Assembly: GCA_021776395.1 (NCBI GenBank)
Contig: JAJFFZ010000187.1
Span: 1-53,948, forward strand
DNA length: 53,948 bases
Direction of reading: 5' to 3'
DNA from: Hyphococcus sp.
Lineage (GTDB): Bacteria; Pseudomonadota; Alphaproteobacteria; Caulobacterales; Parvularculaceae
The position numbers and the translations under genes were made by a program. The first letter of the stretch is position 1. Every line of letters begins with the position of its first letter. Below the pieces are notes generated by a model, which was given only the letters and a program-made list of their open reading frames with translations, was not told the origin of the DNA and did not search any database. This document shows, piece by piece, positions 1 to 53,948 of the stretch.

Positions 1-1130
1 GTCTCGCCGTCGGGCAACTGAATGGTCTGCGAGATAATTTTGTGTGGTGTACGGAAGGCTTCATGAATGTTCCACAATGGGCACGATCCGCCATAGCGCG
101 CAAACGGGAAGACGCCCGCGGAAAACCGCTTAGAGACATTGCCGGCGGCGTCTATGCGCAAGAAGAAAAATGGAACGCCTTCCTTGCCGGGACGCTGCAT
201 CGTCGTCAGGCGGTGACAGACCTGTTCAAAGCTGGCGCCAAAGCGCCGGCTGATCGCCTCAATGTCATACTTCAAGTCGCCCAGTGCGGCATGGAACCGT
301 TCGTATGGGAATATAACTGCACCGGCGGCGTAATTGGCGAGCGCTGCGCGCGCCAGGCGCCGCCCGGCGTCACTGTCGAAGGAGGCCGCGTTCACCGTAT
401 CATCGAGGGCTTTTCCCTGTTCCAGCAGTATCAGTTGCAATACGGCCTGAAACACGCGGCTCGCCTGGTCGAGCGCTTCGGAAATGGCGATTTGCGCGCG
501 GTGTCGGTCATGGCGGCGATAGGCGCCGACCATGATGTCTGCGGGCAAAATCCGCAATGTCAGGGCGTGGCGTTTTTTAAACCGTTCCCTGAGCGCCTCC
601 ATCGGGCCGCCGCCAGTGGCGCTGAGCGCCCGCGCTGTTTCTTCGCCGGCCTCATCGAGCGCTGGAAAATAGTTGCGCGCTGCGGCGATAAATTCGCGCG
701 CCTCTTCGAGCGGGTCAGCGGGGCTGGACCCGCCGGCGGCGCGCGCCTCCATCACCGCCGACTGGCTGGCGCGATAGGATTGATAAAGCGCAGCCACCGC
801 CTCGCCCATGGCCGGGTTGGCGGACAGAAGATCGCGCACATCCTCGCGCCCGACCGACAGCTCAGAGAAAATCGGATCGGCGAGCGCGGCTTCAAGCTGC
901 GCGAAGGTCTCATCCTCGCCGGAGGAAAAAACACTGAGATCGAGTGCGTAAGTTTCCGCCAGGCGCAACAGAAGGTCGGCCGGCAGCGGGCGTTGGTTGC
1001 GCTCAATCAGCGTGATGTAGGAGGCCGAGACCTCCATATCCGCGGCCATCTGCGCCTGGGTAAGGCCGAGCTCGCGGCGGATACGGCGCAACCTTGGGCC
1101 GATAAACAGACGTCTGGATTCAGCAGCCAT
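1..1130 (-). CDS. ScfR/RamB-type XRE transcriptional regulator (3' end missing)
   Basis: The minus strand reads open from the ATG at 1130-1128 to the left edge (about 376 codons, no stop), so the C-terminus lies outside the window. The N-terminus (about residues 10-65) is a Cro/C1-type helix-turn-helix with the run GLTQAQMAADMEVS followed by SASYITLIERNQR. The remainder resembles the ligand domain of short-chain fatty acyl regulators (ScfR, DUF2083), typically about 470 residues in total. Known members (RamB in Corynebacterium, PccR in Rhodobacter) control acetate or propionate genes in response to acyl-CoA. Divergence from isocitrate lyase makes aceA the obvious target and autoregulation likely; both are inference. 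Confidence 0.85.
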   Translation of the reverse strand, partial: MAAESRRLFIGPRLRRIRRELGLTQAQMAADMEVSASYITLIERNQRPLPADLLLRLAETYALDLSVFSSGEDETFAQLEAALADPIFSELSVGREDVRDLLSANPAMGEAVAALYQSYRASQSAVMEARAAGGSSPADPLEEAREFIAAARNYFPALDEAGEETARALSATGGGPMEALRERFKKRHALTLRILPADIMVGAYRRHDRHRAQIAISEALDQASRVFQAVLQLILLEQGKALDDTVNAASFDSDAGRRLARAALANYAAGAVIFPYERFHAALGDLKYDIEAISRRFGASFEQVCHRLTTMQRPGKEGVPFFFLRIDAAGNVSKRFSAGVFPFARYGGSCPLWNIHEAFRTPHKIISQTIQLPDGE

Positions 1131-1197
1131 TTAGGCGGTCTCCACCGGGGTTTAAATATCGTTTCGTACTGGGAACAAACTTTTAACCATAGTGCTA

Positions 1198-1245
1198 TTA
1201 CAGTAGAATATTACAAATATAACAATATTACAATAATCACTGTAA
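1198..1245. promoter_or_regulatory. Repeat-rich operator candidate between scfR-like gene and aceA
   Basis: This A+T-rich block lies in the 204 bp divergent spacer. Two nested patterns are visible. An inverted repeat pairs TTACAGT (1198-1204) with ACTGTAA (1239-1245). A direct repeat AATATTACAA occurs at 1207-1216 and again at 1224-1233, 17 bp apart. Repeated half-sites between a regulator and its presumed target fit an operator. Which protein binds is inference. Confidence 0.5.
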
Positions 1246-1334
1246 ATTTGCCCACGGCATGACCTGTTTGTGATGGTGCGGCGCAGTAAGACGGCGCAGC
1301 ATGGGCTCAGATCAGATTTGAAAAGGGATTAGGT

Positions 1335-2624
1335 ATGTCGGATTTTGAGAAATTGACGCCCTCCGCACCGGCAGGCCGGTTTGACGGGATCGAGCGCAAT
1401 TACGGTGTTGACGAGGTCGCGCGCCTGCGCGGCTCGGTGCAGCTCACCCACACGCTGGCTGAGCGCGGCGCCAACAAACTGTGGGAGCTTTTAAAATCCG
1501 AAGACTATATCAATGCGCTCGGCGCGCTGTCCGGCAATCAGGCGGTGCAGATGGCCAAGGCCGGGCTCAAGGCGATTTATCTTTCCGGCTGGCAGGTGGC
1601 GGGCGATTCCAATATCTCCGCGCAGACCTACCCGGACCAGTCTTTGTACCCCGCAAATTCCGGCCCGGAACTGGCCAAGCGCATCAACAACGCGCTCACC
1701 CGCGCCGACCAGATTGAATTTTCCGAAGGCAATGTCGAGCGGGATTATTTCCTGCCGATCATTGCCGACGCCGAAGCCGGTTTTGGCGGGCCATTAAACT
1801 GCTACGAGATTATGAAGGCCTATATCGAAGCTGGCGCTGCGGGCGTTCACTTTGAGGACCAGCTTGCTTCTGAGAAAAAATGCGGCCATCTCGGCGGTAA
1901 GGTTCTGATCCCAACCAAAGCCCATGAGCGCAATTTGAACGCTGCAAGACTGGCGGCTGATGTCGCCGGCGTGGCCACCGTTCTGGTGGCGCGCACCGAT
2001 GCGGAATCGGCAAAGCTCATCACCTCCGACATTGATGAGCGCGACCACGACTTTATTGACTTTGATCAAGGCCGCACCCCGGAAGGGTTTTACCGCATCA
2101 AAGAAGGCGTCGGCGTAGACCATTGCATCGCCCGCGGCCTCAGCTATGGCAAGAGCGCGGATCTATTATGGTGGGAGACCTCCAAGCCCAATCTCGACGA
2201 CGCCAAGAGGTTCGCTGAGGCGATCCAGAAGAAATATCCCGGCAAGATGATGGCGTATAATTGCTCGCCGTCGTTTAACTGGGAAGCCAATCTCGACAAG
2301 GAAACGATTGCGAAATTCCAGCGCGAGCTTGGCGCGATGGGATATAAATTCCAGTTTGTTACGCTGGCCGGGTTCCATTCGCTCAATTTCGGCATGTTCG
2401 AGCTGGCCCGCGGCTACCGCGAGCGCGGCATGGCGGCGTATTCAGACCTTCAGCAGGCGGAGTTTACGTCTGAGCAACACGGCTATCAGGCGACCCGTCA
2501 CCAGCGCGAGGTTGGCACCGGCTATTTCGATCTCGTCGCCAAAACGCTTTCCGGCGGCCAGGCCTCGACCACGGCCATGGGCGAGTCGACCGAGAATGCG
2601 CAATTTAGATCTGCCGCAGAATAA
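1335..2624 (+). CDS. aceA: Isocitrate lyase
   Basis: Cleaves isocitrate to glyoxylate and succinate, the first step of the glyoxylate shunt needed for growth on acetate, fatty acids or stored PHB. The 429-residue length matches proteobacterial enzymes (about 430). The catalytic signature KKCGH is at residues 181-185 with nucleophile Cys183. The Mg-binding region is in the DAEAGFGG stretch near residue 145. The ATG follows a purine-rich AAAAGGGATTAGG ribosome site. It stands alone, divergent from an ScfR-type regulator, and ends just before an intrinsic terminator. Malate synthase, the partner enzyme, is not in this window. Confidence 0.97.
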
Positions 2625-2659
2625 ACGCGCGCCTCCGGCTTGCGTGTTTGGGGAGGAAG

Positions 2660-2693
2660 CGCCGCCGCATGAGTTCTTGCGGCGGCGATTTTT
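2660..2693 (+). terminator. Rho-independent terminator after aceA
   Basis: A perfect 10 bp stem CGCCGCCGCA (2660-2669) pairs with TGCGGCGGCG (2678-2687) around an 8-nt loop, followed by ATTTTTATT. It is 36 bp past the aceA stop and also lies downstream of the convergent Sel1 lipoprotein gene, so it may act on both. Confidence 0.85.
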
Positions 2694-2718
2694 ATTCAGC
2701 TCGGGCTTGAGACTTTTT

Positions 2719-3432
2719 CTACCGGTTTGCGGTCTGTTTCAGATGTCTACCCGGACCATGCTGGCCCTGGCTTTGCGGTTTGCCGGGTTTTTCCGCATTA
2801 GGGTCCCGCGCTGGCGGCGTGAATATCGCCATTTTCACCTCGGCGAAACCGTCGGCGAATGCTGTTGCTTCGGCTTTGGCGTTCTGCGGCAGCGTTGCAT
2901 TGAGATGGTTGAGGACTTTCGGATAGACCGGGGCGAGGCCATAAAGCTCGCGCGTTGCGTTGTCCTTATAGACCAGCGCCCAGCCCATCGCTTCGGCTGG
3001 AACGGCGTCAACATTTTCCGCATAAGGCGATGGCGCGCCGCTCAACACCATGGCGAGGCGCCATTGCGCGCGGGCGTTGCCGGCCCATGCGGCGCGGCGC
3101 AGCCAGAACAGGCCTTCCTGCGTCAACAAAGCGGCTTGCGCGCTGGTCGGTGCGGTCTCCAACAGGCAGGCGCCAAGCTCATATTGCGCAACTTCATAGC
3201 CCTCGCCGAAACCGGCGATCACCCGATAAGTGGGAATGGCCTTTTCGCAACCCTTGTTGGCCTGGATTTTACGGGCATGCGCCAGTAGTCGCTCGGGCTG
3301 GACAATAGACGGGGTGGGCCCATGCGCCTCGCCGGACGACCCGCCAGTGGCGCAGGCGCCGAGCAGCACGGCGGCAAGGGCCGTGGCGAGAATTGTCGCG
3401 GGGAGACGGGTTTTACTGATGGTTGCAGACAA
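2719..3432 (-). CDS. Sel1/TPR-like lipoprotein, function unknown
   Basis: A 237-residue protein with a lipoprotein signal peptide: short positive N-region, hydrophobic core, lipobox LGAC ending at Cys27. It is therefore probably attached to the periplasmic face of a membrane. The middle (about residues 60-150) has alanine-rich helical stretches resembling Sel1-like repeats, with motifs such as QYELGACLL and LRRAAWAGNARAQWRLA. The C-terminus is proline- and basic-rich. Such proteins usually act as protein-protein scaffolds. It is convergent with aceA and not in an obvious operon. No specific role can be assigned. Confidence 0.75.
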   Translation of the reverse strand: MSATISKTRLPATILATALAAVLLGACATGGSSGEAHGPTPSIVQPERLLAHARKIQANKGCEKAIPTYRVIAGFGEGYEVAQYELGACLLETAPTSAQAALLTQEGLFWLRRAAWAGNARAQWRLAMVLSGAPSPYAENVDAVPAEAMGWALVYKDNATRELYGLAPVYPKVLNHLNATLPQNAKAEATAFADGFAEVKMAIFTPPARDPNAEKPGKPQSQGQHGPGRHLKQTANR

Positions 3433-3564
3433 GGCGGTATCCTTCCCAAAATAACGACGCGCCCCCGCATGGCTTTAAACGGTACAGTAATGTCAGTCCG
3501 TCGCCAACGCTTCATGGGCTTTGCGGGCCTTGAATAGCGGTTTCCACCCGCAAAAGCGCGCCCT

Positions 3565-3818
3565 TTCTGGTTGTGCGGCATTGCAAAATTTACAACCTTG
3601 AGAGGGGCGTTGGCCATAGTTCGCGCTGACCGTTTGCGAAGCAAACGCAGCGGCGCGGACAAGTATTTTCCTGTTTGGGGCGCCGCACGTGACAAATTCA
3701 CCGCTGAAGTTGTTTCTTTGGCGCAGGCCTCTGGTAAGCGTGTGTGCTCCACAGGATTCGTCGCACAAAATCGTCAATTGGGGCCCGTGATTGGCTCCCC
3801 CAGCCAATCACCCCAATT
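3565..3818. other. Structured intergenic stretch upstream of yidD
   Basis: The 532 bp gap between the lipoprotein gene (start 3432) and the small ORF at 3965 holds no convincing gene but several stable inverted repeats. GGTTGT (3569-3574) pairs with ACAACC (3592-3597). CGTTTGC-GAA-GCAAACG (3631-3647) has flanks that extend the stem. A perfect 10 bp stem GTGATTGGCT (3787-3796) pairs with AGCCAATCAC (3802-3811) and is extended outward by AATTGGG/CCCAATT. No T-tract follows on either strand, so these are not simple terminators. A long structured leader or a small RNA is possible; the strand is undecided. Confidence 0.35.
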
Positions 3819-3964
3819 AACCAGTGAAAAGTTATCCTCATGGATTCCGGGCGCCCTATAATGTCTTCAATGAAGGTTTTCGAGGTTTGTGACGGGCCGG
3901 CGCGAAGCCATTTCCTTGTCGTGCGCGCCCGATCTACTTATTTCGAACAGGTAAGGAGAAGGCT

Positions 3965-4039
3965 ATGCGTATATTTAAAACGGGTCGGTTGGCTTCATGC
4001 GCGCTTGTCGCCAGTAGCGTCGCGCTGGGGTGGCGATAG
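3965..4039 (+). CDS. Possible 24-residue leader or microprotein
   Basis: A 24-codon ORF (starts MRIFKTGRLASC, ends in a short hydrophobic run and GWR) preceded by the good ribosome site AAGGAGAAGG seven bases before its ATG. It has a basic start and an Ala/Val-rich middle, like the first part of a signal peptide, but it stops at once. The stop is 40 bp before the yidD start. It could be a translated leader of yidD, a tiny membrane peptide, or a remnant of a longer exported protein. The strong Shine-Dalgarno is the only support. Confidence 0.3.
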   Translation: MRIFKTGRLASCALVASSVALGWR

Positions 4040-4079
4040 GCAAATGCAGTCCGTACACACAATAAAACGAGAACGGGAA

Positions 4080-4436
4080 ATGACAGTGCTCGGAAATATC
4101 GCGAAAGCCGCCGCCCTCGGCGCGCTCTGGCTTTATAAGCGCACGCTGTCGCCGGTGCTGTATTTTTTCGGCGCGCGCTGCCGGCATTATCCGAGCTGTT
4201 CGGACTACGCTGTGGAGGCGTTTCACCAGCATTCGCCATGGCGCGCCTTCTGGCTCACGCTTTCGCGGCTGTCGCGCTGTCATCCTTTCGGCAGCCACGG
4301 CATCGACCCGGTCCCGAAGGACCTGAGCGGCGCATGGTGGCAAATCTGGCGCCTCGGCGACTGGGCCTGGACTGAGAGAGGGGCAGACAAACCGCCGAAA
4401 CCGCCCGCGGCGCTTGACGAACCGCCCGGCCTTTGA
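4080..4436 (+). CDS. yidD: Membrane protein insertion efficiency factor YidD
   Basis: A small inner-membrane-associated protein that aids YidC/Sec-dependent membrane protein insertion. The start at 4080 (MTVLGNIAKAAALG) gives 118 residues. The reading frame is open further upstream, but that part does not look like the family. Family hallmarks are RTLSPVLYFFG, the cysteine-rich CRHYPSCSDYA, and SRCHPFGSHGIDPVP. The C-terminal proline-rich tail (about 20 residues) is variable in the family. thrS follows within 50 bp, so the two may be cotranscribed. In many alphaproteobacteria yidD sits beside an IscU-like gene and thrS; here the IscU-like gene is 44 kb away. Confidence 0.93.
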   Translation: MTVLGNIAKAAALGALWLYKRTLSPVLYFFGARCRHYPSCSDYAVEAFHQHSPWRAFWLTLSRLSRCHPFGSHGIDPVPKDLSGAWWQIWRLGDWAWTERGADKPPKPPAALDEPPGL

Positions 4437-4484
4437 GATGGGTCGGGGCTATCTTCGCGCCTGCAAAACATGAGAAAAACCGCC

Positions 4485-6452
4485 ATGGTCGCCATTACCC
4501 TTCCCGACGGATCGCAACGCCAATATGACGGCGCCGTGACGGGAACCGACATCGCAGAATCGATTTCCAAATCGCTGGCGAAAAAAGCTCTGGCGGTGAA
4601 GGTTGATGGCGTGGTGTGCGATCTGTTTGGCGAGATTGCCGAAGATGCGGCGGTGGAAATCATCACCCGCGATCACCCCGATGCGCTCGACATCATTCGC
4701 CACGATACCGCGCATCTATTGGCGCAGGCGGTTCAGGAGTTGTTTCCCGGGACGCAAGTGACGATTGGGCCGAATATCGCCGACGGGTTCTTTTACGATT
4801 TCGCGCGAGAAGAGCCGTTCTCCAGCGATGATTTGGGGAAGATCGAAAAGCGCATGGGCCAGATTGTTGAAGAGGCGCGCCCGACCCGCAAAGAAGTGTG
4901 GGCCCGCGACAAGGCCATCGCGCATTTTGAAGAGATCGGCGAGACGTATAAAGCAGAAATCATCGCCGACCTGCCCGAAGGCGAAGATATCAGCATTTAC
5001 TATCACGGAGATTGGCACGACCTCTGCCGCGGTCCGCACCTGCCCTCAACGAAGCATATCGGCAAAGCCTTCAAGTTGATGAAACTCGCCGGCGCCTATT
5101 GGCGCGGCGATCATCGCAATGCGATGTTGCAACGCATCTACGGCACAGCATGGGCCAGCGAGAAAGAGTTGAAAGCGTATCTTTTGCGTCTGGAGGAGGC
5201 GGAAAAGCGCGACCACAGGAAGCTTGGCCGCGAGATGGATCTGTTTCATTTCCAGGCCGAGGCGCAAGGCTCGGTGTTCTGGCACGCCAATGGCTTTCTC
5301 ATCTGGCGCGCGCTCGAAGCCTATATCCGGCGCCGGCTCGATGCGGACGGCTATGTGGAGGTGAAAACGCCGCAACTTCTCGACGCCAAGCTATGGGAGA
5401 TGTCCGGGCACTGGTCGAAATTCCGCGACGCCATGTTCGTCGTGCCCGATGAAATTCCGTCCATGGACGATGATGCGCCGGTGTTGACGGGCGAGGCTGA
5501 TCTCATGGCGCTCAAGCCCATGAACTGTCCGGCGCATGTGCAGATTTTCAAACAGGGCATCAAATCCTATCGCGATTTGCCGATCCGCATGGCGGAGTTT
5601 GGGTGCTGCCATCGCAATGAGGCCCATGGCGCGCTGCATGGGTTGATGCGTGTGCGTCAGATGACCCAGGATGATGCGCATATTTTTTGCCGTGAAGATC
5701 AGATCATTGAAGAAACCAAGCGGTTCCTCGACCTGTTTAGCCGCGTCTATAAAGATATGGGGCTGACGGACATTGCCTATAAGCTGGCGACCCGGCCGGA
5801 ACAGCGCGCTGGCGATGACGCGACCTGGGACCGCGCCGAAAAAGCGCTCGCCGATTCACTCACCGCCGCCGGGCTTGAATTTGATATCGCCGAAGGCGAG
5901 GGCGCGTTTTATGGGCCGAAGCTTGAGTTTCACCTCACCGACGCAATCGGGCGCACATGGCAGGCCGGCACTTACCAGCTCGACTATATTCTGCCTGAGC
6001 GCCTGGATGCGAGTTATGTTGATGAAACGGGCGCCCGCCAGCGCCCGGTGATGCTTCATCGCGCCGTGTTTGGCACGTTTGAGCGCTTTATCGGCCTGTT
6101 GATTGAACATTACGCCGGCAAACTACCGCTGTGGCTGGCGCCGGTGCAGGTGGTGGTGGCCACGATTACGTCGGAGGCGGATGATTATGCGCGCGAGACG
6201 GCGGCGGCGTTTGCGGCGAAAGGCGTGCGTGTCGCTCTCGATATCCGCAATGAGAAAATCAATTACAAAGTCCGCGAACATTCGCTTGCCAAAATCCCGG
6301 TGATCGCCGTTGTCGGCGCCCGCGAAGCGGAGGAGAAAAAAGTCTCCTTGCGCCGTCTTGGCGAGCGCAACCAGGAAGTTGCCCCGCGCGATGAGGCGAT
6401 CGCGACCCTAACACAGGAAGCTCTGGCGCCGGATATGCGCCAGGCTGAGTAA
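4485..6452 (+). CDS. thrS: Threonine--tRNA ligase
   Basis: Cytoplasmic class II synthetase charging tRNA-Thr. Domain order is an N-terminal TGS fold ([13 protein letters not shown]), an editing domain with [11 protein letters not shown] and the WHDLCRGPH segment, the catalytic core, and a C-terminal anticodon-binding domain. The zinc ligands match E. coli in spacing: Cys348 (MNCPAH), His399 (DDAHIF) and His525 (VMLHRA), equivalent to C334/H385/H511. Start 4485 gives 655 residues with the usual MVAITLPDG beginning. An in-frame ATG at 4470 would add five residues. Neither start has a strong ribosome site. Confidence 0.96.
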
Positions 6453-6459
6453 CCGCAAC

Positions 6460-7716
6460 ATGCGCCTTAGCCTGCGACAACAGCGAGACCGCATCAGCCT
6501 CTACTTCCTGTTCGGCCTGTTCGTCTTGTTGCCGCTAACGGTGGTGTTCGGCCACAAAGGCGTTGCGCCCTGGCTGCTCCTGGCGAGCCTGCCGGCGTTT
6601 GCGCGCGGCGATTTCTGGCAGTCGGCGTTCGGACAATTGTTTGACCAGCCGGACCTGCGCAATCCTTTCTTTTTCGGCTTTGCGTCCATCATCGGGTTTT
6701 GTGTGTGGATTTTCCTGTCTGGATTCTGGTCGCCGGGCGGTCAGCCCTCGCTGGCTTTTTATGTTTTGGCGCCGGTTCTGGTTGGCGGCAGCGTGGTGTG
6801 GTTCTCGCTGCATCTGTCGCGCCTGTGGAGTTACCGCCTGTCCTACGCCTATGCGATTTCTATCGCCGCCGGCATGGCCGTTTTGCTGTTCGAAGGCATG
6901 AGCGGCGGGTTATTGCGCAGCCTGTTGCCGCCGGATGACCCGTCACCGGAGCGCTCTAAAGACATCATCGCGCTTGGGCGCGGCGTAACGGCGCTGGCGC
7001 CGGCGCTGTTTCCGGCGGCGATCATCGTTTCGCTTATCTGGAACCGCTATGTATCGCTTGGCCTGTTGATGATCGGCGTTGCGGCGGCGTTTTCAAATGA
7101 TGTAACGGCGAATGCTGTTGCAATATCAGCGGGGCTGGTTGCGAGCGTGATTGCATTCAAGGCCCCGAGGCGGACAATTATGTTCACCGGCTGGACGGTA
7201 ATTGTGCTGTTGTTATTGGCGCCGCTTGCCGCTCTGTTGCCGGTGGAGACAATATTTCAGTCGGTCGGCGACGGGCTTCCCTCGTCATGGCTGCACAGGG
7301 TTGCGATCTGGCAATCGGTCGCCGCAAAAATTCCGGGAGGGCTGCCGTTCGGTTATGGCGCAGACTTTGCGCGCGCATGGCAGGAAACTGCGCCGCTCAT
7401 CACTGTGCCGGGCGCCGGCGCGCCGCTCGAATTGATGCCGACGCATCCGCATAATATGTTCTTGCAGATATGGCTTGAGCTGGGTCTGCCTGGCGTTCTT
7501 TCGTTCACCGCTTTCGTTTATTGCGGCATGAAGGTGCTCAAAGACGCCAATCCGCCGGCGGCGGTGCTTGCCGCCATTGTCGGTGCGATTGCCGCGATTG
7601 CGGTCTCGATGGCGGTTGAAGGCAGCCTGTGGCAGGTTTGGCGGCTGGCGGCGATGGCGCTTGCGGGCATGGGTGCGGCGCTGGCCTATTCGCTACAGCA
7701 AAACTGGTCGCGGTAA
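6460..7716 (+). CDS. O-antigen ligase/polymerase-like membrane protein
   Basis: A 418-residue polytopic protein with about ten hydrophobic segments. A large loop before the last segments contains the Wzy_C/WaaL-type signature PHNMFLQIWLELGLPGV (about residues 328-344). Such proteins transfer or polymerise undecaprenyl-linked glycans at the periplasmic face, either O-antigen onto lipid A-core or repeat units onto each other. Sequence alone does not separate ligase from polymerase. It starts 8 bp after thrS and its TAA overlaps the ATG of a GT2 glycosyltransferase, so translational coupling and a shared glycan pathway are likely. Confidence 0.85.
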   Translation: MRLSLRQQRDRISLYFLFGLFVLLPLTVVFGHKGVAPWLLLASLPAFARGDFWQSAFGQLFDQPDLRNPFFFGFASIIGFCVWIFLSGFWSPGGQPSLAFYVLAPVLVGGSVVWFSLHLSRLWSYRLSYAYAISIAAGMAVLLFEGMSGGLLRSLLPPDDPSPERSKDIIALGRGVTALAPALFPAAIIVSLIWNRYVSLGLLMIGVAAAFSNDVTANAVAISAGLVASVIAFKAPRRTIMFTGWTVIVLLLLAPLAALLPVETIFQSVGDGLPSSWLHRVAIWQSVAAKIPGGLPFGYGADFARAWQETAPLITVPGAGAPLELMPTHPHNMFLQIWLELGLPGVLSFTAFVYCGMKVLKDANPPAAVLAAIVGAIAAIAVSMAVEGSLWQVWRLAAMALAGMGAALAYSLQQNWSR

Positions 7717-8750
7717 TGCGTATGGGTTCTAATTCTCAGCCCAGAAAAGGTTTGCCGGCAGCCAGCGCGGGCAGGCGCGATGCATCCGTCACCGATGGCT
7801 CTGCAATCACCGCTATCGTCATCAGCTATTTCACCGGGCCGGTGCTGGCGCGTTCTATCGCATCGCTGCGCGAGCAGACGGAAATCGGTGAAATTATTCT
7901 CATTGATAATGGCAATTTTGCCGGCGCTGTCACTGCCGCCGTGGAAGAAAGCAGCGATGGCGCGCGGGTTCAAATCATATCCGGGCAGGGTAATATTGGT
8001 TTTGCGGCGGCGTGTAATTTAGGCGCAATGGCCGCCAGATATGATTATCTTCTGTTTTTCAACCCCGATGCAGTGATGCCTGCGGGCGGCGCTGAACGCA
8101 TGTTAAAGGATGCGGAAAGCCTTACGCGGCCATGGTTGATGGGCGCTAAACTTGTCGATCCCGACGGAACAGAACAACAAGGCTCACGGCGCGAGACCCT
8201 GACGCCGTGGCGGGCTTTTGTTGAGGCCTCGCGAATTTATAAGCTGGCGCCTCGTCACCCCTATTTTCGCCGCTTTAATCTTCATGCTCAAGAATGTCCG
8301 CAAGATGGCGCGCCGACGCCGACGGTTTCCGGCGCCTGCTTTTGTCTGCATAGGGAAGACTATGCAGCAATAGACGGCATGGATGAACGATATTTTCTTC
8401 ATGTGGAAGATGTTGATTTTTGCCTGCGCTTCGCCAATGCCGGCGGTGCGGTTTATTTCAACCCCAATGTCAGCGTCATTCATTACAAAAGTTCAAGCCG
8501 GGCTAATCCGGTGAAAATTGAGGCGCGAAAAACTGCCGGCGTTATTCGTTATTTCAACACGCATTTCGCAGACGCCTATCCTCGAGCGTTTCTGTGGTTG
8601 GTTGCGGGTCTGTTATGGCTGTCTTTCGGACTTTTAGTTGTTCGCCGGGCAATCGGAAAGCTAATTCGCCTCGCCGGCATTTGCGCCCGCACCGGCATGC
8701 GCGGAATTGCGCGCGCGCGCTCAATATCAGCGCGTCGTTCGTCGCGATAA
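7716..8750 (+). CDS. Family 2 glycosyltransferase, WbbL/rhamnosyltransferase-like
   Basis: A 344-residue GT-A enzyme; the ATG overlaps the preceding stop as TAATG. The reading frame is open further upstream, but that part overlaps the ligase gene. Visible motifs are ITAIVISYF at the nucleotide-binding start, FFNPDAV (Asp118, metal/nucleotide-binding region), SGACFCLHRE, and HVEDVDFCLR with Glu231-Asp232 in the catalytic-base position typical of dTDP-rhamnosyltransferases. A hydrophobic segment near residues 285-310 may anchor it to the inner membrane. It probably adds a sugar to the lipid-linked glycan handled by the upstream ligase-like protein; donor and acceptor are unknown. Confidence 0.88.
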   Translation: MRMGSNSQPRKGLPAASAGRRDASVTDGSAITAIVISYFTGPVLARSIASLREQTEIGEIILIDNGNFAGAVTAAVEESSDGARVQIISGQGNIGFAAACNLGAMAARYDYLLFFNPDAVMPAGGAERMLKDAESLTRPWLMGAKLVDPDGTEQQGSRRETLTPWRAFVEASRIYKLAPRHPYFRRFNLHAQECPQDGAPTPTVSGACFCLHREDYAAIDGMDERYFLHVEDVDFCLRFANAGGAVYFNPNVSVIHYKSSSRANPVKIEARKTAGVIRYFNTHFADAYPRAFLWLVAGLLWLSFGLLVVRRAIGKLIRLAGICARTGMRGIARARSISARRSSR

Positions 8751-8765
8751 CGGGTTTTTGCTTGT

Positions 8766-10247
8766 CTATTTTGCGCCGTGGTAGCCGGAAATATCGAATA
8801 GATGATAGGTGCGCGTAAGACCGCCGCCGAGCATAACTGTTTTTGGCCCAAGCGCCGCTCTTGTCGCAAAGCGATAGCCGACATGTATGTCGTCGTCACG
8901 CGTAGTTACGAACAAGACCCGTTTATGTTTGTCAGGGTCAAACGCCTTGAACGCCTCATAGTGATTGTCGACATTATTGTTCGGGTCAATCGCAACAATT
9001 TCTATCGGCGAGGTTTGCTGATAGTATAACATCGCGCCCATTAGCGCCCGGTCGTCGATTACGATAGCATCATATCCGTCCGCCATTGCCGAGATCGCTG
9101 CGCTTTGTTCTCGCCAGCCCCTGATTTCCTGTGTCGCCGATGACAGTCCTATGCGGTCGACCAGAGTAAAGTTTGTTATTGCTACGCAGAAGGTAAGAAA
9201 AAACAACATGTGCAAACCAATGCTGGCCTTAACAAAAGCGCCAGCGCGCTGCCGAAAAAGCCAGACTGTGACGAACAGGATCGCAGATGGATAAGCCGCC
9301 GCCGCCCAATTGGCGTGGGCGCGGGAGATAAACGCTTGCGCAGCCACAATCGCCAAAGGCGTTAGCGCGAACACCAGCAGCGTGGTCATTTTCCATCGCG
9401 TTGTGAGCGGCGCACGCCAGCGGATTGCCGCAAAAAGCAATACCGCAAACGGAATAATACCGGCCACGGCAAATTGTTGGACCATAAAGGAGGTGAGCTT
9501 TGCCGGTTGAAATAGCGATGCGCTCCAATTGGCGTTCGCGGCGGTGTGGGAAAGGGTTTGAAAATCATGCGCCGCATTCCAGTAGATGTTGGTTGCTGCA
9601 AAGCTGGCTGCGATAAGTGCGGCGATAAGACTGCCCGGCTTTAAAAGCGCTTTTCGCACCGGCGGCGATAGGATAGCGCTGATAAAGAGCGCTGCGATAA
9701 AAAACAGCATCGCATATTTCGACAACAAGCCGAGACCGATCATAACACCGAGCCCGCTATAGTCGAACAGCCCCGGCGCTCCCTCGGCGTTTGCACTTTG
9801 TGCGATAATCCGGAACAGAAAATATAGTGCGCCCGACCAGAAGAAAAGCAGCGGCGCGTCAGTGGTGATGACGAAGCTCGATAAAATCACGCCCGGCAGC
9901 GTCAGCCAGCCAATACCAGCCCAGAAGGCGGTGCGCTGATTAAAGTGCATTTTCGCGGTAAGGTAGATAAAGCTGCCCGCGCCAAAATGAAATATCGGCG
10001 CCGAGAGCCGCACCGCCCATTCTGCATTGCCAAAGATGGCGGTGGTGGCCGCTATCGCCCATGCGATCATCGGCGGTTTGGAGAAATAGCCAAAATCGAG
10101 ATCGCGCGACCAGAACCAATATTGCGCTTCGTCCTGTCCGAGATTGGCGTCCGATAGGAGCAGGACCACAATGCGCAATGTGGTTATGGCGAGGGCCCAG
10201 AACCAGAACGAGGCAAACATCTGATAGTCTTGTTTAGGATTAGACAT
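8766..10247 (-). CDS. ArnT/PMT-like polytopic glycosyltransferase (GT39/GT83)
   Basis: A 493-residue GT-C integral membrane enzyme with roughly eleven hydrophobic segments. Near the N-terminus, after the first membrane segment, is the acidic pair Asp39-Glu40 in GQDEAQYWFWSRD, followed by FGYFSKPPMIAW. This is the catalytic first-loop pattern of dolichyl-phosphate-mannose and ArnT-type transferases. These use a polyprenyl-phosphate sugar to glycosylate a lipid or protein on the periplasmic side. The divergent neighbour at 10397 is a polyprenyl-phosphate sugar synthase-type GT2, a plausible donor-making partner. The C-terminal roughly 150 residues are soluble. The acceptor is unknown. Confidence 0.88.
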   Translation of the reverse strand: MSNPKQDYQMFASFWFWALAITTLRIVVLLLSDANLGQDEAQYWFWSRDLDFGYFSKPPMIAWAIAATTAIFGNAEWAVRLSAPIFHFGAGSFIYLTAKMHFNQRTAFWAGIGWLTLPGVILSSFVITTDAPLLFFWSGALYFLFRIIAQSANAEGAPGLFDYSGLGVMIGLGLLSKYAMLFFIAALFISAILSPPVRKALLKPGSLIAALIAASFAATNIYWNAAHDFQTLSHTAANANWSASLFQPAKLTSFMVQQFAVAGIIPFAVLLFAAIRWRAPLTTRWKMTTLLVFALTPLAIVAAQAFISRAHANWAAAAYPSAILFVTVWLFRQRAGAFVKASIGLHMLFFLTFCVAITNFTLVDRIGLSSATQEIRGWREQSAAISAMADGYDAIVIDDRALMGAMLYYQQTSPIEIVAIDPNNNVDNHYEAFKAFDPDKHKRVLFVTTRDDDIHVGYRFATRAALGPKTVMLGGGLTRTYHLFDISGYHGAK

Positions 10248-10396
10248 TGGCCGTGGCGTGGCTCCGAACGGTCGTGCGCGAAGGCCTTCAACGAGACCTC
10301 ATGGCGTTGGCATAAGTGAGGCTGCAAGTCACGGCAAGAGTGGTGATAGAGCCCATAGGTGACCGGGCGTAAAAGATCGGCTATGAGCCGCGACAA

Positions 10397-11191
10397 ATGA
10401 GTTTATACGACAATAACCATGGCCTGCCGGCCTTTCACGCCTGGCCGGAACCTGGCGGCGACCAACCGGACGTCGCGGTGGTAACGCCGATGCTGAACGA
10501 AGCCGGTGGCGCGGCGGCCTTCATTGCTGAAATCGCCGCCGCGCTTTCGGGCTGCAATTTTGAAATCATCGTCGTCAATGACGGATCTACAGACGATACC
10601 GGCGCGATCGTCAAAACCCTCAAAGCCGACATTCCGCAACTGCGCATTGTTGAGCATAGCGAAAATGCTGGACAGAGCCGGGCGCTGCGCAGCGGCGTCT
10701 TTTCCGCGCGGGCGCACATCATCGCCATGCTCGATGGCGACGGCCAGAACAATCCGGCGGATATCCCGCAGCTTCTGGCGGTGCTGGAGGCCGGCAATGA
10801 TGGAAACGATCTTGCCATGGTCGCCGGCGAGCGCCGCGACCGGCAGGATACGGCGGCGAGAAAATGGGCGTCCAATCTCGCCAACAATATCCGCCGGGCG
10901 CTGTTAAAGGACGGCGCAACCGACACCGGATGTGGGCTGAAGGTCTTCTACCGCGAGGCTTTTTTGCGGTTGCCCTATTTTGATCATATGCATCGTTACT
11001 TGCCGGCATTGATGCGCCGGGAGGGGTTTGCAGTCGCTTTCGTCCCGGTCGCCCACCGCGCGCGCATGCACGGGGCCTCGAAATACACCAATTTTGGCCG
11101 GTTTTTGGTGGCGATCCGTGATTTAATGGGGGTTTTATGGCTTCTGGCTCGGTCGCGCTCGCCCAAATCAATTCGTGAAGTCGATGATTAA
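10397..11191 (+). CDS. Polyprenyl-phosphate sugar synthase-like GT2 (DPM1 type)
   Basis: A 264-residue GT-A enzyme. Key motifs are VVTPMLNEAGGA, EIIVVNDGSTDDTG, and the metal-binding DGDGQN with Asp113 and Asp115. It lacks the two C-terminal membrane helices of GtrB-type proteins and so resembles the short eukaryal DPM1 layout. This family moves a sugar from a nucleotide donor to dolichyl or undecaprenyl phosphate. Position opposite the GT39/83 transferase (149 bp divergent spacer) suggests a make-and-use pair for lipid-linked sugar. The exact sugar cannot be read from sequence. Confidence 0.87.
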   Translation: MSLYDNNHGLPAFHAWPEPGGDQPDVAVVTPMLNEAGGAAAFIAEIAAALSGCNFEIIVVNDGSTDDTGAIVKTLKADIPQLRIVEHSENAGQSRALRSGVFSARAHIIAMLDGDGQNNPADIPQLLAVLEAGNDGNDLAMVAGERRDRQDTAARKWASNLANNIRRALLKDGATDTGCGLKVFYREAFLRLPYFDHMHRYLPALMRREGFAVAFVPVAHRARMHGASKYTNFGRFLVAIRDLMGVLWLLARSRSPKSIREVDD

Positions 11192-11278
11192 AAGCTTTTT
11201 GCCGGCGCTGGCTGTGGTACAGTGAGCGCTGGGCCGCAGACTTGCGGGGGACTTTAGTAACGAGGGAGAGTGCGCACC

Positions 11279-11704
11279 ATGTACCAGATGTTGCCATTGC
11301 TGGGGATAAGCCTGATCATATATGCGGTTTTAACGCTAACCGGTGCGGCCGGCACGCCTGATTTGCCGTGGTACGACATGACGTTTGTGGTCTTGCCGAT
11401 GGTGTCTACCGACGAATGGGACGTGACTTGGGGCGACGTCTTTCTTCTCGCCAGCATGGGATTGTTGTTCGTCGAGCTGTTGCGCGCAACGAAAACCGGC
11501 TCGGAATCGATTATGAATCATGCGTTGTCGGTGGTCGTGTTTGTCATCTCGCTGCTGCTGTTTATCATCGTCAAGGGTTTTGGAAATTCCGTATTCTTCA
11601 TTTTCATGTCGATGACATTTCTGGACTTTATGGCCGGGTTCATTGTCACCACGGTGACGGCGCGCCGCGATCTTTCCGTTGGCGGCGGCATTGGCGGCGC
11701 TTGA
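11279..11704 (+). CDS. Small four-helix membrane protein, unknown
   Basis: A 141-residue hydrophobic protein with about four membrane helices: residues 5-22, 55-70, 83-102 and 107-125. ATG 11279 follows GAGGGAGAG; a GTG nine bases upstream is an alternative start. A polar loop between helices one and two contains PWYDMTFVVLPM and DEWDVTWGD. The tail is glycine-rich (GGGIGGA). I recognise no named family, though similar small proteins are common in alphaproteobacteria. It follows the DPM1-like gene by 87 bp and may be cotranscribed. Confidence 0.7.
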   Translation: MYQMLPLLGISLIIYAVLTLTGAAGTPDLPWYDMTFVVLPMVSTDEWDVTWGDVFLLASMGLLFVELLRATKTGSESIMNHALSVVVFVISLLLFIIVKGFGNSVFFIFMSMTFLDFMAGFIVTTVTARRDLSVGGGIGGA

Positions 11705-12048
11705 ACGAGACGGCGCTTAAACCTTGCGATCGACAATTAACCCTGACGCGCAATCGTTCTTGCGGTCATTCCAGGCGTAAGTCTGGGCGAGCAAACTGTG
11801 CCGGACTGCGACTAATCGGCTATATGAAATTGTCGGTGTGCGCCGTTTTGGGACACAGTTTTTCCCGGCGCGCCTGCGGGCTGGCGCTACAAGGGCCGTA
11901 GCCGGTTGGACCGGACGCAAGGCGGGAAGGTTAACAATTCCTTTCATAGTTAGAATAAGCGCAATATCGGCGCCGCACCGGCCCAAATTTCAAATTTTAT
12001 TTACCGCTCTGGGTGTAGGTTCGCTCGTTACATATGTGAGTGGGTCAG
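11705..12048. other. Gap before the GGDEF-EAL gene; no gene seen
   Basis: 344 bp without a convincing reading frame. The last 120 bp are A+T-richer (for example CAAATTTCAAATTTTATTTA near 11989-12002) and probably carry the promoter of the c-di-GMP gene. No terminator with a T-tract was found after the membrane protein gene. Confidence 0.4.
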
Positions 12049-13827
12049 ATGGCAGAAAACGCACAAGCGTTTCCCGGTGAAAATTCGAATGCAGAGGCGG
12101 CGAAAGCCGGCGCGTCTCAATCGTCGATAAATAGCCCCTTCAAAGAGGGCGCCGAGACGTCGTCATCGGCAGATGAAGGCTCGCTGCAGACGATGTTTGA
12201 GTACGATCCTGTCGAGAACCTTTTGAGTTGGTCCGATGAAACCGCAGCGGCGCGTATTCTTGGCGTTGATAATGCGCGGTCGGTGGGAACGCTCGCCGCT
12301 TTTGACGAACGCATTGTCGGCGCTGTCGATAAAACGCGCATGGAGGCGTTTTCCGGCGCTGCAAACAGCTATTTTTGCGAGTACCAGTTGCGCCGCCAGG
12401 ATGGCGCGGTGCATTGGGTCGAAGAGCGCGGCGGCTGGATTGGCTCCGGTCAAGCCAAGCGCCTGATCAGCATTATCCGCTCGATTGAAAGCCAGAAGCA
12501 ACGCGAAGAGCGAATGTTTTGGCTGGCGCAAAATGATGAGCTGACCGGCTTGCTCAATCGCGTACATTTGCGCAAGGAAATTGACCTTGCCATAGCGCGC
12601 GCTAAGGAAACCGGCAAAGGCGCGGTCTATCTGCTCGCCGGCATCGACGATCTCGGCGCGGTGAATGCAGATTTCGGTTTTGACGCCGCCGACAAAGTCA
12701 TCCTCGAATTATCACAGCGGCTTGCCGCAGAGATTGGCCCGGACGGCAAGATGGGTCGTGTCGCCGGCACAAAATTCGGCATGGTCATCAATGATTGCGG
12801 CGAAGAGCGTCTGCGCGAGATATGCGTCCGGCTGATGAATGCTGTGCGGCAAAATGTCATTGAGACCCGCAGCGGCGGCGTTGCCGCCTCTATCGGTCTT
12901 GGCGCGGTGATGCTGCCGGAGCAAGCGGGCGAGGCGAATGCGGCGATGGCGCGCGCAGAAGCAGCGCTCGACGCAGCCAAGCGCCTTGGCAAGTCGAGCT
13001 GGTCTGCGTTTTCAGAGCAAACCGATACGATCAGCTTGCGTCGGCGCAACAGCCATATGTCCGACGTGATTTTGACAGCGCTCAACGAGCGCCGGATCAT
13101 GCTGGCGTTCCAGCCTATCGTTTCTGATATCGGAGAGACGCCGAAAAAATTCGAGTGCTTGATCCGGATGCGCGGTGAGAATGGCGAGGAGATCCCGGCG
13201 CCAGACTTTATTCCGCCTGCCGAGCGTCTAGGGCTTGTGCACCTCCTCGACCGGCGCGTCCTGGAGCTTGCGACAAACACGCTGGCGATATGCCCGGATA
13301 TTCATCTCAATGTGAATATTGCGCTGGAGACAGTGAAAGACTTTGTGTGGGCGGAGGGGTATCTCTCCCATCTGCGCGCCTATCCGGAACTGGCCAAACG
13401 CATCACCGTTGAGCTAACCGAAACGCAAGTCATCGATGCGATTGAAGCCTCGATTGAATTTGTCTCGGAAGTGAAAAAGGCTGGTTGCTCGTTCGGGATT
13501 GATGATTTCGGCGCCGGCTATACGTCGTTTCGCAACCTCAAAGCGATGGACATCGACATTTTGAAGATTGACGGATCGTTCGTTACTGGCGTCTCGTCAT
13601 CGCGCGACAACCAGATATTTGTGCGCACACTGCTCGATCTGGCGCGGAACTTCGGTATGAAAACTGTCGCCGAATGGGTCGACAATGAAGCCGATGCGGT
13701 GCTTTTAAAAGGCCTTGGGGTGGATTACCTTCAGGGCTTTTTGCTCGGCAAGCCTATTACCAATCCCGACTGGCTGCCGGATGGCGCCCCGAACGAGCCG
13801 CCCGAGCGGCTCGACCGGTTTCAGTAA
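12049..13827 (+). CDS. PAS-GGDEF-EAL protein, probable c-di-GMP phosphodiesterase
   Basis: A 592-residue soluble protein. Residues about 50-150 form a PAS/PAC sensor (PVENLLSWSDE ... YQLRRQDGAVHWVEERGGW). Residues about 160-320 are a GGDEF domain whose signature is degenerate, AGTKF at 239-243, so cyclase activity is unlikely. Residues about 340-580 are an EAL domain with Glu369 kept in a variant ECL motif, the NVNIALE stretch, ELTETQ, DDFGAGYTS from Asp485, and DILKIDG. The metal-binding residues of an active phosphodiesterase appear present. The GGDEF part may be a regulatory GTP-binding module. A GTG at 12040 is an alternative start. Confidence 0.9.
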   Translation: MAENAQAFPGENSNAEAAKAGASQSSINSPFKEGAETSSSADEGSLQTMFEYDPVENLLSWSDETAAARILGVDNARSVGTLAAFDERIVGAVDKTRMEAFSGAANSYFCEYQLRRQDGAVHWVEERGGWIGSGQAKRLISIIRSIESQKQREERMFWLAQNDELTGLLNRVHLRKEIDLAIARAKETGKGAVYLLAGIDDLGAVNADFGFDAADKVILELSQRLAAEIGPDGKMGRVAGTKFGMVINDCGEERLREICVRLMNAVRQNVIETRSGGVAASIGLGAVMLPEQAGEANAAMARAEAALDAAKRLGKSSWSAFSEQTDTISLRRRNSHMSDVILTALNERRIMLAFQPIVSDIGETPKKFECLIRMRGENGEEIPAPDFIPPAERLGLVHLLDRRVLELATNTLAICPDIHLNVNIALETVKDFVWAEGYLSHLRAYPELAKRITVELTETQVIDAIEASIEFVSEVKKAGCSFGIDDFGAGYTSFRNLKAMDIDILKIDGSFVTGVSSSRDNQIFVRTLLDLARNFGMKTVAEWVDNEADAVLLKGLGVDYLQGFLLGKPITNPDWLPDGAPNEPPERLDRFQ

Positions 13828-13838
13828 CGCACGAGCCG

Positions 13839-14444
13839 TTAGGCGCCTTTTTTCTCAAGCCGTTCGAGTTTTTCCTGTAGCGCGGCGAGTTGCGATTTCA
13901 AATCATCAATTTGACCGGGATCCTCGGCGGCTTTTGCAGATGCACCGGCGCCGGCGTAGATATTACTCATCGGCGACAACATTTTCATCGCCTGCTGGTA
14001 CAGCTCCATATTCTTGCGCACGCTCTCTTCAAATATAGAATAGCCGGGCGTTGCGCCTAACGTGTCGCGCATGCGCTGGCGCAAAGCATCCTGATTGCTG
14101 GCAAACGAGTCCATACTCATCTCAAGATAGGACGGCACAAAGCTTTGCAGACTGTCGCCATAGAATTTAATCAATTGCCGCAGGAATTGTATCGGCAATA
14201 GATTTTGGCCTTTGTTTTCTTCCTCAAAAATGATTTGCGTCAAGACGGAATGAGTAATGTCATCGCCGGACTTTGCGTCATAGACGACAAAATCCTCGCC
14301 GTTCTTGACCATCTCTGAGAGAAAATCGAGCGTCACGTAAGAACTTGTCGCGGTGTTGTAGAGGCGGCGGTTTGCATATTTCTTGATGACGGTCGCCCCG
14401 CCCGCGGCGCCGTTTTTTCGCCCTTTGGCGGTTTTGTCAGTCAT
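13839..14444 (-). CDS. phaR: Polyhydroxyalkanoate synthesis repressor PhaR
   Basis: A 201-residue DNA-binding regulator that senses PHB and represses phasin and PHA genes. The conserved N-terminal domain reads IKKYANRRLYNTATSSYVTL then DFLSEMVKNGEDFVVYDAKS, followed by the PHB accumulation domain THSVLTQIIFEEENKG. The C-terminus is a predicted coiled coil (DDLKSQLAALQEKLERLE). It is divergent from phaA-phaB, the usual alphaproteobacterial arrangement. Binding in the shared 245 bp spacer is likely but inferred. Confidence 0.95.
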   Translation of the reverse strand: MTDKTAKGRKNGAAGGATVIKKYANRRLYNTATSSYVTLDFLSEMVKNGEDFVVYDAKSGDDITHSVLTQIIFEEENKGQNLLPIQFLRQLIKFYGDSLQSFVPSYLEMSMDSFASNQDALRQRMRDTLGATPGYSIFEESVRKNMELYQQAMKMLSPMSNIYAGAGASAKAAEDPGQIDDLKSQLAALQEKLERLEKKGA

Positions 14445-14504
14445 GAGGCGTTTCCTCCCGATACCGGCCGCTCAGAACCAATAGGCCGGTCCGATCAGCA
14501 ATTT

Positions 14505-14517
14505 GTTGCGGCGCAAC
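14505..14517. promoter_or_regulatory. Palindrome in phaR/phaA spacer, possible PhaR site
   Basis: GTTGC-GGC-GCAAC is a perfect 5+5 palindrome 61 bp upstream of phaR and 173 bp upstream of phaA. PhaR is reported to bind TGC...GCA-type repeats, and this sequence contains a TTGC/GCAA pair. It is a candidate only. Confidence 0.35.
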
Positions 14518-14689
14518 CTTTTTGTGCGCTTGCTAATCTTGCTATAGCATGAAAATAGAACTTGCATATCTTCGCCGCAAGGCTTTGCCTGTGTGTAAGT
14601 GGTTGAGTTTACGGGCTCTTAGAGCGATTTGACTGTAAAATTGCGTCTTACTTGCCGGTTGTGGCCGGTTTCACGGATCAGGAGGAATT

Positions 14690-15865
14690 ATGAGCGGAGT
14701 GGTTATCGTTTCGGCGGCAAGGACAGGAATTGGCTCTTTTTGCGGCGGATTGAGCGCTGTGCCGGCGGCTGAACTCGGCGAGGCGGCGCTTTCTGCGGCC
14801 ATAGAGCGCGCTGGCATTACCGGCGAGGATGTCGGCGAGGTCATCATGGGCAACGTGCTTCAGGCTGGCCTCGGCCAGAATACGGCGCGGCAAGCGAGCA
14901 TTGCGGCGGGCGTCCTTGAGGAAGTGCCGGCGATCACCATCAACCAGGTTTGCGGTTCGGGCTTGCGCGCTGTGGCGATGGCGAGCCAGGCGATCCAGCT
15001 TGGCGATGCAACTGTTGTCGCTGCCGGCGGCCATGAGAATATGTCCCAGGCGCCCCATGCAGCTTTGTTGCGCAATGGCGTCAAAATGGGGCCTGCAAAT
15101 TTTGCCGATACGATGATTACGGACGGTCTGTGGGACGCCTTCAACGATTACCATATGGGACAGACGGCGGAGAATTTAGCGCAGAAATATGAAATCAGCC
15201 GTGAAGACCAGGATGCTTTTGCGGTCGCCAGTCAGAACAAAGCGGAAGCTGCAAAAAAAGCCAACAAGTTTCACGATGAGATTGCGCCCGTGGTTATCAA
15301 GACGCGCAAAGGCATGGTCATTTTTAACGAGGACGAATACCCCCGCGAAGGCGTGACGCTGGAGTCGATTTCCGGGCTTAAGCCGGCGTTTAATCGCGAC
15401 GGCGGAACGGTGACGGCGGCAAACTCATCGGGTTTGAATGACGGCGCCGCGGCGCTTATTGTGATGTCCGAAAAAGAGGCGGACGCTCGTAATTTGCCGG
15501 CGCTGGCGCGCATTGTCTCCTGGGGACATTGCGGCGTTGACCCGTCGATTATGGGTATTGGCCCGGCGCCAGCCACGCGCATTGCGCTCAAAAAGGCCGG
15601 CTGGAAGCTGGATGATGTCGATTTGATCGAGGCCAATGAGGCCTTTGCAGCGCAAGCGCTGGCGGTCGGCAAAGAGCTGGATTGGGACCCGGACAAGGTC
15701 AACGTCAATGGCGGCGCCATTGCGCTTGGCCATCCGATCGGCGCGTCCGGCGCGCGCATCCTGACGACGTTGATTTTTGAATTGCAGCGGTCTGAAAAAT
15801 CCAAAGGCCTTGCGACTTTATGTATTGGCGGCGGTATGGGCATCGCCATGTGTGTGGAGCGGTAA
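14690..15865 (+). CDS. phaA: Acetyl-CoA C-acetyltransferase (beta-ketothiolase)
   Basis: Condenses two acetyl-CoA to acetoacetyl-CoA, the first PHB step; it can also run in reverse during PHB breakdown. The 391-residue length and active-site positions agree with the biosynthetic thiolase of Zoogloea: Cys88 ([10 protein letters not shown]), His348 ([10 protein letters not shown]) and Cys378 (CIGGGMG). A strong GGAGGAA ribosome site lies just before the ATG. It is followed after 71 bp by phaB in the same direction. The PHA synthase gene phaC is not in this window, as is usual for alphaproteobacteria. Confidence 0.96.
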
Positions 15866-15936
15866 TTTAGTTTTTGGTGTGGGTGTGGAGTTCACATCGC
15901 CGGCAATACCGGCGGAAAACTATGGGAGAATGACCT

Positions 15937-16662
15937 ATGAGCAGGAACGCAATTGTCACCGGCGGCACCCGTGGGATCGGCGCGGCCATAGCACGCTGCC
16001 TGAAAGCCAAAGGCTGCACTGTTGCGGCGACTTATGCATGCAATGACGAGGCGGCGGCAAAGTTTTCCGATGAAACCGGCATCAAGGTTTATAAGTGGGA
16101 TGTCGGCGACTATGAGGCGTGCAAGGGCGGCGTCGGTGAAGTTGAAACGGTGCAAGGCGCAACCGATATTCTTGTCAACAATGCCGGCATTACCCGCGAT
16201 AGTTTCTTCCACAAGATGACGCCGCAGCAATGGGCGGAGGTGATGCGCGCCGACCTCGATTCAGTCTTTAATATGTCGCATCAGGTATTTCCGGGCATGC
16301 GCACGCGCGGCTTCGGGCGCATCATCAATATAAGCTCGATCAACGGCCAGAAAGGCCAGATGGGTCAGACCAACTATTGCGCCGCCAAGGCCGGCATGAT
16401 CGGGTTGACCAGAGCGCTGGCGCAGGAGGGCGCGCGCAAGGGCGTCACCGTTAACGCCGTTGCGCCCGGTTACATCGCGACCGATATGGTCTCGGCGCTG
16501 GACGAGAAGGTGTTGCAGTCGATCACCGCGCAAATCCCCGTGGGCCGGCTCGGCGAGGCGGACGAAATCGGCGATTGCGTTGCATTTTTAGCGGGCGATA
16601 ATGCCGGGTTCATTACCGGCGCGGTTCTCACCGCCAATGGCGGGCAATATATCGCCGCATAA
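15937..16662 (+). CDS. phaB: Acetoacetyl-CoA reductase
   Basis: Classical short-chain dehydrogenase of 241 residues reducing acetoacetyl-CoA to (R)-3-hydroxybutyryl-CoA, usually with NADPH, as the second step of PHB synthesis. It has the cofactor motif TGGTRGIGAAIA near the N-terminus, the NNAG motif, and catalytic Tyr147 and Lys151 in NYCAAKAG with serines just upstream in INISSING. The substrate-loop sequence GQKGQMGQTNY is typical of PhaB. It forms an operon with phaA. Confidence 0.95.
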   Translation: MSRNAIVTGGTRGIGAAIARCLKAKGCTVAATYACNDEAAAKFSDETGIKVYKWDVGDYEACKGGVGEVETVQGATDILVNNAGITRDSFFHKMTPQQWAEVMRADLDSVFNMSHQVFPGMRTRGFGRIINISSINGQKGQMGQTNYCAAKAGMIGLTRALAQEGARKGVTVNAVAPGYIATDMVSALDEKVLQSITAQIPVGRLGEADEIGDCVAFLAGDNAGFITGAVLTANGGQYIAA

Positions 16663-16806
16663 GCGGCTGCCTCAAAAATAAGGGTCAATACCCCTTAATC
16701 ACCCGTGATTTTTTCGCGGCCAGGCCCTTATTTCACCAAATTACAATGTTAAGCTAAGGGTCAGTCGGACACCCGACTTGGCGAATGCGCTACGGGAAAT
16801 GAAACA

Positions 16807-17664
16807 GTGAAACGGGCGGCGATATATTCAGCGATCCTGGTCGCAGGCGCTTTTGCAGGCAGCGTCGCCGCCGCGCAATCGGACGCCACCGGCCCGGCGC
16901 TTGTTGTATCCCAGTCCTCGGACCCGTTCTCGGCGCTGGTCGGCAAAAAACGCCAGCGCCCTACTGCGCGCGCCAAACGCATCACCATTGAGCGCTATGT
17001 GTTAGCGTCCGATGACCGCGCGCTTTTGTTTGAAGATCACACAAACAAAGCGCGGGTTCAATTTTTGTGCGGGCCGGGCGATCCGCGGTTTGATTGCACC
17101 ATCGACCCCGATAGTCCGGCTGCGGAGATTTACAAGATAAAACCTACACGCGGCCCGCGCGGCGATCTGATATACAAAAACGCCGAGGGCGACACGATGA
17201 TGCGGATAGCCTCTTATGGCGGGGCGACGGTGTTTTGGCCGGGCGAGGGGCGTGGCCTGGCCGCTTCCAAATCTTTCGGCGATGACGCGTCGTTGCGGCT
17301 TAGCTTTGCAGACTACGCAACTGCGGTGCGCCGTGCGCAAGCGGCGACCGCTTATGTCAGCGCTGCGACCGGCGCGCCCATTATTTTCGATCTTGGCGCG
17401 CCGCCAACAACCGAACATGAAAATGCCGCCGTGCTTGGCGACGCTATCATCCGCGCCGCCAACGGCATCAAGGATGTCGCCGACGACCCGACGGGCGCCC
17501 GCATCATCGCCAGCCGGATTAAGAGAGTGTCTTTTTCAGCCGCAAGCGCACCCGGCATCGGGCTCGAAACGGGTATTTTGAACATCCGCTATGTTCCTGG
17601 CCAAGATATTGACGGCCGGCCGTCTTCCGCCGCCGTGGCGCATTTTTTGGAAGAGACGCTGTAA
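16807..17664 (+). CDS. Exported DUF4908-like protein
   Basis: A 285-residue protein with a Sec signal peptide (KRAAIYSAILVAGAFAG, cleavage around AAAQ) and so probably periplasmic. The mature part resembles DUF4908, a family I recall from Caulobacterales-type bacteria, with the conserved-looking stretch MMRIASYGGATVFWPGEG. Two cysteines (FLCGPGDPRFDCTID) could form a disulfide. No enzymatic motif is visible. A second short exported unknown follows 63 bp later. The function is unknown and the family call is from memory. Confidence 0.7.
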   Translation: MKRAAIYSAILVAGAFAGSVAAAQSDATGPALVVSQSSDPFSALVGKKRQRPTARAKRITIERYVLASDDRALLFEDHTNKARVQFLCGPGDPRFDCTIDPDSPAAEIYKIKPTRGPRGDLIYKNAEGDTMMRIASYGGATVFWPGEGRGLAASKSFGDDASLRLSFADYATAVRRAQAATAYVSAATGAPIIFDLGAPPTTEHENAAVLGDAIIRAANGIKDVADDPTGARIIASRIKRVSFSAASAPGIGLETGILNIRYVPGQDIDGRPSSAAVAHFLEETL

Positions 17665-17727
17665 TCCATAACGAAAAATTGCGGAATTTAGCTGATATCA
17701 GCTCTGAGATGTCGCAAAAGGGCCGCA

Positions 17728-18192
17728 ATGGGAAAGCAAGGTTGGGGTATGGCGCTATCTAATTCCATGCCGAAGGTCTGGGCTGCGCGCGCGGCGGTTG
17801 GGGTTTTCTGTGCGCTTTTGTTCGGCGTCGCGTCGGCGCAGTCGTTAAAGGAGCTGCGGGGGCGCGATGCGGAGGAAGCCGCGCTCGATCGCGAGGTTGC
17901 TTACACACAATCGGTTTGTGACAGCTCCATCCACGCCACAATCGACTGGCGCTCTGCCGCCGATTGGCCCGACGACGTCAGCCTCACACTATCTTGCGAT
18001 GGCGCGCTTGGCGCATTAGAGGCCTTTTGCCGAACCGCCGACGGAAAATCCCAGGCGCAGAAAGTTACGCATTTTGTTTGCGCCGGCGATGGCGCCGGAG
18101 CGTCTTTAAGCGGCGGGACTTTGCGTTATGGCGCAACGCCAGGGGACAATGGGTTTGTCGATACAAAAGCGCTGATCGACAGTGCGCTTTAA
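17728..18192 (+). CDS. Short exported protein, unknown
   Basis: A 154-residue protein with an N-terminal signal peptide (hydrophobic AAVGVFCALLFGVA, then SAQS) and four cysteines in the mature region (SVCDSSIH, LSCDGAL, EAFCRTAD, HFVCAGD), consistent with two periplasmic disulfides. An ATG at 17749 is an alternative start. No family is recognised. It is convergent with, and overlaps by 4 bp, the marC-type gene on the other strand. Confidence 0.6.
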   Translation: MGKQGWGMALSNSMPKVWAARAAVGVFCALLFGVASAQSLKELRGRDAEEAALDREVAYTQSVCDSSIHATIDWRSAADWPDDVSLTLSCDGALGALEAFCRTADGKSQAQKVTHFVCAGDGAGASLSGGTLRYGATPGDNGFVDTKALIDSAL

Positions 18193-18845
18193 ACCCCGAC
18201 GGGCGCTGCAATCTGCTCCAATATGCCAACCCTGACGCCGTCAAACACATATTGGGTCGATAGCGCCATCAGCAACATGCCCAGCAGGCGCGAGATTACA
18301 TTCATCCCGGTACGGCCTAACGCATCAGAGATTCTGCCCGCAAAAGCCATAATAAGAACCCCGGACAGCAGCACCACATAAGTCGCCGCGAGCGCGGCGC
18401 CCCGCTCTATCAGGCTTGCTTCCGGCTCGCCCATCAACAACATGATGGTGGCGATGGCGCCGGGGCCGGCCATGAGCGGAATGGCGAGCGGGAAAAAGGC
18501 GATATTCTCGCGCGCGGACGCTTTCGGGCCCGGCGTTTTTGCTTCCAGCTCGCCATCCGGCTCAAAGAACATCCGAAAGCCCATCAAGAACAGCAAGATG
18601 CCGCCGGCGGTGCGGAAGGCGGCCATGGATATGCCGAGATGGTGCAGCATGAAATTGCCGGCAAGGCCAAAGAAGGTCAAAAGGCAGGCGGCGATAAACC
18701 CCGCCTCCATGGCCACGCGCCGGCGTTGTTTGGTTTCTTCGCCACGGGTTAACGACGCATAGATCGGCGTCACCATGATCGGGTCGATCACGATAAAGAG
18801 CGTTACAAACGCGGCGAGAAAGGCGGAAGCAAATTCTATGATCAT
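18189..18845 (-). CDS. MarC-family integral membrane protein
   Basis: A 218-residue protein with about six membrane helices. Hallmarks of the MarC/UPF0056 family include FVTLFIVIDPIMVTPIYASL at the N-terminus, FRTAGGILLFLMGFRMF in the middle and PLAIPLMAGPGAIATIMLL later. Despite the name, the family is not shown to confer multidrug resistance, and its transport function remains uncertain. It is monocistronic, divergent from the lysK region. Confidence 0.92.
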   Translation of the reverse strand: MIIEFASAFLAAFVTLFIVIDPIMVTPIYASLTRGEETKQRRRVAMEAGFIAACLLTFFGLAGNFMLHHLGISMAAFRTAGGILLFLMGFRMFFEPDGELEAKTPGPKASARENIAFFPLAIPLMAGPGAIATIMLLMGEPEASLIERGAALAATYVVLLSGVLIMAFAGRISDALGRTGMNVISRLLGMLLMALSTQYVFDGVRVGILEQIAAPVGV

Positions 18846-18991
18846 AGCAAAGCTCTGGTTTAACGCTTACCTGCCGAACTGTGCAGGCGAGCGCAAGCTC
18901 ATTTTTAGCACAACAGTGTTGGATTGCGGAGATTGACCGTCCGGCGCTCCTCGCCCTAAACCACAAAAGCAACCCTTATGAAAGCAGTCCC

Positions 18992-20581
18992 ATGACCGCC
19001 CAACCGACCAAGAGCTTTACCCCGGCCGATGCTGAGGCCGCCAAATCCTGGCCGTTTCAGGAGGCGCGCCGCCTCGCCAAACGCATGGCGCGGGTGAAGA
19101 AGACCGGCCCGGTGATCTTTGAGACCGGTTACGGCCCTTCCGGCTTGCCGCATATCGGCACCTTTCAGGAGGTCGCCCGCACCACCATGGTGCGCCGGGC
19201 GTATGAGCTGCTGACCGGACATGAGACCAAACTGATCTCGTTTTCAGATGACATGGACGGGCTGCGCAAGGTCCCCGATAATATTCCTAACAAGGAGATG
19301 CTGGAGCGACATCTCCAGATGCCGCTGACAAAAGTGCCGGACCCGTTTGGCGGCGAGTATGAGAGTTTTGCGCATCACAATAATGCGCGGCTGCGCGCGT
19401 TTCTCGATCAGTTCGGGTTTGACTATGCGTTTCGTTCGTCAACGCAAGACTACGAGGCTGGTCTGTTTGATGCGGCGTTGATGCGGATGTTGGAAAAATA
19501 TGATGACGTGATGAACGTCATCTTGCCGACGATTGGCGATGATCGCAAAAAAACCTATTCGCCCATCCTGCCCATATCGCCGTCTACCGGCCGCGTCCTT
19601 TATGTGCCGATGCTGGAGCGCGATGCGGCGGCGGGCACGGTGGTTTTTGAAGATGAGAACGGCGAGCGCGTGAAGACCTCGGTTACTGGCGGCGCGGTGT
19701 AGCTGCTATGGAAAGCTGACTGGGCGGGGCGGTGGTTTGCGCTTGGCGTTGATTATGAGATGGCCGGCGAGGACCTCACGGAATCGACGAAACTGTCGTC
19801 GCGCATCTTGCGCATCCTTGGCGGCGAGCCGCCGGAAGGCTTCAACTACCAGCTATTTCTCGATGAGGCCGGCAAGAAAATATCAAAGTCCAAAGGCAAT
19901 GGCATTACTATCGATGAATGGCTTACCTATGCTTCGCCAGAGAGCTTGTCGCTCTATGTTTATCAAGCCCCGAAGAAAGCCAAACGGCTTTATTTCGACG
20001 TTATCCCGAAAGCGGCGGATGAATATTGGACATTCGTCAGCAAATATCGCGACCAGGACGGCGCCAAGGCGCTCGACAATCCGGCCTGGCATATTCACGG
20101 CGCTACGCCGCCCGCAGATACGCCGCCGGTGAGCTTTGCGTTACTGTTGAATTTGGTGAGCGCATCGGGTTCCGCTGACGCTCAGCTTTTGCATGGCTTT
20201 GTGAAAAAATACCGGCCCGACGCCAGCGACGCGGAGCTGAAAGCGACTGATGAGCTGATTAAATTTGCCGGCCGGTATTTTGACGACTTCATCAAGCCGC
20301 ACAAAAAATTCCGCCCGCCAACGGCGCAAGAGCGCGCCGGCCTTGAAATGCTCAGCGCCCGTCTTAAAGAGCTTGGCGACGGCGCTGATGAGGATGTTTA
20401 TCAAACGGCGGTGTTCGACGCCGGCAAGGCGCAGGATTATGAAAATATCCGCGACTGGTTCAAAGGCCTTTACGAGGTGGTCTTCGGCCAATCCGAAGGC
20501 CCGCGCATGGGCGCCTTCACCAAGGTGTTTGGCGCCAGCGAACTTGCAAAAATTATTGATGCGACCCTGATGCGAGAGTGA
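18992..20581 (+). pseudogene. lysK: Class I lysine--tRNA ligase interrupted by in-frame UAG
   Basis: The frame from ATG 18992 to the TGA at 20579 would encode 529 residues, the normal size for class I LysRS. It contains one TAG at 19700-19702 (codon 237). No frameshift is involved: both sides are in the same frame and both are well conserved. The N-terminal part has the HIGH-type motif (PHIGT, His54). The C-terminal part has KISKS at 296-300 and SKGNGITIDEWL. From memory, homologues read roughly KLQWKPDW where this gene reads stop-LLWKADW, so the TAG would replace a lysine codon (AAG to TAG). Possible explanations are a base-calling error, a real inactivating mutation with another LysRS elsewhere, or amber readthrough. 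Confidence 0.85.
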
Positions 20582-20584
20582 GTG

Positions 20585-20839
20585 ATGACAGTAATCGAAT
20601 TTTCGAATGAAGAGCGCGCCATCCTTGTTCAAAAAATCACAGCTTATGTGGCGACGGAACTAGGTCAGGAAATCGGTGATTTTGACGCCGGTTTCCTGCT
20701 TGATTTTGTTACCAAAGAGATCGGCCCATATTATTACAATCGCGGCCTTTATGACGCCCAAGCCTTACTCAGCAAGCGAATCGATGAGGTCGGCGAGGCG
20801 ATAATCGACCTTGAAAAGCCAACCGAGTTTTTAAAGTAG
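20585..20839 (+). CDS. DUF2164 family small protein
   Basis: An 84-residue soluble protein with the family signature FVTKEIGPYYYNRGLYDAQ and an acidic helical C-terminus. The ATG lies 3 bp after the lysK stop, so it is probably translated from the same mRNA. DUF2164 members are widespread in proteobacteria without a known role. Confidence 0.85.
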   Translation: MTVIEFSNEERAILVQKITAYVATELGQEIGDFDAGFLLDFVTKEIGPYYYNRGLYDAQALLSKRIDEVGEAIIDLEKPTEFLK

Positions 20840-20849
20840 CGTCGCCGGC

Positions 20850-21407
20850 TTACTCGATGCCGATTTGCCTGGCCCAGTCGGAATAGAGCCGTGTGCGCCG
20901 TTCCGCCATTTCGTCCTGGCTGGGCGGGTTTTCCGCGTAGCTAAAAGTCACCCCGGTTCCCTCGATGATGCGGTTCATATAGTTGAAAAGCGCCGCAACC
21001 TGCACGGCGTCAAACAGCGCGCGCTCAGACCAGCCGGCGTCATAGACCGCCTTCGCGTCGGCCGGCGTCAACTTTGACGGCAGGTCCTTGAGCTTAGCGA
21101 CATATTTAAGGAGCGGTTTCAGCTTTTCATCGACGCCTGAGCTGTCGATATTTTTCACCATCGCATCGATGACGGTCTCGTCAATGCCGAAGGCTTGCGC
21201 ATAAATTTTGTGCGACCCAAAGCAAAAACTGCAAGCGTTAAGGCCTGATGTAAAAGCGGCGATCAGTTCCCGTTCTGCAATGGTCAAGGGGCTGTCGCCG
21301 CGCAACAGGAGGTCGTGATAGGCAAGCACCGGCCTCACGCATTCGGGGAATTTCTTGTAAACATCGGAAAGATGCGGATTGTCCGGCAGGCTCGGAAACA
21401 GGGACAT
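20850..21407 (-). CDS. Carboxymuconolactone decarboxylase/AhpD-like peroxidase-family protein
   Basis: A 185-residue helical protein. The redox motif ACSFCFGSH (CxxC plus a downstream His) near residues 62-70 is characteristic of AhpD-like alkylhydroperoxidases. The segment before it, TIAERELIAAFTSGLN, is also typical. It probably reduces peroxides or acts on an unknown small molecule. The start at 21407 was preferred because the frame upstream does not look like the family; an ATG at 21419 would add four residues. It is followed (convergently) by DUF2164 10 bp away. Confidence 0.82.
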   Translation of the reverse strand: MSLFPSLPDNPHLSDVYKKFPECVRPVLAYHDLLLRGDSPLTIAERELIAAFTSGLNACSFCFGSHKIYAQAFGIDETVIDAMVKNIDSSGVDEKLKPLLKYVAKLKDLPSKLTPADAKAVYDAGWSERALFDAVQVAALFNYMNRIIEGTGVTFSYAENPPSQDEMAERRTRLYSDWARQIGIE

Positions 21408-21451
21408 GACTGATACCATTCTATTGAAAACTAAGACGATGAGCGCGTCGG

Positions 21452-21862
21452 CTAAAGCCGTTCTCCGGCCAGATAGCGGGCGACATCGATATAGTCGATG
21501 ACCAGCGAGGTTGCATCGGTGACAAAAACGGCGGCCAGCCATTTGCCTGACAGCGCTGACAGGCTCCATTGCTGGCGCCGCGACCACAGGTAAACCATCA
21601 GCGGCGTCCAGAACGCCACATGCGCCAGCCCCAAGATGCGCTGAAAGCCGAACTGGCCATAAAGCCAGCCCATGAACAGCGCCGCGGCGATAATCGCCCC
21701 CAGCACCCATTTCGCCTCCGGCCTGCGGATGAAAAGAACCGCGCCGGCGAAATTCACCAGCACCATCCAGCCGACCCAGGCTTGCAGCCATAGGGGTTGC
21801 ATCATGATCGCGGCGTTAAGCGATAGCGAGTCTGCGACGGTCGCCCCGATGAAATCCGGCAT
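21452..21862 (-). CDS. Four-helix membrane protein, unknown
   Basis: A 136-residue hydrophobic protein with about four membrane segments: residues 28-46, 53-68, 75-92 and a weaker one near 110. It has Trp-rich loops (QPLWLQAWVGWM) and a charged RRPEAKW turn. The first 18 residues are less certain; a start at the tandem methionines near residue 20 is possible. It lies 44 bp upstream of the AhpD-like gene in the same direction and may share its transcript. No family is recognised. Confidence 0.65.
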   Translation of the reverse strand: MPDFIGATVADSLSLNAAIMMQPLWLQAWVGWMVLVNFAGAVLFIRRPEAKWVLGAIIAAALFMGWLYGQFGFQRILGLAHVAFWTPLMVYLWSRRQQWSLSALSGKWLAAVFVTDATSLVIDYIDVARYLAGERL

Positions 21863-22513
21863 TATCGCCCCTTCCTGGTTGCGTATTATCGATCAATAAA
21901 CAAAGTTTGATTGTTTGTGAACGATCTTAGCAGTCATGGCGCCAGAGCGCTAATACGTCGTTTTTCGCGTGTCGAATCACCAGAACTTCTAACGTCACAG
22001 CAGAATTGTTTACCCATGCGGTGTGGCGTTTATTGTGAGAATTTTTTTCACTGCAAATTTGCGCCACTCATCAGCATCTTAAACCAATTGCGGCAAATGT
22101 TAGGCAAAGATCGGGACAAGTTGCAGTTCGCAAAGGCCGCATCTTGCTGTATATTTTCTGCATCGTTTTTGGAACACGAAACGAAATATTAGGGCCCTTT
22201 GCATTAACCTTGTTTTGCGCGCTGCGTATGGGCGCCGGGGACAGGTACATTAGCGTAGGGCGTATCGCGGGTAAGAGAGCGGAGAGCACGAAAGACAAAG
22301 CATTTTAACCGAATCGGCGAACGGCGAAATGACGTATCGATGTCACAATGAAGCGATCAACGGGCGGGAGCGATATTCCCGGCTTGCACGGTCTTGCTTC
22401 GCCGAGCGCAGACCCCACATCTTGTTCAAGGATTTTTTTGAAAAGGGTGGAACGGTAGCGATGTTTTGGCGCGCCTTAACCGGCGAAGGCGAGTTTGGCA
22501 AAAACGAAGGTGG
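21863..22513. other. Long upstream region of prkA; possible small RNA or leader
   Basis: This is part of a gap of about 740 bp between a leftward gene and prkA. The first 330 bp are A+T-richer and without coding signs. From about 22200 the sequence is purine-rich and can fold locally, for example GGTCT...AGACC around 22391-22415. It leads directly into the terminator at 22514-22544. A 40-codon ORF (22461-22583, MFWRALTGEG start) with a passable AGGGTGG site overlaps the terminator. This suggests either an independent small RNA or an attenuated 5' leader of the prkA operon. Confidence 0.35.
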
Positions 22514-22544
22514 GCGCTGGGTCATTACGACCGGCGCTTTTTTT
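22514..22544 (+). terminator. Intrinsic terminator just upstream of prkA
   Basis: GCGCTGGGTC (22514-22523) pairs with GACCGGCGC (22529-22537) with one bulged G, loop ATTAC, followed by seven T residues (22538-22544). It is 58 bp before the prkA start and oriented with it, so it must end a preceding RNA or act as an attenuator. Confidence 0.7.
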
Positions 22545-22601
22545 GTTTCCAATAGCGGCGGAATGCAAGGGTCCGGTGCGTAAACAGTGAGCGTGGCGAT
22601 T

Positions 22602-24551
22602 ATGATGGACGAAAATCTCGACATATTTGACGCTTTTTCAGAAAGCTATCAGCGGGTAAAGCAGGAGGCGATGAGCCTGCGCGATTACCTGCTCGCGGCG
22701 CGCGATGATCCGATGCTTTATGCCAGCGCGGCCGAACGCATGCTATCGGCGATCGGCGAGCCGGAGATGATCGATACGTCGAAGGACCCTCGCCTGGCGC
22801 GGATTTTCTTTAACCGCACGATCCGCCGCTATAAGGCTTTTGATGGGTTCTACGGCATGGAGGACACGACCGAACGTATCGTTTCATTCCTCCGCCACGC
22901 CGCGCAGGGCCTCGAAGAAAAACGCCAGATTCTTTATCTGCTCGGGCCGGTTGGCGGCGGCAAGTCATCGCTTGCCGAACGCCTTAAAGATTTGATGGAA
23001 ACCTATCCGATTTATGTGTTGAAGGCGGGCGATGAAATCTCGCCGGTGTTTGAAAGCCCGCTTGGTCTCTTCCAGTCAGACAAGTTGAAAAGCCTGCTCG
23101 AAGAAAAATACAATATCGAACAGCGCCGCCTCACTGGGTTGATGAGCCCCTGGGCGGTAAAACGCCTCGATGAATTTGGCGGGGATATTTCAAAATTCGA
23201 AGTCGTGCGCATGCTGCCGTCGAAGCTGCGCCAGATTGCGATTTCCAAAACCGAGCCGGGCGACGAAAACAACCAGGACATTTCCGCGCTGGTCGGCAAG
23301 GTTGATATTCGAAAACTTGAGCATTTCAGCCAGGACGATACCGACGCTTATTCCTATTCCGGCGGATTGTGCCGCTCCAATCAGGGGCTTTTGGAATTTG
23401 TCGAGATGTTCAAGGCGCCGATCAAAGTATTGCATCCGCTGCTCACCGCGACGCAAGAGAGCAACTATATCGGCACCGAAGCGCTGGGTCCCATCCCATT
23501 CCAGGGCATTATTCTGGCCCACTCCAATGAGAGCGAGTGGAAGCAGTTCCGCAATAACAAAAACAACGAAGCCTTCCTTGATCGGATTAACGTCATCAAG
23601 GTGCCCTATTCTCTGCGGGTGACCGAAGAGCGCAAGATTTATGAAAAACTTCTAGCAAGCTCGGAATTATCCGATGCGTCCTGCGCCCCGGAAACGCTCG
23701 GCTTGCTGGCGCGATTCTCGGTTCTGACGCGTCTTAAAGAACATGAAAATTCAAACCTTTATTCGAAGTTGCGGATCTATGACGGCGAAAAACTGAAAGA
23801 CACCGATCCCAAAGCCAAGTCGCATCAAGAATATCGCGACGCCGCCGGCATGGACGAAGGCATGGACGGCATATCGACGCGGTTTGCCTATAAAGTCCTG
23901 TCGGAAACGTTCAATTTTGACACCGACGAGGTTGCCGCCGATCCGGTGCATATGATGTATGTTTTGGAAACCGCCATCAAGCGCGAACAATTCCCCGACG
24001 AGACTGAAAAGAAATATCTCGATTTCATCAAGTCGGAATTGTCGCAGCGTTATGCTGACTTTATCGGCAAGGAAATTCAAAAAGCCTACCTTGAGAGCTA
24101 TGGCGAGTACGGACAAAACCTGTTTGACCGTTATATTTCCTATGCTGATGCATGGATTGAAGACCAGGACTTTAAAGACCCCGATACTGGCCAGCTGCTT
24201 GATCGGGGAACCCTGGATGGCGAGTTGTCAAAAATCGAAAAACCGGCGGGGATTGCAAACCCCAAAGACTTCCGCAACGAGGTTGTAAAATTCGCCTTGC
24301 GCGCCAGAGCCAATAATGAGGGCAACAATCCCGCCTGGACGTCCTATGAGAAGCTGCGCAACGTGATTGAAAAACGCATGTTCTCGCAAGTTGAGGATTT
24401 GCTCCCGGTTATTTCTTTCGACTCCCAGAAAGATTCCGACACTGCGGCCAAGCACGAAAATTTCGTCTCGCGCATGACCGAACGCGGGTATACGCCGCGT
24501 CAGGTGCGCCGACTTGTAGAGTGGTATATGCGCGTGAATAAGGCAGGATGA
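22602..24551 (+). CDS. prkA: PrkA family serine protein kinase (YeaG)
   Basis: A cytoplasmic AAA-type kinase/ATPase of about 649 residues, acting in starvation and stress responses. It has the Walker A motif GPVGGGKSS near residue 115, preceded by RHAAQGLEEKRQILYLL, the signature of the PrkA AAA domain, and a C-terminal kinase-like domain. Homologues begin near DIFDAFSESYQ, supporting a start at ATG 22602 or 22605 over the GTG at 22587. It heads the conserved three-gene set prkA-yeaH-spoVR. In E. coli and Pseudomonas this operon depends on stationary-phase or nitrogen control; here a terminator hairpin precedes it. Confidence 0.95.
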   Translation: MMDENLDIFDAFSESYQRVKQEAMSLRDYLLAARDDPMLYASAAERMLSAIGEPEMIDTSKDPRLARIFFNRTIRRYKAFDGFYGMEDTTERIVSFLRHAAQGLEEKRQILYLLGPVGGGKSSLAERLKDLMETYPIYVLKAGDEISPVFESPLGLFQSDKLKSLLEEKYNIEQRRLTGLMSPWAVKRLDEFGGDISKFEVVRMLPSKLRQIAISKTEPGDENNQDISALVGKVDIRKLEHFSQDDTDAYSYSGGLCRSNQGLLEFVEMFKAPIKVLHPLLTATQESNYIGTEALGPIPFQGIILAHSNESEWKQFRNNKNNEAFLDRINVIKVPYSLRVTEERKIYEKLLASSELSDASCAPETLGLLARFSVLTRLKEHENSNLYSKLRIYDGEKLKDTDPKAKSHQEYRDAAGMDEGMDGISTRFAYKVLSETFNFDTDEVAADPVHMMYVLETAIKREQFPDETEKKYLDFIKSELSQRYADFIGKEIQKAYLESYGEYGQNLFDRYISYADAWIEDQDFKDPDTGQLLDRGTLDGELSKIEKPAGIANPKDFRNEVVKFALRARANNEGNNPAWTSYEKLRNVIEKRMFSQVEDLLPVISFDSQKDSDTAAKHENFVSRMTERGYTPRQVRRLVEWYMRVNKAG

Positions 24552-24629
24552 TAATAGGGATTAGGGTTTCGAGATTGGGGATGCGTGAGAACAACCCGAT
24601 CCCGGCCCCTTAAATCCCTGGAACCGAAT

Positions 24630-25952
24630 ATGGCCTTTTCTCATTTCATTGATCGGCGCAAAAACCCTAAAGGGAAATCGCTCGGCAATCGCCAGCGTTT
24701 CCTCAAACGCGCGCGGGCGCAAATCAAAGAAGCGGTGAATAAATCCTTGCGCGACCGGTCGTTGAAGGAAATTGAAAAAGGCGAAAAGATTTCGATACCG
24801 TCGAAATCAACAGCCGAGCCGCGCTTTCGCCTCGATCCGGAAACCGGCAAGCGCGAAATGGTGCATCCCGGCAACAAGGAATTCGGCAAAGGCGACAAGA
24901 TTAAAAAACCGCCCAAAGGCGGCGGCAAGGGCAAGGGAAAGAAGGCTAGCACTGATGGCGACGGCGAAGACGCCTTTCAGTTCACGCTGACGCAGGACGA
25001 ATTCCTCGACATTTTCTTTGAAGATTTGGAGCTGCCGAACCTTGTCAAGCGCTCGCTTAAAGAAATCAAAGCAACGGCCTATAAGCGCGCGGGCATTACC
25101 GTTTCCGGCTCGCCCACCAATATGAATTTAATCCGCACCATGCGCAACGCCCATGGCCGGCGCCTGGCGCTGCATCGCCCCTCGACCCGGGAGATGAACG
25201 AGTTGAAAGAAGGTCTGTTTGCGCTTGAGCGCATTGCGCAGCCAAGCGACGAAGAAATAGCGCTAAGAAAAGACATCATCGCAAAGCTGGAAGCGATGGA
25301 GAGCCGGCGCCGCTGGGCGCCGTTCATCGACCCGCTCGATGTGCGCTTTAACGCCTATGAGCCAACGCCGGTGGAAACTACCGCCGCGGTTATGTTCTGC
25401 CTTATGGATGTCTCGGGCTCCATGGGCGAGCGCGAAAAAGATCTCGCCAAGCGGTTTTACATGCTGCTCTATCTGTTCTTGAAACGCCGCTATGAGCGCG
25501 TTGAAATTGTGTTTATTCGCCACACCCACCACGCAGAAGAGGTCGACGAAGAAACGTTTTTCTATTCGCGCCAGTCCGGCGGCACGGTGGTGTCGACCGC
25601 GCTTGATAAAATGCTCGAAGTCCAGCGCGCTCGGTTTGCCGCCCATGAATGGAATATTTATGTTGCGCAAGCGTCAGTCGGGTTCACGCAATCGGGCGAC
25701 GCCAAACGCTGTGTTGAGATTTTAAACGAGGCCATCATGCCGATTTCTCAATATTACGCCTATATCGAAATTCTCGACGAGCGCGAGCTGGAAGTGTTTT
25801 CAAACGAGGATTCCGGCGCGGAGCTGTGGCGCGCCTATCGGACATTCGCGCCAGCCTGGGATAATTTTGCGCAAACCCGCATCGCCAGGCCGCAAGATAT
25901 ATTTCCGGTGTTCCGTGAGCTGTTTTCAAAAAACAAACGCGAGGCGGCGTGA
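24630..25952 (+). CDS. yeaH: YeaH/YhbH (UPF0229, DUF444) family protein
   Basis: A 440-residue protein. The N-terminal third is basic and low-complexity (FIDRRKNPKGKS, then GKGDKIKKPPKGGGKGKGK). The C-terminal half resembles a von Willebrand factor A domain with the MIDAS-like motif DVSGSMGE near residue 268. It is a constant partner of PrkA and SpoVR and probably acts with the kinase; the biochemistry is not settled. The start at 24630 gives the family-typical MAFSHFIDRR; the reading frame upstream of it is not conserved-looking. The stop overlaps the spoVR ATG. Confidence 0.93.
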   Translation: MAFSHFIDRRKNPKGKSLGNRQRFLKRARAQIKEAVNKSLRDRSLKEIEKGEKISIPSKSTAEPRFRLDPETGKREMVHPGNKEFGKGDKIKKPPKGGGKGKGKKASTDGDGEDAFQFTLTQDEFLDIFFEDLELPNLVKRSLKEIKATAYKRAGITVSGSPTNMNLIRTMRNAHGRRLALHRPSTREMNELKEGLFALERIAQPSDEEIALRKDIIAKLEAMESRRRWAPFIDPLDVRFNAYEPTPVETTAAVMFCLMDVSGSMGEREKDLAKRFYMLLYLFLKRRYERVEIVFIRHTHHAEEVDEETFFYSRQSGGTVVSTALDKMLEVQRARFAAHEWNIYVAQASVGFTQSGDAKRCVEILNEAIMPISQYYAYIEILDERELEVFSNEDSGAELWRAYRTFAPAWDNFAQTRIARPQDIFPVFRELFSKNKREAA

Positions 25953-27445
25953 TGGAAGCGGCGGTTGAAAAACAGAGCCTCATCTTCGATGACGCCGATT
26001 GGGATTTTGACGTCCTTCAGCGCACGCTTGAAGCGATTGAAGAGATTGCGCTTAACGATCTAAAACTCGATATCTACCCAAACCAGATCGAGATCATTTC
26101 CTCTGAACAAATGCTCGACGCCTATTCGTCACACGGCATGCCATTGATGTATAAGCACTGGTCGTTCGGCAAGCATTTCGCGCGCGACCAGATGATGTAT
26201 CAAAAAGGCTATTCCGGCTTAGCTTATGAAATCGTCATCAATTCCAATCCTTGCATCGCTTATCTGATGGAAGAAAACACCATGGCCATGCAGGCGCTGG
26301 TGATGGCGCATGCGTCTTTCGGGCATAATCATTTTTTCAAGAACAATTATCTCTTTCGTCAGTGGACGGATGCAGAAGGCATCTTGCCCTATCTCGACTT
26401 TGCGAAAAAGTATATCGCTAAATGCGAGGATGAATATGGGTTTGAGGAGGTTGAAGCGATCCTTGACGCCTCGCACGCGTTGATGGACCAGGGCGTTTTT
26501 CGCTACTCCCGCCCGCCGCGGCTTTCTGATGCGGATCGGATGGCGAAACTGGCCGCGCGCGCCGAACATGAAGAGCTGACCTTTAACGACATCTGGCGCA
26601 CTCTGCCGAACACGGAAGAAGACGAAGAGGAAAAAGAAGAGCGCCAGGCCGAAGTGCGCAACATCAAGCTGCCGGAAGAAAACCTTCTTTATTTCATTGA
26701 AAAAGCCTCACCGGTGTTGCGCCCATGGCAGCGCGAGCTGGTTCGGATTGTGCGCAATGTGGCGCAATATTTCTATCCGCAGAAACAGACCAAGGTGATG
26801 AACGAAGGCTGCGCAACCTTCGTGCATCATTACATTATGATGGAGCTATATAATCGCGGCGCCATAGGCGAGGGCGCCATTTTGGAATTTCTGCATTCGC
26901 ATTCATCAGTAGTGTTCCAGCCGGATTTCGACGATCCGCGCTATTCCGGGCTTAACCCTTACGCGCTTGGTTTTGCGATGATGCAAGACATCAAGCGGAT
27001 ATGCGAAGAGCCCAAAGCCGAAGACCGCGAGTGGTTTCCGGAGATTGCAGGCTCGGGCGACTGGCGCGAAATTTTGAAAGACGCCTGGGCCAATTACCGC
27101 GATGAAAGCTTTATTCTACAATATTTGTCGCCAAAAATAATGCGCGATTTTCATCTCTTCGCGATTGCCGACAACGCCAAAGAAACCCATGTGGAAGTTT
27201 CCGCCATTCATGATGATCTGGGCTACAGACGGGTGCGCGAACGCCTGGCGGCGATGTATGATATCGGCATGCATGAGCCAAATATTCAAGTCATCGCCGC
27301 GGCGTTGGAAGGCGATCGCAAATTGACGCTGCAACATAGAGTGCATGACGGCCGCAAATTGAACGAAGATACAAAAGACGTAATCCTCACCCATATTGAG
27401 ACTTTGTGGGGGCACGAAGTAAAGCTCGAAGAAACAGACGCTTAG
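25952..27445 (+). CDS. SpoVR family protein (YcgB)
   Basis: A 497-residue cytoplasmic protein of the SpoVR/YcgB family, named for a Bacillus sporulation-cortex gene but widespread in non-sporulating proteobacteria. Family-typical stretches include PLMYKHWSFGKHF, GYSGLAYEIVINSNPCIAYL, and MNEGCATFVHHYIM with many conserved His/Glu. The ATG overlaps the yeaH stop (TGATG), so translation is coupled. It completes the prkA-yeaH-spoVR stress operon. Confidence 0.95.
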   Translation: MEAAVEKQSLIFDDADWDFDVLQRTLEAIEEIALNDLKLDIYPNQIEIISSEQMLDAYSSHGMPLMYKHWSFGKHFARDQMMYQKGYSGLAYEIVINSNPCIAYLMEENTMAMQALVMAHASFGHNHFFKNNYLFRQWTDAEGILPYLDFAKKYIAKCEDEYGFEEVEAILDASHALMDQGVFRYSRPPRLSDADRMAKLAARAEHEELTFNDIWRTLPNTEEDEEEKEERQAEVRNIKLPEENLLYFIEKASPVLRPWQRELVRIVRNVAQYFYPQKQTKVMNEGCATFVHHYIMMELYNRGAIGEGAILEFLHSHSSVVFQPDFDDPRYSGLNPYALGFAMMQDIKRICEEPKAEDREWFPEIAGSGDWREILKDAWANYRDESFILQYLSPKIMRDFHLFAIADNAKETHVEVSAIHDDLGYRRVRERLAAMYDIGMHEPNIQVIAAALEGDRKLTLQHRVHDGRKLNEDTKDVILTHIETLWGHEVKLEETDA

Positions 27446-27673
27446 GGCGCCCTATACGCGAATGCCGGGGGCTGTTGCGGCGCAAGATTTACATAAACCT
27501 TCATGTGTGAAAAGCTTCGCCTGGTGGGGCGAGATCTGGATGCTGAACGTTTTGTAACGGCGTCTGTATTTATTGGTTCAATCTAATTTATCCGCACCCA
27601 TATTGACGCCAGCGATATGCTGGCAATCGTTGCGTATTCATGCATGTGAACAACTCACTCAAAGAGGTGTATT

Positions 27674-28435
27674 ATGTCATTACTGAATAAGTGCATTGCT
27701 ATCGTCGGCGCGGTTGCGCTTGCGGCGCTTCCGGCTGTTGCTCAAGATGAAAAATCAATGAGCATGATCAGCGTCATCCAACTTGATCCATCAAAGGCGA
27801 AACAATTTGATGAGGCGTGGGGAAATATTCGTGAGATCGCCATGGAAAATGGCTATCCCTATGCCGAGCTCGCCGGCGGCTGGCGCAACGAACGCTGGAT
27901 ACTGACGCCGGTAAAAAATTATGCAGAAGTTGACGCTGTCTTTGCCGCGCGCGAAGCGGTTTCGGATGCGGGCGGGAAAAAGTACAGAAAAGCGATTGCA
28001 AATTTTGTCGGCGCGATGGTGGATTCTATAACATTCTTCACCGTAGGTGATCCGGAGCTTTCCTATACGCCGGATGGCGCGCCAGAAGGCAATTTCATGG
28101 AAATTGATACATTCCGTTTCCGCTATGGAGCCGAGGATGAGATGAAATCTATTTTGGTGGATTACAAAGCCTTGATGGAGGGAAAGGCGGTTCCTTATGG
28201 CTATCAGGTAAGCTGGGACGGCATTGGCTCGCAGGGTAATTCAGTTACCATTGTTACTTACGCGCAAAATGCTGTTGCAATGGCGGAGGCCAACGCCGCC
28301 ATAGAGGCAATGCTCGATGGTGATGATGCGGCTGACGCGATCTTTGAGCGGTATACAAATATCGCTACCGGGTCAGAGACTATCCACAGCCTGTTTGATC
28401 CTGACGCCTCAATGAACATGCCTACGGGAGAATAA
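27674..28435 (+). CDS. Exported duplicated alpha/beta-barrel protein, unknown
   Basis: A 253-residue protein with a signal peptide (IAIVGAVALAALPAVA, cleavage before QDEK). The mature chain shows two similar halves, each beginning with a beta strand (MISVIQLDPSKAKQFDEAW; EIDTFRFRYGAEDEMKSIL), followed by an amphipathic helix and aromatic-rich strands. This looks like two fused dimeric ferredoxin-like (ABM) barrel units. It has a good AAAGAGGTG ribosome site and appears monocistronic. No catalytic motif is seen. The fold call is inference from pattern. Confidence 0.65.
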   Translation: MSLLNKCIAIVGAVALAALPAVAQDEKSMSMISVIQLDPSKAKQFDEAWGNIREIAMENGYPYAELAGGWRNERWILTPVKNYAEVDAVFAAREAVSDAGGKKYRKAIANFVGAMVDSITFFTVGDPELSYTPDGAPEGNFMEIDTFRFRYGAEDEMKSILVDYKALMEGKAVPYGYQVSWDGIGSQGNSVTIVTYAQNAVAMAEANAAIEAMLDGDDAADAIFERYTNIATGSETIHSLFDPDASMNMPTGE

Positions 28436-28449
28436 CAGGCAGTTGCGAG

Positions 28450-28486
28450 CCGACGAAGGATCAGCCCTCGCCCGGTTCTTCGTCGG
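28450..28486 (+). terminator. Possible terminator hairpin overlapping the tyrC 3' end
   Basis: CCGACGAA (28450-28457) pairs with TTCGTCGG (28479-28486) across a 21-nt loop, followed by TTTGTTGG. It could end the transcript of the exported protein gene; the right arm lies in the tyrC coding end. The loop is long and the T-tract weak. Confidence 0.35.
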
Positions 28487-29417
28487 TTTGTTGGTCTCTG
28501 CCGAAATTTGGCGACGCGGTTTCTTGTCCGGCCTCAACAATCGCATGGCGCAATGCCCGACCGCGCTCAAAGGCGGCGTGGAGCGCCTTGCCGTCGCCCC
28601 AGCGGATGGCGCGCTGCATGACCGCCAGCTCTTCAGAGAAGCGGCCGAGCACTTCGAGCACCGCTTCGCGGTTATTCAAAAACACATCGCGCCACATCAC
28701 CGGATCGGACGCGGCAATGCGGGTGAAATCACGAAATCCGCCAGCAGAATATTTGACAACTTCGCCCGCCGCCACCGATTCAACATCATCGGCTGCGCCG
28801 ACAAGCGTGAACGCGATGAGGTGCGGCAGATGGCTGGTGACCGCCAGCGCCAGATCGTGATGGGCGGCGTCCATGATATCGACATCCGCCCCGACAGCGC
28901 GCCAAAGCGCGGCCACTTTGTCGACCGCGGCGCCATAGGCCTCGTCGCTGCGTTCAAGCGGGGTGAGGATGCACCAGCGCTCCTCAAACAAAGACGCAAA
29001 GCCTGCCTCCGGTCCGGATTGTTCTGTCCCCGACACAGGGTGGGAGGGAACAAACAACAACCGCTCGGGCAATGTCGCCGCCGCCGCCGCGATGACGCCT
29101 TTGACCGAGCCGGCGTCGATGATGATGGCGCCGTCGCGCGCATGTTTACCAAGGCCTGCGACAATCTCGTCGATGGCGCCGACCGGCGTTGCGACAATGA
29201 TGAGATCGGCGTCGCTGACGCCCTGTTTTAACGATGCGGCTGGGTGGTCGATTAAATTTAGGGCGGTCGCGCGCGCTAATACGTCCGCGTCTTGGTCTAT
29301 GCCGATGATTCTGTCAGCGAGACCGCGTTCACGCAGCGCCAAGGCGAGCGATGAGCCGATCAGCCCAATGCCGATAATGGCCGTGCAGTTGAAATGAGGC
29401 GGGGTTTGTTCGGTCAT
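28461..29417 (-). CDS. Prephenate dehydrogenase (or arogenate dehydrogenase, TyrA/TyrC type)
   Basis: A 318-residue NAD(P)-dependent enzyme in tyrosine synthesis, oxidatively decarboxylating prephenate or arogenate. The Rossmann motif GIGLIGSS is at about 16-23, followed by IGIDQDADVL. VPSHPVSGTEQSG and AVTSHLPHL are family motifs. It lacks a chorismate mutase or ACT domain. The start at 29417 is 4 bp after the hisC stop; a longer frame would run into hisC. The neighbour HisC in this arrangement often also serves aromatic transamination, so the two probably act in consecutive tyrosine steps. Confidence 0.92.
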   Translation of the reverse strand: MTEQTPPHFNCTAIIGIGLIGSSLALALRERGLADRIIGIDQDADVLARATALNLIDHPAASLKQGVSDADLIIVATPVGAIDEIVAGLGKHARDGAIIIDAGSVKGVIAAAAATLPERLLFVPSHPVSGTEQSGPEAGFASLFEERWCILTPLERSDEAYGAAVDKVAALWRAVGADVDIMDAAHHDLALAVTSHLPHLIAFTLVGAADDVESVAAGEVVKYSAGGFRDFTRIAASDPVMWRDVFLNNREAVLEVLGRFSEELAVMQRAIRWGDGKALHAAFERGRALRHAIVEAGQETASPNFGRDQQTDEEPGEG

Positions 29418-29421
29418 GAGA

Positions 29422-30516
29422 TTAACTACCGGGAAATTTTCTGGCGAGGAGCTCAATAAATTTTCGGTTGGCGTCTTTGTCGCCAATCGACACGCGTAAA
29501 TAGTCGCCCAATTTATAAGCCCCCATCTCGCGAACGATAACGCCCTCGGACCCTAAAAAGGCTTGAATATCTTTGGCGTTGAGGCCTGCTGTGCTGGGAA
29601 ATTTTACTAAAATAAAATTACCAAAGCTTGGCGCAAATTCCAGCCCCATAGCCGCGAGGCGGCCCGCCATCCAGTCGCGCTGCTCGCAGGTAAAGGCGCG
29701 GTTGCGGGCCACAAAGTCCTGATCGTCCAGCGCCGCAAGGCCTGCCGCTTGCGCTGGCAGGGTTACATTAAACGGCCCGCGAATACGGTTTAAAACATCC
29801 GCCACCGCCGGCGGGCAATAGCCCCACCCCAGGCGCAAGGCGGCGAGGCCGTAAATTTTCGAAAAAGTTCGTGTCATGACAACATTATCGAACCGGGCAA
29901 CAAGCCGCTCGCCGCCATTATAGTCAGGCTGCTCCATAAATTCCGCATAGGCCGCATCGATGACTAGCAAAACATCGTCGCGCAGGCCTTGCCGGAGGCG
30001 AAGCAGCTCGGTCTCAGGAATATAGGAGCCGGTCGGGTTGTTGGGATTGGCGACAAACATTATACGGGTCCGGTCATCGACCAGGGCGAGCATCGCATCA
30101 ATGTCAGTGGTAAGGTTTGTCTCTTTAGCAAAACGCGGTTCCGCGCCGCAGGACTTGGCCGCCAAAGCGTAGACTAAAAACCCGTGATCGCTCTGAATGA
30201 TATTGTCGCCCTCGCCGACATAGGCCTTGGTGAGGAGTTGCAAGATTTCGTCCGAGCCGGCGCCGCAGACGATGCGCGAGGCGTCGAGACCGTAGACTTC
30301 AGCGATTTTGTCGCGCAGCGACGTTGAGCCGCCATCGGGGTAGGAAAATAAATCGCCGGCGGCGTCATTATAGGCGCTGATGGCTTTCGGGCTGGCGCCA
30401 AGCGCGGACTCGTTCGACGACAGCTTGAATATCCTGGCGGCGCCCGGCGCGGAGGATGCGCCGGGGACATAAGGCTTGATATCGAGAATGCCGGGGCGGG
30501 GCTGCGGCGTGGTCAT
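29422..30516 (-). CDS. hisC: Histidinol-phosphate aminotransferase (dual aromatic role likely)
   Basis: A 364-residue PLP aminotransferase of fold type I. The PLP lysine is Lys220 in TRTFSKIYGLAALRLG. The cofactor-binding FVANPNNPTGSY and IDAAYAEF segments are present, as is the N-terminal KLSSNES typical of HisC. It converts histidinol phosphate and 2-oxoglutarate, and in many bacteria also phenylpyruvate-type acids. Placement directly upstream of prephenate dehydrogenase suggests a role in tyrosine or phenylalanine synthesis. The start codon overlaps the stop of the upstream methyltransferase gene. Confidence 0.93.
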   Translation of the reverse strand: MTTPQPRPGILDIKPYVPGASSAPGAARIFKLSSNESALGASPKAISAYNDAAGDLFSYPDGGSTSLRDKIAEVYGLDASRIVCGAGSDEILQLLTKAYVGEGDNIIQSDHGFLVYALAAKSCGAEPRFAKETNLTTDIDAMLALVDDRTRIMFVANPNNPTGSYIPETELLRLRQGLRDDVLLVIDAAYAEFMEQPDYNGGERLVARFDNVVMTRTFSKIYGLAALRLGWGYCPPAVADVLNRIRGPFNVTLPAQAAGLAALDDQDFVARNRAFTCEQRDWMAGRLAAMGLEFAPSFGNFILVKFPSTAGLNAKDIQAFLGSEGVIVREMGAYKLGDYLRVSIGDKDANRKFIELLARKFPGS

Positions 30517-31289
30517 GAGGTTGAAGTCTTTCTTTCTACGCCTTGCCTATAGCCGCTGCGTGTGGCGTCATTCAACCCGGGCGCGGCGAGCGCCGGTCTG
30601 ATGGCGCGCACTCTGGCGCTTCGCACCAGGCCCACCGGCGCCATCATCTCTTTGGTCGCCTCAACCAGAAGCGCCCCCGACAGGCCGGGCCACACCCGCG
30701 AGCCGGCGCGCTCCCACGCCTTTGCCGCCCGCAGCAAAAACCGCGCGCGAAACGGTGGGAAATACAACGCCCGGCTCCAGGCAGTGGCGCGGAACATTGC
30801 GCCTTCCAAAAGCGTGTTGAGCTGGCGTTTGAGGTAAGGCCGCCCGGCGGCAAACGGTGTCGTGTCAATCATCGACCATAAGCCCCGGCGATGGGAGGCG
30901 ACGATTATCACCCGACCATCATCAGCCAGAACCCGCCAAACCTCGCGCATCAGTCTGTTTGCGTCCGGCGCCTCTTCCAGTCCGTGTACGATCAATATGC
31001 GGTCAAGCGAGGCGTCGGGCAGCGGCCAGTGATGCTCCCCGACCAGGCTGGCGCAATTGCGCCCGTCAGCGGGCCAGCGGATGACGCCTTGCCCGCCCGG
31101 GGCGAGGGCGAGGCGCCGTGTGGCGGCGGGAAACAGCTCCAGATAGGGATTGGCGTAGCCGAACCCGGCGATGGCGAGCCCGGCGCCGTCGCCCCAGGCC
31201 TGGGTAAGGTGGGCGCTGATAAAATTCTGCGTCGCCTCGCCAAGGGCGGTTCGGTAGAATTCGTGAAGGTCTAAAATATCGGTGCGCAT
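30513..31289 (-). CDS. Class I SAM-dependent methyltransferase-like protein
   Basis: A 258-residue protein with a methyltransferase fold. An AdoMet-site-like LAIAGFGYANPYLE lies at about 38-51 (degenerate compared with GxGxG), WPLPDASLDRILIVHGLEE at the post-II region, and LMREVWRVLADDGRVIIV at motif III. A C-terminal basic extension is present. Its stop overlaps the hisC start, so it is the first gene of a three-gene operon with hisC and tyrC. Substrate unknown; this gene order is common in alphaproteobacteria. Confidence 0.85.
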   Translation of the reverse strand: MRTDILDLHEFYRTALGEATQNFISAHLTQAWGDGAGLAIAGFGYANPYLELFPAATRRLALAPGGQGVIRWPADGRNCASLVGEHHWPLPDASLDRILIVHGLEEAPDANRLMREVWRVLADDGRVIIVASHRRGLWSMIDTTPFAAGRPYLKRQLNTLLEGAMFRATAWSRALYFPPFRARFLLRAAKAWERAGSRVWPGLSGALLVEATKEMMAPVGLVRSARVRAIRPALAAPGLNDATRSGYRQGVERKTSTS

Positions 31290-31378
31290 TGCCTAGTTTC
31301 CAGCCAGCCGGCCATCTTATATGCTAAACTCTATAGCAAATCGTCTAAGAGTTCATATGCGGGAGTTTAAGGTAATCG

Positions 31379-32146
31379 ATGCCCATTGAAATTCGACAAT
31401 TCGCATGCCTTGCCGACAATTACGGCTATCTCATTCGCGACAGTGAAACCGGCGATGTCGCCGCCATTGATACGCCTGATGCGGGCGCAATTAACAGCCA
31501 GCTTGATGCGGCCGGGTGGCGCCTCACGCATATTTTGAACACCCATCACCATTGGGACCATGCCGGCGGCAATCTGGCGCTGAAGGACAAATGGGGCTGC
31601 GAAATTATCGGCCCGAAAGCTGAAGCGGCGCAAATACCGGGGCTGGATGTTGCGGTCGGCGATGGCGACGTGGTGATGCTCGGCGCGTCGCGCGCCACCG
31701 TTTACGATACGCCCGGCCATACGTCTGGCCATATCATTTTTCATTTTGCCGAAGATGGCGCCGCTTTTGTCGGCGATACGATTTTTGCCATGGGGTGTGG
31801 GCGGTTGTTTGAGGGAACGCCAGCGCAAATGTGGGCGTCGCTGTCAAAAATTGCCGCCCTGCCGGCGCAAACAAAACTTTATTGCGCCCATGAATATACG
31901 CAAAGCAACGCCGCCTTCGCGCTCAGTGTTGACCCGGCCAATGAACAATTGCAATCGCGCGCCCGCGCGGTGGACCGCCTGCGCGCGGAAGGAACGCCGA
32001 CCATCCCGACCGATGTGGCGATTGAATTGCAGACCAATCCATTTCTGCGCGCCGACGAGCCGGGCCTGCAAGCCGCCCTTGGCATGAGCGGCGCCAGTGC
32101 GGTTGAGGTGTTTGCTGAAACCCGCCGGCGCAAGGACAGCTTTTAG
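31379..32146 (+). CDS. gloB: Hydroxyacylglutathione hydrolase (glyoxalase II)
   Basis: A metallo-beta-lactamase-fold thioesterase of 255 residues that hydrolyses S-lactoylglutathione to lactate and glutathione in methylglyoxal detoxification. The metal motif THHHWDHAGG is at residues 55-64 (His56, His58, Asp60, His61). Further ligands fall in TPGHTSGHI, GDTIFAMGCGRLFEG and CAHEYT. Starts 89 bp from the divergent methyltransferase gene. A VOC-family protein and its WYL regulator lie on the opposite strand downstream. Confidence 0.95.
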   Translation: MPIEIRQFACLADNYGYLIRDSETGDVAAIDTPDAGAINSQLDAAGWRLTHILNTHHHWDHAGGNLALKDKWGCEIIGPKAEAAQIPGLDVAVGDGDVVMLGASRATVYDTPGHTSGHIIFHFAEDGAAFVGDTIFAMGCGRLFEGTPAQMWASLSKIAALPAQTKLYCAHEYTQSNAAFALSVDPANEQLQSRARAVDRLRAEGTPTIPTDVAIELQTNPFLRADEPGLQAALGMSGASAVEVFAETRRRKDSF

Positions 32147-32158
32147 CCGGCAATATCC

Positions 32159-32869
32159 TCACCCGTGCGAGCCGCCCTTGTCGAGAGGCGGGCACTGTTC
32201 CATCCGCCGATAGAAATCCGCCAGCGTTTTTCCGCGTTCCACGCGGAAGCTGGCGCCGGTTTCCTTCATGCGGACAATTCTATCAAGGCGGAACATGCGA
32301 AAATCATTGCGCAACTCGCACCAGCTGACCAGCGTCCAGACCTTGCCCCAAAACCACAGGCCGAGCGGACGCACCACGCGCTTGGTCGGATTGTCCTCCA
32401 CATCCTTGTAAGACAGGGAGAGCGGTGCGCGCTGTTCAACGGCCTTTTCAATCGCATCAATCCTGGCGCGGATAACCGGTGTCATTTCCGGCGCGACGGC
32501 GTGAATTTCAACCCTTGCGGCGCGGCTGCGCGCCTCGTCCGGCAGCACCGTTTCAATCTTCACCAACGCTTCTTCAGCGGCGCGCGCCATATCCGCTCCG
32601 CCCCAGGCGCGTATCAGCCGGGCGCCGGCGACCAGCGCGACGATTTCATCGCGGGTGAACATCAGCGGCGGGAGGTCATAGCCGTCGCGCATCAAATAAC
32701 CGACGCCCGCCTCGCCGTCGATCGGCACGCCGGAGCCCTGAAGGTCGGCGATGTCGCGATAAATTGTTCGTTCGGAAACCTCCAGCCACTCGCCAAGCTG
32801 CGCCGCGGTAACGAGCCGACCGCCTCTAAAATATTGCACGATTTGAAAAAGCCGGTCGGCGCGTCTCAT
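32159..32869 (-). CDS. HTH/WYL-domain transcriptional regulator (YafY type)
   Basis: A 236-residue DeoR-like regulator. The N-terminal winged helix (RRADRLFQIVQYFRGGR, then VSERTIYRDIADLQ) is followed by a WYL-type ligand domain (VVRPLGLWFWGKVWTLVSWC; FRMFRLDRIV). The start was chosen at MRRADRLF, matching family N-termini. It sits 13 bp downstream of the VOC protein gene in the same direction, so they are probably cotranscribed and the regulator probably controls that operon. The ligand is unknown. Confidence 0.9.
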   Translation of the reverse strand: MRRADRLFQIVQYFRGGRLVTAAQLGEWLEVSERTIYRDIADLQGSGVPIDGEAGVGYLMRDGYDLPPLMFTRDEIVALVAGARLIRAWGGADMARAAEEALVKIETVLPDEARSRAARVEIHAVAPEMTPVIRARIDAIEKAVEQRAPLSLSYKDVEDNPTKRVVRPLGLWFWGKVWTLVSWCELRNDFRMFRLDRIVRMKETGASFRVERGKTLADFYRRMEQCPPLDKGGSHG

Positions 32870-32882
32870 TGGTGCAGTTCCT

Positions 32883-33254
32883 TTATCTGGAAAAGACGCT
32901 GATGGAATTTCCATCAGGGTCAAGACAATAGGCAAACCGTCCGGCGGGGATGGTTCTCACATCCGAAAGAACTTTTCCGCCGGCTTGTGTCACCCGTTCC
33001 AGCGCGGTCTCAAGTTTGTCAGGGGAAGCGAAGTGAACCGTCGCGCCGGTCCCCTCTATTGCCGGCTTGCCGGGATAAAGATGCCCGGCGACGCCGCCCG
33101 GCTGCGCCGTCGGAAAAATCGCCTTCGCATTGGGGCCGCTCTCGTCTTTGTTCAGATCTACTGCAAAAACCTTGCTGTAAAAACCCATCGCCCGGTCAAG
33201 GTCAGTAACCGGGATTTCGGCCCAGACGGTAAAATGTTCAGGGGGTACGCTCAT
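32883..33254 (-). CDS. VOC-family protein (glyoxalase/bleomycin-resistance fold)
   Basis: A 123-residue single-domain vicinal oxygen chelate protein, with TVWAEIPVTDLDRAMGFYSK at the start and GRFAYCLDPDGNSISVF at the end, the standard pair of VOC half-motifs. It could be a glyoxalase I-like enzyme or a binding protein; the metal-ligand pattern is too generic to choose. Operon with the WYL regulator, and close to glyoxalase II on the other strand, which hints at an aldehyde or thioether substrate. The start at 33254 gives MSVPPEHFTV. Confidence 0.87.
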   Translation of the reverse strand: MSVPPEHFTVWAEIPVTDLDRAMGFYSKVFAVDLNKDESGPNAKAIFPTAQPGGVAGHLYPGKPAIEGTGATVHFASPDKLETALERVTQAGGKVLSDVRTIPAGRFAYCLDPDGNSISVFSR

Positions 33255-33343
33255 TGAGATGCTCTCCGTAAAGTTGTTGATGCGGCGACCATCGCACAGG
33301 CCTCCTGACAACCTTCTGTCAGGAGAGGAGATACTCGCGGCGA

Positions 33344-33598
33344 CTAAAGACGATCATCAATGCCGCTATCGTCTGAATGAAACGCCAGCGCCATCAGACC
33401 GACCGCCAACCCAATCGTTAAAACAACGCCCATAAACATCGCGAAAATAATGTGCGGGCTGGCGCTGAAAAACTCAAAGCGAAAGATCGCCGAAAACACC
33501 GCCATGATCGCAGCCAGGAGGCCTGAGCAAATCCAAAAGAACCGTACGGTTTTCTTCGTGCTTTTTTTTCGACGTTTATCGCTTGATTCATAAGTCAT
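33344..33598 (-). CDS. Small two-helix membrane protein, unknown
   Basis: An 84-residue protein with a very basic N-terminus (DKRRKKSTKKTVR), two membrane helices (about 20-40 and 51-73) and an acidic tail (HSDDSGIDDRL), suggesting cytoplasmic N- and C-termini. No family is recognised. It lies 89 bp after the VOC gene start on the same strand. Confidence 0.55.
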   Translation of the reverse strand: MTYESSDKRRKKSTKKTVRFFWICSGLLAAIMAVFSAIFRFEFFSASPHIIFAMFMGVVLTIGLAVGLMALAFHSDDSGIDDRL

Positions 33599-33804
33599 TT
33601 AGCAAACCTCGCCGCTATTGTGGCGGCATACAATCCCGGGAGCTGGGGGTTAATGAGGTCTGATTGGGGTGGCCCGAACAATAACTTCTTAATCAATGCC
33701 GCTAACCTCTTTAGCTCTGGCATTGGAAATTTCGGGCTGTTAAAAAAACACATATTAAATACGACCTTGAGAAGGTTACAAAAATAGCAATAACCGCAAA
33801 TGCG

Positions 33805-34494
33805 TTATTCAGAAGTTTTTTGATTTTTAGCTTTTGCCCAAGGTAGGAATGGCTGTCGCCGCCCAAACAAATAGGGGCCTTTTATTCCGCCGTTTTTTAT
33901 GATCTCCCCACATGTCGCTTCAATCTCCTTCAACGCTTGCTCAACGCGCGGCGCTATCGGGTCTTCTTCTGCCATACCTTCCCAAAATATTGCCTCGCGG
34001 CGATTGATGCGTTCAAGATGTTGTTCATATTCTTCTTGTGTTTGGAAATGATCTCTGGGCCATAGTCGCGCGAGCGCGCGCGCGGCAGCCGTTACTTCGT
34101 GAGTAATCTTGTTGAGATTGATGAAGGGAGCCGCTTCATCTTTTCCAATAATAGCCATGAAGCGATAGCGCATAGCATGGAGTCGATTGAATAATTCGCT
34201 CCGATCATTGTACCGCTTGAATACAACATAAGCATTTTTTCTGGCTTGGAATTGGGCGTCGCTTTCGTTTTCACCGCGTTCTACATCTTCAGTTTCACTG
34301 GAATAAGAAAAAGGATGGCGTATTGCGCCGATAGCGTCCGCCGCTTCATAGAAGGCAGCTAGTGTGTCTTCGGCTAATTCGATTCTTCGTTTTCCTATAT
34401 GTTCGCGCCGCCATGCGTTAATCCCATATATAGCGGTGAGAATTGCGACAAACGTCGCAAGCGGCGTTAACGCTGACAATATTCCATTAATCAT
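33805..34494 (-). CDS. Single-pass membrane-anchored protein, unknown
   Basis: A 229-residue protein with one N-terminal membrane helix (ILSALTPLATFVAILTAIYG) and a mainly helical, charged cytoplasmic body (FYEAADAIGAIRHPFSY, then RYNDRSELFNRLHAMRYRF). This layout is seen in orphan accessory genes. The gene and the 200 bp after it are A+T-richer than the neighbourhood, and it lies 36 bp from the 3' end of tRNA-Gly, both mild hints of acquisition. No functional motif was recognised. Confidence 0.7.
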   Translation of the reverse strand: MINGILSALTPLATFVAILTAIYGINAWRREHIGKRRIELAEDTLAAFYEAADAIGAIRHPFSYSSETEDVERGENESDAQFQARKNAYVVFKRYNDRSELFNRLHAMRYRFMAIIGKDEAAPFINLNKITHEVTAAARALARLWPRDHFQTQEEYEQHLERINRREAIFWEGMAEEDPIAPRVEQALKEIEATCGEIIKNGGIKGPYLFGRRQPFLPWAKAKNQKTSE

Positions 34495-34529
34495 CGCTTA
34501 TGCTGTCCATCGATACACTTCTTTAAGTC

Positions 34530-34603
34530 TGGAGCGGATGGAGGGAATCGAACCCTCATCTTAAGCTTGGGAAGCTTCTGCTCTACCTTTGAGCTACACC
34601 CGC
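34530..34603 (-). tRNA. tRNA-Gly (anticodon CCC)
   Basis: Read on the minus strand. The acceptor arm GCGGGTG pairs with CATCCGC including one G-T pair. The D-arm is GCTC...GAGC, the anticodon loop TTCCCAA has anticodon CCC (genome 34569-34571), and the T-arm is GAGGG-TTCGATT-CCCTC. Discriminator T is followed by an encoded CCA. The first anticodon-stem pair is a G-A mismatch, leaving a four-pair stem plus mismatch. It reads glycine codon GGG. Confidence 0.93.
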
Positions 34604-34821
34604 GCGACCCGCGAGATGTCGCGCCAAAGGCGAAAAAGGTCAAGCGGGCGAGAAAACCTCGGCCCGGACGCGAAAAGGCCTCGACGGGGCTTGCAAATCT
34701 CTCCAAAAATTCATCTGCATTGCGCCCGGGCCGTCATATTCTCGCCCGTGCAGATGATTTTATGTAGACGCCGGCCCAGCGCTCATCGCGCCTTTGCGCC
34801 GGCATGGAAAGGAGGCCGGAT

Positions 34822-35634
34822 ATGTTGAAACGGCTCATTGGAATTCTGGGCGCTGTGTGTATCGCATTCGCCCTTGCGCTCGCCCCCGCTGCGGCCAAGT
34901 CGAAACGGGAAAAAGCCGAAAGGCTGATCAATAAGGCGGCCGATACGGTTGCCTATTTCGCCAATGACAAGGCGTTTGAACCGCTATGGGATTTGTCGAA
35001 GGACGCCAAGGCGATGGTGATCATGCCGTCATCGACACGCGGCGGGTTCATGTTCGGCGCTTCGGGCGGTAATGCGGTCATGGTTGCGCGCAATGAAGAC
35101 GGCAGCTGGTCGGAGCCGACCTTCTTCACCATTGGCTCGGTGTCGTTCGGTTTTCAAATTGGGCTTGAGCGCTCTGAGGTGATCCTTGCGGTAATGACCC
35201 AGCGCGGCATGGAGCAGCTGTTATCGACCTCGGTAAAACTCGGCGCCGATCTGAGCCTGGCGGCCGGGCCGATCGGCGGCGGCGCCAAGGCGCAAACCGT
35301 TGACGTGCTCGCCTTTTCCCGTTCGCGCGGGCTTTATGGCGGCGTCAGTCTTGAGGGCGCCCTGTTGAAGGCGCGCCATAGCTGGAACCGGGATTATTAC
35401 GCCGCTGATGTCAGTCCGGCGGATATTATATACCGCCAGAAAGTCGTGCGGCCGAATTCAGCGGTTCTGCAAAACGCGGTCTGGGCGCTCGCCAATCGCG
35501 ACCAGCCGGCTCTTGTGGCGCCTTTGCAGCCAGTGATGATTGACCCGGTGACCGGCGAGCCTTTGCCGGCGCAGCCTCAATATGATGATGATGCGGTCTA
35601 TGGCGCCCCGCTGGAGCCGATTGGCGATCAATAG
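34822..35634 (+). CDS. SYLF-domain (Ysc84-like) lipid-binding exported protein
   Basis: A 270-residue protein with a signal peptide (IGILGAVCIAFALALAPAAA). The mature part is the SYLF/DUF500 domain: KAMVIMPSSTRGGFMFGASG, FGFQIGLERSEVILAVM, LGADLSLAAGPIGGGA, and YGGVSLEGALLKAR near the C-terminus. Members bind phosphoinositides in eukaryotes; the bacterial role is uncertain and the protein is probably periplasmic. ATG 34822 follows a near-perfect AAAGGAGG site. An A+T-poor hairpin lies after the gene. Confidence 0.9.
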   Translation: MLKRLIGILGAVCIAFALALAPAAAKSKREKAERLINKAADTVAYFANDKAFEPLWDLSKDAKAMVIMPSSTRGGFMFGASGGNAVMVARNEDGSWSEPTFFTIGSVSFGFQIGLERSEVILAVMTQRGMEQLLSTSVKLGADLSLAAGPIGGGAKAQTVDVLAFSRSRGLYGGVSLEGALLKARHSWNRDYYAADVSPADIIYRQKVVRPNSAVLQNAVWALANRDQPALVAPLQPVMIDPVTGEPLPAQPQYDDDAVYGAPLEPIGDQ

Positions 35635-35673
35635 GCTAGCCGGGCGCGGATAGCGCCGATCAACAAAACTTGA

Positions 35674-35701
35674 ACGCCCGCCGGTTGCCGCCGGCGGGCG
35701 T
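35674..35701 (+). terminator. Strong GC hairpin after the SYLF gene
   Basis: ACGCCCGCCGG (35674-35684) pairs perfectly with CCGGCGGGCGT (35691-35701) around TTGCCG, 11 bp. No T-tract follows, so it may be a Rho-dependent pause or mRNA-stabilising hairpin rather than a classical terminator. Confidence 0.4.
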
Positions 35702-35745
35702 CAGCGCGCATGGTGGCGGGCTGATATAACAAGACGGATCCGATT

Positions 35746-36711
35746 ATGGCCGATGGCGATGCGGCGGCGCGCGCGCAGTTCAGCGCGGCGGCGCCCGGAA
35801 AATTTCAGCACCCGGATGTTACCGCCGACGGTGCGCCGCGGGCTGAGGTTGCGTTTGATCGGCTGGAGACTTTGTGGGTCAACACCGGCACAATGTGCAA
35901 TGTTGAATGCGCCCATTGCTATATCAAATCATCGCCGTCCAATGACCGCCTGGTTTATTTGACCGCCGATGAATTGGCGCCGTTTCTGGTTGAGGCGCGC
36001 GCGGTGGGCGCCCGCGCGGTTGGGTTTACTGGCGGCGAGCCGTTTATGAACCCGCAAATGCTGGCGATGGCGACAGCCGCGCTCGGCCATGGGTTTGAGG
36101 TCTTGATCCTTACCAACGCCATGCGCCCAATGATGCGTGAACAGATAAAAACCGGCCTCATCGCCTTGCGCGACGACTATGGCGCGCGGCTGAAATTGCG
36201 CGTCAGCCTCGATCATTTCCTGCCGGCGCGTCATGACCATGAGCGCGGGGCGGGCAGTTTCGACGTCGGCATGGAAGGGCTGTGCTGGCTTGCGGCGAAC
36301 GGTTTTTCTATCTCGCTCGCCGGACGCACGCTGTGGGGCGAGAGCGAGGGCGAAATGCGCGCCGGCTTTGCCAGGCTGTTTCAGGCTAATGGGCTGAAGC
36401 TCGATGCGAACAATCTATCGGATCTGATATTTTTCCCGGAAATGGACGAGACAGCGCCCGTCCCCGAAATCACCACCGCGTGCTGGGACGTCCTCGGTAG
36501 GGACCCGCGCCAGGTCATGTGCGCGTCGGCGCGCATGATAGTCAAACGCAAAGGCGCGTCCGCGCCAGTGGTTCTGGCCTGCACGTTGATTGCCTATGAT
36601 GCGGCGTTCGAGCTCGGCGCCAGCCTTGATGAGGCGGCCAGGCCGGTCAAACTCAACCACCCCCATTGCGCAAAGTTCTGCGTGCTTGGCGGGGCGAGTT
36701 GTTCGGGCTAG
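35746..36711 (+). CDS. Radical SAM enzyme with C-terminal cysteine cluster, unclassified
   Basis: A 321-residue protein. The radical SAM cluster motif CNVECAHC gives Cys51, Cys55 and Cys58 (CxxxCxxC). TGGEPF (Gly96-Pro99) is the AdoMet-binding motif. The C-terminus ends in HPHCAKFCVLGGASCSG with Cys308, Cys312 and Cys319, plus earlier cysteines in TACWDVLG, VMCASAR and VLACTLI. This suggests one or more auxiliary Fe-S clusters, as in SPASM-like enzymes, though spacing does not match a standard SPASM motif I can name. Substrate unknown. No precursor-peptide gene or peptidase is adjacent. The stop is followed at once by a palindromic repeat and then a DUF938 methyltransferase. Confidence 0.85.
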   Translation: MADGDAAARAQFSAAAPGKFQHPDVTADGAPRAEVAFDRLETLWVNTGTMCNVECAHCYIKSSPSNDRLVYLTADELAPFLVEARAVGARAVGFTGGEPFMNPQMLAMATAALGHGFEVLILTNAMRPMMREQIKTGLIALRDDYGARLKLRVSLDHFLPARHDHERGAGSFDVGMEGLCWLAANGFSISLAGRTLWGESEGEMRAGFARLFQANGLKLDANNLSDLIFFPEMDETAPVPEITTACWDVLGRDPRQVMCASARMIVKRKGASAPVVLACTLIAYDAAFELGASLDEAARPVKLNHPHCAKFCVLGGASCSG

Positions 36712-36712
36712 A

Positions 36713-36756
36713 GCATTTCCAAGCGAAGTGGGAACCGGTTCGCGTGAAGGAAATGC
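36713..36756. repeat. Alphaproteobacterial palindromic intergenic repeat
   Basis: GCATTTCC (36713-36720) pairs with GGAAATGC (36749-36756); the interior carries the palindrome GAACCGGTTC (36732-36741). From memory, this AGCATTT...ACCGGTTC...AAATGC unit is a widely scattered repeat in alphaproteobacterial genomes. It starts 2 bp after the radical SAM stop and lies 26 bp before the DUF938 gene. Confidence 0.7.
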
Positions 36757-36782
36757 GACCAAATAATAACTTAGGGCGGGCG

Positions 36783-37451
36783 ATGACGGATAAATCGGAC
36801 GGCGCACCTCGCGAAATAGCCTTGGAAGCCCGCACCATAGCGGGCGAAAAACTGTTCTCGCCTTCGGCTGCGCGTAACCGTGACGCAATCCGCGATGTGG
36901 TGTTGGCGGTGATGCCGAGCGAGGGACAAATCCTCGAGATTGGCGGCGGCACTGGCGAGCATGGCGTCCATATGGCCGCCGCGGCGCCGGGGTTGGTCTG
37001 GCATAGCGGCGATCCCGACCCCGCCTCGCGCGCATCAATCGCCGCGTGGATAAAGGACGCCGGCCTCGCCAACCTCAAAGGCCCGCACGCGATTGACGTG
37101 ACGGCTGATGACTGGGGCGTAGAAGCCGGCGCGCCGCTTGATGGGGTGGTCTCGTTCAACATGATCCACATCGCGCCATTCGCCGCAGCGACAGGGCTTT
37201 TCGCCGGCGCCGGGCGGGTGTTGAAGCGCGGCGGGATCTTGTTTCTTTACGGGCCGTTTACGCGCGCGGGCGTTCATAGTGCGCCCTCCAACGTGGCCTT
37301 CGACGCCAGCCTTAAATCTCGTGATGCGCGCTGGGGCGTTCGTGACCTGGAGCACGATCTGGCGCCGTTGGCGCAGAAAAATGCGTTTGCGCGCGAGGCG
37401 ATTGTCGAGATGCCGGCCAATAATCTCTGTGTAATTTTTCGAAAACAATAA
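36783..37451 (+). CDS. DUF938 SAM-dependent methyltransferase-like protein
   Basis: A 222-residue protein with methyltransferase motif I ILEIGGGTGEHGVHMA (about 46-61), an acidic motif II region (WHSGDPDPASRAS), and the DUF938 signature VVSFNMIHIAPFAAATGLF followed by GGILFLYGPF. Substrate unknown. The start at 36783 (MTDKSDGAP) is preferred over the upstream in-frame sequence, which overlaps the repeat and the radical SAM gene end. Possible operon partner of the radical SAM gene, with the repeat between them. Confidence 0.9.
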   Translation: MTDKSDGAPREIALEARTIAGEKLFSPSAARNRDAIRDVVLAVMPSEGQILEIGGGTGEHGVHMAAAAPGLVWHSGDPDPASRASIAAWIKDAGLANLKGPHAIDVTADDWGVEAGAPLDGVVSFNMIHIAPFAAATGLFAGAGRVLKRGGILFLYGPFTRAGVHSAPSNVAFDASLKSRDARWGVRDLEHDLAPLAQKNAFAREAIVEMPANNLCVIFRKQ

Positions 37452-37540
37452 TACCGCGCTGAATTTTCAGGCGCAATTTTCCCCCGCATATCGGTTTAAA
37501 AATTGTGGAAAAGTTTTGATCGACGCGGCGCGGTAAGTTG

Positions 37541-38049
37541 GTATCCTGACAATACTTCGCGGCCCTTTGAGACAATGTGTTGTGTTTGCCTAGCAGCAGG
37601 TTGGACGGGAAAACGGAGTGATGTGCTAGCCGGAGGCGACGCTCAGACGCCATTCGGTACAGCGGAATAAAGGTGAATTCCGCCGGACATCTGACGAAGC
37701 TGAGTGCTTCGGCCTTGGAACTGGCGCTCGCAAGAGCGAAAGGGAAAAGGACCCGGTATCGTCGTGTACAGCGGGTCAAGCTGTGGATCGGCGCGCGGCA
37801 TCGATTGCAATGAGGGCGCAAGCCTTTGTTGGAAGAGGTGAGGCGGATCTGGAGGACGCGGGAGTGTTGGATATGACGGCGGTTATATTCAAAGCCCGCG
37901 CCCGAAAGGTCTAGCGGCGGAAGACGTAAGCTGCAAAGCGTGCGTTTAACCGAAGCTTCGAGGAACATTCAAGTTCTCACTGGATTGGGGTGTCCTTCGA
38001 ATTTTCGCGAGAGCGGAAGAAAGGGAGCAGCTTTTGTTGCTCCCTTTTT
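37541..38049 (+). ncRNA. Large structured RNA candidate, no family recognised
   Basis: About 500 nt without a plus-strand gene but dense in short, well-formed helices, ending in an intrinsic terminator. Local pairings in order: ACAA/TTGT (37572-37583), CTAGCA/TGCTAG (37590-37629), GCGGAAT/ATTCCGC (37662-37683), CGAAGC/GCTTCG (37695-37711), CGCTC-GCAA-GAGCG (37725-37738), GACCCG/CGGGTC (37750-37777), AGGGC-GCAA-GCCTT (37813-37825), and CGCGGG/CCCGCG (37857-37900) enclosing GGATAT/ATATTC (37869-37890). Two loops are GNRA tetraloops (GCAA), and a third, GAGA, closes TTTCGC/GCGGAA near 38003-38018. RNase P, tmRNA and group II domain V hallmarks were looked for and not found. The 5' end is a guess. 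Confidence 0.5.
38020..38049 (+). terminator. Intrinsic terminator ending the structured RNA candidate
   Basis: AAAGGGAGCA (38020-38029) pairs with TGCTCCCTTT (38038-38047). The stem can extend by G-T and C-G to a TTTT loop. T residues run to 38049, followed by CTTTGTTTT. There is no protein gene for over 560 bp upstream on this strand, so it must terminate a noncoding transcript or the DUF938 mRNA. Confidence 0.85.
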
Positions 38050-38111
38050 CTTTGTTTTCGCTCGCGGCTAATCCTCGCTTCGCCCCCATGGCTCAAGAGG
38101 GGGCCTGCGCG

Positions 38112-38176
38112 GGCGCGGCGCATTCGCGGTCCGCGCGCGAAGGCGCGCTCATTATGGCTCGACCGCATTCGCGGTC
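38112..38176. repeat. Short palindromic direct repeat upstream of terB-like gene
   Basis: GCATTCGCGGTC occurs at 38120-38131 and at 38165-38176. The second copy is part of the perfect hairpin GACCGC-ATTC-GCGGTC (38161-38176); the first lies inside GCGCGG...CCGCGC. The copies look like two related palindromic units. Otherwise the 38057-38315 gap shows no gene. Confidence 0.45.
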
Positions 38177-38315
38177 GGGGCGCAGTCGCGCCCTTCACAT
38201 CAATCGGCCATCTTGGCGCGCAAATAAATATTTTTACGGACATTGCCGTGGCGCTGCGCGGAGCCTACCTTCCGGCCAAATTCCCCACCCATCACGGAAC
38301 ATGGAGCATAGCGAA

Positions 38316-38750
38316 ATGGCACATAGCGTCGCCGCCCTAACCCCCCAGGAAGCGGTCATCTATCTGATGGTCCTGACCTCGGCGTCTGACGGCGCCATCA
38401 AGGATGAGGAGCTGCGCACCATCGGCCGCGTGGTGCGGTCATTTCCGATGTTCGCAGAGGCCGATGAGCAAGGCCTGGTCGAGACCGCTGAGGCCTGCGG
38501 CGCCCTGATGTCGTCCGATGGCGGGCTGCACAAAGTGCTGGAGGCCGCCGCCGCAACCCTTCCCGCCCATCTTGGCGAGACCGCATACGCAGCGGTGGTC
38601 GATGTCGTCACCGCAGACGAAAATCTCGACATGACCGAAATCCGCGTCCTCGAACTCATTCGCAACGCACTCAAAATCCCCGATGACGGTGCCCAGGCGA
38701 TTGAGCACGCCGCGCGGGCAAGACACATGACGATTGACGGGGTGAGTTAA
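38316..38750 (+). CDS. TerB-family tellurite-resistance-like protein
   Basis: A 144-residue helical protein. The TerB pattern of paired helix-loop motifs is present: LTSASDGAIKDEELRTIGRV in the first half and VVDVVTADENLDMTEIRVLE in the second, each with acidic, possible metal-binding residues. It starts at MAHSVAAL with a GGAGC site; an ATG at 38301 is an alternative. Isolated from other ter genes, so a tellurite role is doubtful. In this context it is likely a general stress or envelope-associated protein. Confidence 0.85.
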   Translation: MAHSVAALTPQEAVIYLMVLTSASDGAIKDEELRTIGRVVRSFPMFAEADEQGLVETAEACGALMSSDGGLHKVLEAAAATLPAHLGETAYAAVVDVVTADENLDMTEIRVLELIRNALKIPDDGAQAIEHAARARHMTIDGVS

Positions 38751-38771
38751 GACCTTTCACGAAATCTGATT

Positions 38772-39080
38772 ATGTCTGCACACAAAACGCGCATCATGTA
38801 TATTGAGAGCAAGGCGGATGGGTTAAGCGGCCCAGCACAAATCGGCCGCGTCACTTTTTCCAAGTCAGGCAAGTCGCTCAGCTATGCTGGCCGAACCTTT
38901 GGTAAGCTAAAGGGGTCAGGTTTCAAAGCTAACTATTTCGATTTGGAAACGCACGAAGAGTTCTGGATTTCCGGCCCGCGAAAGGATGGTCTTGACCGTC
39001 TTTACCCGGAGAGTTCGAAGCCTGTAGAAATAGATGACGATGTCACCGAAGAATATTGGCGCGATATTCGTGGCGGCTAG
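38772..39080 (+). CDS. Conserved ~100-residue protein, unknown
   Basis: A 102-residue basic, soluble protein with the recognisable pattern RIMYIESKADGLSGPAQIG, GRTFGKLKGSGFKANYF, FWISGPRKDGLDRLYPES and DDDVTEEYWRDIR. Close homologues in databases are often labelled 1-deoxy-D-xylulose-5-phosphate synthase; that name is an annotation error, since the protein is six times too short and lacks any TPP domain. The function is unknown. It is 21 bp after the TerB-like gene, a possible operon. Confidence 0.85.
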   Translation: MSAHKTRIMYIESKADGLSGPAQIGRVTFSKSGKSLSYAGRTFGKLKGSGFKANYFDLETHEEFWISGPRKDGLDRLYPESSKPVEIDDDVTEEYWRDIRGG

Positions 39081-39087
39081 CAGCCCA

Positions 39088-40452
39088 TTACCGCAACAAC
39101 ACCCAACACACGCTCGCGATAATAAACGCCAGCAAGATATTCAGTATAAAGCCTTCCCGCGCCATCCGGGCGATGGAGACGCGGCCGGCGCCGTAAACGA
39201 TGGCGTTGGGCGCGGTTGCGACCGGCAGCATGAAGGCGCAGGAAGCGGAGATCACCGCCGGGATCATCAACAGCTCCGGGGCGATGCCGGTTCCCGCCGC
39301 GACCGCCGCCAGGAGCGGCATCAACAGATTGGCGGTTGCGGTGTTTGAGGTCATTTCGGTGAGGAACGTCACCGACAGGCACAAGCCGAGGATCATCAAG
39401 AACACCGGCATATTGGCGAGCGTGGCGAGGCTATCGCCGATCAACAGGTCGAGCCCGCTCTGGCGGAAGGCGGCGGCGATGCATATGCCGCCGGCAAACA
39501 GGAGCAGCATCCCCCACGGGATATTGCTGGCGGACTTCCAGTCTAAAATGGCGCCGCCTTTGCCGTCGGGCACAAGAAACATGATGACGACGGCAAGGAC
39601 GGCGACGGTGGAATCGCCCGCCTTGCTCATGCCGAGCGCGCCGGACCAGCCGCCAAAGGGTTCAACCCGTGTTACCCACAGAAAAATGGCGAAAGCAAAA
39701 ACCATCAGGGTGCGGATTTCCGCCTTGCGCCATGGCCCGGGATCGGCGAGCGTCGGCGCCGTCACCCCGCCCATGCCCCGCGTCAGCCACACCCAGATTA
39801 TCGGAATGCCGAGCGCGACAATTGGCAGGCCGATAGACATCCAGCGCGCGAAGGAAAACTCCTCACCGGTGGCGAGCAGATAGTTTTCCGCAAAAATCAG
39901 ATTGGGCGGCGTGCCGATTAAGGTCGCGGTGCCGCCGAGCGAGGCTGCATAAGCGATGCCGAGCAGCAGCGGCACGGCGAGCTTTGGGTTGTCGGTGCGT
40001 GCAAGGATCGCCAGCGCCATTGTCGCCAGCATCAGCGTCGTTGCGGTGTTGGATATCCACATCGACAGCACCGCCGCCGCCAGCATAAAGCCGAGCACCA
40101 GCCGCCGCCCCGAGGCGCCAACCAGCTTGATCATGTAAAGCGCAAGCCGCTCATGGGCGCCCGATTTTTCCAGCGCCTTTGACAGCATGAACGAGGCCAT
40201 CAACAAAACGATCACATAAGAGCCAAGCGCGGCTGCCGCCTGGCGCTGGTCGAGAACGCCGGCGAGCGGGAACAGCGCAAACGGAACCAGCGACGTCGCC
40301 GGGATCGGCAAAGCCTCGCTCACCCACCAGACTGCGGTCAGCGTGGTGATAGCGATGGTCCAGACAATGGCTTCGTCGAGGCCGTAGCTTTGCGAAATCA
40401 GCCCGGCGGCGGCGGCGGTGATCAGTCCGAGGAAGATGCGAAATGGTTTCAT
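39088..40452 (-). CDS. DASS (SLC13) family anion symporter
   Basis: A 454-residue inner-membrane protein with about eleven helices. Family motifs: LPIPATSLVPFALFPL at the N-terminal SNT-like motif, ISNTATTLMLATMALAI and TEMTSNTATANLLMPLLAAV (the two SNT cation-binding hairpins), and GTATLIGTPPNLIFA. It probably imports dicarboxylates or sulfate with Na+. Substrate cannot be fixed. The start at 40452 removes an unlikely 45-residue extension. Divergent from a TPR-like exported protein. Confidence 0.92.
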   Translation of the reverse strand: MKPFRIFLGLITAAAAGLISQSYGLDEAIVWTIAITTLTAVWWVSEALPIPATSLVPFALFPLAGVLDQRQAAAALGSYVIVLLMASFMLSKALEKSGAHERLALYMIKLVGASGRRLVLGFMLAAAVLSMWISNTATTLMLATMALAILARTDNPKLAVPLLLGIAYAASLGGTATLIGTPPNLIFAENYLLATGEEFSFARWMSIGLPIVALGIPIIWVWLTRGMGGVTAPTLADPGPWRKAEIRTLMVFAFAIFLWVTRVEPFGGWSGALGMSKAGDSTVAVLAVVIMFLVPDGKGGAILDWKSASNIPWGMLLLFAGGICIAAAFRQSGLDLLIGDSLATLANMPVFLMILGLCLSVTFLTEMTSNTATANLLMPLLAAVAAGTGIAPELLMIPAVISASCAFMLPVATAPNAIVYGAGRVSIARMAREGFILNILLAFIIASVCWVLLR

Positions 40453-40565
40453 AGACGCCATTTGCCGGGAGTTGGCGGGCGCTGTCCAGATTGTGATGAT
40501 GTGGGTTCGCCAAACCCCGCCATTTGCGGCTATAGTCGATGTGGGGCGTGAAACGGGAAATCCAG

Positions 40566-41342
40566 ATGAAAAAGCTGCTGGCCGCACCGGCGATTATGAT
40601 TGCCGCCGCTCTTGCAACGTTTTTTGCAGGCGCAGTAAGTTACGCCGAACCGGATGATGCGGCCTATGCGCTTTTCGTCTCCGGCGCTTTTGACGAAGCG
40701 GCCGAGGCGGCAGCGTCTGCTGGCGGCGCAGAAAATCTGGCGCTGGCGGCGCGGGCGATCAATGCCGAGGCCTATCTTGAGACCGACAACAAAGCCGCGC
40801 GCCGGCTCTCCAAGCGCGCCTTGAAATATGCCGAACAGGCGATTGAGGACAATCCCGTGCTGGTCGAGGGACATTTGCAGGCGGCGATCAGCTATGCGTT
40901 GCGCGGCGCGCGGATGTCGCCGGTGCGCGCGTTTTTGTCAGGCACCGCCGGCAAAGCGCGCAAGCTTCTCGACCATGCGCTGACGCTTGATCCTGAAAAT
41001 GCGTGGGCGCTGTCAAGTTCCGGCGCCTGGCATCTGGAAGTCGCGCGCCGTGCTGGCGATGGCAGGTATGGCTCGGACCCGGCAGTGGGGTTTCAGCAAT
41101 TCGCCGCCGCCCGCGCCGCACAACCGCAAAACCTGTTGATTGCTTATGAAGCGGCGTTACGCTTGCTCGCCTATGATGAACCGGCAGCGCGCAAGAACGG
41201 CCTGGCGGCATTGCACGATGCGGTGACGTTGGCGCCGCAAGACGCATTTGAACGCCGCGTACAGAAGCGCGCGACAGTCTTTCAGCAAGCGGTTGATGAG
41301 AGCCGTGAGGCGGAACGCGCTTTCATTAAGGCTCAGCCTTGA
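40566..41342 (+). CDS. Exported TPR-like protein, unknown
   Basis: A 258-residue protein with a signal peptide (LAAPAIMIAAALATFFAGA, cleavage after SYAE region) and an alanine-rich helical body arranged like TPR repeats, for example AYLETDNKAARRLSKRALKY, ARKLLDHALTLDPENAWAL and GLAALHDAVTLAPQDAFE. Probably a periplasmic scaffold. It lies 68 bp upstream of a DUF952 gene and pyrD and may be cotranscribed. No specific role. Confidence 0.75.
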   Translation: MKKLLAAPAIMIAAALATFFAGAVSYAEPDDAAYALFVSGAFDEAAEAAASAGGAENLALAARAINAEAYLETDNKAARRLSKRALKYAEQAIEDNPVLVEGHLQAAISYALRGARMSPVRAFLSGTAGKARKLLDHALTLDPENAWALSSSGAWHLEVARRAGDGRYGSDPAVGFQQFAAARAAQPQNLLIAYEAALRLLAYDEPAARKNGLAALHDAVTLAPQDAFERRVQKRATVFQQAVDESREAERAFIKAQP

Positions 41343-41410
41343 AATAGGCAGCCCCTGAAATTGTCCGCCTGTGGCTGGACCTTGCGTCCGCCGCGCGCTA
41401 GGCGAGGCTT

Positions 41411-41773
41411 ATGCCTGACCAACAAACACACCCTGAATTCGTCTATCGCCTCGCAACGGCGGCAGAATGGGCCGCCGCCGTTGAAGCCGGCGCTGTACCG
41501 ACCCGCGATATTGACGAACGCGACGGGTATTTCCACCTGTCAACGCGCACGCAGGCGCTGGAAACGGCGCGGCTTTATTTTGCCGATACGGAGAATTTGC
41601 TGGCGCTTGAAATTCCACTTGATGAAATTGCCGCCGACACGAAGTTCGAACTGGCGCCAAAGCGCGGCGAGACATTCCCGCATCTTTATGGAACGCTTGC
41701 CGCCGCCCAAGTGTCGCGCGTAATCCGGCTGGTGCGAACAGCCGATGGATTTGCGTTTGGGGAAGCGCTTTGA
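41411..41773 (+). CDS. DUF952 family protein
   Basis: A 120-residue protein matching DUF952: VYRLATAAEWAAAVEAG at the start, the middle DGYFHLSTRTQALETARLYF, and FPHLYGTL later. Members share a fold with ADP-ribosyl-transferase-like domains, but no activity is established. The stop overlaps the pyrD TTG start, so the two are translationally coupled, an arrangement common in alphaproteobacteria. Confidence 0.9.
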   Translation: MPDQQTHPEFVYRLATAAEWAAAVEAGAVPTRDIDERDGYFHLSTRTQALETARLYFADTENLLALEIPLDEIAADTKFELAPKRGETFPHLYGTLAAAQVSRVIRLVRTADGFAFGEAL

Positions 41774-42828
41774 GGACGCCCTTGTTTCTGGCTGATCTTG
41801 GCGCCAAGGCGCTGACGGCGCTTGACCCCGAAACGGCGCACCGGCTGACCATCCGCATGCTGAAATCAGGCAAAGGCCCGAAGGCGCGCGTGAATGCGCC
41901 GCAGCTCTCTATTCGCGTTGCCGGCATGGATTTTCCAAATCCGTTAGGCCTTGCCGCCGGGTTCGACAAAAATGCAGAAGCCGCTGACGCTATGCTCGAT
42001 CTCGGCTTCGGGTTTGTCGAGGCCGGTGCGGTGACGCCGCGCCCACAACCGGGCAATCCGCGACCGAGAGTTTTTCGCCTGCGCGATGATGCGGCGGTGA
42101 TCAACCGCTATGGTTTCAACAATGACGGGTTGGAGAAGATCGCGATGCGGCTGGCCCGACGAAAAAAGCGCGGGCTTGTCGGCGCCAATCTCGGCGCCAA
42201 TAAAGACAGCGCCGACCGGGTGGAAGATTACGTCAAAGGCGTTGCGGCGCTAAGCGGGCTGGTTGATTTCTACACGGTGAATATTTCTTCGCCAAACACG
42301 CCGGGCCTGCGCGCCTTGCAGGACAAAGCCGCGCTCAGAGAACTTATGGTCCGCGTTATCGCAGAGCGCGACCGTGCGGCGCCGGCAACGCCGGTGTTTT
42401 TGAAGGTCGCGCCGGACCTTGCCGATGAGGACAAAGCCGACATTGCCGCCGTCGTCACCGAGCAGCGCATCGACGGATTGATTGTCTCCAACACCACCAT
42501 CGCGCGCGCCGCCAGGTTACGCAGCCGCTTTGCGAGCGAGGCGGGTGGGCTTTCCGGCAAACCATTATTTGCAGCCTCGACGGCGTTGTTGCGCGAGTTT
42601 TACGCTGTGCTTGGCGGCGGTACTGCGTTGATCGGCGTCGGCGGGGTGTCGTGCGCGCGCGACGCGTATGAGAAAATCCTCGCCGGCGCATCGCTGGTGC
42701 AGCTTTATACGGCGATGATTTATGAAGGCCCCGGCCTGCCGGCGCGCATTCTCAAAGACCTGCCGGGCTTTTTAAAAGCCGACGGATTTCAAACCATCGC
42801 TGACGCCGTCGGCGCAAGTCACGCCTGA
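41770..42828 (+). CDS. pyrD: Dihydroorotate dehydrogenase (quinone), class 2
   Basis: A 352-residue FMN enzyme on the inner membrane that oxidises dihydroorotate to orotate with ubiquinone. It has the class 2 N-terminal helix (LALTALDPETAHRL-like), FMN motifs PNPLGLAAGFDKNAEA and INRYGFNNDGLE, and catalytic region VNISSPNTPGLRALQ with serine base. KVAPDLADEDKADIA is present. Translation starts at TTG 41770, overlapping the DUF952 stop. The gene end overlaps the convergent MATE gene by 10 bp. Confidence 0.95.
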   Translation: MRTPLFLADLGAKALTALDPETAHRLTIRMLKSGKGPKARVNAPQLSIRVAGMDFPNPLGLAAGFDKNAEAADAMLDLGFGFVEAGAVTPRPQPGNPRPRVFRLRDDAAVINRYGFNNDGLEKIAMRLARRKKRGLVGANLGANKDSADRVEDYVKGVAALSGLVDFYTVNISSPNTPGLRALQDKAALRELMVRVIAERDRAAPATPVFLKVAPDLADEDKADIAAVVTEQRIDGLIVSNTTIARAARLRSRFASEAGGLSGKPLFAASTALLREFYAVLGGGTALIGVGGVSCARDAYEKILAGASLVQLYTAMIYEGPGLPARILKDLPGFLKADGFQTIADAVGASHA

Positions 42829-44189
42829 TTTGCAAATGTCGATTTCAGGCGCGGCAAATAAACCCCGAGCGTTACTGCGCGCAACAGGAAATAGATAGAA
42901 AATGCCGCCCAAAGCCCATGATTGCCAAAGGTCGGCGCCAGCCATAATGAGCTGGCAAGGAAGACCGGCGCTGTGACGATCATTGAATTGCGCATCTCAC
43001 GCGCCCGGGTCGCGCCGATGAAAATCCCGTCAAGTTGAAAACCGACAACAACAATTAAAGGGCTGATAATGACCCAGGGCATGTAGGCCTGCGTTGCTTC
43101 ACGGATTGCGCCTTGCGGCGTTAAAAGCGCAATCAGCGCATCGCCAGCGAGCCAGTACAACAAAACAAATACTAAAGCGGCAAATGCCGCCATGACGAAG
43201 GTGCGCCGGACCGCTGAACTATAGCGCGCCAGCCCGCGCGCCAGATCGCGCGATCCCATCGCCTGGCCGACCAGCGTTTCAGCGGCGATCGCCGTGCCGT
43301 CAAGAGCAAGACCGGTAAACAGGAAGAGTTGTAATAACACCTGATTGGCGGCAAGCGTGACATCGCCAAAGGCGCCGCTGCGCTGAATGAACCAGGCGAA
43401 GGAAAACGCCAGCAGCAGCGTCCGAATGAAAATATCAAAATTAACCGAAAGCGTGCGGCGGAGTTTTTTCAGGGCGAAAAATTCGGCGCGTTTCCAATAG
43501 GCGCCAAGCCCGCCATTGCGGGCGAGCACCATCGCGACAAACACCAGACAGGCGAAGAACCCGGCGACCTCAGCAATCAGCGTTCCCGCCGCCACGCCGG
43601 CAGCGCCCCAGCCAAACCCGATAACAAACCAGTAATCGAGCACAATGTTCAGCCCGGTGATGAAGACACTGACAATCATCAAATAGTCGGTGCGTTCGCG
43701 CGCCGTCAGCCAGCCAAAGGCGGCGTAAGAGGCAAGCGCGAACGGCGCGCCCCAGATGCGGATACTGTAATATTCGCGCGCGGCGTCGAATGTTGGCGCG
43801 CTGACATCGGCGCCGATGGCGAGGGCTTTAAACGCCAGCAGGCCGAGCGGAAATTGCAGCACCACAAAAACCAGCCCGACGCCGGCGCCAATGGCCGCCC
43901 CGCGGACCAACGCCGCGCGGGTCTCGCCCTCATCTTCCGCGCCGACCGCTTGCGCAGTCAGACCGGCCACGCTCATGCGGATAAACCCAAAGCTCCAATA
44001 AATGAGTGAGAAAATCACCGAGGCGAGCCCGACGGCGGCGATATCGAGCGGCCGGTCGGACCGGGCGAGCGCCCAGACATCGACAGCGCCCAACAGCGGC
44101 GTCACCGATGCGGCGACCGAGGCCGGCCAGGCGAGGGCGAAAATCCGTCGATAAGAGGTCTCGAGCGGTTGTGATGGGACTGCGGTCAT
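42819..44189 (-). CDS. MATE-family efflux transporter (DinF type)
   Basis: A 456-residue polytopic protein with twelve helices in two homologous halves. Start TSYRRIFALAWPASVAASVT; FIRMSVAGLTAQAVGAED in half one; GLALDGTAIAAETLVGQAMG in half two, matching DinF-like proteins. It exports cationic drugs or metabolites with H+ or Na+. Substrate unknown. Overlaps pyrD convergently; divergent from the DUF2270 gene with a 91 bp spacer. Confidence 0.93.
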   Translation of the reverse strand: MTAVPSQPLETSYRRIFALAWPASVAASVTPLLGAVDVWALARSDRPLDIAAVGLASVIFSLIYWSFGFIRMSVAGLTAQAVGAEDEGETRAALVRGAAIGAGVGLVFVVLQFPLGLLAFKALAIGADVSAPTFDAAREYYSIRIWGAPFALASYAAFGWLTARERTDYLMIVSVFITGLNIVLDYWFVIGFGWGAAGVAAGTLIAEVAGFFACLVFVAMVLARNGGLGAYWKRAEFFALKKLRRTLSVNFDIFIRTLLLAFSFAWFIQRSGAFGDVTLAANQVLLQLFLFTGLALDGTAIAAETLVGQAMGSRDLARGLARYSSAVRRTFVMAAFAALVFVLLYWLAGDALIALLTPQGAIREATQAYMPWVIISPLIVVVGFQLDGIFIGATRAREMRNSMIVTAPVFLASSLWLAPTFGNHGLWAAFSIYFLLRAVTLGVYLPRLKSTFANQA

Positions 44190-44280
44190 CAGCGCTCATT
44201 AGTCGGCGCAGCGCCCATGCGCCAGCACTTCTTGCTGCGGCTTGCATGGGCGAGGCAAACGCGGCGACAGTTGACGCGAA

Positions 44281-44979
44281 ATGGCTGAAGACCGGAAAGA
44301 TTTGCAAAGCGCGCCCAATGCGGCGGGACAGGAATTTGACAGCGCTGCAGTTGGCGCGCTGGCGCATCTTTATCGCGGCGAGGTTTACCGCTCGACGGTT
44401 TGGCGCACCCGGCTAGATACGACCACCAACTGGGCGGTGGTCACGCTCGGGATCGCGCTTTCTATCGGCTATGCCGACCCGGACTCATCACCGCTGCCGT
44501 TGCTGCTGGTCAGCATCCTGATCGTGATGTTCCTGATTTTGGAATCGCGCCGCTACCGGTTTTTCAATGTCTGGCGCGCGCGGGCCCGCTGGATTGAAAC
44601 AAAATTCTACGCGCCCTTGCTGTTGCATTCACGCATGCCGGACCATGGTGAATGGCAACATGTTCTGGCCGATGATTATTTGACGCCGCAATATCATATT
44701 GGTTTCTGGCGGGCGATGGGGCGGCGCATCCGCCGCAACTATATGTGGATACTGAGTTTCCAGGCGCTGGCGTATTATGGCAAGATTATTATCCACCCGA
44801 CGCCGGTGGAAAGCATTGCACAGTTTTTCACGCGCATGGCGGTCGGGCCGATCCCGGGCGTTGGGGTTTTCATTGCCGGCGTGACGTTTCACGCTTCATG
44901 GATCACCCTCGCTATGATAACCCGCGCGCTCGACAGGAAAAAACACGCCAACCGCGAAGGCGTCGCCGGGATGGGGTGA
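44281..44979 (+). CDS. DUF2270 integral membrane protein
   Basis: A 232-residue protein of the DUF2270 family. After a soluble N-terminus comes AHLYRGEVYRSTVWRTRLD and a membrane hairpin (WAVVTLGIALSIGYA; LLLVSILIVMFLILESRRY), followed by FNVWRARARWIETKFYAPLL and a further hydrophobic pair near the C-terminus (about residues 185-215). Function unknown. Ends 13 bp from the convergent hisI. Confidence 0.88.
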   Translation: MAEDRKDLQSAPNAAGQEFDSAAVGALAHLYRGEVYRSTVWRTRLDTTTNWAVVTLGIALSIGYADPDSSPLPLLLVSILIVMFLILESRRYRFFNVWRARARWIETKFYAPLLLHSRMPDHGEWQHVLADDYLTPQYHIGFWRAMGRRIRRNYMWILSFQALAYYGKIIIHPTPVESIAQFFTRMAVGPIPGVGVFIAGVTFHASWITLAMITRALDRKKHANREGVAGMG

Positions 44980-44992
44980 GGCGTGCGGCGCG

Positions 44993-45403
44993 TTATTTTT
45001 TTATGACGAGTTTTACCGCATCGCCTTCGGTCTCAACAATCCGGTAAAAGCATGAGCGCCGCTGGGTGTGACAGGCCGGTCCGGTCTGTTCGACCACCAA
45101 TTCAATCGTGTCCTGATCGCAATCGGTGCGGATTTCGACAACCCGCTGGGTATTCCCCGAGGTCGCGCCTTTGCGCCACAAGGCGCCGCGCGAGCGCGAC
45201 CAATACCAGGCCTCGCCAGTAGCGATGGTCTTAGTGAGCGCATCGGCGTTCATAAAGGCAAGCATCAAAAGCTGGCCATTTTGCACATCGGTAACGGCGG
45301 CGGGGAGCAACCCATCCGCGCCAAATTTCGGGGCGAAGCTTTGGGTTTCCTCAATCGGGCCGGCGAGCGCCTCGCGGTCGGCGAATTTTTGTTTATCGGT
45401 CAT
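44993..45403 (-). CDS. hisI: Phosphoribosyl-AMP cyclohydrolase
   Basis: The third step of histidine synthesis, opening the adenine ring of phosphoribosyl-AMP. 136 residues with the zinc-binding cysteines Cys95 (TDCDQD), Cys111 (PACH) and Cys118 (RSCFY), and magnesium aspartates Asp94, Asp96 and Asp98. WYWSRSRGALWRKGATSGN is the diagnostic segment. No fused HisE domain. The ATG at 45403 was chosen to match the family length; ORF continues upstream. Divergent from cysS by 123 bp. Confidence 0.94.
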   Translation of the reverse strand: MTDKQKFADREALAGPIEETQSFAPKFGADGLLPAAVTDVQNGQLLMLAFMNADALTKTIATGEAWYWSRSRGALWRKGATSGNTQRVVEIRTDCDQDTIELVVEQTGPACHTQRRSCFYRIVETEGDAVKLVIKK

Positions 45404-45526
45404 GCTCGCCAGCATAACATCACTGTGGCGCGATCCCAGCCCGGCGTAGGGAATTTGTTGCGCCAAGTTTGTTGCCTAAGGCGTGCGGCGGCGTTAGCTA
45501 ATCATGGACTGTGAGAAGGCCGACCA

Positions 45527-46900
45527 ATGGCGCTGACCCTTTATGACACGATGGCGCGTGAAAAACGCGTTTTTGAACCGGCGGACCCGGCGCGGGTGAC
45601 GTTTTATGCTTGCGGGCCGACGGTTTATAATTTCGCCCATATCGGCAACGCCCGCGCGTTTGTGGTGTTTGACCTACTCTACCGGATGTTGCGCCGGCGT
45701 TATGGCGCCGGCCACGTCGTTTATGCGCGCAATATTACCGATATTGACGACAAAATCATCAAAGCGGCGCGTGAGACGGGTGAGCCGATCACGGCGATTA
45801 CTGACAAATACACCAGGCTCTTTCATGACGACATGAAAGCGCTTGGCGCCTTGTCGCCGGTGATAGAGCCCACCGCAACTGGCCATATCGAGCAGATGAT
45901 TGCGATGATTGAAACATTGATCAGCAAGGGCGCCGCCTATGAGGGTGACGGCCATGTGCTGTTCGCGGTCGATAACTATGCCGGCTACGGCAAGCTCTCC
46001 GGCGCCCAGCGCGATGAGATGATTGCCGGCGCCCGGGTGGAGGTTGCGCCTTACAAAAAAGACGCCGCCGACTTTGTTTTGTGGAAGCCGTCAAAAGATG
46101 ACGAGCCTGGCTGGGCCTCGCCCTGGGGCCGCGGTCGTCCGGGCTGGCATCTGGAATGCTCGGTGATGATTGAGAGCGAGCTTGGGCGAACCATCGATAT
46201 TCATGGCGGCGGTCAGGATTTGCGCTTTCCCCATCACGAAAACGAAATCGCTCAATCGGCATGTGCGCATGACGGCGCGCCGCTGGCGCGGTACTGGGTG
46301 CATAACGGGTTTCTCCGTATGGGGACAGACAAGATGTCGAAATCTCTCGGCAATGTGGTTCTGGCCCATGACTTGTTGGCGGACTGGCCCGGCGAGGCGA
46401 TCCGTTGGGCGCTCTTGTCGGCGCATTATCGCCAGCCGCTGGAATGGACCGACGATGTTTTACGCCAGGCCAAACGCCAGCTCGACCGGTTTTATCGATT
46501 GTTGGAGGAGGTTGAGCCCGCCGATGGCCAAGAGGCCGCGCCTGACAGCGTCGTTGCGGCGCTGGAGGACGATCTCAATACACCCGAAGCCTTCGCTGCG
46601 CTCCACGCCTTGCGCGATAGCGCCAGCCAGATGACGGGCGAGGCTCGCGCTGAGGCGATCCGGCGCCTGGCTAGCGCCGGGCGGTTGATGGGCTTTTTCA
46701 ACACGTCTCCGCAGGACTGGTTTAAAGGCGCGGCAGATGGCGGTCCGTCGGCGGAGGAAATCGATGCATTATTGGTCGAGCGGGCGGAAGCGCGCGCGGC
46801 GAAGGATTTTGCAAAATCCGATCAAATCCGCGATGATTTGGCCGCGCAAGGCGTTACGATTGAAGACGGTCCTGACGGCGCGACCTGGCGAAGGAGTTAA
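45527..46900 (+). CDS. cysS: Cysteine--tRNA ligase
   Basis: Class I synthetase of 457 residues. The zinc Cys29 is in FYACGPTVYN, the HIGH-type motif HIGN at residues 38-41 and KMSKS at 269-273. GRGRPGWHLECSVM and HGGGQDLRFPHHENEIAQ are the characteristic active-site segments with further zinc ligands. The normal C-terminal domain is present. The gene is intact, and the PhyH gene starts 2 bp later with its ribosome site (AAGGAG) inside the cysS end. Confidence 0.96.
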   Translation: MALTLYDTMAREKRVFEPADPARVTFYACGPTVYNFAHIGNARAFVVFDLLYRMLRRRYGAGHVVYARNITDIDDKIIKAARETGEPITAITDKYTRLFHDDMKALGALSPVIEPTATGHIEQMIAMIETLISKGAAYEGDGHVLFAVDNYAGYGKLSGAQRDEMIAGARVEVAPYKKDAADFVLWKPSKDDEPGWASPWGRGRPGWHLECSVMIESELGRTIDIHGGGQDLRFPHHENEIAQSACAHDGAPLARYWVHNGFLRMGTDKMSKSLGNVVLAHDLLADWPGEAIRWALLSAHYRQPLEWTDDVLRQAKRQLDRFYRLLEEVEPADGQEAAPDSVVAALEDDLNTPEAFAALHALRDSASQMTGEARAEAIRRLASAGRLMGFFNTSPQDWFKGAADGGPSAEEIDALLVERAEARAAKDFAKSDQIRDDLAAQGVTIEDGPDGATWRRS

Positions 46901-46902
46901 CT

Positions 46903-47790
46903 ATGGCGAATGCGAAACCCCATCTGCCTGAATTTTCTGCGCCGGAAGGCGGTCAGTTGAACGCAGAGATGTGCTCTGCGTTTAAAGAAGCGGGCGTCAT
47001 CATCCTGCGTGGGTTTGTGGGGCGGGACGCCTGCAAAGCGCTGCAAAGCCGCACCAGCGAACTTGTCGACGCGTTCGACCCAGAATCCGTGCGCAGCATC
47101 TTTTCAAGCAAGTCGAATGTGCAGCTGGGCGATGATTATTTCATCCGCTCCGGCGGCGATATCGGGTTCTTTTTTGAAGAAGACGCGTTTGATGCGGCGG
47201 GCGATTTAAAACACGACAAGCGCCATTCCATCAACAAGATGGGCCACGCCATGCATGATATCGACCCGCTGTTCGGTGAATTTTCACGAACCCCGGAACT
47301 GGCGGCGATTGCCGCCTCGCTGGGCGTTGCAGAGCCCTTGCTGGTGCAGTCGATGTATATCTTCAAGCCGCCGCGGATTGGCGGCGAGGTCGTGTGCCAT
47401 CAAGATTCCACCTATCTTTATACCGAACCGGAATCTTGCATCGGTTTTTGGTTCGCGATTGACGATGCCGACGAGGAAAATGGCTGCATGCAGTTTGTGC
47501 CCGGCGGTCATAAAGCCCCCTTGCGGCGCTTGAACTATCGAACGGAGGAAGGCGCGCTGGTCACCGACGTGATTGACGATGCGCCGCTCGACGACCATCT
47601 GGCGATATCGGCCCCTGCCGCGTGCGGCGATCTGGTTATCTTCCACGGCCGCGCACCGCATATGAGTGCGCCAAACCGCTCCGCGCGACCGCGTCATGCG
47701 TATACGGTGCATATTGTCGATGGCGCGGCTCAATGGCCCACGCAAAACTGGCTGCAACGCCCGGCGGATTTGCCGTTTCGCGGATTTTGA
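46903..47790 (+). CDS. Phytanoyl-CoA dioxygenase (PhyH) family oxygenase
   Basis: A 295-residue Fe(II)/2-oxoglutarate-dependent oxygenase. The iron facial triad is His166 and Asp168 in CHQDSTYL and His253 in RAPHMSAPN; Arg264 (RPRHAYTVH) is positioned to bind 2-oxoglutarate. It resembles the human PHYHD1-like branch by its full-length pattern (SMYIFKPPRIGGEV; ENGCMQFVPGGHK). It hydroxylates an unknown substrate. Apparently cotranscribed with cysS, though the functional link is unclear. Confidence 0.9.
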   Translation: MANAKPHLPEFSAPEGGQLNAEMCSAFKEAGVIILRGFVGRDACKALQSRTSELVDAFDPESVRSIFSSKSNVQLGDDYFIRSGGDIGFFFEEDAFDAAGDLKHDKRHSINKMGHAMHDIDPLFGEFSRTPELAAIAASLGVAEPLLVQSMYIFKPPRIGGEVVCHQDSTYLYTEPESCIGFWFAIDDADEENGCMQFVPGGHKAPLRRLNYRTEEGALVTDVIDDAPLDDHLAISAPAACGDLVIFHGRAPHMSAPNRSARPRHAYTVHIVDGAAQWPTQNWLQRPADLPFRGF

Positions 47791-47905
47791 CAGCAGCGGC
47801 TTCAATCGCGCAGATGTGACCGGCGTCGAAGCGGCGCCTCTTTAACGCATGCTGACAAGCCCCATATAGGCTTAGAACTCTCCAACATTTTAAAGGAGGC
47901 TGCTC

Positions 47906-48604
47906 GTGATTACGATCCGCAAGGGCGTTGACCGGGGCCATGCCAATCATGGCTGGCTCGATTCGCATCATACATTTTCGTTCGCCAATTATCACCACCC
48001 GGAACATATGAATTTCCGTGCGTTGCGGGTGATGAATGAAGACCGCATTAATCCGGGCGCTGGTTTCCCGACGCATTCGCATCAGGACATGGAAATCATC
48101 ACCTATGTGCTGGAGGGCGAGGTTACGCATAAGGATTCCACTGGCGGCGGCGGGACCATTACCCCCGGCATGGTGCAATATATGAGCGCCGGGACCGGGG
48201 TTTCTCACAGCGAATACAACGCTTCTGACGAGAACATGCTGCACCTTTATCAGATATGGCTGTTGCCGGACGCAACCGGTCACACGCCGCATTATGAGGA
48301 GCGGCGTATTGGTCCCGCCCGTGAGGGCGGGCTGGCGCTGGTCGCCTCAGGTGATGGCCGCGAGGGCTCGATCAAAATTCACCAGGATGCGGATCTTTAC
48401 GCATCAGTGATCAAAGACGGCGAGGCGCTGTCGCACAGGTTTGCCCTCGGCCGCTATGGCTGGCTGCAAGTGGCCAAAGGCGGAGTGGAGTTGCCGGAAG
48501 GCCCAATCATGCAAGCCGGCGACGGCGCCAAAATCGAGGACGCAGAGGCGGTCTCGTTCACGGCGCTGGCCGACAGTGAAATCCTGCTGTTTGATTTGGC
48601 GTGA
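47906..48604 (+). CDS. Pirin family protein (YhhW-like)
   Basis: A 232-residue bicupin. The N-terminal cupin has the metal-binding histidines in FPTHSHQDMEIITYVLEG and GTGVSHSEYN. HGWLDSHHTFSFANYHHP is the family start. Characterised relatives oxidise quercetin, but the natural role is unknown. Translation starts at a GTG with the strong site TAAAGGAGG. Spaced 115 bp from PhyH. Confidence 0.93.
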   Translation: MITIRKGVDRGHANHGWLDSHHTFSFANYHHPEHMNFRALRVMNEDRINPGAGFPTHSHQDMEIITYVLEGEVTHKDSTGGGGTITPGMVQYMSAGTGVSHSEYNASDENMLHLYQIWLLPDATGHTPHYEERRIGPAREGGLALVASGDGREGSIKIHQDADLYASVIKDGEALSHRFALGRYGWLQVAKGGVELPEGPIMQAGDGAKIEDAEAVSFTALADSEILLFDLA

Positions 48605-48626
48605 GAGAGGCGCCAGAAAAGGACGC

Positions 48627-49076
48627 ATGATCAGCAATCTTTATTCCGGCGGCATATTGGACGCGGCGGCGGCGATCCCGCCGGCGCGTCGGCTGGCGGC
48701 GCCGGGCGCTTCGGCTAAAAAAATAAGCCGGGTGTGCGGTTCGGAGATTGAGGTTGATCTGACACTTAAGGACGGCGTGGTTGCAGAATTCGGCATGGCG
48801 GCGCGCGCCTGCGCGTTGGGGCAGGCCGCCGCTTCCATCGTTGCGCGCAATGTCGTCGGCGCATCTGTCGATGAGCTCTACCAATTGCGCGATGAAATGC
48901 GCGCGATGTTAAAAGACGGCGGGCCGCCGCCAGCCGGCGCGCGCTGGCGCGATCTCGCGCTCCTGGAGACCATCCGCGACTACCCGCAACGCCACGCCTC
49001 GACCTTGCTGGTGTTTGAGGCGATTTGCGATTGCTTGGATCAGCTGGCGGGCAAAAAAGCGGTTGCGACACCATAG
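48627..49076 (+). CDS. IscU/NifU-like Fe-S cluster scaffold protein
   Basis: A 149-residue protein of the NifU N-terminal family. Candidate cluster cysteines are Cys37 (SRVCGSE), Cys62 (ARACALGQAAASI) and Cys134/Cys136 (EAICDCLDQL); the first two match IscU-like positions 37 and 63. It lacks the IscU LPPVK loop that binds the HscA chaperone, as expected for this alphaproteobacterial subgroup. Start chosen at MISNLYSGGI; the frame upstream overlaps the pirin gene. Follows pirin by 22 bp. Confidence 0.87.
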   Translation: MISNLYSGGILDAAAAIPPARRLAAPGASAKKISRVCGSEIEVDLTLKDGVVAEFGMAARACALGQAAASIVARNVVGASVDELYQLRDEMRAMLKDGGPPPAGARWRDLALLETIRDYPQRHASTLLVFEAICDCLDQLAGKKAVATP

Positions 49077-49225
49077 CCTGAATATAGAAGATCACGTCTT
49101 CTTGAACACATTTTGGACACGCCTCACCAAAAGGTAAAGTTTCAGCGCTTGAAACTCGCGCGGTAAACGCCACTTGCCAATATGAAAGCGGTTGTTTCTC
49201 CTCCCCCCCCCGAAACCGCTTATCA

Positions 49226-49264
49226 GCGCCCGCGCTTGGCTTCCCCCCAATCAAGCGCGGGCGC
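49226..49264. terminator. Bidirectional 13-bp hairpin between convergent genes
   Basis: GCGCCCGCGCTTG (49226-49238) pairs perfectly with CAAGCGCGGGCGC (49252-49264), loop of 13 nt. It sits between the IscU-like gene and the convergent LysR gene and is followed by a T-containing ATTTCGTTTC on the plus strand. Just upstream, AAGCGG/CCGCTT (49186-49221) encloses a run of nine C (49203-49211). Confidence 0.7.
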
Positions 49265-49289
49265 ATTTCGTTTCAGACTTGCTTACGCT

Positions 49290-50225
49290 TCAGGCCGCCG
49301 CTTCGCGCAAGCCCGATGCATCAACGCTGGTTGCGACTTCATTTTTAAGCCATGCGGCAAACGCTTTGACGGTTGGCGAGGAAGTCTTCGACGGCGGGTG
49401 GACGATGTAATAGGCAAACTCCGTCGGCGTCGTCATGTCGAACGGGATGACCAGCCGCCCAGCTTCAAGGTCGGCCAGCGCCAGCGCCGCTTTGGCCAGC
49501 GCCACGCCCTTGCCCGCCACCGCCGCCTCAATGACGAGGCTCGACTGGTTGAATTTCAGGCCGCGATCGCCGTGCTTGTGGCACACCCCGGCGGCCTTCA
49601 GCCACATTGGCCAGGTCGGACAGCTTTCATCCTTGTCGGTGCTGGAATCATGCAGAAGCGTGTGCGCGGTAAGGCCTTCCGGCGCCTTTAGCGGATTGTC
49701 GCCGGTCAGCAGATGCGGGCTACACACTGGAACAATTTTTTCGGCCATCAAGTGGTCGATGATCAGCCCGGGGTAATGTCCGCTGCCATAGCGGATCGCG
49801 AGATCGACATCATGGACCGCGAAATCGACCACATCCATATCCGCGGACACCCAGACGTCAATTTCCGGATGATCGCTCTGAAACCGGTCGAGCCGCGGCA
49901 CCAGCCATTTCGAGGCGAAGGACGGCGCCACCGAGACGGTGAGCCGGCCCGTGTCGGACTTGGCCGCGAGAATCTTTCCAGCCTCGGCCAGCTTGTCAAA
50001 GCCCTCGCGCAACACCGGCAGGCTCGCCTGCGCCTCGTCGGTCAATAGCAGCGAGCGCTTTTCACGGCGAAACACCGGCGTCTGTAGAAAATCTTCAAGC
50101 GATTTTATTTGCTGACTGACCGCGCCAGGCGTGACATGCAGCTCCTCCGCCGCCTTAGTAAAGCTTAAGTGGCGAGCAGCCGCTTCGAAGACGCGCAGAG
50201 CGTTGAGGGGAGGTATCTTCTTCAT
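49290..50225 (-). CDS. LysR-family transcriptional regulator (GcvA/AmpR-like)
   Basis: A 311-residue LysR protein. The N-terminal helix-turn-helix is LRVFEAAARHLSFTKAAEEL followed by HVTPGAVSQQIKSLEDFL, and the GcvA-type start PPLNALRVFEAA marks the subgroup. The C-terminal periplasmic-binding-type effector domain begins near residue 90 (GRLTVSVAPSFASKWLVPRL). Divergent from cysG with a 260 bp spacer, so it may control the sulfite-reduction operon; it is not a clear CysB homologue, so this is a positional inference. Confidence 0.92.
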   Translation of the reverse strand: MKKIPPLNALRVFEAAARHLSFTKAAEELHVTPGAVSQQIKSLEDFLQTPVFRREKRSLLLTDEAQASLPVLREGFDKLAEAGKILAAKSDTGRLTVSVAPSFASKWLVPRLDRFQSDHPEIDVWVSADMDVVDFAVHDVDLAIRYGSGHYPGLIIDHLMAEKIVPVCSPHLLTGDNPLKAPEGLTAHTLLHDSSTDKDESCPTWPMWLKAAGVCHKHGDRGLKFNQSSLVIEAAVAGKGVALAKAALALADLEAGRLVIPFDMTTPTEFAYYIVHPPSKTSSPTVKAFAAWLKNEVATSVDASGLREAAA

Positions 50226-50485
50226 TTCAGCCTCATTTCCGATTTTCAAGCCGGGTATTTGCAATAGCTACCCTATATAGAAATAAATTTATTTCGCAAT
50301 CACAAGGAAGTGAAATTGCATCAGAAATTCTAAAAGCTAAGGAAAACGGGGTTTTGGCGCGCAGTTTCAGGAAACCTATCAGAACCTTAAAAAATAATCG
50401 GTTGAGGCGACGTCGTAGCAAAACTAGCTTTGCCTACACGTCCTGGGAACAGGACTCCGGTAATAACACCTATAGAAAATCTATC

Positions 50486-51886
50486 ATGAACAGATTTCCA
50501 GCCTTTATCGACCTCAAAACCTGTAAAACCGTCATCATTGGCGGCGGCGCGGCGGCCTTGGGCAAGGCGCGGCTGGTTGTCGCCGCCGGCGCTGAGCCGT
50601 TGGTGATCTGGCCGCAGATTGAGGCCGCGACCCGCGATGAACTGACCGATAGCGCCCGGCTGATTGAGACGGCGCCGGTGCGCGCGGATCTGGCTGGCGC
50701 GGCGCTGGTTTTCGTTGCGGTTGATGATGCAGCCGAAGCAGAGCGCTGGGCCGAGGCCGCCCGCGCCGCTGGCGCTCTCGTCAATGTTGTAGACCGGCCT
50801 GAGCTTTGTGATTTTACCACCCCGTCAATCATTGATCGCGGCCGGCTGACGGTTGCGGTCTCATCCGATGGCGCGGCGCCGGTTCTGGTCAAGAAATTGC
50901 GCGCTGACATTGAGGCGCTGTTGCCGGCAAACGCGGGCGCGCTGGCTGAATTTGCCGGGCGCTATCGCAGCGCGGTTAAGGCGAAACTGAACATCGCTCG
51001 CCGGCGCGGCTTTTGGGAGACGTTTTTCAATGGCCCGATTGCGGCGCTGGTGCTATCGGGCGATGAGCGCGCCGCCCATGAGGCGATGCTTGAAATCATC
51101 AATCGTCCGCAAGCTGAACAAGCCGGCGTTGTCCATATTGTCGGCGCTGGCCCCGGCGACCCTGACCTTCTGACCATCAAAGCATTGCGGTTGTTGCAGA
51201 ACGCCGACGTCATCTTATACGACCGCCTTGTCAGCGATGAGATTTTGTCATTGGCGCGGCGCGATGCGGAGCGGCTTTATGTGGGCAAGGCGAAAGCCGC
51301 TCATGCTGTGGCGCAGGCGGACATTGAAAAAACCATGATCGCGCTGGCCCGCGCGGGCAAAAATATCGTCCGCCTCAAGGGCGGCGATCCGTTTGTGTTC
51401 GGGCGTGGCGGAGAAGAGCTTGACGCGATGCGCGCCGCCGGGGTTGCGGTGTTTGTAACGCCGGGCATTACCGCAGCAATTGGCTGCGCCGCCGCCGCCG
51501 GCATGGCGCTCACCCATCGTGATTACGCCCAGGCCGTCACTTTCGTTACCGGCCACGCCAAAGGCGACGCTGAGCCCGACCTCGATTGGGCAGCGCTTGC
51601 CGCGCTTAAAAATACGCTTGTCGTCTATATGGGCGTTACGACCGCGGAGAAAATTTCCAGCCAGCTTATCGCTCATGGGCGCGGCCCGGAGACACCGGTC
51701 GCGATCATCGAAAATGGCGCCCGCGCCAATCAGAAAATCATCAAAGGCGCGCTTAGCGATATCGGCGCGTTGATTGAGGCGGGCGGTATTACCGGCCCGG
51801 CGCTGCTGGTCATTGGCGAGGTTGCAGCGCTTGCCGATGGCGAAACACTATTGGGGCTTGCTGCGGAACAAAGGAGGGTTGCATGA
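50486..51886 (+). CDS. cysG: Siroheme synthase CysG (trifunctional)
   Basis: A 466-residue fusion. The N-terminal precorrin-2 dehydrogenase/ferrochelatase has the NAD motif VIIGGGAAALGKARL; the C-terminal uroporphyrinogen-III methyltransferase starts near residue 215 (VHIVGAGPGDPDLLTIKALR) and contains RLKGGDPFVFGRGGEE. It makes siroheme, the cofactor of sulfite and nitrite reductases. The start at 50486 (MNRFPAFIDL) removes a 44-residue unlikely extension. Overlaps the DUF2849 gene by 4 bp; heads the cysG-DUF2849-GST-cysI operon. Confidence 0.95.
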   Translation: MNRFPAFIDLKTCKTVIIGGGAAALGKARLVVAAGAEPLVIWPQIEAATRDELTDSARLIETAPVRADLAGAALVFVAVDDAAEAERWAEAARAAGALVNVVDRPELCDFTTPSIIDRGRLTVAVSSDGAAPVLVKKLRADIEALLPANAGALAEFAGRYRSAVKAKLNIARRRGFWETFFNGPIAALVLSGDERAAHEAMLEIINRPQAEQAGVVHIVGAGPGDPDLLTIKALRLLQNADVILYDRLVSDEILSLARRDAERLYVGKAKAAHAVAQADIEKTMIALARAGKNIVRLKGGDPFVFGRGGEELDAMRAAGVAVFVTPGITAAIGCAAAAGMALTHRDYAQAVTFVTGHAKGDAEPDLDWAALAALKNTLVVYMGVTTAEKISSQLIAHGRGPETPVAIIENGARANQKIIKGALSDIGALIEAGGITGPALLVIGEVAALADGETLLGLAAEQRRVA

Positions 51887-52170
51887 AAGCGATTACAGGA
51901 AACCGTCTCAGTGACGGTATGGTGGTTTATCTCTGCGACGATGACCGGTGGACGACGCAACGCAGCGAAGCGGCGCGGTTTGACGATGACGACATCGCCC
52001 CGGTGCTTAGCGCCGCGCAGTTGCGGGTCCGGGAAATCGCCGACGCCTATATCATCGATGTCAGTGCAGACGGCGCGCCGGCCGGCCGCACCATCATCCG
52101 CGAGACCATTCGCGGCGCCGGCCCGACAGTGCGCGGCGATCTTGGCCTTCAGGCGGAGTGCTGCGCATGA
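51883..52170 (+). CDS. DUF2849 family protein
   Basis: A 95-residue protein typical of DUF2849, with KAITGNRLSDGMVVYL at the start and a middle region ending near YIIDVSADG. It is normally found between cysG and cysI in alphaproteobacteria and probably assists sulfite reduction, but its activity is unknown. The ATG overlaps the cysG stop and its TGA overlaps the next ATG, so the operon is tightly coupled. Confidence 0.9.
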   Translation: MKAITGNRLSDGMVVYLCDDDRWTTQRSEAARFDDDDIAPVLSAAQLRVREIADAYIIDVSADGAPAGRTIIRETIRGAGPTVRGDLGLQAECCA

Positions 52171-52784
52171 GCGACAGGCTTAAACTCTATGGCGACCCGA
52201 TCAGCGGCAATTGTCTGAAGACAAAATGGACAGCCGACTACCTTGGGCTCGATTATGACTGGATCGCTCTTGATATTAGAAAGGGCGAGACCCGCACTGA
52301 TGAATTCCTGGCGATCAATCCGTTCGGACAAGTCCCGACAGCGGCGCTGGCTGACGGGCGCATCCTGACGCAGTCCAATGCGATCATGGTCTATCTGGTC
52401 GAGGCCCATGGCGGCGATTTGTTGCCTCGCGATCCTTATGACCGTGCGCAGGTTTTCAAATGGTTGTTCTGGGAGCAAAACTCGCACGAACCCTATATTG
52501 CCGGGCGGCGTTTCCGTAAAGCCTATCTCGGCCATGGGGATGAAAAAATCGACGCCGAATGGCTGCCGCGCGGTGAAGCGGCGCTGGGGTTGATGGAGCG
52601 CACCCTTCAGGACACGGATTACCTTGCAGGCGACCGCCTGACCCTCGCCGATATCGCGCTCGTTGCTTATACGCGCGTCGCCCATGAGGGCGGGTTCGAC
52701 CTTTCCGGCTTTGCCTCGGTGCGCGCCTGGATTGCGCGGGTTGAAAAAGATTTGTCGATTGATCCTGTGTCGGAGGCCGGCTGA
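52167..52784 (+). CDS. Glutathione S-transferase family protein
   Basis: A 205-residue GST. The thioredoxin-like N-terminal domain (LKLYGDPISGNCLKTKWTA; NPFGQVPTAALADGRIL; SNAIMVYLVE) and the helical C-terminal domain (DRLTLADIALVAYTRV, the N-capping box) are complete. It overlaps both neighbours by ATGA/TGATG, so it is translationally coupled inside the sulfite-reduction operon, an unusual position between DUF2849 and cysI. The role could be in handling glutathione-persulfide or another sulfur intermediate; that is speculation. Confidence 0.92.
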   Translation: MSDRLKLYGDPISGNCLKTKWTADYLGLDYDWIALDIRKGETRTDEFLAINPFGQVPTAALADGRILTQSNAIMVYLVEAHGGDLLPRDPYDRAQVFKWLFWEQNSHEPYIAGRRFRKAYLGHGDEKIDAEWLPRGEAALGLMERTLQDTDYLAGDRLTLADIALVAYTRVAHEGGFDLSGFASVRAWIARVEKDLSIDPVSEAG

Positions 52785-53948
52785 TGTATCGCTATGATGA
52801 GTTTGACGCGACGCTGGTTGGCGAACGGGTTGCGCAATTTCGCGGGCAGGTTGAGCGTCGGCTTTCCGGCGAGCTGAGTGAAGATCAGTTCAAGCCTTTG
52901 CGGCTGATGAACGGGCTCTATCTCCAGCTTCACGCTTATATGCTGCGCGTCGCTGTCCCCTATGGCACATTGTCATCGCGACAAATGCGCAAGCTGGCTC
53001 ATGTCGCGCGCAAATATGACAAAGGCTACGGCCATTTTACGACCCGCCAGAACATTCAATATAACTGGCCGGCGCTGGTTGATGTGCCGGATATTCTCGA
53101 CGATCTGGCCGAAGCTGAAATGCACGCCATTCAAACCTCGGGTAACTGCATCCGCAATGTAACGTCGGACCAATATGCCGGGGCGGCGGCTGATGAGGTC
53201 GAGGACCCGCGCATCTGGTGCGAGGTTATTCGCCAATGGTCGACGTTTCATCCGGAATTCACGTATCTCCCGCGCAAGTTCAAAATCGCCGTCACCGCCT
53301 CGCAAAATGACCGCGCCGCAATTCGGCTGCATGATATTGGCCTGCGCATTCATAGAAATGCCGCCGGTGAGGTTGGGTTTGAAGTGATTGTCGGCGGCGG
53401 GCTTGGACGCACGCCCTATATCGGCCACACCATCCGCGAATTTCTGCCGAAGAAGCATTTGCTGTCTTATCTGGAGGCGGTGTTGCGGGTTTATAATCTC
53501 GAAGGCCGCCGCGACAACCTCTATAAGGCGCGCATTAAAATTCTGGTGAATGCCGGCGGCGTGCAAAAGTTCACCGATATGGTGGAGGCGGAATGGACGG
53601 CGATCCGCAAGTCGGAAATCGATCTTCCGGCGGAAGAAATTGAGCGTATCCGCGCCTATTTTGCACCGCCGGATTTTGAAGCCCTGCCGGCTGAGAGCAC
53701 GGCGTTGGAGCAAAAGCGTAAGAGTGACACCGCGTTTGCCCGCTGGCTTCGGGTCAATACCGTCGCCCATAAAGCGCCCGGTTACGCCATCGTCAATATT
53801 TCGCTGAAACCGATTGGCGGCATTCCCGGCGACATATCCGATGTGCAGATGGAGGCGGTGGCGGATTTAGCCGCGCAATATTCGCAAGATGAAATCCGCG
53901 CGACGCATGAGCAAAATCTGGTGCTGCCGCATGTCAAGAAACACGACC
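52784..53948 (+). CDS. cysI: Nitrite/sulfite reductase hemoprotein, CysI type (3' end missing)
   Basis: The reading frame from ATG 52784 stays open to the right edge (388 codons of an expected 550-570). The ferredoxin-like half is present: FKPLRLMNGLYLQLHAYMLR, KGYGHFTTRQNIQYNW and QTSGNCIRNVTSD, the last typical of the siroheme-binding core. The Fe4S4 cysteines lie in the missing C-terminus. It reduces sulfite to sulfide with siroheme supplied by CysG; a nitrite role cannot be excluded. Its start overlaps the GST stop. Confidence 0.93.
   Translation, partial: MYRYDEFDATLVGERVAQFRGQVERRLSGELSEDQFKPLRLMNGLYLQLHAYMLRVAVPYGTLSSRQMRKLAHVARKYDKGYGHFTTRQNIQYNWPALVDVPDILDDLAEAEMHAIQTSGNCIRNVTSDQYAGAAADEVEDPRIWCEVIRQWSTFHPEFTYLPRKFKIAVTASQNDRAAIRLHDIGLRIHRNAAGEVGFEVIVGGGLGRTPYIGHTIREFLPKKHLLSYLEAVLRVYNLEGRRDNLYKARIKILVNAGGVQKFTDMVEAEWTAIRKSEIDLPAEEIERIRAYFAPPDFEALPAESTALEQKRKSDTAFARWLRVNTVAHKAPGYAIVNISLKPIGGIPGDISDVQMEAVADLAAQYSQDEIRATHEQNLVLPHVKKHD

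Follow-up and report, generated by a model that had tools for sequence, protein, structure and literature searches.

A large structured RNA gene of Marinicaulis and a sister genus that matches no Rfam family

Judged from conservation, fold and distribution in a comparison of homologues, positions 37554-38049 (plus strand) of the window, the whole 53,948-nt stretch of DNA analysed here, from a marine bacterium of the genus Marinicaulis (Parvularculaceae), are an RNA gene of about 496 nt. By the same comparison its family is new, being absent from Rfam 15 and known so far from the genus Marinicaulis and a sister genus. The original prediction had read this DNA as a large noncoding RNA, a reading borne out in that Rfam yields no match, homologous intergenic regions covary and the minus-strand frame is not kept. 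As for the extent then proposed, 37541-38049, its end stands, but its start lies just ahead of the -10 hexamer (37542-37547). The 5' end of the RNA is most likely near 37554, where helix P1 begins, since both the -10 position and the start of P1 point there. From the conserved promoter and terminator sequences, we infer that the gene is transcribed discretely, and we consider it reasonably probable that the locus is a free-standing gene whose product, a large structured noncoding RNA, acts in trans as a ribonucleoprotein scaffold. Searches of the open-licence literature revealed no Marinicaulis RNA in paper titles, and no paper for 'Parvularculaceae' with 'ncRNA' or 'Parvularcula' with 'structured RNA'. 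The locus comprises the following features.

36747..37451, plus strand: DUF938 methyltransferase-like gene (PF06080, E 4.9e-67), the conserved upstream neighbour
37477..37488, plus strand: left arm of an inverted repeat, consensus TTTTCC.CA, imperfect in the window (TTTTCCCCCGCA)
37504..37512, plus strand: right arm of the inverted repeat, TGTGGAAAA, a candidate operator, from the alignment of 24 homologues
37520..37525, plus strand: -35 element TCGACG, with TCG in 24/24 homologues
37542..37547, plus strand: -10 element TATCCT; mean identity 0.93 over 37542-37548 in 24 homologues
37554..38049, plus strand: large structured RNA gene, about 496 nt with a predicted 5' end, from homologues, covariation against nulls and the lack of an Rfam match

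Conserved fold of the RNA

The plus strand of 37541-38049 folds at -220 kcal/mol (z = -6.3), and none of 100 dinucleotide shuffles did as well; the minus strand of the same stretch gave z = -3.0. For the fold tests we aligned 24 full-length sequences, 55-97% identical to the window's copy, leaving out the split copies in genomes G006 and G010, a relic in G018 and the shorter duplicates of places fetched twice. Columns with more than 35% gaps were dropped for all-pairs covariation, and those with more than 50% gaps for the comparison of RNAalifold with nulls. In these phylogenetic nulls, the inferred substitutions were shifted to other columns along the tree with the column rates kept, and the alignment was refolded. 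The 24 homologues reached -293 kcal/mol in RNAalifold, as compared to -134 ± 8.7 in 40 nulls (best null -156). Pairs changed on both sides and canonical in at least 85% of cells numbered 71, against 7.5 ± 2.9 in the nulls (maximum 13).

Given the RNAalifold structure, 13 of 154 pairs were significant at E<0.05, while 200 distance-matched random sets gave a mean of 0.155 and a maximum of 2; given the single-sequence fold of the window, 10 of 170 pairs were significant in the covariation test (E<0.05). When the window's minimum-energy fold was laid on the 14 homologues with less than 72% identity, 80.8% of cells were paired, as compared to 35-41% when it was slid by 1-3 columns. With all pairs considered and no structure given, one of 127,765 pairs among the 24 related sequences reached E<=0.05, and it belonged to the structure. 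Such a test has almost no power on 24 related sequences, and specific structures and phylogenetic nulls were tested next. The covariation tests were purpose-written scripts in the manner of R-scape, not R-scape itself. Covariation across homologous intergenic regions, on which the original prediction had made the structured RNA depend, was thus found beyond the level of the phylogenetic nulls.

The consensus of the 24 homologues contains 22 helix segments, one of them discounted and one being the terminator. The discounted segment, a weak closing helix (37546-37548/37754-37756), was set aside because it overlaps the -10 box. In our own grouping of the modelled segments, there are ten hairpin domains, P1 to P10, and then the terminator, in keeping with the at least nine compact helices in series counted originally. 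The domains are listed below with the share of aligned cells that is paired; 'both-side' denotes pairs changed on both sides.

37554..37619, plus strand: P1 (consensus of 24), outer stem of 6 pairs, 88% paired; inner stem P1b (37573-37583/37593-37603) of 11 pairs, 8 both-side, 93%; conserved loop GCCUAG
37620..37691, plus strand: P2, three-way junction (consensus of 24); closing stem 7 pairs, 6 both-side, 82%; inner arm 10 pairs, 8 both-side, 92%; outer arm 4 pairs, 78%
37695..37711, plus strand: P3 hairpin, loop about CUGAG; 6 pairs, 6 both-side, 99%
37713..37750, plus strand: P4 hairpin, GCAA tip in the window; base 5 pairs, 5 both-side, 89%; upper part 6 pairs, 5 both-side, 73%
37760..37793, plus strand: P5 hairpin, conserved CAGCGGGUC side; outer 5 pairs 99%, inner 5 pairs 94%
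37794..37845, plus strand: P6 hairpin, GCAA tip in the window; base 7 pairs, 5 both-side, 99%; upper segments 86% and 92%
37846..37911, plus strand: P7 hairpin; 5+8+4 pairs, 95%, 93% and 90%
37914..37956, plus strand: P8 hairpin, variable; 16 pairs, 14 both-side, 87%
37958..38000, plus strand: P9 hairpin; 16 pairs, 6 both-side, 95%
38003..38018, plus strand: P10 hairpin, GAGA tip in the window; 6 pairs, 3 both-side, 89%
38019..38049, plus strand: intrinsic terminator, covarying stem and U-run, also a scan match; 13 pairs, 3 both-side, 98%

The upper part of P4 and the outer arm of P2 are the weakest of the fold, and no linker separates P5, P6 and P7. The outer arm of P2 is about 30 nt longer in 5/24 homologues, P7 carries an additional 13-nt module in 7/24, and P8 is missing from the sister-genus copy (L027, from genome G031). 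Within P9, the 17 aligned columns of UUCUCACUGGAUUGGGG (37974-37990) are identical in 24/24. The P9 stem of the L027 copy carries an additional U in its 5' strand and an additional A in its 3' strand, which fits a stem longer by one pair. Three GNRA loops (GCUC-GCAA-GAGC, GGC-GCAA-GCC and CGC-GAGA-GCG) and a 14-pair terminator stem at 38018-38049 are present in the window sequence, as had been described. Two pairs of the terminator stem were significant in the covariation test with structure given; the terminator scan, with one match found and 1.5 expected in shuffles, is by itself no proof. A scan for pseudoknots outside the nested fold returned four candidates of four pairs each, all weak. 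CUAG occurs both in the loop of P1b (37590-37593) and at the P7/P8 junction (37911-37914), and the two could pair within or between molecules.

Promoter and upstream inverted repeat

The -35 and -10 elements are separated by 16 nt in 23/24 homologues and by 17 nt in L027. The script gave 16 nt for 22 rows and 17 nt for L007, which has 16 nt when read by eye. The spacer bases at 37526-37534 have a mean identity of only 0.48, while the hexamers are conserved. A scan for sigma-70 promoters, which required 9 of 12 matches, reported none in the region.

Upstream of these elements, TGTGGAAAA is exact in 23/24 homologues, and the mean identity of its nine columns is 1.00 after rounding. The left arm has an identity of 0.75 to its majority in the 24 homologues, with TTCC.CA in 19/24 and TTTTCC.CA in 14/24. 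Of 14 genomes searched for the strict dyad TTTTCCNCA-N{12,26}-TGTGGAAAA, seven carry it, solely beside the RNA gene; it is absent from the other seven, the window's own genome included, because an arm deviates. Judged from the sequences, the inverted repeat TTTTCC.CA / TGTGGAAAA is likely to be the operator of a regulatory protein. The right arm resembles a DnaA box. Control of the promoter by DnaA found no support, as neither TTTTCC[AC]CA nor TTATCCACA lies near dnaA in the 18 loci in which this gene was recognised (of 25 loci given; zero counts for the other seven mean nothing).

Distribution, gain and loss

A DNA search of 60 genomes gave matches in 27, confined to 2 of 21 genera. Among the 28 Marinicaulis genomes searched, 26 match, 23 of them at full length by the profile. 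The RNA is split over two contig ends in G006 (C85/C99) and G010 (C72/C93), two close genomes that break at the same spot inside the RNA; the roughly 110 nt of query range shared by the two parts is probably assembly overlap. Nothing more than about 70 nt of the 3' end is kept in G018, and the RNA was not found in G019 (76% complete) or G024 (88% complete). In the sister genus, one genome, G031, has a copy.

The order as a whole was searched with a motif only: its 17 letters (one base optional) occur in 25/299 genomes, all in these two genera. A 19-letter motif found 30 stretches in named genomes, 22 of which match the RNA profile, in records named Marinicaulis, Parvularcula, Parvularculaceae or Alphaproteobacteria, the isolate Marinicaulis flavus SY-3-19 among them. 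The other eight (three in Runella, one each in Desulfosporosinus, Mangrovimonas, Persicitalea, a deltaproteobacterial MAG and the proteobacterial MAG L061) were rejected as chance, since the profile had no match beyond the motif itself. Plasmid and phage records gave no match to the RNA, and the exact motif is absent from the viral contigs.

A covariance model built on the central 165 positions of the RNA scored 111-163 bits in 26 of 62 family genomes, and the second halves of the split copies gave two matches at 33 bits. Family genomes without a real copy (G118, G238 and G019) reached 22-26 bits, and extra matches in G009 and G020 reached 22-25 bits. Among 385 genomes of the class, the window's own copy was the only real one; eight of the 384 others passed E<=0.001, at 23.1-27.5 bits. 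Given the rough calibration and the 111-163 bits of real copies, we regard these weak matches as background. A profile search of 11 weak-match or related loci returned short stretches, with a best E of 0.002 (9.2 bits).

In the window, the genes upstream of the RNA are Ysc84/SYLF, radical SAM and DUF938. Homologues of the latter two are present in all 24 full-length loci, DUF938 directly upstream in 18, the display being masked by antisense frames in the other six. The downstream genes vary by clade (TerB-like, transporter, sucD/sucA and others; names outside the window were read from the sequences). Each genome has one RNA locus, with conserved upstream synteny, while in seven other genera of the family DUF938 is present and the DNA behind it has no match to the RNA profile. 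Since DUF938 occurs in other genera without the RNA, the upstream synteny is kept and the downstream genes differ, the common ancestor of the two genera probably acquired the RNA next to DUF938.

Two other features of the neighbourhood were observed. A tRNA-Gly (CCC) lies at 34533-34603 (minus strand), about 3 kb upstream of the RNA, and 7 of the 15 homologue loci scanned contain tRNAs as well; it is perhaps a conserved neighbour. The gap that separates the RNA from the TerB-like gene contains, by eye, GC-rich repeats at 38100-38190 (cattcgcggtc and similar).

In a DnaA tree of 18 rows, some on long, unsure branches, G018 groups with G024 as its sister at 100/99 support. In G024, the DNA behind a contig-cut DUF938 is without the RNA. 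With the relic in G018, this reads as loss of the RNA in one subclade. The relic (L025, contig C270 of G018, 1930-2001, minus strand) consists of the last 70 nt or so, terminator included. Its neighbours are a sulfotransferase-like gene (PF03567) on one side and, on the other, a convergent gene rich in repeats of the GDD type; a comparable repeat-rich gene was seen by eye after DUF938 in G024. As the RNA is gone from G018 and was not found in G024 and G019, it is dispensable over evolution.

Relation to known RNAs and proposed mode of action

At gathering thresholds, Rfam 15 found one tRNA in the whole window and nothing at the RNA locus, and on 15 homologue loci it found tRNAs only. Relaxed to E up to 5 over 37400-38300, the search gave ten matches, nine over the terminator and all far below gathering scores. 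The original prediction had tied the novelty of the RNA to such a search, and no known family matches the RNA in the window or in the 15 homologue loci.

RNase P RNA, alpha-type tmRNA and 6S RNA are, like the window RNA, structured and present once per genome, and each was rejected as its identity. RNase P and tmRNA are not at the locus, as had been judged by eye. In the window's own genome, RNaseP_bact_a matches contig C160, not C98, alpha_tmRNA matches C228, and 6S RNA scores 34.5 bits on C202, under the cut-off of 46.4; ARAGORN finds only the tRNA-Gly in the window. RNase P was located at other places in 35/36 genomes (21/22 of the genus among them), alpha tmRNA in 20/20, and 6S in 20/20 (E<=0.001), 19 of them over the cut-off.

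In kind, the window RNA belongs with the large ornate bacterial RNAs, having a fold of several hundred nucleotides supported by covariation, without detectable homology to them: models for OLE, ROOL and GOLLD gave nothing above the gathering threshold in the window and the 15 loci, and nothing to E 5 in the region. According to excerpts of one source, these three RNAs form homo-oligomers and their functions are poorly understood (PMC12286853). OLE, of about 600 nt, has several bound proteins and a membrane localisation in the excerpted sources, and the window RNA shares its large size and elaborate conserved fold (PMC12286853, PMC9723947). On the other hand, OLE hosts are given there as Gram-positive extremophiles or anaerobes, as compared to Alphaproteobacteria for the window RNA, which has no match to its covariance model (PMC9723947). 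ROOL, 659 nt in the solved example and with no function described in the excerpts, occurs in phages and prophages, often near tRNA islands (PMC12286853). The window RNA is likewise large but differs in having no phage or plasmid match, no motif in viral contigs and no Rfam match. Many GOLLD members exceed 800 nt and are encoded in phages and prophages, again according to excerpts (PMC12286853). The likeness to GOLLD is that the invariant segment of the window RNA is also near the 3' end; the GOLLD covariance model has no match here.

In the mode of action that we favour, transcription would begin at the gene's own promoter, where a protein binding the TTTTCC.CA / TGTGGAAAA inverted repeat probably exerts control, and would stop at the intrinsic terminator. 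The transcript of about 496 nt would fold into ten serial hairpin domains and act in trans, as the scaffold of a ribonucleoprotein. The invariant hairpin of P9 (UCACU loop, AAUUC/GGAUU stem and GGGG side) may be the main docking site for a partner, with the conserved elements of P5 and P7 as possible further sites, while the peripheral arms (P2, P4, the P7 tip and P8) vary by clade. The operator, the ribonucleoprotein assembly and the action in trans are what we infer from these patterns.

Alternatively, the RNA might assemble with itself through loop-loop contacts into a dimer or cage without a protein core, for which OLE, ROOL and GOLLD offer precedent in the excerpted source (PMC12286853). 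The large serial-hairpin architecture and conserved loops are compatible with such a homo-oligomer, as are the palindromic CUAG tetranucleotides, present in the P1b loop in 23/24 homologues and at the P7/P8 junction in 21/24; L026, the most divergent member of the genus, has CUGG and CCAG, which still pair. However, L035 breaks this pairing, L027 lacks the second CUAG, the ends of the second CUAG are taken by P7 and P8, and the pseudoknot scan did not single the pairing out. We regard RNA-only assembly as unlikely.

Ribozymes, too, can be of such a size and have GNRA loops, helices that abut and a core segment that is invariant, so that an unknown ribozyme or the remnant of a domesticated mobile intron, cleaving or splicing RNA, has these features in its favour. 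Nevertheless, group I and group II introns have no match in the window, in the region at E up to 5 or in the 15 homologue loci, and no RNase P or other ribozyme family matches the locus at gathering thresholds, or the region at E up to 5. A single locus per genome, the upstream synteny and the lack of mobile genes among the neighbours scanned in the window also argue against this reading. The degenerate ribozyme first envisaged was not upheld, given that no such family matches and the fold is intact, not decaying, in all 24 full-length copies. An unknown ribozyme or intron remnant is accordingly quite improbable.

The constant presence of DUF938, directly upstream wherever unmasked, would suit a reading in which the RNA is a long structured 3' UTR of the DUF938 operon or one of its regulatory elements. 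This is very unlikely, since the promoter, at fixed spacing, and TGTGGAAAA lie between the DUF938 stop codon and the RNA, and the seven other genera have DUF938 without it. A sponge of the CsrB/CsrC type, titrating a small RNA-binding regulator by repeated GGA motifs, is suggested by several such motifs (seen by eye, uncounted) and by the best sub-threshold Rfam match, a CsrC fragment (E 0.013). But that match covers the terminator alone (38018-38049) at 16.6 bits, below the gathering score of 61, and what is conserved is a specific fold with one invariant hairpin rather than many equal loops; we give the sponge very little probability indeed.

Finally, the locus might be a coding gene, for a short plus-strand peptide or the minus frame 37312-37968, that merely looks structured. 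Many homologues contain long open frames on the antisense strand (175 aa at most; 143 aa in the core of the window), with a mean of 127 aa, somewhat above the 113 ± 32 aa of Markov-1 nulls; antisense frames of at least 143 codons arise in 19% of these nulls and are thus not unusual for the composition. The minus frame, whose preservation would have spoken against an RNA in the original prediction, is not preserved: from the aligned start over 37540-37968, it is stop-free in 4/24 (the window, its two closest relatives and L034) and is interrupted by 1 to 8 stops in each of the remaining 20. No Pfam family matched the frame 37312-37968. The absence of a plausible plus-strand protein was confirmed, as the longest stop-to-stop frames are 46-122 aa in the 24 homologues, with none kept, and average 86 aa against 96 aa in Markov-1 nulls. 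The variable columns are spread over the three codon phases without bias (138, 146 and 142 of 170 each, P 0.50), 15/23 homologues differ in net length by a number not divisible by 3, and compensatory changes track RNA pairing, which together leave a coding gene scarcely credible.

Returning to the trans-acting RNA, we hold it a little better than an even prospect that this is a hitherto undescribed large RNA machine that arose in the common ancestor of Marinicaulis and the sister genus, has a dyad-regulated promoter and works in trans as a ribonucleoprotein or RNA-only assembly through its invariant 17-nt hairpin segment. Few large bacterial RNAs have a conserved fold of this size, and in the excerpted account the three with solved structures are unusual RNA-only dimers or cages (PMC12286853). 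If the reading is true, the window RNA would join this short list and stand out by its young, narrow distribution and single chromosomal locus. Its gain, loss and function are directly testable, owing to the narrow phylogeny, the one locus, the named isolate and the sister pair in which it is missing. A young, large and apparently chromosomal RNA also bears on the origin of such RNAs. Kept across nearly the whole genus, the RNA seems to serve these bacteria as a sizeable machine or scaffold.
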